A program made the position numbers and the translations under genes. DNA of 44,974 nt, from assembly GCA_023701385.1 (NCBI GenBank), contig JAMPXC010000027.1, positions 1 to 44,974 on the forward strand, written 5' to 3'. Below are positions 1 to 44,974 of this stretch, in pieces; the first letter of the stretch is position 1; each line of letters starts with the position of its first letter. The notes beneath the pieces were generated by a model. It did no database searches. It was not told the DNA's origin and saw nothing but the letters and a program-made list of their open reading frames with translations. Source of the DNA: Pseudobdellovibrio sp. (GTDB taxonomy: Bacteria > Bdellovibrionota > Bdellovibrionia > Bdellovibrionales > Bdellovibrionaceae).

Positions 1-3000
1 CCGATATTACCGGCTTGGGTAATGCGCAGACGCTCAGTCACATTTCCTGGAGCAGTTGTCGTTTGTCCCGTACCAAACGTAAGACCGCCATCATTGCCAC
101 TGCCATTAAACTGCATGTAGCCCATCCAGGTCGCATCGATTTTTTCTTGAATACGTGTCCCTGCCTCATTCCATGTAGATCCTGCAGCTGTTCTAATATG
201 TCTAATATCTAAACTACTCACGTTACCACCAACGTTGCCTATCACCCTTTGCATTTCGACCACGTCGTTTAATGTAGATCCTAAAGTACTATTCCTTACC
301 TCAAACTGAGCTGTAGGTGTTGCGGTTCCAATACCTACGTTACCGGTGTTAGTAATTCGCATACGTTCTGTAGCTTGCGTAGAAAAGACAACCGGTGCAG
401 TTGATGCGCTCGCCACAATTTCAATACCGCTGGCTATAGCGGAGTTACTAAATAGTTGAAGCTTCTCACCGCTACTATGGCCCGTTCCCATCAACAGCAT
501 TCCAGCAGAATCTGAACCGTAAGCAGTGCCCGAATTTGTTAACGTAAATCCACTGCGCGCACTTGTTCCGGTATTAACGTTTCTTATATTAACTGTCGTG
601 TCGCCATTTTGTGATTCAACAACATCTAAGTTAGCACTTGGTGCATTTGTGCCAATACCGACACTGCCACTTTTTAAAACTAAAATATTGTCATACACCA
701 CACTGCCACTACTTGGCTCTATATAACTGAATATCATGGCTCCGGTATTCGCCGCGGTCCCCACCGTATGAATTTTATAAGAGTATGTAGAGTTCTGATC
801 GAACAAGATACCACCCGCACCAGCTGTTACCGAACTACTTTGAAATCTTGCCGTGTAATCCGTTAAGGCATTTCCTGCCGATGCAACTTGAAGTTTAGCC
901 GTAGGATTTTTAGTACCGATACCGACGCGACCAGGTGACTTAATAACCATCCACTCATCAAATAAAGAGTCTGATGTTGTGTGACCTCTAAAAACAAATC
1001 CGCCATCGGTAGCTCCACTCGTAGAATTACCATCCTGCATTTCAAAAACAATACCATCTAAATTCGTTCCAAAGTAATTCGAATCACCCAATATCCGGAA
1101 GCCTTCACCCATGTTAGCAAAAATATTTCCATTAACATGCAGTTTCTCTTGTGGTGATGCCGTTCCAATACCTACTTCACCACCACCAGTAGCCAACAAC
1201 ACATTACCTTTAGAGGCATGAGTTGTTGCTTCTAAACGTAACGAGCCACCAGAAACTGTTGAACCATATACATATGGCGTGATCGTAGCTGACGTGGCTG
1301 TGATTTCTGAGCCTTGAATATTTGATGACGTAATGATTGTACCAGCTGAATAGATATTACCAGCAACACCTAATCCACCTTTTACAATTAAAGCACCTGT
1401 GCTTGAGTTGGTTGATGCCGTTGTCGCAGACACTGTCACACTATTTCCGGCCGCTGGCCATAACGCAATTCCTGAAGGTGATGACACCACAGTCACGTTA
1501 TCTAACGTTCCTGCTGTGGTTGCCGTTGCAATCGTTCTACGTGTGCCGGTGCCATCTGTGACATAGAAATCAGTTCCATTGTATTCAAAAGCACCAGCTT
1601 GTGGTGTTGTTAATAATGTTCCTGTAGTCATTTTAAGTGGCGCAGCTCCAGTTGATCCAGCCATTATATGTAAACGCGCTGATGGAGAACTCACTCCAAC
1701 GCCTGTATATCCGGTCTGCGTAATTGTCATTCTAACAGTATTTGAAGTGGCCAGTTGCAACTGCGCTGACGTTGAATTCATCACCATGGCATTAGCTGCT
1801 GAATCAGTGATGTTAAAATTAAATCCATCACCTGCATTACCCACTAAACCTAAATAACCATGAATCTGATTGTTATCCTGTTTAAAATGAACAAATGGAT
1901 TATCGTTTTCATTATTGTCATCACCGTCGGCTTGTAAAAGTAATTCAGAATCTCCAGTATTTCTTGCATCCATGTCTAATAATAAACCCGTTCCAGAAAC
2001 GGCATTCATCGTTATTTTACCTGTTGTGCGGTTCATCGATAAAACTGTCGTTTCAGATGCAGCTTCAATAACGCCTAAATCTAACGAATTATTCATTGAA
2101 TGATAACGAACAAAACCACCGTTTTCAGAAAGATCTTCAGTTAAACGAATTGTTGGCCCGTTTGACGGATCGTTCGAGGCACTGCGAATACGTAAAGTCG
2201 GGCTTGCAGCACCATAAAGATCCATTAAATAGCTTGGTGAATTTGTGCCTAAACCTAATTTACCGTCACCTGTTAAGCGCATGTACTCAAGTAAGTTATA
2301 ATTTGGTGAAGCTGAACGCACATGAACAAAACGTAAATTATCATTTGAATCATCACCATAAAAAACAGTGGTATCTGATCTGTTCGCTCCTGAATTTAAT
2401 AAACCAATGCCACCAAAATCAGAGCCACCGTCATGAGCACGGTAACTTGTCTTAAAAGCTGATGCTGACACAGCGGCCACATCATTCGTAAAACCAACTA
2501 CATTAGTTGTGCCACTGACGTCTAATACAAAAGATGGCACCGAAGTACCAAGACCTACATTGCCATTACGACTTAAAAATAATTGTGAATTATTCCACGT
2601 ACCAGCAGCATCCGAAGCCGTTTCTAAAATTAATGATGAACCTGCTGAAGCTAATGTCCCCGAACTTAACGAGCGCATGCGGGCTGTGGTAACGCCCGAC
2701 GTACCAGGTCCATAGTGAGAAAACTCTATCGAATTATTATTACCCGAAGCTGTGCCACGATCGAATAATCTAAGTGCAACATTATCTAAAGTTCCGCCGC
2801 CGCCTTCTAGAGTCATCCATGGTATTGCTGCATTTGACGAACCTTGCACGTGCAGTGGCGATGAAGGGTTTGAAATGTTAACTCCCACATTACCGCCACC
2901 CGAAGCCAGAAGCACATTGCCTTTTGAAGCATGCGTTGTTGACTCAAGATGCAATGAACCACCTGAAGCTGTTGAACCGTAAACATAAGGCGTAATCATC

Positions 3001-6000
3001 GATGATGTTGCTGTAATATCTGAACCTTGAATATCCGATGAAGTTACAATTGTTCCCGATGAGTAAATATCTCCGGCGATACCCATTCCACCCTTCACAA
3101 TCAATGCGCCAGTGCTTGAATTTGTAGAAGCAGTTGTTGATGAAACAACAACTGATCCTGTACCCGGAACCAGAGTGATGTTTCCTGTCGAATTAATTGT
3201 TGAAGCGTTATCGATAGAGCCTGAAGATGTACCTGTTGTTAACACGCGGCGTGTGTTTGTCCCGTCAGTGAAATATAAATTCGCACCATCATACTCAACT
3301 GCACCCGCCTGCGCTGTTGATGTTAATGCACCCGATGTGAGTTTTAACGGCGCTAAAGCTGTTGTGCCTGACACGATATGCAAGCGAGCTGATGGTGCAG
3401 TTACACCAATCCCCATATTCCCAGCATTACTAATCGTTACACGCACAGTATCGCTGCTAAAGAACTGGAACGAGCCCGTACTTTTTGTACCAATGAAAAG
3501 ATCATCTTCGGCGGCAATTGTATTACCATCAAAATTTAAAGTCGTGCTTGCGGCTTCTTGAATACGCACAATAGAGTTATTTAAATTCAGAGAACCAATT
3601 GAACCCATTGTTGTACTTCTAAAAAAGTGATTGGCAACAGCTGGATTTGTCGTACCAAAACCTATGTTACCACCACCATTAAACCACGAATCACCTAACG
3701 TATGAATTTGCACTTCATCCGGAAGATTCGAATTTGTAAAACCATTACCCATACGAAGAACAGCACTTGTATTCGTGCCATCAGCCCCCATATCTTGCGC
3801 CACTTCTAATAAACGATCGACTGTGCCACCATTCGGATAACTTTCAACTTTTAAAATAACCTGACTTGTATTTGCTGTTGATAATGTCGTAGCTTTCACT
3901 TGCAGTGGAACTGTCGTTGTCGAAGTACCAATACCCACGTTGCCTGAAGCATAGTAAATAGTTGAACCAGATGTCGTCCACTGTGTCGAAGCCGAAGCAC
4001 TCGCCGGAGTGTAACCTAAAGCTGTTGTTACATCAGTTACATTTAACTGCGCACCACTGACAACACGACCTTTACCATCAACAGTAACTTTCGTGTATTG
4101 CGTGCCTGATACCACACCCGTTTGATTTGCTAATCTGGCATCAGCTAAAGTACCCGTAGCGCTTGCACTTCCTAAATCGATTGTACTTGCTGTAGCAAAC
4201 GTACCCAAACCTAAATTCGTGCGCGCTGTTGCACTCGAAGTTAAATCAGATAAATTATTGGCTTTAACTAAATAATTTCCAAGAGCTGTCGCTGAAGCCG
4301 GTGTATAACCTAACACTTGCGCAATCGAAGCCGCACTTGAAGTAATTTTATTACTGAAATTCACATAATCTGCGTTTGAAATAAGACCGGCTGTCACTGA
4401 TCCCGTAGCCGATGCTAGCGGAATATTTAAAGTGTGGATTCCATTCGCAGTTGCAAACGCTGGTGCGTTGCCCGTAATGCCGTTTGCAAAAGTTTGCGTT
4501 TGTGAAGCTGAACCATTTAACGAAGTTACACCCACCGTAGCGGCACCGAAAGCTGTCCATGTTGAACCATTACAGTATTCAACATTGCCTGAGTTATATC
4601 GTAATGTTCCCGCATAACTGGCCGCACAAGTTGCGGCTTCCATGCTGATTTTTAATCCGCCCGCTACATCTAATTTTGTAACTGGAGCAGAAGTACCGAC
4701 CCCGACATTACCTGTTCCATTCGGCATTAAGGCAATATGATTGTTGTTAATAGTCGTCGCGATAACAAATGGATTACTTACTGCTGCATAATAATCAAGA
4801 ATTGGGAATGTTCCCGCACTGTCTTTACCGTTAAGACGTAATTGGCGGCTCGCACTCGAACCAATCGCGATCGTTGCTGAGGCACCATAAACATCAAATA
4901 AGGCTGTAGGGTTTGTTGTACCAACGCCGACCCCACCTGTGTTGTAGAAAATCGTTGAACCTGATGTTGTCCACTGAGTAGAAGCTGAAGCGCTTGCCGG
5001 AGTATAACCTAAAGCGGTGGTAACATCCGTTACAGAAAGCTGCGCACCACTGACGACCCGGCCTTTGCCATCAACCGTTACTTTCGTATATTGCGAACCA
5101 CTTGTTACACCTGCACCTACAGAAGCCAACGTTAATACTGAAGATCCAAGTGGCGATGTTGCATCACCAGAAAAAGCCGGAAGTCTCGCCACAGCTAAAG
5201 TTCCTGAGGCAAATGAAGAACCTAAATCTAAAAAGTTAAGTGTCGCTAAAGAACCTAAACCTAAGTTATTGCGAGCAACTGTTGCTGAAGTTAAATCAGA
5301 TAAATTATTAGCTTTAACAAGATAAGTTCCAGAAGCTGCGTTATCAGCCGGAGTAAACCCTAAAGCCGAGATCACAGCCGCTGATGTTGAATTTAATTTG
5401 TTAGAAAAAGTTAAGTAATCTGCATTTGACAATAAACCCGCAGCTACAGAACTTGAAGCCGCTAAAGGAATATTAAACGTGTGAATACCATCCATTGTAG
5501 AAATATTAAAAGCTGTTCCTGTAGTTCCTGTGGCAAATGTTTGTGAACCTGAAGTTGAACCATTGATATTCGTAATACCGGCGCCCGCTACACCAAATGG
5601 CATCCACGAAGTTCCATTACAATATTCAACAGTTCCCGCATTATAACGTAATGCCCCCGCAAGACCTGAAGCACATCCTGTTGTATCCATACCGATGCGG
5701 ATAGCACCTGATACATCTAATTTAGTCGCCGGAATTACGCTTCCAATACCCACTGATCCAGAAGCTGTTATGACAAACGGAACACTCCAGGCAGTCCCAT
5801 TCCAGTATGAGGCTTCGAAATTATTTCTACGTGTTGTCGCTGCATTTTGATCACCGATGGATCCTACTGACCAACCTTTATTATCGGCGCTTGGATTTGA
5901 ACTTCCTAAAGTTTCGCCTTGGCTTCCACGTTTAGAAAAATAACGAACTGAAGCTCCTGAGTTGTCTGCACCTTGTAAATTGATATGCATTGAAGCTGTC

Positions 6001-6896
6001 GAACTCACCAACTCTAAAGCCGACATTGGGTTACTTGTGCCGATGCCAACAAAACCTGAATTGTAATAAATTTTACTGCCGTTACTTTCCCATTGCGAAG
6101 AAACAAGGGTCGCCATTGAAGCTGACAATCCTGAAACTGTATTTGAAAGCGAAGATACCGTCGATGAAACAGTAAATACGTCTGAAGCCACAGAACTTAC
6201 GCTTGAAGAAAGCGCTGTTACACTTGCTCCATCAGCCGGTGTATAACCTAAAGCTGTAGTAACCGAACCCGAAGTAACACCTGCACCTGTATCAACAGCA
6301 ACACAAGAAAAAGTGGCGCCATTATATCTTAAAGCTTCACTCGCTCCGCAATTGGCCAGTGTTGAAACTTGCACAAAATCCGAAGCCATTTTGCCATCTA
6401 ATTTTTGCGCTTCGTTTGCATACATCGCGTACGGAACCGCATTGATACTCATTGCAGGTAAAGTCTGCCAACCGTTACCGTCATGAAATTGCATCACGAT
6501 CTTACGATTATCATTAGCACCTGGCACATAATTACCAGGCCCACCCGCATCACATGTTAAGCTTGGGGTAATGTTTGAAAAAACTTGCTCAAATGTTGTG
6601 GCCGAAGCCGGATAAGTTTTTACACCTGATCCAAGAGCAAACGAAATCAAACCACCGGTAGATGCCATGTTCACTGACGAATAAGTTTCAGAATATAAAA
6701 TACAGCTGCCCGCTGGATCAAGAATGGTAAATTTAAAATTTACGTTAGCCGCCTCAAGAGGATAACCATCTGGTTTTACGATTTTAGCTTGATACGTTGT
6801 ACGTGACGGACCTGCAACAGCAAACATCGCGTTTATGAAAATAAACGCAAAAATAAAAACTAGTGTTTCTGTGTTCCGCCAACGTGAGTGATTCAC
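1..6896 (-). CDS. giant secreted phage-tail-like fibre / adhesin (MAT-type), 3' end outside window
   Basis: The minus strand is open in one frame from a GTG at 6896 to the left edge, at least 2298 codons; I read it across the region and saw no stop. The GTG start gives a signal peptide (MNHSRWR, then a hydrophobic stretch ending NAMFAVA, cleavage before GPS); the ATG at 6827 would lose it. Residues about 30-170 form an N-terminal domain (YQAKIVKPDGYPLEAANVNF), followed by Ser/Thr/Gly/Ala-rich modules with at least a dozen copies of GNVGIGTxxPxxxLDV and with NNLSDLTSxATARTNLGLG, the phage tail fibre repeat (Phage_fiber_2 type), plus ALGYTPA motifs. Such proteins usually end in an endosialidase-type chaperone domain, which would lie left of the window. 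Bdellovibrio carries a family of Mosaic Adhesive Trimers that cap prey-recognition fibres; assignment here is by motif resemblance. The ribosome binding site is weak. Confidence 0.88.
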   Translation of the reverse strand, partial: MNHSRWRNTETLVFIFAFIFINAMFAVAGPSRTTYQAKIVKPDGYPLEAANVNFKFTILDPAGSCILYSETYSSVNMASTGGLISFALGSGVKTYPASATTFEQVFSNITPSLTCDAGGPGNYVPGANDNRKIVMQFHDGNGWQTLPAMSINAVPYAMYANEAQKLDGKMASDFVQVSTLANCGASEALRYNGATFSCVAVDTGAGVTSGSVTTALGYTPADGASVTALSSSVSSVASDVFTVSSTVSSLSNTVSGLSASMATLVSSQWESNGSKIYYNSGFVGIGTSNPMSALELVSSTASMHINLQGADNSGASVRYFSKRGSQGETLGSSNPSADNKGWSVGSIGDQNAATTRRNNFEASYWNGTAWSVPFVITASGSVGIGSVIPATKLDVSGAIRIGMDTTGCASGLAGALRYNAGTVEYCNGTSWMPFGVAGAGITNINGSTSGSQTFATGTTGTAFNISTMDGIHTFNIPLAASSSVAAGLLSNADYLTFSNKLNSTSAAVISALGFTPADNAASGTYLVKANNLSDLTSATVARNNLGLGSLATLNFLDLGSSFASGTLAVARLPAFSGDATSPLGSSVLTLASVGAGVTSGSQYTKVTVDGKGRVVSGAQLSVTDVTTALGYTPASASASTQWTTSGSTIFYNTGGVGVGTTNPTALFDVYGASATIAIGSSASRQLRLNGKDSAGTFPILDYYAAVSNPFVIATTINNNHIALMPNGTGNVGVGTSAPVTKLDVAGGLKISMEAATCAASYAGTLRYNSGNVEYCNGSTWTAFGAATVGVTSLNGSASQTQTFANGITGNAPAFATANGIHTLNIPLASATGSVTAGLISNADYVNFSNKITSSAASIAQVLGYTPASATALGNYLVKANNLSDLTSSATARTNLGLGTFATASTIDLGSASATGTLADARLANQTGVVSGTQYTKVTVDGKGRVVSGAQLNVTDVTTALGYTPASASASTQWTTSGSTIYYASGNVGIGTSTTTVPLQVKATTLSTANTSQVILKVESYPNGGTVDRLLEVAQDMGADGTNTSAVLRMGNGFTNSNLPDEVQIHTLGDSWFNGGGNIGFGTTNPAVANHFFRSTTMGSIGSLNLNNSIVRIQEAASTTLNFDGNTIAAEDDLFIGTKSTGSFQFFSSDTVRVTISNAGNMGIGVTAPSARLHIVSGTTALAPLKLTSGALTSTAQAGAVEYDGANLYFTDGTNTRRVLTTGTSSGSIDNASTINSTGNITLVPGTGSVVVSSTTASTNSSTGALIVKGGMGIAGDIYSSGTIVTSSDIQGSDITATSSMITPYVYGSTASGGSLHLESTTHASKGNVLLASGGGNVGVNISNPSSPLHVQGSSNAAIPWMTLEGGGGTLDNVALRLFDRGTASGNNNSIEFSHYGPGTSGVTTARMRSLSSGTLASAGSSLILETASDAAGTWNNSQLFLSRNGNVGLGTSVPSFVLDVSGTTNVVGFTNDVAAVSASAFKTSYRAHDGGSDFGGIGLLNSGANRSDTTVFYGDDSNDNLRFVHVRSASPNYNLLEYMRLTGDGKLGLGTNSPSYLMDLYGAASPTLRIRSASNDPSNGPTIRLTEDLSENGGFVRYHSMNNSLDLGVIEAASETTVLSMNRTTGKITMNAVSGTGLLLDMDARNTGDSELLLQADGDDNNENDNPFVHFKQDNNQIHGYLGLVGNAGDGFNFNITDSAANAMVMNSTSAQLQLATSNTVRMTITQTGYTGVGVSSPSARLHIMAGSTGAAPLKMTTGTLLTTPQAGAFEYNGTDFYVTDGTGTRRTIATATTAGTLDNVTVVSSPSGIALWPAAGNSVTVSATTASTNSSTGALIVKGGLGVAGNIYSAGTIITSSNIQGSEITATSATITPYVYGSTVSGGSLRLEATTHASKGNVLLATGGGEVGIGTASPQEKLHVNGNIFANMGEGFRILGDSNYFGTNLDGIVFEMQDGNSTSGATDGGFVFRGHTTSDSLFDEWMVIKSPGRVGIGTKNPTAKLQVASAGNALTDYTARFQSSSVTAGAGGILFDQNSTYSYKIHTVGTAANTGAMIFSYIEPSSGSVVYDNILVLKSGSVGIGTNAPSANLDVVESQNGDTTVNIRNVNTGTSARSGFTLTNSGTAYGSDSAGMLLMGTGHSSGEKLQLFSNSAIASGIEIVASASTAPVVFSTQATERMRITNTGNVGIGTATPTAQFEVRNSTLGSTLNDVVEMQRVIGNVGGNVSSLDIRHIRTAAGSTWNEAGTRIQEKIDATWMGYMQFNGSGNDGGLTFGTGQTTTAPGNVTERLRITQAGNI

Positions 6897-6992
6897 GTCA
6901 TACTCATCGGCGTAAATTATCGTTTTCTAAAGCTTTTTAGAGAAAATTTCTCAGTTAGAGACACTATTTTTTGCTGGCAGTTTATTTGACTT

Positions 6993-7026
6993 AAAAACAA
7001 AAAGGCCAGCTTCGCAGCCGGCCTTT
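6993..7026 (-). terminator. intrinsic terminator of the SGNH lipoprotein gene
   Basis: Read on the minus strand, an AAAGGCC/GGCCTTT stem with extra inner GC pairs (7001-7026) is followed by a T-rich run. It lies four bases after the stop codon of the upstream esterase gene and separates it from the fibre gene. Confidence 0.85.
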
Positions 7027-7029
7027 CGT

Positions 7030-8085
7030 TTAATTTTGGTAATTCTTTGACAACGTTTTATCATCAGCAGCAATCACATGCGACAACAGATTGTAATACG
7101 TGTGATGCATAACTTTCCTATACATTCTTGTGTTTAGGTGAAAAGCATCGCGAATCAAAAATAACCAGTTGATCATACTTTTTTTGCTGCTCGGAAGTTT
7201 GATATCACCCCCGATGATTGTCGGGTCACTCATCGGCGAAATTTGCTCCGGTGGTAATGTTTTAAACGGCGCTAAGCCTTTTTCAGGATTGCCATCGTAG
7301 TAATGCGAAATTCCTAAATGCTGCACGTAAAAAATATTTTTTCCGTTCGCAAGACGAGATAAATATTTACAAAGCCCTGCTAACGCCGGATTTAATCTAT
7401 CCGGTGACGGACTTCTCATTCTTTCAAAAATTTCTCTGTACAGCCCGATTTTATGATTCGGTGTAAAGTTCGGATAATCATAACCTGTTAAAATAATTTT
7501 TATATCCGGACGAACCGCTAAGTAACGATCCATGATTTTTTTAACCGTTTCAGCTGTGGTTCTGTAAACCTCCAGCTCTTGCGCCGCTGTGAAATCTTTA
7601 TTCCACACCGCCATCATGTCGTTTCCGCCCATTGAAAGGTAAATATATTTTAACCGCGGAGTTTCTTTTAAAAATTTAACAGCGCGAAGATCTTGCTTAG
7701 AGCCAATCCATTCAAAACCGGCCACACCCAGTTTTGTCGTGCGCAAACAGCGGTTATCTTCAACGATATTTGCATCTACATCACGAATCATTTTACCCAT
7801 ACTGTTATAAACACATGGAAATGAAGCCCAACTATCGCCGACGATAAGAATTTTATCTTTCTTACTCATCAACTCGATTTGATCTTCAATATCCATTGTT
7901 TCATCGTCAGAGTTTTGCATCTGCTCGATTTGTTCGACCGAAATATAGTTTTCATCGGTCAGCTCGCTCAGATCAGAATATGTTGGAGTATCGTCGACTG
8001 AAGCTTGCGAATTTGATTCATCAGCACAGCCAAAGTGCACAAAGACAAACGCGAGGATAGCTATCCTTGCAATATGGTTCTTCAT
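7030..8085 (-). CDS. SGNH/GDSL-type hydrolase lipoprotein (copy 1)
   Basis: 351 residues. An N-terminal hydrophobic segment ends in a lipobox (VHFGC, Cys20), so the mature protein should be a lipoprotein. SGNH blocks are visible: GDSW at 83-86 (nucleophile Ser85), GGND at 153-156, and DAFH at 313-316 (Asp313/His316 of the triad). The family hydrolyses esters, often acetyl groups on envelope glycans or lipids; the substrate cannot be told from sequence. The protein is a close paralogue of the next gene (8191-9225), sharing the acidic DIEDQ-EVMS stretch before block I, the KYxYLSxGGNDMMA segment and the NWxxxxRDAFHL segment. It lies 105 bp downstream of that gene on the same strand and ends at its own terminator. 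A glycan O-acetylesterase acting on self or prey wall is possible but is inference. Confidence 0.82.
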   Translation of the reverse strand: MKNHIARIAILAFVFVHFGCADESNSQASVDDTPTYSDLSELTDENYISVEQIEQMQNSDDETMDIEDQIELMSKKDKILIVGDSWASFPCVYNSMGKMIRDVDANIVEDNRCLRTTKLGVAGFEWIGSKQDLRAVKFLKETPRLKYIYLSMGGNDMMAVWNKDFTAAQELEVYRTTAETVKKIMDRYLAVRPDIKIILTGYDYPNFTPNHKIGLYREIFERMRSPSPDRLNPALAGLCKYLSRLANGKNIFYVQHLGISHYYDGNPEKGLAPFKTLPPEQISPMSDPTIIGGDIKLPSSKKSMINWLFLIRDAFHLNTRMYRKVMHHTYYNLLSHVIAADDKTLSKNYQN

Positions 8086-8190
8086 TTATTTTTCCCCTGA
8101 TGTTTTCGTTTATTCACGTAAACAAATTCAGGATAATAAAATTAGAGCAAGTGCACTAGTGTTTTTTTAGGATTTTGTTAAGACCTGGCC

Positions 8191-9225
8191 TTACTCCTCA
8201 ATCACATGCACTAACACATTGTGATAAGTATGAAGCATGACATTTTTGTACATTCTTGCCCCAAGATGAAAAGCATCTCGGGCGATCCACATCCAATTAA
8301 TCATGCTTTTTTCACTGGTTTGATAATGCACGTCTCCACCGACTTGGGCAGGATCCTGCCATGTCGAAATCTGTTCTGGAGGTAAAGTTTGACCTGCCGG
8401 AAAATTACTTTCAGGCACGCCATCGTAATATTGAGACAAACCTAAATGGTGAATGTAGAAAATGTTTTTTCCGTCTGCTAAAGACACCATATCTTTAGAA
8501 AACTTAGTCAGAGCCGTATTCAAACGAACATGATCGGGTTTTCCCATTCTTTCATAAATTTCTTTATACAGTGGAATCACATGATTCGGAGTAAAATGCG
8601 GAAAATCGTATCCCGAAACGATGATTTTAATATCCGGTCGCACCGCCAGATAACGATTCATGATCTTTCGTACATCAGAAAAAGTTTTTTGCATCATCTG
8701 ATCTTCTTGCTCCAACGTAAAATCTTTATGCCAAATGGCCATCATGTCGTTTCCGCCCAATGAAAGATAAAGATATTTAAGTCGTGGAGTATTTTGTAAG
8801 TACTTAATCACCCGCTTATCTTGCTTTGACCCAATCCACTCACGGGCTTCGATGCCAAGTTTTGAGGTTCTTAAACAACGATTGTCTTCAGAGATATTTG
8901 CGTTCACTTCGCCAAGGGCTCTGCCTAAGGCATTGTAGACACACGAAAATGTTGCCCAACTATCACCAACGATTAAAATTTTATCCCGGTGACTCATGAC
9001 TTCGACTTGATCTTCAATATCGAAACTTGGATCGTCAGACTCTTGCAGGGTTTGAATATTTTGTGGGGAAACCAGACTTTCATCGATGAGTGCGCTGACA
9101 TCTGAGTAAGTCACAACATCGGCTAGTTTGTTTTCATTGGCTTTTTGACTTTCGCCAGCCTGAGAACAACCGAGTTGTAAAAATGGAACAACAATTAATG
9201 ACGCAAATAGGACTTGGTTTTTCAT
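8191..9225 (-). CDS. SGNH/GDSL-type hydrolase lipoprotein (copy 2)
   Basis: 344 residues, lipoprotein signal with lipobox LQLGC (Cys20). Block I is GDSW (87-90, Ser89), block III is GGND (157-160), and block V is DAFH (317-320), so the full Ser-Asp-His set is present. It is the upstream member of a tandem pair with the gene at 7030-8085. The two are similar along their whole length, which indicates duplication in place, but the N-terminal linkers have diverged and the glycine-rich region after block II differs (VAGFEW against IEAREW). Substrate unknown; the likely location is a periplasm-facing membrane leaflet. Both copies keep intact catalytic residues, so neither looks like a decaying duplicate. 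Confidence 0.82.
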   Translation of the reverse strand: MKNQVLFASLIVVPFLQLGCSQAGESQKANENKLADVVTYSDVSALIDESLVSPQNIQTLQESDDPSFDIEDQVEVMSHRDKILIVGDSWATFSCVYNALGRALGEVNANISEDNRCLRTSKLGIEAREWIGSKQDKRVIKYLQNTPRLKYLYLSLGGNDMMAIWHKDFTLEQEDQMMQKTFSDVRKIMNRYLAVRPDIKIIVSGYDFPHFTPNHVIPLYKEIYERMGKPDHVRLNTALTKFSKDMVSLADGKNIFYIHHLGLSQYYDGVPESNFPAGQTLPPEQISTWQDPAQVGGDVHYQTSEKSMINWMWIARDAFHLGARMYKNVMLHTYHNVLVHVIEE

Positions 9226-9290
9226 GACCTATATCTCGGTCCAGGTCTAGGAGGACTAAAGTCTTTGTTTGTTTTCTTATGAAAAACATA

Positions 9291-9322
9291 AAAAAAGCCA
9301 GACGATGGTCTGGCTTTTTTTT
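9291..9322 (-). terminator. bidirectional-looking intrinsic terminator of the subtilase gene
   Basis: AAAGCCAGAC-GATG-GTCTGGCTTT is a perfect 10-bp stem with an A run on one side and a T run on the other. It follows the subtilase stop (9353) on the minus strand by about 30 bases and insulates the SGNH pair. Confidence 0.92.
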
Positions 9323-9352
9323 AGATAAAAGTTAATTTGTATTAACTCGATA

Positions 9353-10873
9353 CTATTGGCAGAACGGTAATTCAGGCATGATACCGCACATGATTTGACA
9401 CATCATTGGATCGCCAAGTGGACACTCACCATCACCCGGATTACCTGGGTCAGAAGATTGAGCTTTACCAACGTTGATATCTAATGAAGAAACCGCGTTA
9501 CCGGCAGCATCTGTAGCTTTAACAGTTACAGTACCTTGAGCTTTAGCAGTTAATAAACCTGACTCAGAAATAGTTGCGATGTTGCTATCTGAAACTTCGA
9601 ACTTAACTGCGCCTTGAGCGTTTTTCATTGCGAATTGTTGAGTTGCATCTACTGCTAAAGTAGCTGCAGCTGGAACCATCCAAGATTGTTTGTCTAATAA
9701 TGCATTAACAGAAGCTAAAGCATCGATACGGCAGTTACATGCAGTTTCGATTTGAACTTTCGCACCAGTTGCTTGCATTAATGAACGAATCTCAGCACCA
9801 GTTAATGAAGGATCTTGAGCTTTTAAGAAAGCGACTAAACCAGCTACTAGCGGAGTTGCCATTGAAGTACCAGATAAGTTTCCGTACTTGTTACCAGGTA
9901 ATGTAGACATAATCGCATCACCAGGAGCAGCGATAGAAACCATCGCTTTACCGTAGTTTGACCAGTAAGGTTTAGTGTCGTTTGAGTTAGAAGCCGCAAC
10001 CGCGATCATGTTCGCCGTGTTAGCGTTCGTTGGATACATATCAACGTTATCGTTGTTTTTACCATCATTTGCAGCAGCAGCTACGAAGATGATACCAGCA
10101 GCATCAGCACGTTGAACAGCTTCGATAAGTGGTTGAGCTTGTGATTTAGGAACCGCAGCACCCCAAGAAGCAGAGATAACTTGAACGCCTTTTTCAATAG
10201 CGTAGTCGATTGATTTGATACCGTTATCTAAGTCACCAGAACCATCTGCACCTAAGAAACGGATTGGCATCATAGAAACTTCAGGAGAAATACCTTGGAT
10301 ACCGCCATCAACTAAACCAGTAGCACCGATGATACCACCGCAGTGAGTACCGTGACCTGGATTTTGCGCGCCAGTTAAATCCATTGGATCTGCATCGTTA
10401 TCACGAAAGTCGAAACCTTTAACCATGTTCGGTGCTAAAGCACTGTGGTTATAGTCGATACCCGTATCAATAACTGCAACAGTTACAGATTTTTTACCTT
10501 TGTTACCAGCTTTTGCCCAAGCTTGAGGAGCGTTAACTTTTGCTAAAGCGTATTGCTCTTTTAAACCAGTGATATCTGCAGGAGCAGAGAAAGCTTTGAT
10601 TTTGAAGTTAGGGACAACGTACTGAACGTTTTTGTCTCTTAAAATTTCAGCTAATACACGAACTTTTTGGAATTCGTTTACGCTAACTTTTAAAAGTTTG
10701 CCCGGTTTATGCATAGATTTAACTTGTAAACCGTTTGCTTCAGTTTGCATGAACACGATATTGTTCACAGCTTTTTCGTTTTTATACTTTACTAAGTATT
10801 CGCCAGCATTTGCTGATAACGAAAGACCTAATGAAGCTGCTAACAACACAAGTGCTGATAGTTTTGTTCTCAT
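9353..10873 (-). CDS. secreted subtilisin-like serine protease (S8) with Ig-like (Big_2) domain
   Basis: 506 residues. A signal peptide ends at LSLSANA (about 23). Residues 24-95 look like an inhibitor I9-type propeptide. The peptidase domain has the complete S8 set: Asp136 in VAVIDTGID, His174 in GHGTHCGG, oxyanion Asn269 in VAAAAND, and Ser337 in GTSMATP. Residues about 400-475 resemble a bacterial Ig-like group 2 domain (ISESGLLTAKAQGTVTVKA), and the last 35 residues form a Gly/Pro linker followed by a short Met/Cys-rich tail with four cysteines. A strong ribosome site (AAGGAGAGGG) precedes the ATG. Export followed by autoprocessing is expected. Predatory bacteria encode many such proteases for prey digestion, but a role here is inference. 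The gene is monocistronic: a terminator follows it and a divergent gene lies upstream. Confidence 0.93.
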   Translation of the reverse strand: MRTKLSALVLLAASLGLSLSANAGEYLVKYKNEKAVNNIVFMQTEANGLQVKSMHKPGKLLKVSVNEFQKVRVLAEILRDKNVQYVVPNFKIKAFSAPADITGLKEQYALAKVNAPQAWAKAGNKGKKSVTVAVIDTGIDYNHSALAPNMVKGFDFRDNDADPMDLTGAQNPGHGTHCGGIIGATGLVDGGIQGISPEVSMMPIRFLGADGSGDLDNGIKSIDYAIEKGVQVISASWGAAVPKSQAQPLIEAVQRADAAGIIFVAAAANDGKNNDNVDMYPTNANTANMIAVAASNSNDTKPYWSNYGKAMVSIAAPGDAIMSTLPGNKYGNLSGTSMATPLVAGLVAFLKAQDPSLTGAEIRSLMQATGAKVQIETACNCRIDALASVNALLDKQSWMVPAAATLAVDATQQFAMKNAQGAVKFEVSDSNIATISESGLLTAKAQGTVTVKATDAAGNAVSSLDINVGKAQSSDPGNPGDGECPLGDPMMCQIMCGIMPELPFCQ

Positions 10874-10912
10874 TTCCCTCTCCTTGGTGAAATATTATTG
10901 AGCACAGTCAAA

Positions 10913-10956
10913 TTAAGCTTCCGCTTAAACTTTTCTCAAGGTTCCAACTTGGAACC
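10913..10956. promoter_or_regulatory. two adjacent palindromes upstream of the subtilase gene
   Basis: TTAAGCTTCCGCTTAA (10913-10928) and GGTTCCAACTTGGAACC (10940-10956) are back-to-back inverted repeats 40-85 bp upstream of the subtilase ATG, in the divergent region shared with uppP. On the plus strand the second is followed by G and six T, so it could be a small terminator, but no plus-strand gene precedes it. On the minus strand they could be operators or leader hairpins. The function is not known. Confidence 0.45.
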
Positions 10957-11081
10957 GTTTTTTCTTTGAAAGATCGTATCGCTCTAGACCCTTAAAACAA
11001 GAAATATTTAAAAAAAAATAAAACTAACGCAGCTAGACCAAGGTTGAGGTATCCCGGTAACGCGCAACACACTCTATATAT

Positions 11082-11840
11082 ATGTCTTATCTACACGTCG
11101 TCATACTAGCCCTCGTTGAAGGCCTTACAGAATTTCTACCAATCAGTTCTACAGGCCATCTTATATTAACATCGCATTTCTTAGGTTTAACTTCGGATGA
11201 TTTTCTAAAAGCGTTTCAAATTATCATTCAATTCGGCGCGATCATGGCCGTGGTTGTGATGTACTGGAAACGTTTTTTAAAAGTTGATATTAACTTCTAT
11301 AAAAAAATCGCGTTTGGTTCATTCCCCGTTTTACTTGCCGGCTTTTTATTAAAAGATGTGATTGATCAATGGCTTGATAGCACAGTGATTGTTGCGTGGT
11401 CGTTAGTGATCGGCGGTGTCGTTTTCGTACTTGCTGATATGTACATTAAACCCACGCAAGGCAAACATGATATTTCAGTTCTTGATTCGGTTAAAATCGG
11501 CTTAATCCAATGTATCGCTTTAATTCCCGGAGTTTCCCGCTCAGGAGCCACAATTCTTGGCGCCCAAACTTTACGTTACGAAAAAACTTCGGCTGCTGAA
11601 TTTTCTTTTTTCTTAGCGGTTCCGACATTAACAGCGGCGACATTATATAAAGCCTGGAAAATCCGCCACATTATAGATAGCACGAATGCCCCACACCTAA
11701 TTGTGGGAATTATTTTATCTTTTATTTTTGCATGGCTTGCGATTAAAGGTTTTATCGCTTTTGTTTCGCGCCATGGATTTAAGTGGTTTGGTTTTTATCG
11801 TATAGTTCTAGGATTATTGGTGCTAATTTATGGAAGATAA
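11082..11840 (+). CDS. uppP: undecaprenyl-diphosphate phosphatase
   Basis: 252 residues, multi-spanning inner-membrane protein of the BacA/UppP family. It dephosphorylates undecaprenyl diphosphate to recycle the lipid carrier for peptidoglycan and other envelope polymers. Both signature motifs are present: EGLTEFLPISSTGHL (13-27) and PGVSRSGAT (149-157). Length is normal, slightly short for the family. The start has no clear Shine-Dalgarno sequence; TATATATATG surrounds it. The stop overlaps the start of the next gene by 11 bp, so the two are translationally coupled and co-transcribed. Confidence 0.95.
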   Translation: MSYLHVVILALVEGLTEFLPISSTGHLILTSHFLGLTSDDFLKAFQIIIQFGAIMAVVVMYWKRFLKVDINFYKKIAFGSFPVLLAGFLLKDVIDQWLDSTVIVAWSLVIGGVVFVLADMYIKPTQGKHDISVLDSVKIGLIQCIALIPGVSRSGATILGAQTLRYEKTSAAEFSFFLAVPTLTAATLYKAWKIRHIIDSTNAPHLIVGIILSFIFAWLAIKGFIAFVSRHGFKWFGFYRIVLGLLVLIYGR

Positions 11841-12957
11841 TATTTTTCACACATCAGCGAGCTTTATCTCGGCTGAAATGCAAGAAATTCTAAATCATCA
11901 GATCGTTGTGATGGCCAACTGGAAATGGTTAGCCTTAGTCGCAGCAACGCTATTTGTTCTATTTATGAATAAATTCGTGCGTGTTCTTTTATATAAAATT
12001 AAAAAAAGAATTAATTTATCTGAAGAGCGCACATTCGTTTCTTATTTCTTACAACAAAATATCGAACGTGGTTTAAGTTGGATTTTAGCCGCCATCATGG
12101 GAATGGCTTTAGTTGAAAACTTAGAGCTACCACCGAACTTTGAAAAATACTTATTAGTATTACTTAAAGTAACTCTTGGTTTACACGTTGTACGCTTAGC
12201 TTACTTCGCGGCCGATGCTTCGGGATTATTAATCGATTATTTAGCTAAAAAAAGACAAACTCAAATCGGTGATCAACTAGCTCCACTAGCTACAAAAATG
12301 CTAAAGACAATGGTGATCATCATCGGTTCTTTAGTGATCTTACAAAATTTCGGCGTCAATGTTTCAGCGATTTTAGCCGGTCTTGGATTAGGGGGCGTAG
12401 CTTTAGCATTCGCCGCTCAAGACACAGTGGCAAACTTTTTCGGAACAGTAACGATTTTATTAGATTCACCGTTTCGTGTAGGCGATCACGTTAAAATTCA
12501 AGACGTTGAAGGCATCGTACAAGAAGTGGGCTTTCGCTCAACACGCATCAGATCCTTAACAAACACTTTGGTAACATTACCCAATTCAACAGTAGCTAAA
12601 GAAAAAGTAGACAACATCACCGAGCGCCGCGGAGTCTGCCGCTTTCGCCACATTTTGGGTTTTACTTACAGTGCAACCCCAGAACAGATCGACCAATTCA
12701 GCGAACAACTACGCTACCACCTAAAACAAGATCCAAGAGTCCAACAAGACCGCGTGGCCGTACAATTTCACGAATTAGCCGACAGCTCACAAAATATTTT
12801 AGTCAACTTCCACTTCGTCGTACAACCCGAAGAATCAGAAGCGTTGATTTTACAAAAATATTTATTAGATATCGTTAAATTGTCACAAGCAGCTAAATTG
12901 GATTTCGCTTTCCCTACTCGTACATTGATTATGGAAAGTGCGAAGTTAAGTTTATAA
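11830..12957 (+). CDS. MscS-family small-conductance mechanosensitive channel
   Basis: 375 residues. Several N-terminal transmembrane segments precede the pore-lining Gly/Ala-rich helix (LAGLGLGGVALAFAAQDT), then the beta domain with NFFGTVTILLDSPFRVGDHV and GIVQEVGFRSTRIR, all characteristic of MscS. It opens under membrane tension to release solutes during osmotic downshock. The ATG lies inside the 3' end of uppP, in a different frame (11-bp overlap). The region directly after the stop is rich in hairpins. Confidence 0.92.
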   Translation: MEDNIFHTSASFISAEMQEILNHQIVVMANWKWLALVAATLFVLFMNKFVRVLLYKIKKRINLSEERTFVSYFLQQNIERGLSWILAAIMGMALVENLELPPNFEKYLLVLLKVTLGLHVVRLAYFAADASGLLIDYLAKKRQTQIGDQLAPLATKMLKTMVIIIGSLVILQNFGVNVSAILAGLGLGGVALAFAAQDTVANFFGTVTILLDSPFRVGDHVKIQDVEGIVQEVGFRSTRIRSLTNTLVTLPNSTVAKEKVDNITERRGVCRFRHILGFTYSATPEQIDQFSEQLRYHLKQDPRVQQDRVAVQFHELADSSQNILVNFHFVVQPEESEALILQKYLLDIVKLSQAAKLDFAFPTRTLIMESAKLSL

Positions 12958-12972
12958 TTGGCCGCTGCGCTA

Positions 12973-13018
12973 GCTGCCCTTCCTTGGGCAGCCTTCCTGA
13001 CGGCAGGAGGCCGTCAGG
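12973..13018 (+). repeat. two hairpins after mscS, the second a 23-nt palindromic repeat
   Basis: GCTGCCC-TTCCTT-GGGCAGC (12973-12992) is followed by CCTGACGGC-AGGAG-GCCGTCAGG (12996-13018). The second recurs at 41558-41580 with the outer C-G pair changed to T-A and the loop AGGAA. There is no T-run, so it is not a standard terminator. Confidence 0.75.
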
Positions 13019-13026
13019 CTTACCTA

Positions 13027-13170
13027 CTCATGAGCCGAAAAATTCGTTCCTTAGAATAAAAAATAAATAAAATACTCTTAAAACGAGTTCGGACTTGGCG
13101 CGATTTTGCGAACGCAAAATCGTGACATGCCCGCTTGTCTGAGGCTTTAAGAGTATTTTATTTATTTTTT
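13027..13170 (+). repeat. structured intergenic element, copy 1
   Basis: A perfect 25-bp inverted repeat (13058-13082 with 13146-13170) encloses a 63-nt core. The core contains a small hairpin AGT-TCGG-ACT, a long hairpin CGATTTTGCG-AA-CGCAAAATCG, and GACA...TGTC. Upstream, CTCATGAGCCGAAAAATTCG (13027-13046) is also shared with copy 2 on the minus strand at 31091-31229. The right arm ends in six T, so the transcript from mscS could terminate here, and the mirror strand could serve the convergent PilZ gene. About 50 of 63 core positions match copy 2, while the arms differ but stay complementary in each copy. Confidence 0.85.
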
Positions 13171-13185
13171 CCGCGAATGAAAGAA

Positions 13186-13764
13186 TTAACCGCGAAGACT
13201 ATCAAGCCAGTTACGATATTTCAAAAACTGAGGATCAGATTCCTCAGACATAACTTGCACACGTTTTTTTTCTTTTTGATCTTCAACCAAAGAACACATG
13301 ACTTGGTAAATTTGACCGGCATCTGCAATACGTACGATAAAATAACCAGAAACCCAGTCTGGAATAATATCATTAAATTGAATACCACCTTCAGATAAGT
13401 CGATTGTGGTTGTATCGAAGTTATTTGTTTGGCCTAACACTGTGGCAGTAAATTGTTTTTCAATACGATCGTGAAGTCTCGGGTGAATTACTTTTTTTGT
13501 TTTAACGACGAAATAATCAGTATCAGTGCTTTCTGCGGAAGCTTCACTGCTTAAAGCGGGGTAGCCTTCTTCAAACTTACCTGCTGGGGCATAAAGTTCA
13601 GGAAATTCTTCTCTCGAAAGTTTATGCCACTCTCTATCGCTCTTTTTGCAGACTTTAACTAACTTAATTTCATTTGAAGACAATGTGTTAATCATTAACT
13701 GAACTTCGCGCTCAGTTAATGAATATAATGTCCAACCTTTTAAAGAGTTATGTAAAGCCCACAT
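13186..13764 (-). CDS. PilZ-domain protein, probable c-di-GMP effector
   Basis: 192 residues, cytoplasmic. Residues 1-58 (W...KGWTLYSLTEREVQ...REWHKL...EFPELY) resemble the GYF_2-type N-terminal module often seen in such proteins. Residues about 93-170 form a PilZ domain with both c-di-GMP-binding motifs: RxxxR as RLHDR (96-100) and [D/N]xSxxG as DLSEGG (122-127). It should bind c-di-GMP and change partner activity; the partner is unknown. A good ribosome site (AAGGGGAG) lies upstream. It is 27 bp downstream of the coiled-coil gene on the same strand, so the two are probably one transcript. Confidence 0.85.
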   Translation of the reverse strand: MWALHNSLKGWTLYSLTEREVQLMINTLSSNEIKLVKVCKKSDREWHKLSREEFPELYAPAGKFEEGYPALSSEASAESTDTDYFVVKTKKVIHPRLHDRIEKQFTATVLGQTNNFDTTTIDLSEGGIQFNDIIPDWVSGYFIVRIADAGQIYQVMCSLVEDQKEKKRVQVMSEESDPQFLKYRNWLDSLRG

Positions 13765-13791
13765 AGATGCACTCCCCTTGATGTCGTAGTA

Positions 13792-15012
13792 TTATTTTTT
13801 CTTTTTCTTAGCTGGCACTGGAGCTTTAGAAGGATCATACCCAGCTGTGTTAGCTTTGATATTTTCAGCTTCTAGCTTCATTTTTTCGGCTTCAGCGTTG
13901 GCTTTTTCAGTTTCAGCTTTAACTTTTAATTCTTCAGCTTGTGATTTGTATTTTTCAACTGCAGCTGCTAATGCTTCACGCTCTGTTTTGTACTTTTCAG
14001 AGTCTTTTTTCATTTGCGCGATATCAGCTTCAGCTTTTTTCACTTCAGCTTCTAACGACGCTTGAGATTTTTTAAGCTGGTTAGATTCATTGTTAAACTG
14101 AGCTGTATCTTTGGCGAAAGAAGATTTTGTTTTTTCAAGTTCAGCGCGTGTTTTTAACGCCTGCTCTTTTAATTTTTCTTCTTGTTTACGAACTTCTGCA
14201 AATTTTGCTTTTTCAGCATCTAAATTCTTTTGAATTTCTTTAGCTTCAGTGTCAGATTTTTTAACATCCTCTTCTAATTTTTTAACATTTGCTGTTGATG
14301 CGTCGATTGACGTTTTGTATTTTGCTAACTCAGCTTCGTTTTTCTTTTTCTCAGCATCAGCTTTAGATTTCTCTTGAGCTAATTTAGCTTCGTTCATTTT
14401 TAATTCAGCTTGGGCTTTTTGAGTTTGCGCCTGAGCTTTCATTAAATTTTGCTGTAACGTGCGTTGTTCGTTTTGTTGTTCAGCCGTTTCTTTGATCGCT
14501 TTAGCTAAATCTTCTTGCGCTTTAGTTGTTTCTTTTTCAGTATTTTTCCACTGAGTTTCAGCGTCTTTAGCAGCTGCTTGTGCTTGTTTTGTTTTTTCTC
14601 TTGAATCAGCGGCTTGCTTTTTTAAAGCTTCGATTTTTTCGCCGAAAGCTTTTGTTTTTGCTTCTAAGTCAGCTTGTTGTTTTGCCGATTGGGCTTGCTG
14701 TTTTTCAGCTTCAGCCATTTCGAATTTCATTTGCGCTAATTCTTTTTCGTATTGCGCTTGAGCTTTTTTAGATTCAGCTTCTGCGCCACGGGCTTTTTCT
14801 AAAGCTTTTTTAGCTTCGCTTAACGCCTGTTCGTGTTTTTTCTTTTCATCTTCAGCGCGTTTTTTTGCATCTGCCGCATTGACTTTGGCTTCGGCAGCAT
14901 CACCGATCGCTTCTTCAGCTTGAATTTGCGCATCAGTTGCATCTGCTGCGTGAACATTTTGAAACATGAACGTTAATGCAATTATTAAAACTAATTTTTG
15001 AACCGAGAACAT
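13792..15012 (-). CDS. secreted periplasmic coiled-coil protein, unknown function
   Basis: 406 residues. A signal peptide ends at FQNVHAA (about 23). Almost all the rest is an Ala/Lys/Glu/Gln-rich heptad pattern with no Pro or Gly breaks until the end, so a single long coiled coil is expected. The C-terminus is PAKKKKK preceded by Pro/Ala-rich sequence. Composition is similar to TolA-type stalks, but there is no recognisable TolA C-terminal domain or N-terminal membrane anchor beyond the signal. It sits upstream of the PilZ gene in a likely two-gene operon with an AAGGGG ribosome site. I do not recognise a family; a scaffold or spacer in the periplasm is a guess. Confidence 0.8.
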   Translation of the reverse strand: MFSVQKLVLIIALTFMFQNVHAADATDAQIQAEEAIGDAAEAKVNAADAKKRAEDEKKKHEQALSEAKKALEKARGAEAESKKAQAQYEKELAQMKFEMAEAEKQQAQSAKQQADLEAKTKAFGEKIEALKKQAADSREKTKQAQAAAKDAETQWKNTEKETTKAQEDLAKAIKETAEQQNEQRTLQQNLMKAQAQTQKAQAELKMNEAKLAQEKSKADAEKKKNEAELAKYKTSIDASTANVKKLEEDVKKSDTEAKEIQKNLDAEKAKFAEVRKQEEKLKEQALKTRAELEKTKSSFAKDTAQFNNESNQLKKSQASLEAEVKKAEADIAQMKKDSEKYKTEREALAAAVEKYKSQAEELKVKAETEKANAEAEKMKLEAENIKANTAGYDPSKAPVPAKKKKK

Positions 15013-15124
15013 AACTACCCCTTAAAAACTCGAAATTTTTCTGTCTTTAATAGTAGCTTTCCTTAAGGAAATTGAGTACTTCCAGTTGATTTATTGAACG
15101 AAAGTCCAGATAGCAAAACAAACA

Positions 15125-16063
15125 TTATGTTTCTTCAACGGTAAGGTCTTTTTTCAAGATGACATCGCGGGTAAATTCGTAACTGAAAAGTAAGGTTAAA
15201 GCAGTGTAATAAACCCAAACAAGTAAGACAATGAGCGACCCTGCCGCTCCGTATGAGGACTCAAGTCCTGCACGTCCCAGATATAACCCGATCAGCTGTT
15301 TACCCACTAAATAAAACGCCGTACTAATAGCTCCCGAAATCCAACAGCTCTTAAAAGTGGCGCGATCGGTGGGAACAAACCGGTAAATCATCGCAAAAAC
15401 CAAAGTAAAAGCGGCAAAGTTCACCGCAAAAGAAACAAAGCCCCACAAAAAACCCATGCCATCCGGATAAAAAATCGCAATGACCATTGTAAAAATCAAT
15501 GAAGCTACGGATAAAAAAGCAAAACCAAAAACTAAACCGACCGAGAACAGTTTGCTCTTTACAAAATTCCACACACCACTCTCTTCATGTCTGAGTGCGT
15601 GTTCATTAATTTTATCTAAAGCAATTTTTAACTGGGTAAATATCGCCGAGGCTGAAATCGCTAAGACAGCAACCCCGATGATTCCCGAAATACCTGAAAG
15701 CTTCGGATTTTTATCAGCGCTTTCAATCATCGCTAATATTGTTGAAGCGATTTTTTCTCCGACCGCTGTTGTTAATCCTTCATAAATATTTTGCTGTAAA
15801 TCCGGAGATAGAAGTGAGGCGAAAGATAAAATGATTAACATAAAGGGCGCAAGTGCCAGAGCTGTTGTGTACGCGAGCGAAGACGACATTACAAAAATAT
15901 CGTGCTTGCTGGCGTTTGAAACCGCAGACACTAAACGATTTTTAATATCAGTAAATGTATCTTTTGCGACTAATTGCATACGTCTCAAAATTAGCAATTG
16001 ATAAACCAGTCCCGAGACATGATTAGCCAGGCGCTCATTGCGCCGATTTTCCCGTTTTGCCAC
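15125..16063 (-). CDS. YihY/BrkB-family inner-membrane protein
   Basis: 312 residues from a GTG. The family pattern is visible: an amphipathic N-terminal helix, SSSLAYTTALALAPFMLIILSFASLL, a second pair of membrane helices with GVAVLAISASAIFTQLKIALDKIN, and the C-terminal GAAGSLIVLLVWVYYTALTLLFSYEFT. About six transmembrane segments. The biochemical role of this family is not settled; some members were wrongly called ribonuclease BN. The start is uncertain: the GTG at 16063 has no clear ribosome site, and the ATG at 15979 gives a product 28 residues shorter that still keeps the conserved domain. It is followed by about 110 bp before the coiled-coil gene's promoter side. Confidence 0.85.
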   Translation of the reverse strand: MAKRENRRNERLANHVSGLVYQLLILRRMQLVAKDTFTDIKNRLVSAVSNASKHDIFVMSSSLAYTTALALAPFMLIILSFASLLSPDLQQNIYEGLTTAVGEKIASTILAMIESADKNPKLSGISGIIGVAVLAISASAIFTQLKIALDKINEHALRHEESGVWNFVKSKLFSVGLVFGFAFLSVASLIFTMVIAIFYPDGMGFLWGFVSFAVNFAAFTLVFAMIYRFVPTDRATFKSCWISGAISTAFYLVGKQLIGLYLGRAGLESSYGAAGSLIVLLVWVYYTALTLLFSYEFTRDVILKKDLTVEET

Positions 16064-16258
16064 GGGAGTGGAACAATCACTGACAACCCTTTCGCGTCAC
16101 TGTCCAGCCCATTGACAGCTCAAAACGCATACATTGCTTATAAGCTTGGTCAATCTCTTGCTCTAGATAGAAGTACCCCCCATGGCGGCTAGGCACCCCC
16201 CCCTTACCTGGCCGTCTTTTTTTTTCTCTTCCTAATAAAATAATGCTTAAATTAAAAA

Positions 16259-16981
16259 ATGCGACAGACTCTCTTAAGTCTAATTTTAATTTTTTCATCT
16301 CTAGCAACCTTGGCTCAGCTTCCCACAAAGCCATTTGTATTAGTGATTGATCCAGGCCATGGCGGCGTTGATGCCGGAGCTGTGCGTGGTATTTTTAAAG
16401 AGTCAGATATCACCCTTAAAGTCGCGCAAAAGATGCAGTCACTGATTCAAGGCGAGACCCTAGCTAACCAGTCACAAAACATCGAAGTCATTCTTACCCG
16501 TGAAACAGATAAAAGTTTATCGTTAGAAAATCGTGTGCGCTTAGCCGAACAGAAAAAAGCCGATCTCTTTATCAGCCTTCACGCTAACAGTTCACAAGCC
16601 AGCTACGTCACAGGCATGGAGTTCTATTTTAAAAAAGGCATCTATGCACCCAAATTGCCTGAGATTGAAGCCAGCACATCCGTTAAAAAAATTATTGGCG
16701 ATCTCACAAGCTTTGGCCAGGTTAGACAAAGTCTAAAATTCAACCAGCTTTTACAAAACCAAATTAAAGCTTGGCGCGTTGACGAAAAGACCGTGATTAA
16801 GCGCGCCCCGTTTTTCGTGATCGAAAAGACCTCGATGCCTTCGGCTCTGATTGAAATTGGCTATATTTCTAACTTAAGCGAAGCCAAACTCCTACTTACC
16901 GATGAGCGTCAGCAAGAGATTGCTGAAACCATCGCCAAAACCATTTACGACTTCAAAAAATTGCAAAGTTTGTCACAGTAA
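16259..16981 (+). CDS. N-acetylmuramoyl-L-alanine amidase (Amidase_3)
   Basis: 240 residues with a signal peptide ending near ATLAQ (20). Zinc ligands of the AmiA/B/C fold are in place: His34 in DPGHGG, Glu48 in KESD, His108 in SLHAN. The catalytic Glu199 is in ALIEIGYISN. It cleaves the bond between MurNAc and the stem peptide in the periplasm. There is no AMIN or LysM targeting domain, so it is a bare catalytic unit. The region between about residues 65 and 80 and the helix at 130-170 are longer than the minimal fold and may include the autoinhibitory segment. No Shine-Dalgarno is seen before the ATG. It is the first gene of the plus-strand housekeeping run, 53 bp before rph. Confidence 0.92.
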   Translation: MRQTLLSLILIFSSLATLAQLPTKPFVLVIDPGHGGVDAGAVRGIFKESDITLKVAQKMQSLIQGETLANQSQNIEVILTRETDKSLSLENRVRLAEQKKADLFISLHANSSQASYVTGMEFYFKKGIYAPKLPEIEASTSVKKIIGDLTSFGQVRQSLKFNQLLQNQIKAWRVDEKTVIKRAPFFVIEKTSMPSALIEIGYISNLSEAKLLLTDERQQEIAETIAKTIYDFKKLQSLSQ

Positions 16982-17000
16982 AAAACCCGCTTTTTACGAG

Positions 17001-17031
17001 TGACTTTCACTCTGTAATTTAGTGTTATAAT
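17001..17031 (+). promoter_or_regulatory. candidate promoter abutting the rph start codon
   Basis: A consensus -10 box TATAAT at 17026-17031 ends only three bases before the rph ATG (17035), with TGACTT (17001-17006) 19 bp upstream as a poor -35. The -35 overlaps a GAGTGA-CTT-TCACTC hairpin (16998-17012). No ribosome site can fit between the box and the ATG, so a transcript made here would be leaderless. Coincidental TATAAT is possible. Confidence 0.4.
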
Positions 17032-17034
17032 GCC

Positions 17035-17799
17035 ATGACAAATCCATCACAATCATTCGTTCGCGCCGATAAACGTCTTCACAACCAACTTCGCCATATC
17101 AAGATCACACCAAGTGTATCTGATTACGCAGAAGGTTCAGCTTTAGTTGAATTCGGCAACACTCGCGTTCTTTGCACAGCCACTTACGAAGCGAAAGCTC
17201 CACAATGGTTAGTGGGAACAGGTTCTGGATGGGTAACGGCTGAATACGGAATGTTACCACGTTCTACACACACTCGTATGAAACGTGAAAAAACAGCCAG
17301 CGGCGGACGCACGCAAGAAATTTCAAGATTAGTGGGTCGTTCACTTCGCTCATGTGTTGATTTAAAATTATTAGGCGAAAAACAAATCATCATCGACTGT
17401 GATGTGATCAACGCTGATGGTGGCACTCGCACAGCCGCTGTTACTGGTGGATTTGTTGCCTTAGCATTAGCCTGCAAAAAATTACAAGCGCTTGGAGAAA
17501 TCAAAGCTAACCCATTAAAGCATTATGTTGCTGCTATCTCTGTTGGTTTATTTGAAGATGCAAATAATAATTTAATTCCGATCTTAGATTTAAATTATGA
17601 TGAAGATTCTGAAATCGGCACTGACATGAACTTTGTCATGACGAACAAAAATGATTTCGTTGAAGTTCAAGGTACAGCCGAAGAAGGCACGTTCTCGCGC
17701 CAGCAATTATTTGAAATGATGACGATCGCCGAACACGGCTGCAAAGAATTATTTCAGTACCAACAAAAAATCGTCGGCGAATATTTTCAATTAGTTTAA
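17035..17799 (+). CDS. rph: ribonuclease PH
   Basis: 254 residues, the usual length. A phosphorolytic 3'-exoribonuclease that trims tRNA 3' ends. Family landmarks: RADKRLHNQLRHIKITP at the N-terminus, GNTRVLCTATYE, GWVTAEYGMLPRSTHTR, RTQEISRLVGRSLR, the phosphate-binding and metal-site region DCDVINADGGTRTAAVTG, and the C-terminal EVQGTAEEGTFSR. The ATG at 17035 is the only usable start before the conserved N-terminus. rdgB follows 21 bp downstream; the rph-rdgB pair is a common arrangement. Confidence 0.97.
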   Translation: MTNPSQSFVRADKRLHNQLRHIKITPSVSDYAEGSALVEFGNTRVLCTATYEAKAPQWLVGTGSGWVTAEYGMLPRSTHTRMKREKTASGGRTQEISRLVGRSLRSCVDLKLLGEKQIIIDCDVINADGGTRTAAVTGGFVALALACKKLQALGEIKANPLKHYVAAISVGLFEDANNNLIPILDLNYDEDSEIGTDMNFVMTNKNDFVEVQGTAEEGTFSRQQLFEMMTIAEHGCKELFQYQQKIVGEYFQLV

Positions 17800-17820
17800 C
17801 CACCAGAAAGATAACTACAC

Positions 17821-18426
17821 ATGGAACTTTGGATCGCCACAGGCAATAAAGGCAAACTTGAAGAATACAGAATGGCTTTACGGACTATTCCAGATATTCA
17901 AATTTTTCATCAAGGCGAAATCAAAGGTTTCACGGCCCGTCCTGAAGATGGCCAAACTTTTTTAGATAACGCTCGTATTAAAGCGAAAACTTTAAAAGCG
18001 GTAAAACCAAACGCGTGGGTGTTAGGTGAAGATGCTGGTCTTGAAGTGGTTGGTTTAAACAATCTTCCAGGTGTTCATTCGGCCAGATACGCAGGCCCAA
18101 AAGCGGCTGACTCTGAAAATGTCGCTAAACTTTTAAAGATGATGCAAATTAGAAATGTCTCTCCGCGTACGGCACAATTTAAATGCGTAACTGTGGTGAT
18201 TACTCCAGACAATCAAGAATGGATTTTCGAAGGCACCATGAAAGGCACGATCGGCCCAAAAGCTGTTGGCCAAATGGGCTTTGGTTACGATCCAGTATTC
18301 TTACCTGATAATGAAACTAAAACTCTGGCTGAATTGGGTCCCGGTTATAAGATCCAACACTCACACAGAGCTCAAGCACTGAACCAATTCTTAGAAAAAT
18401 TGAATTCAGTCTTACCACAACAATAA
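17821..18426 (+). CDS. rdgB: non-canonical purine NTP pyrophosphatase (RdgB/HAM1)
   Basis: 201 residues, normal family length. It hydrolyses dITP, XTP and similar nucleotides to monophosphates, keeping them out of DNA. Motifs: TGNKGKLEEYR (7-17), the EDAGLEV catalytic region (the family is usually DDSGL, so Asp-Asp-Ser reads Glu-Asp-Ala here while the second acid is kept), GVHSARYAG, and QMGFGYDPVFLPD near 150. Likely co-transcribed with rph and prs; spacing is 21 bp before and 25 bp after. A weak ribosome site is present. Confidence 0.95.
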   Translation: MELWIATGNKGKLEEYRMALRTIPDIQIFHQGEIKGFTARPEDGQTFLDNARIKAKTLKAVKPNAWVLGEDAGLEVVGLNNLPGVHSARYAGPKAADSENVAKLLKMMQIRNVSPRTAQFKCVTVVITPDNQEWIFEGTMKGTIGPKAVGQMGFGYDPVFLPDNETKTLAELGPGYKIQHSHRAQALNQFLEKLNSVLPQQ

Positions 18427-18451
18427 CTGCAACTCGTCATAGGGGGATGAA

Positions 18452-19408
18452 ATGATGACTGATGCAAAAAATTTTAAAGTGTTCGCAGGTAACACAAACA
18501 GGGAGCTCGCAAAACAAGTCTGCGATATCCTGGGAATTCCGCTTGGTGAAAGTAAAGTGACAAGCTTTAACGACGGCGAAATTCAAGTTGAGATTCACGA
18601 ATCAGTGCGCGGAAAAGATGTGTACGTGATTCAAAGTACCTGTCCGCCAGTGAATCAAAGTTACATGGAATTATTTATTATCCTTGATGCTCTTAAACGT
18701 GCCTCAGCGGCTTCTATCACCGCGGTCATTCCGTACTACGGTTATGCCCGCCAAGATCGTAAAGTAGCACCTCGTGCTCCGATCACCGCAAAATGTATGG
18801 CTGACTTAATCACCACAGCAGGTGCTAACCGCGTAGTTTCGGTCGACCTTCATGCTGCTCAAATTCAAGGCTTTTTTAACTGCCCGTTTGACCACTTATT
18901 CGGGGTTCCTACTTTGGCTCGTGCTTTTAAAGAAGCCCATGGTGAAGGCGATGAATACGTGACCGTTTCTCCGGATGCCGGGGGCGTTGAACGGGCCCGT
19001 GCCTTCTCAAAACGAATTAATTCGAGCTTAGCCATTATCGATAAACGTAGAACTGCTCCAGGCGAGGCTAAAGCCATGCACTTGATCGGCGATGTGACTG
19101 GCAAAACAGCCGTCATCGTGGATGATATGATCGATACGGCCGGAACGTTAACACAAGCTGTTGACAGCCTACTTAAGAATGGGGCAAAACAGGTGTTCGC
19201 TCTTGCAACTCATGCGGTATTTTCTGGCCCGGCGATCAGCCGTTTAATGGAAAGTCCGATTACTAAAGTGTTTGTGACCGACACAATCCCTTTATCAGAA
19301 GCTGCAAAAAAATGCGGTAAAATTCAGGTCATCTCAGTGGCTGGAGTTTTAGGCGAAGCGATTAGAAGAATTCACGATCACGACTCTGTCAGCTCGTTAT
19401 TCGACTAA
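18452..19408 (+). CDS. prs: ribose-phosphate pyrophosphokinase
   Basis: 318 residues, class I PRPP synthetase. It makes PRPP from ribose 5-phosphate and ATP for nucleotide, His and Trp synthesis. Seen: FNDGEIQVEI, the ATP site RQDRK, VSVDLHAAQIQGFF, VSPDAGGVERAR, and the PRPP loop VIVDDMIDTAGT. Two consecutive ATG codons follow an AGGGGGATG ribosome site, and either could be used. Part of the run rph-rdgB-prs-rplY. Confidence 0.97.
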   Translation: MMTDAKNFKVFAGNTNRELAKQVCDILGIPLGESKVTSFNDGEIQVEIHESVRGKDVYVIQSTCPPVNQSYMELFIILDALKRASAASITAVIPYYGYARQDRKVAPRAPITAKCMADLITTAGANRVVSVDLHAAQIQGFFNCPFDHLFGVPTLARAFKEAHGEGDEYVTVSPDAGGVERARAFSKRINSSLAIIDKRRTAPGEAKAMHLIGDVTGKTAVIVDDMIDTAGTLTQAVDSLLKNGAKQVFALATHAVFSGPAISRLMESPITKVFVTDTIPLSEAAKKCGKIQVISVAGVLGEAIRRIHDHDSVSSLFD

Positions 19409-19424
19409 CACAATTTTAAAACTA

Positions 19425-19520
19425 AGTGCCATAAAGCACAAGCCGTGTCGAAGACACGCAAATTAACAAATCCCACCAATGAGTAAGGCAATTAAGCCTG
19501 ATGAGTAAGTGGTAAAAGGA
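19425..19520 (+). promoter_or_regulatory. possible structured leader of rplY
   Basis: The 119-bp gap between prs and rplY contains short hairpins: GTGC-CATAAA-GCAC, CGTGTC-GAA-GACACG (19444-19458), and GGC-AATTAA-GCC enclosed by CCAC...GTGG. ATGAGTAAG also occurs twice there. Ribosomal-protein leaders that bind their own product are known in other bacteria; whether this is one is inference from position and folding only. Confidence 0.3.
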
Positions 19521-19527
19521 AAAGACA

Positions 19528-20208
19528 ATGTCAAAACAAAGAATTGAACTTAATGTTGAAGTTCGTGAAACAGGCCGCGCTAACTCTCGTGGTTTACGCG
19601 TTAACAAAATGGTTCCAGGTATCATCTACGGAGCTATCGAAAACCAAAACGTTTCTGTACACGTAAACGACATCTTAAAATACAACACTCGTGCTTACGA
19701 GAATGCTTTATTAAACTTAAAATCTTCTGATTCAAAATTAAACGGCAAAGTTGCCTTAATCAAATCAGTACAAGTAAATCCACTTTCTCGTAAACCTGAG
19801 CACGTAGATTTCTTCGCTTTAGACTTAAACAAAGCAGTTCGCGTATCTGTAGAGATCAAAATCGAAGGTAAAGCGATCGGTCTTTCTGAAGGTGGTTTAT
19901 TAAATATCGTTATGCGTTCAGTAGAGGTTGAGTGTTTACCAACAGCAATTCCTGAATTCTTAACTTTAGACGTAACTAACTTAGGCGTTGGCGAATCATT
20001 ACACGCTTCTGAATTAACAATGCCTGCAGGTGTTAAATTAATTTCTCGTCCAGAAGTTACAATCGCAGCAGTTGTTGAACAAGAAGAAGAAGTTGCAGCT
20101 ACTCCAGCAGCAGCGGCAGCAGCTCCAGCAGCGGGCGCAGCAGCTCCAGCAGCAGGTGCTAAAGCGGCAGCAGCTCCAGCAGCAGCTAAACCAGCAGCGA
20201 AAAAATAA
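19528..20208 (+). CDS. rplY: 50S ribosomal protein L25 / general stress protein Ctc
   Basis: 226 residues, long (CTC) form: an N-terminal L25 domain that binds 5S rRNA (RGLRVNKMVPGIIYG near 25-39) and a C-terminal beta domain (EGGLLNIVMRSVEVECLPTAIPEFLTLDVTNLGVGESLHASEL). The last 40 residues are an Ala/Pro-rich low-complexity tail ending in AKK, a feature of long L25 proteins. The ribosome site AAAAGGAAAAG is clear. A perfect terminator follows, closing the rph-rplY run. Confidence 0.96.
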   Translation: MSKQRIELNVEVRETGRANSRGLRVNKMVPGIIYGAIENQNVSVHVNDILKYNTRAYENALLNLKSSDSKLNGKVALIKSVQVNPLSRKPEHVDFFALDLNKAVRVSVEIKIEGKAIGLSEGGLLNIVMRSVEVECLPTAIPEFLTLDVTNLGVGESLHASELTMPAGVKLISRPEVTIAAVVEQEEEVAATPAAAAAAPAAGAAAPAAGAKAAAAPAAAKPAAKK

Positions 20209-20251
20209 TAACGGTATTCGTTTACTTTTTGAAACGCACTGCATTTCAAAT

Positions 20252-20282
20252 AAAAACCCGAGACAAAATCTCGGGTTTTTTA
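20252..20282 (+). terminator. intrinsic terminator after rplY
   Basis: AAAAACCCGAGA-CAAAA-TCTCGGGTTTTT is a perfect 12-bp stem with a T run, about 45 bases after the rplY stop. Confidence 0.95.
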
Positions 20283-20295
20283 TTTTGGTTTTTCA

Positions 20296-20330
20296 ATGTT
20301 TTGAGATCGTAATCTGCGACCTCAAAACAT
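20296..20330. repeat. intergenic inverted repeat before pth
   Basis: ATGTTTTGAG and CTCAAAACAT form a 10-bp stem with a 15-nt loop that can pair further (TCG with CGA). No T-run follows. It sits between the rplY terminator and the pth promoter. Its left arm shares ATGTTTTRAGATCGTA with the hairpin at 28457-28498. Confidence 0.55.
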
Positions 20331-20347
20331 CTATTGTCTTCAAGAAC

Positions 20348-20376
20348 TTGCCGTGCAATCAAAGCACAGCTAAACT
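20348..20376 (+). promoter_or_regulatory. candidate sigma-70 promoter giving leaderless pth mRNA
   Basis: TTGCCG (20348-20353), a 17-bp spacer, and TAAACT (20371-20376) place the expected transcription start seven bases on, exactly at the A of the pth ATG (20383). No ribosome site is seen. The fit is by eye. Confidence 0.45.
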
Positions 20377-20382
20377 AGTTTC

Positions 20383-20964
20383 ATGTTTTTAATCGCATGC
20401 CTTGGTAATCCCGGATCGAAATACGCAATGACCCGTCATAATATCGGGTTCATGGCCGCTGACTATTGGTTAAAATCTTTAGGCGGCGCTGACTGGCGCG
20501 ATGAACACAAAGCCTTAACGAAAAAATTTAAAATTGAAGGCAAAGAAGTCATCTTAGTAAAACCTCAAACCTATATGAATTTATCGGGTGAATCGGTTCA
20601 AGCTATTATGAATTTTTACAAAATCGACCGCGCTCATCTTTTAGTTGTGCATGACGAAGTCGATTTTCCATTTGGCACTATCAAAATACAGTTTAACCGC
20701 AGCGCTGGTGGCCAAAATGGCGTTAAAAGCATTACACAACTTATTGGCTCACAAGAATATGCCCGCCTTCGTTTAGGCGTGGGGCGCCCGTCTCACCCTG
20801 ATTTCGCGCTAGCGGATTATGTTCTTGGCAACTTCTCAAAAGACGAGCAATCAAACCTGGATCAGGTTTTGGAAACCGCGTCTGACGCTATCGAAAGTTT
20901 TATTCTTGAAGGCCTAAATAAAGCCTCAACAAAGTTCAACGGACCTGTTAAGTTAAGCCCTTAG
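20383..20964 (+). CDS. pth: peptidyl-tRNA hydrolase
   Basis: 193 residues, normal length. It releases peptides from tRNAs that drop off the ribosome. Motifs: LGNPGSKYAMTRHNIGF (catalytic His19 in TRHN), KPQTYMNLSGESV, VVHDEVDFPFGTIKIQ, and GGQNGVKSI. There is no Shine-Dalgarno; the promoter immediately upstream suggests a leaderless message. ychF follows 42 bp downstream, the widespread pth-ychF pairing. Confidence 0.97.
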   Translation: MFLIACLGNPGSKYAMTRHNIGFMAADYWLKSLGGADWRDEHKALTKKFKIEGKEVILVKPQTYMNLSGESVQAIMNFYKIDRAHLLVVHDEVDFPFGTIKIQFNRSAGGQNGVKSITQLIGSQEYARLRLGVGRPSHPDFALADYVLGNFSKDEQSNLDQVLETASDAIESFILEGLNKASTKFNGPVKLSP

Positions 20965-21006
20965 ATTTTGCTGCAAGCAAATATTGTATTTTTCGAAGGG
21001 GGCCGC

Positions 21007-22107
21007 ATGGCTTTACAAGTCGGTATCGTAGGATTACCAAACGTAGGCAAATCAACACTTTTCAACGCATTAACTTCTGCCAAAGCAGAGGCTGCCAACT
21101 ACCCGTTTTGTACAATTGATCCAAACGTAGGTATCGTAACAGTTCCAGATCCGCGTCTTGATAAAATTACGGGTTTCGTAAAACCACAAAGCGTAGTTCC
21201 AACAACAATGGAATTCGTAGACATCGCCGGTATCGTAAAAGGTGCCTCACAAGGTGAAGGTTTAGGAAATCAATTCTTAGGTCACATCAAACAAACTGAT
21301 GCTATCGTGCACGTTGTTCGTTGTTTTGATGACCCAAATGTTATTCACGTCTCTGGTTCCGTAGATCCGTTACGTGACATGGATGTGATCAACACAGAGT
21401 TAATGTTAGCTGACTTTGATAACGCTGATAAAAAATTAAAGAAAATCGAAAAGATGGCAAAAACATCGACTGATCCAAAAGTAAAAATGGATTTAGATGT
21501 AACGCAAAGAATTCACACAGCTCTTGCTCAAGGCAAACCAGCTCGTTCAGTGACTCTTAACGATTTAGAAGCTCCTTACGCTCGTGAGATGCACTTATTA
21601 ACTTCTAAACCGGTTCTTTACGCTTGCAACGTTTCTGATACAGATTTTGCTGCTGGCGGAAATGAATGGGTTCGTGCTGTTGAAAAACGTGCGGCTGAAG
21701 AAAACAATAAAACAATTATGATCTGTTCTGCGATGGAAGCTGAAATTTCTCAGTTACCTCCGGAAGAGCGCAAAGATTTCTTAGATTCTTTAGGCGCTAC
21801 AGAACCAGGCTTAAACCGCTTAATCCGCGAAGCTTACGCTTTACTGGGCTTAGCGACTTACTTCACAGCTGGTGAAAAAGAAGTGCGTGCTTGGACAATC
21901 AAAACTGGTTTCAAAGCTCCACAAGCCGCCGGCGTGATCCACACTGATTTCGAAAAAGGTTTTATCCGTGCTGAAGCTTACCACTGCGAAGATTTATTCA
22001 CTTTAAAATCTGAAGCAGCGGTTAAAGAAGCTGGTAAATACCGCTCTGAAGGTAAAGAGTACATCGTTAAAGACGGCGACATCTTATTCTTCAAATTTAA
22101 CGTTTAA
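21007..22107 (+). CDS. ychF: Obg-family ATPase YchF
   Basis: 366 residues from the ATG at 21007, chosen because it follows a strong GAAGGGGG ribosome site and gives MALQVGIVGLPNVGKST directly, the family's normal N-terminus; an in-frame start at 20968 would add 13 unconserved residues. P-loop GLPNVGKST, switch DIAGIVKGASQGEGLGNQFL, and a C-terminal TGS-type domain (YFTAGEKEVRAWTIKTGFKAPQAAGVIHTDFEKGFIRAE). YchF has NxxE-type nucleotide specificity for ATP and acts in translation and stress responses. Followed by a terminator. Confidence 0.97.
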   Translation: MALQVGIVGLPNVGKSTLFNALTSAKAEAANYPFCTIDPNVGIVTVPDPRLDKITGFVKPQSVVPTTMEFVDIAGIVKGASQGEGLGNQFLGHIKQTDAIVHVVRCFDDPNVIHVSGSVDPLRDMDVINTELMLADFDNADKKLKKIEKMAKTSTDPKVKMDLDVTQRIHTALAQGKPARSVTLNDLEAPYAREMHLLTSKPVLYACNVSDTDFAAGGNEWVRAVEKRAAEENNKTIMICSAMEAEISQLPPEERKDFLDSLGATEPGLNRLIREAYALLGLATYFTAGEKEVRAWTIKTGFKAPQAAGVIHTDFEKGFIRAEAYHCEDLFTLKSEAAVKEAGKYRSEGKEYIVKDGDILFFKFNV

Positions 22108-22156
22108 AAGGTGCCAGGCCTTTTTCACTACGGTTATATTTTAGTTAGTAACTAAT

Positions 22157-22189
22157 AAAAAAGAGCACGGTTTTACAGTGCTCTTTTTT
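22157..22189 (+). terminator. intrinsic terminator after ychF
   Basis: AAAAAAGAGCAC-N9-GTGCTCTTTTTT, a strong symmetric stem with T run, about 50 bases after the ychF stop. Bidirectional in form. Confidence 0.92.
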
Positions 22190-22329
22190 ATTTTTCACAC
22201 TTTTTATCGCGCTCTGTACTTCACCCAAAATGTTGCCTGAACTCCCGATTGAATTTTTCGCGTCAAATCTTGCTCCTGCTTTCAGTCCACATTGTGAACT
22301 AAAACCCCGAGCATCGAAAAACAAGCAAT

Positions 22330-22500
22330 TTAGAACGTCAAACCAACCGCTAAATCAATAAGTGTTCCATTTTTAAGTTCGACTTTTACGTCTGATGGCG
22401 GAGATGTATAAACCCAGTCGGATTCGCCAGCAGCTCCGTAACCGAGTCCCATCTGAACAACACAATTTACACTATCGCTTATCGTTTTAACAAACTGGTA
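22330..22500 (-). pseudogene. possible 3' remnant of an outer-membrane/secreted protein gene
   Basis: In the 398-bp gap between ychF and the transglycosylase, the minus strand has an open stretch that reads protein-like: MGLGYGAAGESDWVYTSP, then SDVKVELKNGTLIDLAVGLTF and a stop. It ends in Phe after alternating hydrophobics, as beta-barrel C-termini do. No upstream domain or ribosome site is found; the frame overlaps the end of the transglycosylase gene. A 40-codon ORF from the ATG at 22452 is possible, but a truncated leftover is more likely. The rest of the gap (22190-22329) shows nothing I can identify. Confidence 0.3.
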
Positions 22501-22505
22501 ACTTA

Positions 22506-24950
22506 TTAGTTTTGCATTTTGCGGAATTCAGATCTGAATGGTTCCCACTCTTCTTTTAACGAAATAGGCTCATTCAGTTTCATCGGAATTGGGCTTAATA
22601 AGTACGAATACTTCTCGTGCTCAATCGCTTTGTTATAAAGCTTGTCGTACGTTGCACGGTAAGTCAGTACACGTTTTACGTAAGTTCTCGTTTCAGCAAA
22701 CGGAATATGTTCGATAAATTTATCAAACTCTAACTGCCCTAGATTTTTAATCCATGATTTTACTCTGTGCGGGCCACCGTTGTAGGCTGCAGCTACTAGA
22801 GGTTTTTGGTTATCCATTTCTAGAGACAATTTTTTTAAGTATGCGGCCCCAAACTCAATCGATTTTTCTGGCGTGAATAACTGATCGGTTTGAATTTTTT
22901 GATCCATGATATCAGCCACTTTTTGCGCTGAGTACGGCATAAACTGCATTAAACCAACTGCACCCACTGGTGAAATCGCATCTGACTTATACTGAGTTTC
23001 TGCGCGCATAATTGATAAGATTAAATACGGATCAATTTTTCTTTTTTCAGCGTATTGAAACACTTTATCTTTATACGCTTCTGGATAAAGCGATGACCAC
23101 ATCACCGGATCAGCTTTAACCTGTAAGGCTGTTTTCTCAGTTGATGAAAAACGGTTCATTAACGATAAAGCACGATAGTAAAATTGCTGTGTTAAATAAA
23201 ACTGTGCCATTTGCTCAGCTTTTTTACGCGAGTTAATTTTCTTTTCGATTTCGTATAAATGCCAACGTGCTAAGTCTGGTTCGTTTTGTAGGATTAAAAA
23301 TTTAGCCCAGTTAATTTGTGCAGCTAAGTCTTTTTCTGTTTCAACTTCGATACCTGCTGAATCCGTATTTTGAATCACTTCATTTTCAGAGTTCGCAATT
23401 TGCACGTCACCTTCGTCAGTTTCATAACCTGATTGATCTAAGAAACTGTACGATTCCATAATTTGTGAATAGCTTTGCGTTTCAGAAGCTACCGGAAACG
23501 GTCCTTTGTTCATCTTAGCTACAAGTGCGATACTTTTTAAAACCCCGTTATCACGGTATTCTTTTTTCGCATTTTCGTAACGTAACCAAGCAAGTAAGTT
23601 ATAATAAGAAAAAGCCTTTTGGTCTAACACTGGAGTTGATAATTTTTTAAAGCCAGCAATCGCTGAGCTTTCATCACCTAGTTTTAGTTTTGTATCAGCC
23701 ATCCAGTACGCCAAACGGGCTTCATCAACCGCATAGCTCGTCGTAACTTCAAAAGCGCCTAAAGCTTTTTGATATTGGCCATCAAGGTACAATGTCCATG
23801 CGCGAAGCCAGGCAATTTGGTCAAAATCACGTGTTGGGCGGTTGCGACGCTTTTTCTTTTTCATGTACGGATGATTTTTGTAAAGCTCATCAAAAATCGC
23901 GTGCGCTTGCGTGTACTTTTTTACTTGGTATAACAAAAAAGCCTGTTGAAAACGCATCTCTTCGTATTCTTTGCCTTTTGTTTTTGCTAAAATTTTAGCG
24001 ATGATTTGTTCCGCTTTTTCTAATTCACCGGCACGTTGTGCAATGAAAAAGTAATTATCTTTGTAATCAGTTTCTAAAAGCTCTTTTTCATATTTCGCTA
24101 AATTCTTAAAAGCCGTAACCGGGTCACCTTGGTTGGAATCATAAACGGCGCGAATGTAAGTGCGCTCCCAATCTTGTAATTTAGCATAACCTGAAAACAG
24201 TTCTATTTCACGAAGCGCTTGGTATTCTTTAGCGGCAAACAATAAACGACGCATGCGAGTTAAAAAATCATCTAATGTCACCGGGCATTTTTCTGTGGCT
24301 GTTGTAAGCTCTACGAAATCAATTCCTGGTTCTGCGATCCAACGGTCACGCTCGGTATGGCAGATCTCATCGAAGTATTTATTTCTTTGAAGCCATTTTA
24401 GATATTCTTCTTCAAAAACTTCGCCCTCAGAAGATCCGCGCAATTGGCGAAGTAACGAACGTGATTCAGTTTTAATAAAAGCTACAGAGTTTGGAAATTT
24501 TAATTGGCCAACCGGAGAATTAATTAAAAAAACAATTAACTCTAAACGGATACGAATAAATTTTTTCTCTTTTTTAAGAGCTAAATAGTGCTTATACACG
24601 TCTTCATAGCTACCCGACCATGTCGATAAAAAATAATCTTTGTAGTTATTTAAAATCGGTTGTGACGGTGTCCATTTTTTAATGCTATCAATAGCGTTAT
24701 TTACGTTTTGATTTTTTTTGGTAAATTCAGAAAAAGCTTCAACTAAAGCTTTATTTTCTTTTAAGAATTCTTGATACGATTTATCTTCCATCGTATCAAT
24801 CTGAGTTTTGTTCAGGTGCGTAGCTGAAATATCTGTCTTAATCGCTGAAACTGTTTTCGGCGAAGAACTACTTTTACCCTCAAGAAAATTCGGGTTTGGT
24901 TTAGAAGACATAGCTAATGCAACAGGGAAGAGAAACTTGAACAACACCAT
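22506..24950 (-). CDS. Slt-type soluble lytic murein transglycosylase
   Basis: 814 residues with a short signal peptide (MVLFKFLFPVALA). Residues about 80-600 form a helical, TPR-like superhelix (repeats such as EKAEQIIAKILAKTKGKEYEEMRFQQAFLLYQVKKY), as in the Slt70 U-domain. The catalytic SLT domain is C-terminal: Glu651 in RAETQYKSDAISPVGAVGLM, then MPYSAQKVA, GAAYLKKL, and AAYNGGPHRVKSW. It cleaves the MurNAc-GlcNAc bond with formation of 1,6-anhydroMurNAc. It is larger than E. coli Slt70 (about 645 residues), the extra length lying in the helical part and in an acidic insert near residue 510-540. It is transcribed divergently from the cyclic-nucleotide-binding gene across a 150-bp region. 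Confidence 0.9.
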   Translation of the reverse strand: MVLFKFLFPVALAMSSKPNPNFLEGKSSSSPKTVSAIKTDISATHLNKTQIDTMEDKSYQEFLKENKALVEAFSEFTKKNQNVNNAIDSIKKWTPSQPILNNYKDYFLSTWSGSYEDVYKHYLALKKEKKFIRIRLELIVFLINSPVGQLKFPNSVAFIKTESRSLLRQLRGSSEGEVFEEEYLKWLQRNKYFDEICHTERDRWIAEPGIDFVELTTATEKCPVTLDDFLTRMRRLLFAAKEYQALREIELFSGYAKLQDWERTYIRAVYDSNQGDPVTAFKNLAKYEKELLETDYKDNYFFIAQRAGELEKAEQIIAKILAKTKGKEYEEMRFQQAFLLYQVKKYTQAHAIFDELYKNHPYMKKKKRRNRPTRDFDQIAWLRAWTLYLDGQYQKALGAFEVTTSYAVDEARLAYWMADTKLKLGDESSAIAGFKKLSTPVLDQKAFSYYNLLAWLRYENAKKEYRDNGVLKSIALVAKMNKGPFPVASETQSYSQIMESYSFLDQSGYETDEGDVQIANSENEVIQNTDSAGIEVETEKDLAAQINWAKFLILQNEPDLARWHLYEIEKKINSRKKAEQMAQFYLTQQFYYRALSLMNRFSSTEKTALQVKADPVMWSSLYPEAYKDKVFQYAEKRKIDPYLILSIMRAETQYKSDAISPVGAVGLMQFMPYSAQKVADIMDQKIQTDQLFTPEKSIEFGAAYLKKLSLEMDNQKPLVAAAYNGGPHRVKSWIKNLGQLEFDKFIEHIPFAETRTYVKRVLTYRATYDKLYNKAIEHEKYSYLLSPIPMKLNEPISLKEEWEPFRSEFRKMQN

Positions 24951-25000
24951 AGTGAATATGCTACCCTTTTTTTGCAGTTAAAGCGAAGAACAAAAGGGTC

Positions 25001-25032
25001 TGTGCCAACTTGACCAACGGCCAGAAGGCACA
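25001..25032. promoter_or_regulatory. inverted repeat in the slt / CNB divergent region
   Basis: TGTGCC and GGCACA, 20 nt apart, lie between the two divergent genes; ACCCTTTT...AAAAGGGT (24963-24999) is a second, adjacent pair. They could be operators or leader hairpins. No protein can be named. Confidence 0.25.
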
Positions 25033-25100
25033 ACACTTACTAAACAGAATGTGCATCAAAAGATAGTATACACTAAGAAGATATATAGAAGAGGTGCATC

Positions 25101-25481
25101 ATGAGCTCAATCACAAAAGAATCTTTTAAAGCCGGCGATTTTATTTTTTTCGAAGGTGATATCGAAGCCCACTTTTACATTATCGAATCAGGTACCGTAA
25201 AAATTTTCTCGAAAAACAAACAAGGTCAAAAAGTTGAATTAGCCAAACTTAACCCGGGTGAAACTTTCGGTGAATTTGCGTTAATCGACAAAGGCGCCCG
25301 TACTGCTTCTGCCCAAGCTGATACAGATTGTAAGTTAATGAAAATTTCTGAAGAAGGTTACAACATTATGTTAAATGATCTTCCGTTATGGGCTTCATCA
25401 ATGCTTGAATCTTTTTCTTCACGCTTGAAATCGATGAATGCCGCTTTGAAAGAATACAAAGCCCAAGAACAGAAAAAATAA
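25101..25481 (+). CDS. stand-alone cyclic nucleotide-binding domain protein
   Basis: 126 residues, essentially one CRP-type cNMP-binding beta barrel: KAGDFIFFEGDIEAHFYIIESGTVKIFSKN, LNPGETFGEFALIDKGARTASAQADTDCKLMKIS. The phosphate-binding cassette FGEFALIDKGARTAS matches the cAMP cassette (GE...RTA). There is no DNA-binding helix-turn-helix, so it is not a CRP-like regulator by itself; it probably acts by protein contact. Good ribosome site (GAAGAGGTG). Its own terminator follows. Confidence 0.9.
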   Translation: MSSITKESFKAGDFIFFEGDIEAHFYIIESGTVKIFSKNKQGQKVELAKLNPGETFGEFALIDKGARTASAQADTDCKLMKISEEGYNIMLNDLPLWASSMLESFSSRLKSMNAALKEYKAQEQKK

Positions 25482-25543
25482 TTTCAAAAGTAAGCCCTAA
25501 ATCAGTCGCTGTCTAAAAGATCGACGCCTTTACCGTGTCAAAA

Positions 25544-25575
25544 CCTGTTAAATAGCTATTAACAGGTCCTTTTTT
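25544..25575 (+). terminator. intrinsic terminator after the cNMP-binding gene
   Basis: CCTGTTAA-ATAGCTA-TTAACAGG followed by TCCTTTTTT. Confidence 0.85.
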
Positions 25576-25621
25576 CGCAATCAGATTCCGTAGTTAGAAC
25601 TAACTAAGGAGCTCCAAACTC

Positions 25622-26473
25622 ATGAAGCGGAATCTGATTTTATCTCTAGTTGCAATTCTTGGTGTAATGTTAATGGCGCAATTCAGTTTTGCGAAGAAAA
25701 TCGTGCCGCCTCCAAAAATGTACGCTGATGTTGAAACCGAAGAGCTCCCTTACAAACTTTCTGCCGCAGTAAGTTTATCGTACGAACAAAATGCAGAAGA
25801 AAATTCAGACGGTATTCGTGGTCGCGGTTTAGGTTTATATTTTGCTCCCAAATTTGAATATTATGATTTTTCAATCCGTACTGAATTATTTTATGGCTAT
25901 GACTTAAATCAACCTAGCCAAGGTTCTGATTGGGCTGACGGAGTGGTGTCACTTCTCTACAAAGGCTGGAAATTATCCGCGATTAAAATTTCTCCGTACA
26001 CTTCAGTTGAGCTTCCGCTTTCAAAAGAATCACGCGAAAATCGTGAAATCGAATTAGTGAATAACCTTGGTGTGCTTGTGGCCCTAGACACAAAAGATTT
26101 AAATGTTCCCGATTTAAGTTTATCTTATTCGGTAGCTTACGGTTACTACACAAATAAATACACAACACGTGTTAACGGCGAACCGGCAACTGAGTACAAA
26201 ATCGTTCAAACTGTAAAAGCGGGCTATAATTTTAATCCGATTTCTGTAAGCGTTAAGTTTAAGTTCACTTCATCTTATTCTTACGAAGATGTGGTTCGTT
26301 CAGGATTTTTCTTGCAAGAAAATATCTCTTACGAAGTTAACGACACTCTTGGATTTTCGCTTTACCACTACAACGCGGCCCCATTCTTAAAAGATGCAAC
26401 GTACGAAAACAACTTACAAACGTATGACAGAGAAACTTCAACTGTAGGCGTTTCAACGGATTTATCGTTTTAA
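25622..26473 (+). CDS. putative outer-membrane beta-barrel protein
   Basis: 283 residues. Signal peptide MKRNLILSLVAILGVML...FSFA (about 24). The rest alternates hydrophobic and polar residues with many aromatic residues, and ends in STDLSF, the C-terminal Phe used by the BAM machinery. I count roughly ten to twelve candidate strands. No sequence family is recognised. AAGGAG ribosome site, nine bases before the ATG. It is followed 22 bp later by a lipoprotein gene, so the two may form an outer-membrane pair. Confidence 0.75.
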   Translation: MKRNLILSLVAILGVMLMAQFSFAKKIVPPPKMYADVETEELPYKLSAAVSLSYEQNAEENSDGIRGRGLGLYFAPKFEYYDFSIRTELFYGYDLNQPSQGSDWADGVVSLLYKGWKLSAIKISPYTSVELPLSKESRENREIELVNNLGVLVALDTKDLNVPDLSLSYSVAYGYYTNKYTTRVNGEPATEYKIVQTVKAGYNFNPISVSVKFKFTSSYSYEDVVRSGFFLQENISYEVNDTLGFSLYHYNAAPFLKDATYENNLQTYDRETSTVGVSTDLSF

Positions 26474-26495
26474 TTTTTAAAAAAGAAGGTGTGAT

Positions 26496-27164
26496 ATGAA
26501 AAACCTAATTATTTTTTCGATGTTAACAGTCATGGCCGTTATGAACTTTTCTGGTTGCGGTAAAGCTCAAGAGCGCCCGACTAAGTTAAGTAAAAAAATC
26601 TCTGGCGATGTGGTTGAGTTAAAAGAACTTGCCGATATCACTAAAGACGAACGCCAAGATAGCCCTGAAAATATGGCTTTTAAACGTCAACTAGTAAATA
26701 AAATTGAAGCCCCTGCTAAGCGTGAACAAGCTGAACTTTTACTTTCGCAAAACCGTTTAGTTTATATGTTAATGGATGGCAAAGCCGTTGTTCTTGAGTT
26801 TATTCCTTCAATGATGAATAAACACGCCGAAGCTACTCCAGTTGCTGAAACCGCGGCTGCTTCGGAAACAACAACTGCATCAGCGACTGTTCACACTTAT
26901 GAATCTTTAATGGCGATGAAAGATGGCCGCACTAGCGAAATCGAAACTTTGAAAGCTTCGATTTGGTCACAAAATCACTTTGCTGTTTTATCGGAAATCG
27001 AAATTCAAACTGGTATTTTAGAAAACGAAAGAACTGATTACGACGAAAAGAAAAGCACTTTAGGCTTAACAGAAACTTCGTTAGCTGAAGCTCAAGTTTT
27101 AATTTTAAAATCTGAAATTAAAGCCGAAACTGCTGCTAAAGACGATGCTTCCGGTGCCGAGTAG
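26496..27164 (+). CDS. putative lipoprotein, unknown function
   Basis: 222 residues. A lipobox NFSGC gives a lipidated Cys at 21. The mature part is charged and helical, with an Ala/Thr/Ser-rich low-complexity linker around 115-130 (AETAAASETTTASATV) and a C-terminal helix ending DDASGAE. No known domain. Ribosome site AGAAGGTG. Likely the second gene of an operon with the beta-barrel gene. Its last 29 bp overlap the 3' end of the convergent J-like gene. Confidence 0.75.
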   Translation: MKNLIIFSMLTVMAVMNFSGCGKAQERPTKLSKKISGDVVELKELADITKDERQDSPENMAFKRQLVNKIEAPAKREQAELLLSQNRLVYMLMDGKAVVLEFIPSMMNKHAEATPVAETAAASETTTASATVHTYESLMAMKDGRTSEIETLKASIWSQNHFAVLSEIEIQTGILENERTDYDEKKSTLGLTETSLAEAQVLILKSEIKAETAAKDDASGAE

Positions 27165-27543
27165 AAATCGCCGCGTACGCGTGCTCGTAAAATTGTAACG
27201 AGCGCGCATCTGATTTTTTCACTAACTCCTGATACACCATAGTCACCTGATGCATTGATGCCCCTTGCGGCACACCTAAAACATCATGGGCTTCCCAATC
27301 ATGGCCGTTATACATAAACATCACCGCTAAAGAACGACTCACATCACGCGGTTCACCACTCGTAACAGCGACTTCTTGTTTACCCTCAGCCTCTAAAACC
27401 ACCGGTACTTTTTCGGCAGAACCTTTGGCGCGCATGTTCAAACGTGTGGGCTGTTTTGGCTTATGGCGGCCTGAAAGGAAATAAAGCACTAAAAGTAGGC
27501 CAATTCCCAGGTTTAAGTATAAAAGCAGTTGGCTATTGATCAC
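27136..27543 (-). CDS. small membrane protein with degenerate J-like domain
   Basis: 135 residues. One N-terminal membrane segment (LLLYLNLGIGLLLVLYFLSG, about 5-24), a basic linker, then residues 84-127 resemble a J domain (WEAHDVLGVPQGASMHQVTMVYQ, followed by FYEHAYAAIS). The HPD tripeptide needed to stimulate DnaK is absent, because the loop is shortened to KKSDARS. It may be a non-stimulating J-like protein. It overlaps the convergent lipoprotein gene by 29 bp and is divergent from mrp. Confidence 0.6.
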   Translation of the reverse strand: MINSQLLLYLNLGIGLLLVLYFLSGRHKPKQPTRLNMRAKGSAEKVPVVLEAEGKQEVAVTSGEPRDVSRSLAVMFMYNGHDWEAHDVLGVPQGASMHQVTMVYQELVKKSDARSLQFYEHAYAAISTRHRKHRL

Positions 27544-27623
27544 TTGTTTATTATTAAGTTACTTCGATAGTTTGTAAAGTGGTCAGCTGCGCTGACATGT
27601 AAACCAATTTAAGGACACCCGTT

Positions 27624-28403
27624 ATGAATCCATTCGATAAGCAAACAGCCATTCCCGGAGTTAAAAAAATCATCGTAGTTGCCTCAGGAAAAGGCGGTGT
27701 TGGTAAATCTACGGTATCAACTAACTTAGCTTTAGCTTTACGAAAATATGGTCAAGTTGGTTTACTAGACGCCGACATCTACGGCCCATCAATCCCGCGT
27801 ATGATGGGAGCCATTAACCAAAAACCAACCGTTACTAACGGCACTGAAATCAACCCGATTGAACGTTATGGTTTAAAATTAATGAGCATCGGCTTTTTAG
27901 CTGAAGAAGGTGCTGCGATTGTTTGGCGTGGCCCGATGTTATTCAAAGCGATGGATCAGTTCTTCCGCGATGTTAAATGGGGTGAACTGGATTACTTAGT
28001 GATCGATCTTCCACCAGGCACTGGGGATGTGCAGTTATCTGTTGTTCAAAAAGTTCCTGTATCAGCGGCTGTGATCGTCTCAACTCCGCAAAATGTAGCT
28101 TTAATTGATGCTAAAAAAGCGATTGATATGTTCGAACGCACGCAAGTTAAGATTGCAGGCTTAGTTGAAAACATGGCTTACATGTTAAATCCAGTTAACG
28201 GCGAAAAAATGCAGTTATTTCCTAAAGGCGAAATGGAATCTTACATTGCGGCTAAAGGAATTAAAAAACTGGTTGAAATTCCGTTCAATCCGAATGTTTC
28301 TTTAGGCTCTGAAGCAGGTATTCCTATTATGGAAAGCTACTCTGATTCTGCAGAAGCAAAAACTTTCCAAGAGTTAGCGGCTAAGCTTGTAGAGACAATC
28401 TAA
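27624..28403 (+). CDS. Mrp/NBP35-type P-loop ATPase, iron-sulfur carrier
   Basis: 259 residues. Deviant Walker A GKGGVGKSTVSTNLA, then DADIYGPSIPRMMG, IVWRGPMLFKAMDQFF, YLVIDLPPGTGD, and VSTPQNVALIDAKKAIDMF, all ApbC/Mrp signatures. There is no N-terminal MIP18/DUF59 domain, and the region usually carrying CxxC (near GLVENMAYM) has no Cys pair, so Fe-S binding is uncertain. Related proteins deliver Fe-S clusters; this could be a MinD-like ATPase of the same class. Divergent from the J-like gene. Confidence 0.88.
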   Translation: MNPFDKQTAIPGVKKIIVVASGKGGVGKSTVSTNLALALRKYGQVGLLDADIYGPSIPRMMGAINQKPTVTNGTEINPIERYGLKLMSIGFLAEEGAAIVWRGPMLFKAMDQFFRDVKWGELDYLVIDLPPGTGDVQLSVVQKVPVSAAVIVSTPQNVALIDAKKAIDMFERTQVKIAGLVENMAYMLNPVNGEKMQLFPKGEMESYIAAKGIKKLVEIPFNPNVSLGSEAGIPIMESYSDSAEAKTFQELAAKLVETI

Positions 28404-28456
28404 GCGCCTACAACCATCAAGCCGTTAAGGCTATTCACGTCTTCCGCACGCTAGTT

Positions 28457-28498
28457 AAATGTTTTAAGATCGTACGTTAGATGATCTGAAAAGCATTT
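28457..28498 (-). terminator. imperfect hairpin directly after the small peptide gene
   Basis: AAATGTTTTAAGATC and GATCTGAAAAGCATTT pair with two mismatches; CTAG flanks extend the symmetry. It begins two bases past the 43-residue peptide's stop on the minus strand. No strong T-run, so it may be a 3'-stabilising hairpin rather than a standard terminator. Confidence 0.5.
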
Positions 28499-28499
28499 A

Positions 28500-28631
28500 C
28501 TAGTAAGGGAATTTCTTAATCAGATCTATAAGCATGTTTAAAATCGCGAGGATTCTTAACACTAGACTTAAAGCCCGTTTAAGTTTGTCTCGTTTCTGTC
28601 GATATTTCATTAACTCTATGAAATCCGGCAT
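28500..28631 (-). CDS. 43-residue amphipathic small protein
   Basis: A 44-codon reading frame (including stop) starts at the ATG at 28631, six bases after a very strong ribosome site (AGGAAGGAG). The product starts MPDFIELMKYRQKRDKLKRA, continues with a hydrophobic/amphipathic helix (LSLVLRILAILNMLIDLI) and ends KKFPY. It is positive at both ends, as seen in small membrane peptides and type I toxins. It lies in the gap between mrp and the ABC-F gene, with a hairpin just after the stop and a large hairpin (28670-28729) about 38 bases upstream. I do not recognise a family. Confidence 0.65.
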   Translation of the reverse strand: MPDFIELMKYRQKRDKLKRALSLVLRILAILNMLIDLIKKFPY

Positions 28632-28669
28632 TCGAATCTCCTTCCTCGGAACAGAGATGCGAAAGCCTT

Positions 28670-28729
28670 AAAAAGCGAGATGGCGTAAGCATCGCAGTGA
28701 AACTGCGTTAAATATGCCACTCGCTTTTT
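28670..28729 (-). terminator. long structured hairpin between the ABC-F and small peptide genes
   Basis: Outer stem AAAAAGCGAG/CTCGCTTTTT, a one-base bulge, TGGC/GCCA, a 9-by-9 internal loop, and a terminal GCAGT-TTC-ACTGC hairpin. In the minus direction it follows the ABC-F stop (28760) and ends in a T run, so it can terminate that gene. Readthrough would carry it as the 5' leader of the small peptide mRNA. Confidence 0.75.
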
Positions 28730-28759
28730 GCATTTTAAGAACCAAATTTAAAATCTAAA

Positions 28760-30379
28760 TTAGTTATGGTGAACGCGCTCAACGTACTCAGGATATGTCA
28801 TATCGTAAGTCGTTAAGTGGTTTTTATCGATTTCAAACACGCGCGTTGTGATTTCACGTAAGAAGAAACGGTCATGGGATACCATCATTACCGTGCCTGG
28901 AAATTCTTTAATCGCTTTAAGTAAAACTTCACGTGATTTGATATCTAAGTGATTCGTCGGCTCATCCAGCACTAAGAAGTTCACTGGCTGAGATAAGATA
29001 CACGCTAAAATTACACGTGATTTCTCACCACCTGATAAGATCGAAATTTTCTTTTCAACTTCTTCACCCGAGAATAAGAAAGCACCCAGTAAAGATTTAA
29101 TAGAACCCATCGAAGCATTCGGTACACGTTGTTCAACTTCTTGTAAGATCGTGTTGTTTGGATTTAATAAATCTAAACTGTTCTGCGAGAAGTAACCTAA
29201 CTGAATCGATGGACCTACGTTACAAGTTCCAGAAGAAGCTTCTGTTTGCTTAGTGATGATTTTAAGTAATGTCGATTTACCGGCACCGTTCACACCGACA
29301 ACCGCTACGCGGTCCAAACGTTTTACTAACGCTGTGGCGTTGTTAAATACGTTTTTATCACGGCCATCAGATAAGTGATAAGTTTTGCCAAGCTTTTCAA
29401 ACTTAACAACTTCTTCGCCACCACGAGGTGGTTCTGGCCAGATAAAATCCATCGCGCGATCTTCTGGTGGAATTTCGATACGATCAATTTTTTCTAATTT
29501 CTTAACACGCGATTGAACTTGCGCTGCATGCGAAGCACGGGCTGCGAAGCGAGCAATAAACTCTTCTTCTTTAGCTAACATATCTTCTTGGCGTTTTGCT
29601 GCTGCGATCAATTGTTCTTTTCTGATTTGGCGTTCTTTATCGTAGTAATCGTAGTTACCGCCGTACACAGTGATTTGCTTATTAGAAAGTTCGATTGTTT
29701 TTGAACAAAGACGATTCATGAAATCACGATCATGCGAAGTCATTAGCACAGAGCCTTTGAAGTCTCTGATCCATTGTTCAAGCCATACGATCGATTCAAC
29801 ATCTAAGTGATTCGTCGGCTCATCGAGTAATAATACATCTGGCATTAATAATAAAATCTTCGCTAATGAGGCGCGCATTTTCCATCCGCCTGAGTACTGC
29901 CCGATATCCATTTGCATATCTTCGTTAGAAAAACCAAGACCACCCAAGATCGCTGCTGCACGTGGTTCTACGTCATAGCCACCAACCGCTTCAAATTGCT
30001 CTTGAAGAGCTCCGTATTTTTCAACAACATCCATCATCTCGTCTTCACCAAGTTCCGGATCTTGTAAGCGTTCTTCGTAGTGTTTGATTTGATCAACGAT
30101 TTTATCAAGGCCACCAGAAGCTAGAACTTCTGCTAATACTGAACGGCCTTTCATGTTCTCGATGTTCTGAGAGAAGTAACCAATACGTACACGCTCTGGT
30201 TTTGAAATAGTTCCTTGATCAGGAGATTCTTCACCCATGATTAAACGAAAGATTGTCGTCTTGCCGGCGCCATTCGGGCCCACTAAGCCGATTTTATCGC
30301 CGGGATTAATTTGAAATGAACCATTCGAATACAGAATTTTTGTTCCAACTTGTTTTGTAACGGCGTTAAAAGCGACCAT
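28760..30379 (-). CDS. ABC-F family ATPase (translation factor type)
   Basis: 539 residues with two ABC cassettes and no membrane domain. Walker A GPNGAGKTT and GVNGAGKST; signatures YSGGWKMR and LSGGEKSR; Walker B LLLDEPTNHLD and LVLDEPTNHLD. Between them lies a charged coiled P-site tRNA-interaction linker (KERQIRKEQL...SRVKKLEKI). Closest in layout to the YbiT/Uup-type housekeeping ABC-F proteins, which act on the ribosome E site. The leader carries a terminator-like hairpin (30427-30452). The sequence after the stop is the hairpin at 28670-28729. Confidence 0.93.
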   Translation of the reverse strand: MVAFNAVTKQVGTKILYSNGSFQINPGDKIGLVGPNGAGKTTIFRLIMGEESPDQGTISKPERVRIGYFSQNIENMKGRSVLAEVLASGGLDKIVDQIKHYEERLQDPELGEDEMMDVVEKYGALQEQFEAVGGYDVEPRAAAILGGLGFSNEDMQMDIGQYSGGWKMRASLAKILLLMPDVLLLDEPTNHLDVESIVWLEQWIRDFKGSVLMTSHDRDFMNRLCSKTIELSNKQITVYGGNYDYYDKERQIRKEQLIAAAKRQEDMLAKEEEFIARFAARASHAAQVQSRVKKLEKIDRIEIPPEDRAMDFIWPEPPRGGEEVVKFEKLGKTYHLSDGRDKNVFNNATALVKRLDRVAVVGVNGAGKSTLLKIITKQTEASSGTCNVGPSIQLGYFSQNSLDLLNPNNTILQEVEQRVPNASMGSIKSLLGAFLFSGEEVEKKISILSGGEKSRVILACILSQPVNFLVLDEPTNHLDIKSREVLLKAIKEFPGTVMMVSHDRFFLREITTRVFEIDKNHLTTYDMTYPEYVERVHHN

Positions 30380-30426
30380 ATTTTATTTTGACTCGGGCTC
30401 CTGCCCTCGTCCCTCCGGGTTACACG

Positions 30427-30452
30427 AAAAAAGGCCATGATGGCCTTTTTTT
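30427..30452. terminator. terminator-like hairpin in the ABC-F leader
   Basis: AAAAAAGGCCATGATGGCCTTTTTT is a self-complementary stem with T runs on both strands, about 50 bases upstream of the ABC-F start. A TTGATT/TATAAA-like promoter lies just right of it on the minus strand, so the ABC-F mRNA would start with this hairpin; or it insulates the divergent riboswitch RNA. Confidence 0.6.
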
Positions 30453-30829
30453 GAGACGTTTTATATTCTTTTTTGAGATTAATCAAAAAAAATTGGAAAT
30501 ACAATTCGCACCCAGGCTATTCTAGATTCATACAAGATCACTAAGCTTTGTAAGCTTACTAACGTATGCCGGGTAAAGGTCGTAAGGCCAAGTCAACCTG
30601 GGTCAGTTGTTAGTTCAATGGGAGGGACGTTATATGAAGCGAATTTACGATCATAACGATAAAGCACCGAAGTGACGATGCGATAAATAAAATATTTAAC
30701 CGTTTATGAGGCGAAACCCGTTTACATGGTGTAGGCGCGGTTCGAGTTGACTCTTTTATATTCTGCCGAAGGCAGATATTTAACACTAGAGGAGGTCACT
30801 AGCGGTTTTAAAGTATACGGGTAATTCCG

Positions 30830-30918
30830 TATCCTTCTTTTGCCTCAAGGCAAACCAGGGGGAACTCTGGGACGCAAAGCTATAGGGGCTACAAATGCCA
30901 GCCAGCTGCCAAAGGATA
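30830..30918 (+). promoter_or_regulatory. cyclic di-GMP-I (GEMM-I) riboswitch aptamer
   Basis: P1 pairs TATCCTT with AAGGATA. Inside lie GGCAAACC and the CCAGGG-GGAA-CTCTGG hairpin with a GNRA tetraloop, then the invariant GGGACGCAAAGC and GGGGCTAC, and the closing GCCAGCCAGCTGCC. These match the class I c-di-GMP aptamer, including the tetraloop and its receptor arm. The P1 5' strand overlaps the upstream ATACGG hairpin, so the two helices may compete or stack. Confidence 0.93.
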
Positions 30919-30994
30919 TAAGAACCTGCGGTGAAGACTGCAATGGAAGGAAAAAAAATTACATTTTATTTCATGGATTGGTTTCATTCCCCTT

Positions 30995-31039
30995 AACTCT
31001 AAACTTATCAGTGGATGACAAAGTTTAGAGTTTTTTTTT
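30995..31039 (+). terminator. terminator of the riboswitch RNA
   Basis: AACTCTAAACTT-N14-AAGTTTAGAGTT is a perfect 12-bp stem followed by a run of T. Confidence 0.95.
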
Positions 31040-31090
31040 GCCTTTTTTCTATCCTACACTAACCGAAGGTTCCTTCGGACGAAGCCCTGG

Positions 31091-31229
31091 AAAATCAAAT
31101 TAAGTAATCTAAAAGCCTCAGACAATCCGTTTGTCACGAGCTTGCATTCGCAACCTCGCGCCAAGCCCGAACTCGTTTTTAGATTACTTAATTTGATTTT
31201 AAGCTTCGGCGAACTTTTCGCTGAATGAG
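31091..31229 (-). repeat. structured intergenic element, copy 2
   Basis: A perfect 24-bp inverted repeat (31091-31114 with 31177-31200) encloses a 62-nt core that, on the minus strand, matches the core of the element at 13027-13170 at about 50 positions. In the main hairpin one T-A pair of copy 1 is replaced by G-C here, another by a G-G mismatch. The upstream flank CTCATTCAGCGAAAAGTTCG (31210-31229) also matches. The arms are only loosely similar to copy 1 but perfectly complementary to each other. Both copies lie directly after a gene on the same strand (mltD here, mscS there), in convergent intergenic regions. Confidence 0.85.
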
Positions 31230-31309
31230 GAACAAAAAGGCAGAAATAAAGCTCGTCACCTTTGGCGTAGTTCGTAGCTGCCCTTAAAACGGAGTACGTT
31301 AATCCCCGC

Positions 31310-32671
31310 TTAAATACGCGGAATGTTTAAACGTAAACCTGCGCGTAATTTAGACTTTCTTTTGATACCATTCGCTTTGCTTAATTCGATAACAGACATA
31401 TCGAATTTGTCGGCGATTGAAGCTAATGTGTCGCCTCTTTTTACTACGTAGAAGTCTGATGTTGTAACTGTGCTTTGTGACTTCTTTTTTTCTTTTGTTG
31501 ATCTGCGTTCTTGTAATGGTGTGCGATCTGGTACTACGATTTTTTGGCCTACACGGATTGTTTTCTTTCTTGAGAAATCATTTAACTCACGTAAGTACGC
31601 CACTGTTGTTCTGTATCTTCTGGCGATTGAACCTAAGTTATCACCGCGTCTTACTTTGTAGTATTGTGTTTCTACTTGGTCAGGTACGAAATCTACGATG
31701 CTGGCGACTGATGTAGAAGCGGCTGTCATCGCCACTTCCATTGTGCCTGCTGGGATTCTTAGGCTTAATGTATTGTCTTTATCTAACGGCGCAATTTCAC
31801 CTTTGAATTTTGGATTTAAATCTTTGAAATCTTCGTAGTTGAAGTTCATTTTTTCAGCCATCATTCTTAAGTTAACTGGCTCTTTTAATGTCACGTGGTC
31901 GAACTCAATCGGCGTCATGTAATCGATGCCTTCAAATCCGTATTTATCTGGATTTTTTGCGATCAATTTAGCAGCGATATATTTTGGTACGTAATTGTCT
32001 GTTTCTGACGGTAACGCACGTCTATTTTGAGAAAGCTCCCAGAAATCTTTTGTTTTGTATTTTCTTACGGCTTTGATCACGCGGCCTTCACCTACATTGT
32101 AGGCGGCCATTGATAAATACCATGAATTAAAAATTGAATATAAATCTCTGAAGTATTCAGCAGCGGCTTGCGTTGCTAAAACCGGGTCACGACGCTCATC
32201 AACCATTTTGTTGATGTCTAAGCTATAGCGTTTTCCTGTACCACGAATGAACTGCCAGTAACCTACAGCCGATGCATGTGATCTTGCAGAAGAAGAAAAA
32301 CCTGATTCGATTAAAGCGATGTAGAATAAATCTTCTGGTAACTTGTTATCGCGTAAAACTTTTTTCATTAACGCTTCATAACGAGTTGAACGGGCTAAAT
32401 ATCTTTCCATGTGTGGGCGGCCACGACCTTGGAAGTATTTGATCCACATTTCAACTTTTTCATTAATTTCTGTCGGAATAGTTTCTAACTCTTGGTTCTC
32501 TGTAACTTTTGAAGCTTCTTTTTCATCTTCTTTTACACGAAACTTTTCTAAATCACCGTTTTGATCGTACTCTTTGCCTAAATTTGCAGAAGGTGTTGCT
32601 GACGGTGTGGTCGCACAACCAAATGAAACACACAATAATGCTGTCAAAATCATACTAGACGTTAGTCTCAC
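31310..32671 (-). CDS. mltD: MltD-type membrane-bound lytic transglycosylase
   Basis: 453 residues. Lipoprotein: lipobox VSFGC, Cys19. The SLT domain spans about 105-240 with catalytic Glu122 in ALIESGFSSSA, then SAVGYWQFIRGTGKRYSL and MAAYNVGEGRV. Two LysM domains follow, about 337-381 (VRRGDNLGSIARRYRT) and 407-453 (VKRGDTLASIADKFDM), joined by a basic Lys/Ser linker. LysM binds GlcNAc-containing glycan, and the SLT domain cleaves between MurNAc and GlcNAc. The domain order matches MltD. It is followed by repeat copy 2 and convergent to the riboswitch RNA. Confidence 0.93.
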   Translation of the reverse strand: MRLTSSMILTALLCVSFGCATTPSATPSANLGKEYDQNGDLEKFRVKEDEKEASKVTENQELETIPTEINEKVEMWIKYFQGRGRPHMERYLARSTRYEALMKKVLRDNKLPEDLFYIALIESGFSSSARSHASAVGYWQFIRGTGKRYSLDINKMVDERRDPVLATQAAAEYFRDLYSIFNSWYLSMAAYNVGEGRVIKAVRKYKTKDFWELSQNRRALPSETDNYVPKYIAAKLIAKNPDKYGFEGIDYMTPIEFDHVTLKEPVNLRMMAEKMNFNYEDFKDLNPKFKGEIAPLDKDNTLSLRIPAGTMEVAMTAASTSVASIVDFVPDQVETQYYKVRRGDNLGSIARRYRTTVAYLRELNDFSRKKTIRVGQKIVVPDRTPLQERRSTKEKKKSQSTVTTSDFYVVKRGDTLASIADKFDMSVIELSKANGIKRKSKLRAGLRLNIPRI

Positions 32672-32754
32672 TTGTATCTCCCCGTAAAATTTAAGGCTAC
32701 AAGTGATACATCACGTTTTCAAGAGTAAACTTTGTTAATTTTTACCATGCCAAT

Positions 32755-34740
32755 TTACGGCAATTCAGACACGATTTTATTTGATGTCAACTTTAATTCC
32801 TTGAACATTTCTTCTGCCGAGTTACGACTAAGAGCCTGTTCCCGCACGGATTCCGGAGCAAAACCCACCATCTGAAAATAATCAAATAATTCGTTTAATT
32901 TCTTCTCGTAACTTTGGCGGTAATTCTCAGGCATCTTGTAAAATAACGCTGCCCAATCCTGTGTCGCGCTCTCTTCTTGCGCTAAATGGGCTGTCACTAA
33001 GTAAAGCAAGTTGATCGCTTCAGCACCGAATAATTTATAATCTTTATTTTTTACAGCACCCTCTAGCACTTTCATTTTCGTTTCAACTTTGAAAGACAAT
33101 TGCGGCGCTAAACGTAAATTTTTAAGAGCTAACAAAAATTGTCCTAACACCGTAAAAATTGCACCCAATGTAACCAAAAGTAGCACTGGTAATTTAACAT
33201 CCCCCCATGGAACCCATGACGAAGATAATTCGGTGATCGGTAAAAAGATTTTTTCTTCAGCGGCTTTTTCTGTAGCTGCTTTATCACTCGCTTTAAGCGG
33301 CGCTAATGTTGAACCTTTAACCGGCTCTGTGATGGTGATTTTAAATTCTTCTGTCGATTTTGTGATGTATTGTTTTAACGTCGGATCAAAATACGAAAAA
33401 TTAATTTGTGGAACCTGCACTTCGCCCGGAGTTTTAGCAATCACTAAAATTTCAAATTCTTTGTAACTTAAACCATCTTTAAAAAATTTTGATTCACTTT
33501 TTGTATCATAAACTTCTAAATTATCAGGCCACTGAATGGCCGGAAGTTCGATCACTTTCGCATTACCTTGACCTTCTAAACGCACGCGTAAAGAAATCGG
33601 CTGGCCTGCAGGAAACGATGTACCATCAACTTGTGTTTGAATTTGAAACTGCCCTACAGCTCCTGAAAAAGTTAAAGGTTTTCCTTCTTGTGGAAGTGGC
33701 AAAACGCTGACTTCTAAACGTTTAGATGATTTTGTGTACTCTTGCGCTGAACCCCAACCGAATTGCGTTGGTAAGCGCACTTTACCTTTAATTTTAAATT
33801 CATCGATGGTCACTTTGCCGGGCTTAATCGGAAATAGCGCATGGGCTGCCAGTAATGCTTTACGGTACATCACACCGTTCACTTGCTCTTCAGTAAATTG
33901 CAGCGATGGCACTTCTTCGATAATTTCTTTCCAAAATCCTTTTAAGTCAGGAAATTTCGCACGGTCTAAGGATTCTAAATTACCGCGTGTGTAGATATGC
34001 CAAGTCGCGGTGATTTGTTCACCTTCGTAAACTTGTTTTTTATCTACATCTAATAAAATAAAAAAGGCCTCGTTCGTATTTAACCCTTCGATCGTGCGCG
34101 ACGAAATTTGATTCGGCTGGGCAAAACCAGGATTATAATTAGGACTTCCACCACGAGCACCGCCGCCAAAACCTTGCCCGCCCATTTGGCGTTGAACCTC
34201 GTCTAACATTTTTTGACGCTGCTTCATAAGCTGCGCAAACATATCATCTTCTTCAGCAAACGGATCATCATCTTGAAAATTCGGGCGACCGGCTACATTT
34301 GGACGCTGCTGTTGTTGTTGCTGTTGGCCTTCGCGTGAAACCGACATCTTTTGTGGGGCCGACATCATCTGCTTACCATTTACTTCAACGGTGAATGAAG
34401 GAATCATCACGATCCCGGCTTTTGTCGCTTCGTACACAAAAACAAATTGCTGCGAAACAGTTTTTTGAAAGTCTGTTTTACCGTTTACAAAGTTCATGCG
34501 TGTTGATGAAGATTGCCCGGCATTTTGCGCTTGCAAGAGTTTTAACCCATCAATCGCAGGAACCTTCGGATCAGCCATTTCAAAATCATCTGAAGACTGT
34601 ACCGTTAAATAAATTTGAACTGTGTCACCTAGGCCCACTGATTCGGGTTGCACTTCAACTTTTAATGAATCTGCGGCAAAAGCACTAACAACTAATATTT
34701 GAAAAAATAAAACGAGGAGTAACTTACCAATCTTTTGCAT
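32755..34740 (-). CDS. batD: BatD-like oxygen-tolerance protein
   Basis: 661 residues from the ATG at 34740, chosen over an in-frame codon 69 bp upstream because AGAGGA precedes it and MQKIGKLLLVLFFQILVVSAFA gives a clean signal peptide. The large periplasmic region carries repeated beta-sandwich segments typical of BatD (VQPESVGLGDTVQIYLTV; ADPKVPAIDGL). A Gln-rich and Gly-rich linker is near 150-220. One transmembrane helix lies near 540-565, then a cytoplasmic helical tail. Last gene of the moxR-bat operon; its start overlaps the TPR gene by 17 bp. Confidence 0.85.
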   Translation of the reverse strand: MQKIGKLLLVLFFQILVVSAFAADSLKVEVQPESVGLGDTVQIYLTVQSSDDFEMADPKVPAIDGLKLLQAQNAGQSSSTRMNFVNGKTDFQKTVSQQFVFVYEATKAGIVMIPSFTVEVNGKQMMSAPQKMSVSREGQQQQQQQRPNVAGRPNFQDDDPFAEEDDMFAQLMKQRQKMLDEVQRQMGGQGFGGGARGGSPNYNPGFAQPNQISSRTIEGLNTNEAFFILLDVDKKQVYEGEQITATWHIYTRGNLESLDRAKFPDLKGFWKEIIEEVPSLQFTEEQVNGVMYRKALLAAHALFPIKPGKVTIDEFKIKGKVRLPTQFGWGSAQEYTKSSKRLEVSVLPLPQEGKPLTFSGAVGQFQIQTQVDGTSFPAGQPISLRVRLEGQGNAKVIELPAIQWPDNLEVYDTKSESKFFKDGLSYKEFEILVIAKTPGEVQVPQINFSYFDPTLKQYITKSTEEFKITITEPVKGSTLAPLKASDKAATEKAAEEKIFLPITELSSSWVPWGDVKLPVLLLVTLGAIFTVLGQFLLALKNLRLAPQLSFKVETKMKVLEGAVKNKDYKLFGAEAINLLYLVTAHLAQEESATQDWAALFYKMPENYRQSYEKKLNELFDYFQMVGFAPESVREQALSRNSAEEMFKELKLTSNKIVSELP

Positions 34741-35551
34741 TTTTATCCTCTTTACGGTCTTTTTTATTATAATTGGCGCGGATCTTTTTATCTTGCTGCG
34801 ATAATTCACCTAAGATCTTTTTAACGTCCGCTTCACTTAACTTATCACCTTGGTAAGGGCGAGGTTTATATTTCGATGTCTGTTGGCGATCTTGATTTTG
34901 ATCTTTGTCTTTTTTATCTTTATCATCGCCTTCTTTGGGATCTTGATCTGGCTTACCCTGCTGATCTTTGTTTTTATTGTCACCTTGACCGCCGCCTCCG
35001 CCACCTTGCTGCTGCTGGATCAGAAGTTCGATATTGTGTTTAGTTTCCATCGACGCGGGGTTAATTTCTAAAGCTTTTTGATAATACTCTAAAGCTTTTT
35101 CTGTTTCTTTGGCGTTGTGAAACCGAAGACCTAAATTGTAATAAATTTGAAATACGTCAGTTGGATACAACTGATCTTTATAGCGTTCTAATAATTCTAA
35201 AGCATTATCAAAGGACTGGCCTGATTCATCTTTCTTTTGCAGATAATCAAAAATGATTCCTAAATTTGAGTGCGTTTGAACCGAGTTCGGTTCGTTTTCT
35301 AAAATTTTTAATTCGTACTCCATCGCGATTTCAGTATTTTTATCTTGAATCGCATGACGAGCTTTGTAGTCGTACCATAACGAACTTAAATTCGGCCACG
35401 GAAGTTTATCCGTGGCTTTTGCTACTGGCTTTTGTGGCTGTTTCTCTTCTGTTTTAGCCACATTTTTTTCATCAGAATACTTTTCGTTTTCTACTTCGGC
35501 AAAGGCAAGACCTGCCGCTAATAAAATAATTAAAAAGGACTTAGTATTCAT
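34724..35551 (-). CDS. batC: BatC-like TPR protein
   Basis: 275 residues with a signal peptide (ILLAAGLAFA). TPR-type helical repeats at about 75-180 (AMEYELKILENEPNSVQTHSN, then AKETEKALEYYQKALEINPA), a poly-Gly stretch, and a Gln/Asp/Lys-rich disordered C-terminus. In bat operons the TPR gene lies between batB and batD, as here. It overlaps batB by 11 bp and batD by 17 bp, indicating translational coupling. Confidence 0.8.
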   Translation of the reverse strand: MNTKSFLIILLAAGLAFAEVENEKYSDEKNVAKTEEKQPQKPVAKATDKLPWPNLSSLWYDYKARHAIQDKNTEIAMEYELKILENEPNSVQTHSNLGIIFDYLQKKDESGQSFDNALELLERYKDQLYPTDVFQIYYNLGLRFHNAKETEKALEYYQKALEINPASMETKHNIELLIQQQQGGGGGGQGDNKNKDQQGKPDQDPKEGDDKDKKDKDQNQDRQQTSKYKPRPYQGDKLSEADVKKILGELSQQDKKIRANYNKKDRKEDKNAKDW

Positions 35552-36602
35552 AACGCCCTTTCCACATGATTGGTTCTTTTTTACGATCAGTGATTAATAA
35601 GCTGAATAATAAGATGAGAATGCCTAAACCTAACGGGTAAGCGAATTTTTCGTCATACTGAACAATCATTGATGAATCAAACAACGCTTTTTCGTAATGG
35701 CTTACATCTTCGGCGATTTGTTTTAAGTGGCTTCCGTCAAATGACGCAAAATAAAAGCTCCCTTCGCCAGCTTCAGCTAAAGATTTTAAAAATTCACCCT
35801 TAACCGTTGTGAAAATAACATTGCCGTCTTTATCTTTCTTTGAACCTGTTAAATTACCAAACGGATCACGTGTAGGAATTGTTCCGCCTTTTTCTGTACC
35901 GTAAGCTACCGTGATAATTTTAGCTCCGTCTTTAGCTAAAGCTTTTGCGGCTTCCAGGGCGCCTTCTTCTTGGTCTTCACCGTCTGAAGCGACAAGAATT
36001 ACACGTGTTGTTTTTAAATCCGGAGATTGTGTTACGCCACCTTTTTCAAAAGCTTCTTTAGCAAACGATAACGCTGGCTCAAACGCGGTACCTTGGGTTG
36101 ATACAGAATAAGTATCTAATGAATCGATATATAATTTTAAAGCACCTGGGTCAGAAGTTAACGGCGACATTAAAGCCGCACTGCCCGCAAACGCGATTAA
36201 GCCTGTTTTATTACCTGGCATTAAATCCATTAATTTAGCCAGATCAATTTTCATTTGTTGTAAACGTGATGGCTTTACATCTTCAGCTAACATTGAATCT
36301 GAAACATCAGCCACGATCATCAGCTCTACACCTTCTGATTTAACCTCTTGTTCAGATTGACCCATTTGTGGGCGTGCTAAAGCTAGAATTAAAAAGAAGC
36401 CACCGATTACTTGTAGTACTAATTGCAAACGACGTTTCGGGAATGAAACACTGGCACGAAGCCAAGGCACCACTTTTTTACCGAAAGCTTCGTTTAATTT
36501 TTTCTCTGAAGTTTTCTCGAAATAAAAATATAACAAGACCCATACTGCAAGCAGGATTAAAAAACCAAAAGCAGATGTGTTACCCCAACGTAAAACCGAC
36601 AT
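35541..36602 (-). CDS. batB: BatB-like VWA membrane protein
   Basis: 353 residues. Transmembrane segments at about 12-28 and 62-77, then a von Willebrand A domain with MIDAS DxSxS as ADVSDSM (Asp99, Ser101, Ser103), and VASDGEDQEEGA later. A C-terminal transmembrane helix (YPLGLGILILLFSLLI). A metal-dependent adhesion-type domain facing the periplasm. It overlaps batA by one base and the TPR gene by 11. Confidence 0.87.
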   Translation of the reverse strand: MSVLRWGNTSAFGFLILLAVWVLLYFYFEKTSEKKLNEAFGKKVVPWLRASVSFPKRRLQLVLQVIGGFFLILALARPQMGQSEQEVKSEGVELMIVADVSDSMLAEDVKPSRLQQMKIDLAKLMDLMPGNKTGLIAFAGSAALMSPLTSDPGALKLYIDSLDTYSVSTQGTAFEPALSFAKEAFEKGGVTQSPDLKTTRVILVASDGEDQEEGALEAAKALAKDGAKIITVAYGTEKGGTIPTRDPFGNLTGSKKDKDGNVIFTTVKGEFLKSLAEAGEGSFYFASFDGSHLKQIAEDVSHYEKALFDSSMIVQYDEKFAYPLGLGILILLFSLLITDRKKEPIMWKGRYEY

Positions 36603-37624
36603 TAGGGACCTCTTTTCAAGAACGAATAGTTTAAAATACGATTAACTAAGAATAAGATCACGCCCCAGATAAGGAATAAATAAAAGTATTCGTTATAACG
36701 AACGTACTTTTGATCTTCGATCTTTGTGGTTTCTAAATTATTAATTTCATTAAAGACTCCGGCTAATGAATCTTCTTTTGTCGCACGGAAGTACTTACCA
36801 CCCGTTGTCGAAGCCATTAACGACAATAATTCATCATTCACTGTTGATTCAAAGGGTTGGTAACGTTTTACTTTGTTACCGAACATATCTGTTGAATAGA
36901 TTGGTAATTTTGTTGGGCCCGACTTACCAAGACCAATTGAATAGATTTTAATACCGTAACCTTTAGCAATTTCTAATCCGGTTTCAGGATCGATCATGCC
37001 CGAGTTATTTTCACCGTCTGTTAAGAAGATCATAACTCTTGTTTTAGCTTGTGAATCTTTAAGTCTTGCTGCACCCGCGGCCGTAGCCACACCAATTGCG
37101 GTACCGTCTTTAATACGCGCAGCTTGCGCGGTTTTAATTTGAGCAATACGTTCTTCGATGAGCTGATAATCTAAAGTTGGTGGAACTAATGTAAACGCTT
37201 CGCCCGCAAAGATCACAATACCGATACGATCTGAGGTTCTTTGTTTAATAAAGTTAGCAATCGTTTCTTTGGCTGATTCTAAACGATTCGTTGGTTTCAT
37301 ATCTTCGATAAGCATCGAATCCGAAATATCTAATACGATCACGATATCTAAACCATCTAAAGTGCGTTTAGTTTTTTCATCACGCGTTTGCGGGCGCGCT
37401 AAAGCTACGATCATTAAAGCTAAGCTTACAAATAACAGGATCGTATTCAATCTTACTAATTGAACACGGCCACGCCCCTGCCACGCTTTAAAGATCTGAA
37501 CATTACTAATCTGAAAAGTGGCTTTCTTTTTTTGGGCACGGTTAAAGTACCAATAAAGTACAGGTAACAATAACAGAAGTAAAAAAGCCCAAGGGTTAGC
37601 CCAGATAAAACCTAAAAACGTCAT
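36602..37624 (-). CDS. batA: BatA-like VWA membrane protein
   Basis: 340 residues. Transmembrane helices at about 10-26 and 60-76, then a VWA domain with MIDAS VLDISDSM (Asp99, Ser101, Ser103) and FLTDGENNSG, and a C-terminal membrane helix (YFYLFLIWGVILFLV). Paralogue of the adjacent BatB. The pair is expected to work together at the inner membrane. Overlaps the upstream gene by four bases. Confidence 0.87.
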   Translation of the reverse strand: MTFLGFIWANPWAFLLLLLLPVLYWYFNRAQKKKATFQISNVQIFKAWQGRGRVQLVRLNTILLFVSLALMIVALARPQTRDEKTKRTLDGLDIVIVLDISDSMLIEDMKPTNRLESAKETIANFIKQRTSDRIGIVIFAGEAFTLVPPTLDYQLIEERIAQIKTAQAARIKDGTAIGVATAAGAARLKDSQAKTRVMIFLTDGENNSGMIDPETGLEIAKGYGIKIYSIGLGKSGPTKLPIYSTDMFGNKVKRYQPFESTVNDELLSLMASTTGGKYFRATKEDSLAGVFNEINNLETTKIEDQKYVRYNEYFYLFLIWGVILFLVNRILNYSFLKRGP

Positions 37625-38478
37625 CTTGAAAAGCCTCCGGCTTTATGGGCTGTTTCACAGCGAGCGATAAATTCATAGAAACGTTTAATAAATTTAGTTT
37701 TTTGTTCTGTGCTTAATTCTTTTTCTTTAGCTAGAAGCTCAATGTCTTTAACAATATTGTAAACTTGACGGCGTTGTTCTTTTAACTGTGGGTGACGCTT
37801 TTTAATAAACGCCACCGTCTCACGCAAATCCAAATTAAAAATCGGTACACTAAAACGGCGTAAGATATAAACTTTCGACGCTTTTTCGATTTCAGTGATT
37901 GGGTAATCTTTTTTCTCAAGATCACGAATAGTTTTATAAAACTGATTATCTGGCGCTTGTGGCGATTCAAATGTGTCAACAACCGCTTTTAGCTGTTTCC
38001 AACGTTGCGTGCGCGCCGCTAAATAAATCGCTTGCGCAATGACCGCTAACAGTAAGCTGGCAAAAATAATCGTGTACGCCATGGGCCAATGAAGCATTCC
38101 AATCGCATAGCCAAAAGGTTTTGGTGGTTCTGGATTTTTTGGATCAGGTTTTGGTAAAACTGAAACCACTTCAAATTGCTGTGGGCCTAACGAAACTTGC
38201 AAAGTGCCATCAGTAATAATCATATCCGGAAACTGCACTTTACCCGCTTGGTATAAAGTCATATCAACATCAAATGAATCGGTACTTCTAGCTTCGGCTT
38301 TAAATAATTTAATAATAAATTTGCTTTGCTCATCAGTTACAAACTGAGCTTTGGTAAAATCAAATGATTTATCCCATTGACCAGAGCAATTCAAAAAAAA
38401 GTGACGGCCCACGGTAAGTTCTTGGGCTTTTAGATCTGGAACATCTGGAATGACCGTCGTACACTTTACATCAGCCAT
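37621..38478 (-). CDS. bat-operon membrane protein of unknown family
   Basis: 285 residues. No clear cleavable signal; the N-terminal 120 residues form a beta-rich domain (TVGRHFFLNCSGQW). One central transmembrane helix at about 135-155 (AYTIIFASLLLAVIAQAIYLAA) is followed by a charged helical cytoplasmic tail. It sits between the DUF58 and batA genes, where other bat operons carry a DUF4381-type protein; this has similar size and layout, but sequence identity to that family is not certain. It overlaps both neighbours by 1-4 bp. Confidence 0.7.
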   Translation of the reverse strand: MADVKCTTVIPDVPDLKAQELTVGRHFFLNCSGQWDKSFDFTKAQFVTDEQSKFIIKLFKAEARSTDSFDVDMTLYQAGKVQFPDMIITDGTLQVSLGPQQFEVVSVLPKPDPKNPEPPKPFGYAIGMLHWPMAYTIIFASLLLAVIAQAIYLAARTQRWKQLKAVVDTFESPQAPDNQFYKTIRDLEKKDYPITEIEKASKVYILRRFSVPIFNLDLRETVAFIKKRHPQLKEQRRQVYNIVKDIELLAKEKELSTEQKTKFIKRFYEFIARCETAHKAGGFSR

Positions 38479-39365
38479 TAACGAGACTTCCTTCTTTTAA
38501 AAAACGCTAATAATGATTTATGAAAGTTATCGTCAGCTTCAAAAGTAAAGCTATCTACACCTGAGCGTTTTAAATTTCTTTGAAAGCTTTCAAAATCATT
38601 TTGAAATTTAGTTTTCATTTCTTCTCTGAAAACTGGATTTGAGGTATCAATTAATACAGTTTCGCCAGTTTCAGAATCGTGCAGATCAATTAATCCCACA
38701 TCGGGAAACATAAATTCAGCTGGATCTGTTACAAGCCCTGCGATCACTTCGTGTTTCTTTTCTAAAAACGTCATCGAAGCTTGGTAATCTTGATCTTGAA
38801 AGTCTGATAACACAAAAATTGTCGCACGCTTTTTTAAAATACCGCGTAAGTAATCTAACGCTGTGCTAATTTTTGTTTTAGTCGATTTTGGTTTATAAAA
38901 TAAAATTTCACGTAAGATACGGTAAACGTGGTTTTTACCTTTTTTCGGCGGAACAAATAATTCCACATCATCAGAAAATAGTAATAAACCTACGTGGTCA
39001 TTATTTTTAATCGCCGAGAAAGCTAATGTCGCTGCTACATAGGCTAGCGTTTCGCCTTTAAAGTGATCGCGTGAACCGAAATCATTTGATCCTGACACGT
39101 CCACACAGATCATTAACGTTAATTCACGTTCTTCTTCAAACGTTTTTACGTACGGTTTACCGGCACGAGCCATCAACGTCCAAGCGATATTACGAACGTC
39201 ATCGCCCGCTACATATTCACGAAAGTCAGAGAAGGTCATTCCCTGCCCTTTGAATTTTGTGTGGTATTCGCCCGAGAAGATATTATTCACCATCTTGCGC
39301 GTATCAATTTCAATGCGCTTAATCTTTTTTAATATCTCTGCGGGAACCTGTTGTTGCTCAGCCAT
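38478..39365 (-). CDS. DUF58 protein (VWA-like)
   Basis: 295 residues, cytoplasmic. The DUF58 hallmark FSDFREYVAGDDVRNIAWTLMARAGKPYVKTFEEERE (positions about 45-80) is complete, followed by a VWA-like fold with CVDVSGSNDFGSRD (MIDAS-like DxSxS) and FVLSDFQDQDY. It partners MoxR ATPases in this operon class; its exact role is unknown. 21 bp after moxR. Confidence 0.9.
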   Translation of the reverse strand: MAEQQQVPAEILKKIKRIEIDTRKMVNNIFSGEYHTKFKGQGMTFSDFREYVAGDDVRNIAWTLMARAGKPYVKTFEEERELTLMICVDVSGSNDFGSRDHFKGETLAYVAATLAFSAIKNNDHVGLLLFSDDVELFVPPKKGKNHVYRILREILFYKPKSTKTKISTALDYLRGILKKRATIFVLSDFQDQDYQASMTFLEKKHEVIAGLVTDPAEFMFPDVGLIDLHDSETGETVLIDTSNPVFREEMKTKFQNDFESFQRNLKRSGVDSFTFEADDNFHKSLLAFFKRRKSR

Positions 39366-39386
39366 GAGTTACAAACCTTTAAAAAA

Positions 39387-40382
39387 CTATGCAGATACTT
39401 CGACCGCGGCTAAAACTTCGCGGATGACGTCATCTTGTTTTAAATTTTCAGCTTCAGCTTCGTAAGTTAAAATTAAACGGTGACGTAAAACTTTATAAAC
39501 AATGGATTTAATATCTTCGACAGTGGCAAAACCACGACCGCGTAAAAACGCGTGCGCTTTAGCTGCGCGGATTAACGATAACGAAGCACGAGGCGAACCA
39601 CCGACGGCGATGATTTTTTCTAAACGGCCTAAACCGTAAAGTTTTGGTTCGCGTGTCGCCATGATAAGATCTACGATGTAATTACGAACTTTTTGATCAA
39701 CGTAAATCGCATCTACAGTTTTGATTGTAGCTAACAATTGTTCTTTTGTAAGAACTGTGTTGATCGTTGGGCGATCATTCACACCCATACGGTTGACGAT
39801 TTCTAATTCGTCAGCTTTTGTTGGGTATGAAACATTAATTTTAAACATGAAACGATCCATTTGCGCTTCTGGTAACGGGTATGTTCCTTCTTGCTCTAAT
39901 GGATTTTGTGTCGCCATAACTAAGAACGGATGATCAAGCTTATAAGACTGATCGCCGATGGTAACTTGTTTTTCAGCCATCGCTTCAAGTAGCGCTGATT
40001 GAACTTTTGCCGGTGCACGATTGATCTCATCGGCTAAAACGATATTGGCAAAGATCGGTCCTTTTTTAGCAGAGAATTCGCCTGATTTGGGATTGAACAC
40101 CATCGTACCGATTAAATCGGTCGGCAATAAATCTGGCGTAAACTGAATACGTTGAAAGTGTAACGAAATCGTTTGCGCCAAAGTTGAAATCGTTAAAGTT
40201 TTTGCTAACCCTGGCACACCTTCTAAAAGAATATGACCACCCGTCAGTAATCCCATCACGATGCCTTCGATCATTTCACGCTGACCGACGACCACTTTGT
40301 TCATCTCATTCATCATTTGCACAACAAACAAACTTTGTTCTTTAACGGCTTGATTCAGTGCTGCAACATCCATATTCGACAT
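39387..40382 (-). CDS. moxR: MoxR-family AAA+ ATPase
   Basis: 331 residues. Walker A GVPGLAKT (55-62), Walker B near 112 (LADEINRAP), sensor ATQNPLEQEGTYPLPEAQMDRFMF, and C-terminal lid RASLSLIRAAKAHAFLRGR. MoxR ATPases act as chaperone-like factors with VWA proteins. First gene of the seven-gene operon moxR, DUF58, membrane protein, batA, batB, batC, batD, all closely spaced or overlapping. In Bacteroides and others bat genes aid aerotolerance and envelope integrity. Confidence 0.94.
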   Translation of the reverse strand: MSNMDVAALNQAVKEQSLFVVQMMNEMNKVVVGQREMIEGIVMGLLTGGHILLEGVPGLAKTLTISTLAQTISLHFQRIQFTPDLLPTDLIGTMVFNPKSGEFSAKKGPIFANIVLADEINRAPAKVQSALLEAMAEKQVTIGDQSYKLDHPFLVMATQNPLEQEGTYPLPEAQMDRFMFKINVSYPTKADELEIVNRMGVNDRPTINTVLTKEQLLATIKTVDAIYVDQKVRNYIVDLIMATREPKLYGLGRLEKIIAVGGSPRASLSLIRAAKAHAFLRGRGFATVEDIKSIVYKVLRHRLILTYEAEAENLKQDDVIREVLAAVEVSA

Positions 40383-40468
40383 ATCTCATCTCCATGATAA
40401 TCTTTGACCCCTTATATTTTGGCATAAATAGGCTTGATTTCAACCTGTGATCACATAAAATTGACTAA

Positions 40469-41224
40469 ATGAAGACCCTGACTCAAGTCTGGCTAATTTG
40501 TGCAGCCAGCTGTTTTATTTTTTTAATTTTAGGATTTCAGGTCGGCGGCCGTGCAGGCTTGCTAGCAGCCTTTTTATTATGTTTAGTTTTACTGTACCTC
40601 ATCTTTCACAAAGGTCTTAAAATCTTCATCGCGCGCACCAGCGCCAAAGAGATCGTAGGCATTGACCCTTACGAGCTCACTGGACTTTTTAAACAAAACG
40701 CGCTGGCCTACGGTATCAGGAAAGTTCGCTTCTTCGTGACCGATAAGCCAACCCCTCCGCTGGTCTGGCCCGAGTTTTCTAACCAGCTTGTGGTTTTCTT
40801 AAATAGCCAAACTCTGGAACAGTTAAATCCAGCAGAAAAAAAATTACTTGTGCACATGCTTTTAAGTCATGGCTTTTTACATTCAAAACTGACGCGTAAA
40901 ACTTTGGGCTTAATTTACATTTCGTTAAGCCCGTTTGATAAAGTATTTGCTCCTCTTTTTAATGCCGTAGCTTATCTGCTAGGTCTCTCGAAAGAGATTT
41001 ACAAAGCCGATCTCAAAGCTTTGTCTGTGTCACAGGCGCAAAACTTTGAGTTCGGATTACTTCTTCACAAGCTGCATCATTTACAAACTCACAATGATAA
41101 AATCTTTGAAGGCACTTATTTCTTTTCAATTTTATCAAAAGTGAACCCTAAACTTTACAATTTAAAATTTCACCCCAACGTTACCAATAGAGAGAAAAAT
41201 CTCTTAGGCTGGGTTGTTGGTTAA
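40469..41224 (+). CDS. HtpX/M48-like membrane protein lacking the zinc motif
   Basis: 251 residues. Two N-terminal transmembrane helices (about 8-48). Then the M48 order: IRKVRFFVTDKPTPPLVWPE, QLVVFLNSQTLEQLNPAEKKLLVHMLLSHGFLHSK. In HtpX the last part would be VLAHELxH; here the Glu of HExxH is absent, leaving His129, His134 and His138 in a different spacing. It therefore looks like a non-catalytic homologue, or one that has changed activity. Divergent from moxR across 86 bp and followed by the DUF1844 gene (58 bp). Confidence 0.6.
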   Translation: MKTLTQVWLICAASCFIFLILGFQVGGRAGLLAAFLLCLVLLYLIFHKGLKIFIARTSAKEIVGIDPYELTGLFKQNALAYGIRKVRFFVTDKPTPPLVWPEFSNQLVVFLNSQTLEQLNPAEKKLLVHMLLSHGFLHSKLTRKTLGLIYISLSPFDKVFAPLFNAVAYLLGLSKEIYKADLKALSVSQAQNFEFGLLLHKLHHLQTHNDKIFEGTYFFSILSKVNPKLYNLKFHPNVTNREKNLLGWVVG

Positions 41225-41282
41225 ACTTAGGATACAACTTTAAGATTAAAAAAATCTTCAACAGAAATTAAAAGGTTTTAAT

Positions 41283-41531
41283 ATGGAAAAAATGGAAGCT
41301 TCTTTTAACGTTTTAATCATGTCAATCGGCTCATCTGCAGCTATGGCAATGGGTTTGCAAGCAGACCCACAAACAGGAAAAATAGAAGTCGATAAAAATT
41401 TAGCCCGTTTTAATATCGATCTGTTATCATTATTAAAAGACAAAACAAAAAATAACTTAACAGCTGATGAAAATAATTTTTTAGACGCTGTGATCAGTGA
41501 TTTGAAATCAAAATTTATTGCGCTTAAATAA
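41283..41531 (+). CDS. DUF1844 family small protein
   Basis: 82 residues. MEKMEASFNVLIMSIGSSAA, then MGLQADPQTGKIEVDKNLARF and IDLLSLLKDKTKNNLTADE fit the DUF1844 pattern (LGxxPDPxTG ... AxxxIDlLxmLxxKTkGNLTxxE). Function unknown; cytoplasmic. Ribosome site is AAAAGG, seven bases before the ATG. Confidence 0.85.
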   Translation: MEKMEASFNVLIMSIGSSAAMAMGLQADPQTGKIEVDKNLARFNIDLLSLLKDKTKNNLTADENNFLDAVISDLKSKFIALK

Positions 41532-41557
41532 ATCCCACCGGCTGCTAACCCATCCGG

Positions 41558-41580
41558 TCTGACGGCAGGAAGCCGTCAGA
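41558..41580 (+). repeat. 23-nt palindromic repeat, second copy
   Basis: TCTGACGGC-AGGAA-GCCGTCAGA, matching the hairpin at 12996-13018 except for a compensated outer pair and one loop base. It lies between the DUF1844 gene and degP, with no T-run. Confidence 0.75.
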
Positions 41581-41624
41581 AGCCACAGCAGGATGCGGAC
41601 TCCAACCGAAGAGAGGACTAAGTC

Positions 41625-43091
41625 ATGAAAAGACTGACTATTGTATTATTAGCAATTCTAGCTACTGCATTTGTCTATTTTCAAAACAACGAAGTGATTG
41701 CCCAATCATTTCAAAAAACTCCGCCAGCCTTAAAACTTGGCGAAGCGCTACCAGCTAATTTATTTGTTGAATTAGCCAAAGCCATCAACCCGTCTGTTGT
41801 GAATATTTCGACATCAGTGATTCCGCGCGGAAGAATGCAGCGTGATCCGATGTTAGAAATGTTAGAACAGTTCTACGGTATGCCGATGCAACCACAACAA
41901 CAACCCGGAAAACCGCAACGTATGGGCTTAGGAACAGGCTTTATCGTGCGTGATGATGGTTTAATTGTAACAAACAATCACGTTGTAGAAGGCGCTGATA
42001 TCGTTGAAGTGCAATTAACTGAAAACGATGAAAAAACTTATAAAGCTGAAGTGATTGGTCGCGATTCAAGAACTGATATCGCGTTATTAAAAATTAAAGC
42101 TGACGTAAAACTAACAGTAGCTGTGATGGGTTCATCAGAAGATGCGCAAGTTGGCGAATGGGTGGCAGCGTTTGGTAACCCTTATGGTCATGGTCATACA
42201 ATGACTAAAGGGATTATTTCTTCGAAAGGCCGTTCGATTAACGAGATTAATAAATTTCCGTTAATCCAAACAGATGCTTCGATTAATCCGGGTAACTCTG
42301 GTGGTCCGTTAGTAAATTCTAAAGGTGTTGTGATTGGTGTAAACTCTGCGATCGATGCGCGTGCCCAAGGGATTGGTTTTGCGATTCCGATTGATGAAGT
42401 TAAAAAGATTATTCCTATCTTAGAAAAAAATGGTCAGCTGCAAAAAGGTTATATCGGTATTGCTCCAGGTGATTTAGATTACCGCGCAGCGATGGCGATG
42501 GGCTTGGACGAATACCGCGGTGGTGCGGTTCTTGGCTTAGGCGAAGGTGGACCAGCGAAAAAAGCCGGTATGAAAGTTTACGATATCATTCAAGAAGTGA
42601 ATGGTAAAAAAATTCGTGACGCGCAAGATTTAATGAACACGATTGCCGATCTTGAACCAGGTTCAAAAGCGAAGTTTAAAGTTTTACGTAATGAAAAAAC
42701 GGTGAACTTAGATGTAACAGTTGGCGAACGCCCGTCTGAAAAATCTTTGCTGAATATGTTTAAACGTTCACAAGAGCCAGAAGAAGCACCGAAAACTTCA
42801 ACGAATACCAATACGCCGTATAATTTAGGAATTAAAATTTCTGATATGACGAAGGCTTTACGTGATGATTATAACCTTGAAGATTCGGTGAAGAATCCGA
42901 TGATTACTTGGGTTGATCGCGGCTCAATTGCTAGTGCGATTGGTTTACGTGTGGGCGATGTGATTCTTGGGATTAACAAAGTTGAACCGACCAGCGCTGA
43001 TCAAGCAATTAAGGCGATTAAAAAGGGTACGAACACGATTCGTGTGGCTCGTGGCCGTGGGATTACGGCGATTACTTTTGATTTGAAGTAG
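41625..43091 (+). CDS. degP: periplasmic serine protease DegP/HtrA (Do family)
   Basis: 488 residues with a short N-terminal signal/anchor (LTIVLLAILATAFVYF). Catalytic triad His119 (VTNNHVV), Asp151 (DSRTDIALLK), Ser225 (NPGNSGGPLV). The Q-loop region has MQRDPMLEMLEQFYGMPMQP. Two PDZ domains follow (GYIGIAPGDLDYRAAMAMGL; later NLGIKISDMTKALRDDYNLE). It degrades or refolds misfolded envelope proteins. Ribosome site AGAGGA, then the ATG. Followed by a strong terminator. Confidence 0.96.
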   Translation: MKRLTIVLLAILATAFVYFQNNEVIAQSFQKTPPALKLGEALPANLFVELAKAINPSVVNISTSVIPRGRMQRDPMLEMLEQFYGMPMQPQQQPGKPQRMGLGTGFIVRDDGLIVTNNHVVEGADIVEVQLTENDEKTYKAEVIGRDSRTDIALLKIKADVKLTVAVMGSSEDAQVGEWVAAFGNPYGHGHTMTKGIISSKGRSINEINKFPLIQTDASINPGNSGGPLVNSKGVVIGVNSAIDARAQGIGFAIPIDEVKKIIPILEKNGQLQKGYIGIAPGDLDYRAAMAMGLDEYRGGAVLGLGEGGPAKKAGMKVYDIIQEVNGKKIRDAQDLMNTIADLEPGSKAKFKVLRNEKTVNLDVTVGERPSEKSLLNMFKRSQEPEEAPKTSTNTNTPYNLGIKISDMTKALRDDYNLEDSVKNPMITWVDRGSIASAIGLRVGDVILGINKVEPTSADQAIKAIKKGTNTIRVARGRGITAITFDLK

Positions 43092-43154
43092 TTCGGGCTT
43101 ATACGAAGTCCTGCCATCCGTGGACATCGAGAACGCTGCTCTCGAGCTCTCGCT

Positions 43155-43190
43155 TCTCCCGCTCATCGTGAGCGGGAGATTCTATTTAAA
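43155..43190 (+). terminator. intrinsic terminator after degP
   Basis: TCTCCCGCTCA-TCG-TGAGCGGGAGA, 11-bp stem, then TTCTATTT; the T-run is weak. It lies directly next to the convergent HEPN-like gene. Confidence 0.75.
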
Positions 43191-43192
43191 TT

Positions 43193-43591
43193 TCATATTA
43201 TTTTTTGAAGACGAACGATGAGTTTATTCAACTCAGGAATCAGCCTTTCGACTTCTTTAAAAATAGCTTGCGCCACTTCTTCTTGATAAGCGTACGACGA
43301 TTCATTTCTAGCCGATAAGAAATCAAACCAAATCTGAGTATCATCAATCAAATCACTACGAGCCATGTCTCGAATAGCAGGACGAGGTGCCGATATTTCT
43401 AATCCTAGAACTTTAAGCGAAACTTTCCACGATAGCTCAACACAAAACTCAAAGCGCCGAATACACGCATCACGTAAAGCTTCGTGTAATTCGATATTGG
43501 CTGGATCGATGTCGATAGATCTTTGCAATAAATCTCGTGCAATTCTTAATGTATTTGAGGCTTTTAAAAGCGCGTCGATTGTAGTGCTCAT
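43193..43591 (-). CDS. nucleotidyltransferase substrate-binding (HI0074/HEPN) type protein, orphan
   Basis: 132 residues from the ATG at 43591 (a TTG 36 bp upstream gives 12 more, unconserved residues). Helical. The family signature is clear: RRFEFCVELSWKVSLKVL, then SAPRPAIRDMARSDLIDD, IWFDFLSARNESSYAYQEE. The family usually has RNxxxH (HEPN RX4-6H motif); here His is Tyr (Arg95...Tyr100), so RNase activity is unlikely. Normally its partner is a small MNT-type nucleotidyltransferase next door, but none is seen. Convergent to degP. Confidence 0.8.
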   Translation of the reverse strand: MSTTIDALLKASNTLRIARDLLQRSIDIDPANIELHEALRDACIRRFEFCVELSWKVSLKVLGLEISAPRPAIRDMARSDLIDDTQIWFDFLSARNESSYAYQEEVAQAIFKEVERLIPELNKLIVRLQKII

Positions 43592-43776
43592 CTGTTGCAA
43601 CTCACTACAAATACATGAGCACGTCAAGACAGCTAATAAGTAGGCCTAGCCACAAATTATGTTCCCCTGCACATCAGAAAACCTTCAACAAATCTAATTT
43701 AAATTCGAATTTTGTCTCAGTTTTGAACAGATAAACGGTTTTGCGATTTTTTTTACTTAACTGCGTTATTTTCTGC

Positions 43777-43804
43777 TAAAGCCCCACGACCATGGTCCCG
43801 ATAC
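43777..43804 (+). promoter_or_regulatory. sigma-28 (FliA)-like promoter for spoVG
   Basis: TAAA (43777-43780), 16 bp, CCCGATAC (43797-43804) resembles the FliA pattern TAAA-N15-GCCGATAA. It lies 68 bases upstream of the spoVG ATG. In Bdellovibrio, attack-phase genes are often driven by FliA. Confidence 0.55.
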
Positions 43805-43871
43805 TAGACATAAGTTAGATACAGCAAGTCATAGCTAGACTATGAAAGATACGGCTTAAAGCGAGGCAACC

Positions 43872-44192
43872 ATGAAAATCACCGAAGTAAAAATCTTTCC
43901 TGTTAATGAGGATCGATTAAAAGCATATGTAACGATCACGATCGAAAATTGTTTCGTTGTACGTGATCTTAAGGTCATTCAAGGCCCTGGCGGATTGTTT
44001 GTGGCTATGCCCAGCAAAAAGCGTAAGGATGGCCAGTTTCGTGATATAGCGCATCCGTTAAATCAGGAAACACGAGAAACGATTGAAAATTTAGTATTTG
44101 AGGCTTATGAAAATGAGCTACGTTCGATGGGAGAAACTCTGACGACTTTAAAAAGGCAGAAGGCTCCGCAAACCTATCAAGGTGACGATTAA
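43872..44192 (+). CDS. spoVG: SpoVG-family nucleic-acid-binding protein
   Basis: 106 residues. MKITEVKIFPVNEDRLKAYV, ITIENCFVVRDLKVIQGPGG, LFVAMPSKKRKDGQFRDIAHPLN is the SpoVG domain. The C-terminal 25 residues are charged. SpoVG proteins bind DNA or RNA and act as global regulators in Firmicutes, spirochaetes and others. The 5'UTR of about 60 nt has a ribosome site (GCGAGGC). The upstream FliA-like box suggests motile-phase control. Confidence 0.95.
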   Translation: MKITEVKIFPVNEDRLKAYVTITIENCFVVRDLKVIQGPGGLFVAMPSKKRKDGQFRDIAHPLNQETRETIENLVFEAYENELRSMGETLTTLKRQKAPQTYQGDD

Positions 44193-44374
44193 GCTATCAG
44201 CAATGATAGTCAGACTTTCCGGACAACCGGGATTTCTAAAGTCGCCCGATAGGAATGCAATAGGGGGAGATTTCGCTCCAAAAAGTGGTTAGAAATATAG
44301 CAGCTACGATCAACACAAGTAAAAAGAAAGACCCTGCTCAAAAAACCTTTCTTCTAACCCCATCAAACCAACCG
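44193..44374 (+). other. structured non-coding stretch after spoVG
   Basis: About 180 bp before the terminator contains hairpins: CTATCA-GCAA-TGATAG; CCGG-ACAA-CCGG; GGAG-ATTTC-GCTCC; and long-range GGTTAGAA with TTCTAACC. There is no ORF. It may be a long 3'UTR of spoVG or a small RNA; I can assign no family. Confidence 0.35.
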
Positions 44375-44412
44375 GCCCAAACTTATTCAGTTAAGTTTGG
44401 GCTTTATTTTTT
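44375..44412 (+). terminator. intrinsic terminator after spoVG
   Basis: GCCCAAACTTA-TTCAGT-TAAGTTTGGGC, an 11-bp stem, then TTTATTTTTT. Confidence 0.93.
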
Positions 44413-44488
44413 CTTGCGCTCACCGTTAAAATCGCTTGCTCCGCAAGACAAAATTAATTAACTTGGGTCTCACGTCATTCGACTCAGT

Positions 44489-44564
44489 TGGGGTATCGCC
44501 AAGTTGGTAAGGCAATAGATTTTGATTCTATCATTCGGAGGTTCAAGTCCTCCTACCCCATCCA
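44489..44564 (+). tRNA. tRNA-Gln (anticodon UUG), CCA encoded
   Basis: Full cloverleaf: acceptor TGGGGTA/TACCCCA, D-stem GCC/GGC, anticodon stem ATAGA/TCTAT with loop TTTTGAT (UUG), variable loop CATTC, T-stem GGAGG/CCTCC with loop TTCAAGT. Discriminator is T followed by CCA; most bacterial tRNA-Gln have G there. The final 22 bases overlap the serine recombinase gene on the other strand. Confidence 0.96.
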
Positions 44565-44974
44565 ATCTCACAAACTGACGAACCGTCAGATGCCAAAATC
44601 AAATTAGAATCGCTCTCGGAACCCTCTGAAAAAACGGGGGATGAATGTTTATTGTCTAAATGAAATAGCTTCCCCATTTTTTGATCGCTAAACTGCTGGC
44701 TAAGGTATTCCGGCGTATGTTTTCGGAAATTAAAATGAATTTCAGTTCCAGCATCAGTCAATACCAACTTACTAAATATCTTACGTACAAATCTTCGCTG
44801 AAGACTCGGAGAAGAATTTGTGAACCCTTTTTTAAAGTCTTTCACTTTCAACTTCAATTCTTCAACCATATCTTGCGTTTCCACAACTGATAGACCCAAT
44901 GTCTCTAAATTCGATATACGCTGAACTAATAGCCGCTTATTGCTACCTAATTTTTCAAGCTGTTCAGAAACCAA
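44543..44974 (-). CDS. serine recombinase, C-terminal part (5' end beyond window)
   Basis: At least 143 residues of the C-terminal region of a large serine recombinase: a coiled coil (QLEKLGSNKRLLVQRISNLE, then DMVEELKLKVKDFKKGF), SPSLQRRFVRKIFSKLVLTD and IHFNFRK, then a Ser/Asp-rich tail. The catalytic domain would lie right of the window. The reading frame enters the tRNA-Gln 3' half and stops in its T loop; its last codons (GWGRRT) are written by the tRNA. This is the geometry of an integrase next to its attachment site. Serine, rather than tyrosine, recombinases are less usual at tRNA genes. Confidence 0.75.
   Translation of the reverse strand: MVSEQLEKLGSNKRLLVQRISNLETLGLSVVETQDMVEELKLKVKDFKKGFTNSSPSLQRRFVRKIFSKLVLTDAGTEIHFNFRKHTPEYLSQQFSDQKMGKLFHLDNKHSSPVFSEGSESDSNLILASDGSSVCEIGWGRRT

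Follow-up and report, generated by a model that had tools for sequence, protein, structure and literature searches.

A merRNA orthologue of Pseudobdellovibrio carries conserved micro-ORFs and a candidate c-di-GMP switch at the start of one of them

Introduction

The closest described relative of the RNA analyzed here is merRNA of Bdellovibrio bacteriovorus HD100, which was mapped to positions 1,073,741-1,074,185 (-) by Karunker et al. 2013 (PMC3627812). That report gives expression values of 2,038,479 RPKM in attack phase versus 407 in growth phase, and massive attack-phase-specific expression has been demonstrated only for HD100, where merRNA reads come to about as many as those of all protein genes together. 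The RNA is described there as lacking a conserved downstream ORF and conservation beyond Bdellovibrio, and is proposed to act as a c-di-GMP reservoir (PMC3627812). Later papers that name merRNA repeat this description in the passages available, and the sponge model has been the sole proposal for its role since 2013. The open-access merRNA literature makes no mention of encoded peptides in its available passages (subscription journals and preprints lay outside the search); an earlier report of merRNA micro-ORFs may exist.

The aptamer of this RNA belongs to the c-di-GMP-I class, whose ligand contacts are made by G20, A47 and C92 (PMC4744006). The published affinity for c-di-GMP is about 1 nM, as cited in PMC3627812, and Bdellovibrio also makes cGAMP (PMC9140294). 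Here we analyze a locus from Pseudobdellovibrio sp. within a stretch of 44,974 nucleotides (contig JAMPXC010000027.1), hereafter the window, and compare it with its relatives across the phylum.

Results

A self-terminated RNA with a single aptamer

The only riboswitch that cmscan reports in the whole window is a c-di-GMP-I aptamer (RF01051) on the forward strand (Table 1). The match covers the full model (positions 1-87) with 62.9 bits (E 4e-10) against a gathering score of 35, which bears out the aptamer proposed in an initial annotation made from the sequence alone; it is the sole copy in the source genome. No other Rfam family exceeded its own cut-off in a permissive-threshold scan of the region, and a blastn search of a phage collection returned no relative.

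The unit lies inside a 930-base gap with an ettA-like gene divergent and an mltD-like gene convergent. The initial annotation had described a hairpin-rich RNA of about 500 nt that ends in its own terminator and faces a convergent gene, and this description stands: from its predicted start to the T-run the RNA measures 509 nt and folds 3.2 SD better than dinucleotide shuffles (z -3.2), and its T-run hairpin is followed by the mltD-like gene on the opposite strand. The terminator stem covaries within genus g4, and no same-strand structural gene is present in the window 3' of it. The putative promoter was missed by a generic consensus scan; its TTGGAA and TATTCT elements are similarly placed in most members of the genus. 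A separate terminator-like hairpin, AAAAAAGGCCATGATGGCCTTTTTTT, which could serve either strand, lies at 30428-30453, between the ettA-like start codon and the promoter.

Table 1. Coordinates of features at the merRNA-orthologue locus (window positions).
Feature	Position	Strand	Evidence or remark
Divergent ABC-F (ettA-like) gene	28760..30379	-	Pfam ABC_tran, ABC_tran_Xtn
Putative sigma70-type promoter	30493..30523	+	TTGGAA 30493-30498, 19 nt, TATTCT 30518-30523
Predicted merRNA-orthologue transcript	about 30531..31039	+	homology to HD100 merRNA ends; fold z -3.2
Shine-Dalgarno GGGAGGG of micro-ORF-A	30620..30626	+	sequence; GGAGG/GGGGG there in orthologues
Micro-ORF-A, MKRIYDHNDKAPK-stop, 13 codons	30634..30675	+	synonymous-substitution test, three groups
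AGGAGG without start codon	30790..30795	+	near-invariant in family; possible alternative partner of P1/P0 5' strand
ATACGG/CCGTAT hairpin	30815..30832	+	conserved with changes in genus g1
P0, 5' strand (UCCUUCU)	30832..30838	+	covariation with GGAAGGA
Aptamer P1, 5' strand (UCUUUUG)	30836..30842	+	pairs with 30910-30916
c-di-GMP-I aptamer (RF01051)	30839..30913	+	covariance-model match, 62.9 bits
Anti-P1 hairpin UUUGCC-UCAA-GGCAAA (ligand-free state)	30839..30854	+	RNAalifold consensus, two genera
Aptamer P1, 3' strand (CAAAGGA)	30910..30916	+	pairs with 30836-30842
Hairpin GCGGU-GAAG-ACUGC, between aptamer and ORF-B	30928..30941	+	consensus helix in both genera; GNRA-type loop in relatives
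Micro-ORF-B, MEGKKITFYFMDWFHSP-stop, 17 codons	30943..30996	+	frame conservation in relatives
P0, 3' strand (GGAAGGA)	30945..30951	+	contains G of ORF-B AUG; covariation, fold
Intrinsic terminator	30995..31039	+	hairpin with T-run, overlaps ORF-B stop; sequence, fold
Convergent SLT/LysM (mltD-like) gene	31310..32671	-	Pfam SLT, LysM; neighbour kept in many relatives

Orthology with merRNA and distribution

A genome of 3,782,950 bp in our set (G003), which we take to be that of HD100, has its sole aptamer at 1,073,868-1,073,951 (-), within the published merRNA coordinates. Because the HD100 aptamer falls inside the mapped merRNA, we conclude that the window RNA is a merRNA orthologue, as the earlier label "merRNA-like" had anticipated; aptamer position, own terminator and single copy are all found in the window RNA.

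Of the 66 genomes in the family search, 59 had a single aptamer. In the order, 89 of 141 genomes carry it, one copy each, and in the phylum 137 of 369, never in more than one copy. Visual inspection of individual loci generally showed a terminator-like stem and its T-run shortly after the aptamer. Judged by these genomes, neither the lack of a conserved downstream ORF nor the lack of relatives outside Bdellovibrio holds against the wider set, and what was reported in 2013 as confined to Bdellovibrio is a single-copy element spread through the phylum. One genome that is 97% complete (G032) and the drafts G017, G019, G021, G027, G055 and G064 yielded neither the aptamer nor the ORF-B motif described below, an absence that is uncertain because most of these assemblies are fragmented.

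The convergent mltD-like neighbour is found in most of the genus and also in several other families. In Bacteriovoracia-like families queE lies on the same strand 3' of the element, beyond a gap; we rejected it as a target there, since a separate terminator intervenes.

Ligand-contact positions

The presumed equivalents of G20, A47 and C92 were placed on the window sequence by way of the Vc2 aptamer. The motifs at the ligand-contact places (GGCAAA, GCAAAG and GCCAAA) are retained in the window; of 127 loci, 126 keep the G20 equivalent and every one has CC at the C92 place. Because the equivalents of G20 and C92 are conserved, the comparison argues for c-di-GMP rather than cGAMP as the ligand; cGAMP was considered as a candidate, and the G at the G20 place speaks against it.

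Retention of these bases in nearly all 127 loci is also in keeping with a pure reservoir, in which the RNA would store c-di-GMP in attack phase and release it at the growth switch, the micro-ORFs being irrelevant or decoys. The extreme attack-phase abundance in HD100 and the lack of a downstream protein gene, as given in PMC3627812, point the same way. A sponge, however, needs neither coding selection on an upstream ORF, nor the keeping of a downstream frame, nor a covarying competition between P1 and P0, all of which are described below, and we consider the pure reservoir unlikely.

Micro-ORF-A is under coding selection

Most Bdellovibrionales loci contain an ORF of 9-19 codons with a strong Shine-Dalgarno sequence at a variable distance 5' of the aptamer (ORF-A). 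Its consensus is M(K/R)RI(F/Y)xHNDKxPK-stop in the genus of the window, MKNRIHDHHDEPPK-stop and sequences like it in the Bdellovibrio genus, while other families have ...(D/E)WRLDPPP(K/E)-stop. The synonymous fraction of codon differences is 0.58, 0.59 and 0.51 in three independent groups, versus 0.18-0.23 in column-shuffled alignments (the observed value was reached in 0/1000, 0/1000 and 1/1000), 0.05-0.13 in the other frames of ORF-A and 0.06 in a control stretch 3' of the stop. In the D-P-P-P codons of the other-family group, the first two codon positions have a diversity of 0.00-0.11 and the third one of 0.35-0.78. By this comparison ORF-A is shown to be under coding selection, and lineages of the tested groups translate it or did so recently. 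The HD100 ORF-A stands 64 nt within the mapped transcript. ORF-A was not recognisable in about one third of the loci of the family (e.g. in all of genus g19), nor in Bacteriovoracia-like families.

At about -322 and -233 relative to the aptamer, one locus, L069 (genome G140), has two tandem ORF-A-like micro-ORFs, MSIAKFLRLDPPPE-stop and MAKVKIFRLDPPPE-stop. A conserved motif, TCACCAGGATTGCTAC, also stands between ORF-A and the aptamer in many loci of the family.

Micro-ORF-B keeps its frame next to the aptamer

The second micro-ORF (ORF-B) starts 29 nt 3' of the aptamer match in the window. Of 58 loci, 53 have its frame open from the ATG, whereas frames +1 and +2 are open in 8 and 12; frame or start is lost in L020, L028, L045, L003 and L005, and the stop in L034, L035, L040 and L046. 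In most species of the family it ends in ...DWFHSP-stop, and this stop overlaps the terminator. Between the ATG and the conserved end there are 15 to 60 nt across the family, and 23 of 29 genus-by-length classes are in frame (multiples of three; binomial p 5e-7 if the classes are independent). Where the ATG stands further 3', GGAAGG is found at Shine-Dalgarno distance from it. The last codons are invariant at the DNA level, so that RNA-level and peptide-level constraint on the end of ORF-B are inseparable, and because of this invariant end and the frame exceptions we put translation of ORF-B no higher than likely. No copy of the ORF-B motif that might act in trans was found, GGTTTCATTCCCC occurring once in the genome.

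In family f5, loci L068, L080 and L087 have a micro-ORF with an AAGGAGG Shine-Dalgarno sequence 3' of the aptamer that runs into the terminator (C-run loop); in L087 it reads MGFNCCLHPPYSPQ-stop.

The initial annotation had assigned the aptamer no target gene. This was not borne out, as two micro-ORFs conserved in relatives lie inside the RNA, ORF-B immediately after the aptamer. The RNA is not simply non-coding: by comparison with relatives, one small conserved peptide is certainly encoded and a second one probably is.

The invariant 3' half of ORF-B (GGUUUCAUUCCCCUU) could instead be an untranslated RNA element pairing back to the ribosome-binding site of ORF-A (AAGGAGG...AUGAAR). This pairing is present in the MFE structure of the window RNA, and the second codon of ORF-A, AAR or AGA in the family, gives full complementarity to UUUCAU in 36 of 42 loci versus 7 of 19 elsewhere. 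We nevertheless rejected the 3' half as an antisense of the ORF-A start, since the duplex-energy control failed, the ORF-A sites of families without the element pairing at least equally well; moreover, genus g19 retains the element while lacking ORF-A, and the in-frame length changes of ORF-B would be left unexplained. We regard a fold-back role as improbable.

The overlap of the ORF-B stop with the terminator stem also bears on a ribosome-gated terminator, in which translation of ORF-B would cause read-through into the mltD-like gene and yield a c-di-GMP-controlled antisense RNA. That the convergent mltD-like gene recurs in many relatives, other families included, would suit such a gate, which is improbable in view of the HD100 merRNA stopping at its terminator with massive coverage (PMC3627812) and of the mltD-like neighbour not being seen in most of genus g4.

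Competition between P1 and P0 at the start of ORF-B

The start of ORF-B falls in a helix, P0, whose sixth pair is C-G in 35 sequences, A-U in 6 and U-A in 2, with six pairs in all; in L054 the strands read GCUUUCC versus GGCAAAGC. Among distinct rows of the alignment 92% of P0 cells are paired, a level reached by 0 of 500 shuffles, and slid helices reach 38-64%. P1 and P0 share bases 30836-30838. The arrangement of a translational riboswitch, an aptamer helix set against a helix that holds a downstream ORF start, is therefore found here, with P1 overlapping P0 and P0 covarying. Because the ORF-B start codon lies in this covarying helix, the initial claim that the RNA is unable to control a coding sequence 3' of it is probably mistaken. 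P0-like complementarity is also seen in other families of the order at lower significance (mean z -1.2, 28 loci).

RNAalifold predicts P1 for the whole family, and within two genera it predicts P0 together with an anti-P1 hairpin that takes up the P1 strand. Across 56 single-sequence folds without ligand, P1 has a probability of 0.02 and the anti-P1 hairpin a mean probability of 0.62. When P1 is forced, P0 is lost and the mean cost is about 4.6 kcal/mol, which the published ligand affinity of about 1 nM would pay. The predicted accessibility of the ORF-B start then rises from 0.34 to 0.40 on average (up in 33 of the 56 sequences), with no change for the window sequence itself; the predicted gain being small, it speaks only weakly for a direction of switching.

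The ATACGG/CCGTAT hairpin, earlier described as competing with P1, is present, but it has no overlap with P1 and abuts P0 at 30832. Pairing of the AGGAGG at 30790 with the P1/P0 strand was also considered; the sequence permits it and covariation speaks neither way, as the site has no variation in which covariation could be seen. In loci L090-L121 (families f22 and f26), CCCCUUUG 5' of the aptamer can pair either with CAAAGGAGG (P1) or with another CAAAGGGGGG more distant on the 3' side, and an upstream UGAAGAGG is complementary to CCUCUUCA before the terminator; these loci can be read as a different but parallel switch design.

A ligand that alters the exposed segments would also suit an RNA acting in trans, by titrating CsrA or by base-pairing with mRNAs. 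CsrA is encoded in the genome, and GGA motifs number 11.2 per RNA versus 7.6 in shuffles (mean z 1.6). This enrichment is small, most of the GGAs are Shine-Dalgarno or helix elements, and we therefore rejected the CsrA sponge; codon-level conservation is not predicted by any action in trans, which we hold to be very improbable.

Discussion

In the best explanation, to which we give a probability of roughly 0.5, the RNA would be dual-function, with c-di-GMP remodeling P1 and P0 at the start of ORF-B. Besides carrying micro-ORFs, the merRNA orthologue would be transcribed and terminated on its own and would bind c-di-GMP. Without ligand, the UUUGCC/GGCAAA hairpin and P0 would hold the AUG/GGAAGG of ORF-B; binding of c-di-GMP would let P1 form, which would displace the anti-P1 hairpin along with the inner pairs of P0. 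This rearrangement would alter ribosome access to ORF-B, most likely opening it, although this direction is a guess. Since the ORF-B stop overlaps the terminator stem, ribosome occupancy could affect termination, and since the RNA is abundant, as known for HD100, it would also titrate c-di-GMP. ORF-A would then be a constitutive leader, and ligand titration by mass would be combined with ligand-controlled access to ORF-B. Both the functions of the peptides and the direction of switching are inferred.

Slow termination is established in general for poly-proline and C-terminal proline. Because ORF-A and ORF-B end in PP(P)(K/E)-stop and SP-stop, their endings suggest, by analogy, slow termination and a role of the ribosome as a regulatory leader rather than a folded peptide. 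More tentatively, and at somewhat less than even odds, merRNA, the most abundant RNA of attack-phase Bdellovibrio, may together with its relatives throughout the phylum be a riboswitch-controlled mRNA for one or two peptides of 13-17 residues or ribosome-stalling leaders.

If this more tentative reading is true, c-di-GMP would set the ribosome load on a hugely abundant RNA as the predator leaves attack phase, and a riboswitch would have a micro-ORF as its sole target gene. merRNA is old, being phylum-wide, and partly coding, and its aptamer competes with the start of a micro-ORF. Single-base mutants in the start codons, P0 and P1 would separate the sponge, riboswitch and peptide models directly.

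Comparison with known systems

The HD100 merRNA, orthologous to the window RNA, is a self-terminated RNA of 445 nt with a single c-di-GMP-I aptamer in its 3' half. Described as non-coding, without a conserved downstream ORF and restricted to Bdellovibrio (PMC3627812), it holds both ORF-A (MRTHEHHDDELK-stop) and ORF-B (MEGTNTYKDWFHSP-stop) inside the mapped transcript, their starts being at 1,074,121 and 1,073,832 on the minus strand. The window RNA differs from that description in its conserved ORF-B frame downstream of the riboswitch and in an upstream ORF-A that passes the coding test; its membership is unaffected by these ORFs because the HD100 RNA departs from the description likewise.

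With the c-di-GMP-I (GEMM-I) riboswitches of RF01051 it shares the full aptamer and the conserved equivalents of G20 and C92. The usual members precede an ordinary protein gene, whereas here the sole downstream ORF is a micro-ORF of 17 codons and the element occurs exactly once per genome in its carriers across the phylum. Leader-peptide attenuators of the tnaC type likewise have short ORFs ending in Pro-stop or Pro-Pro-Lys/Glu-stop and an adjoining terminator; unlike tnaC, the RNA has no same-strand structural gene past the terminator in the window, and stalling is putative.
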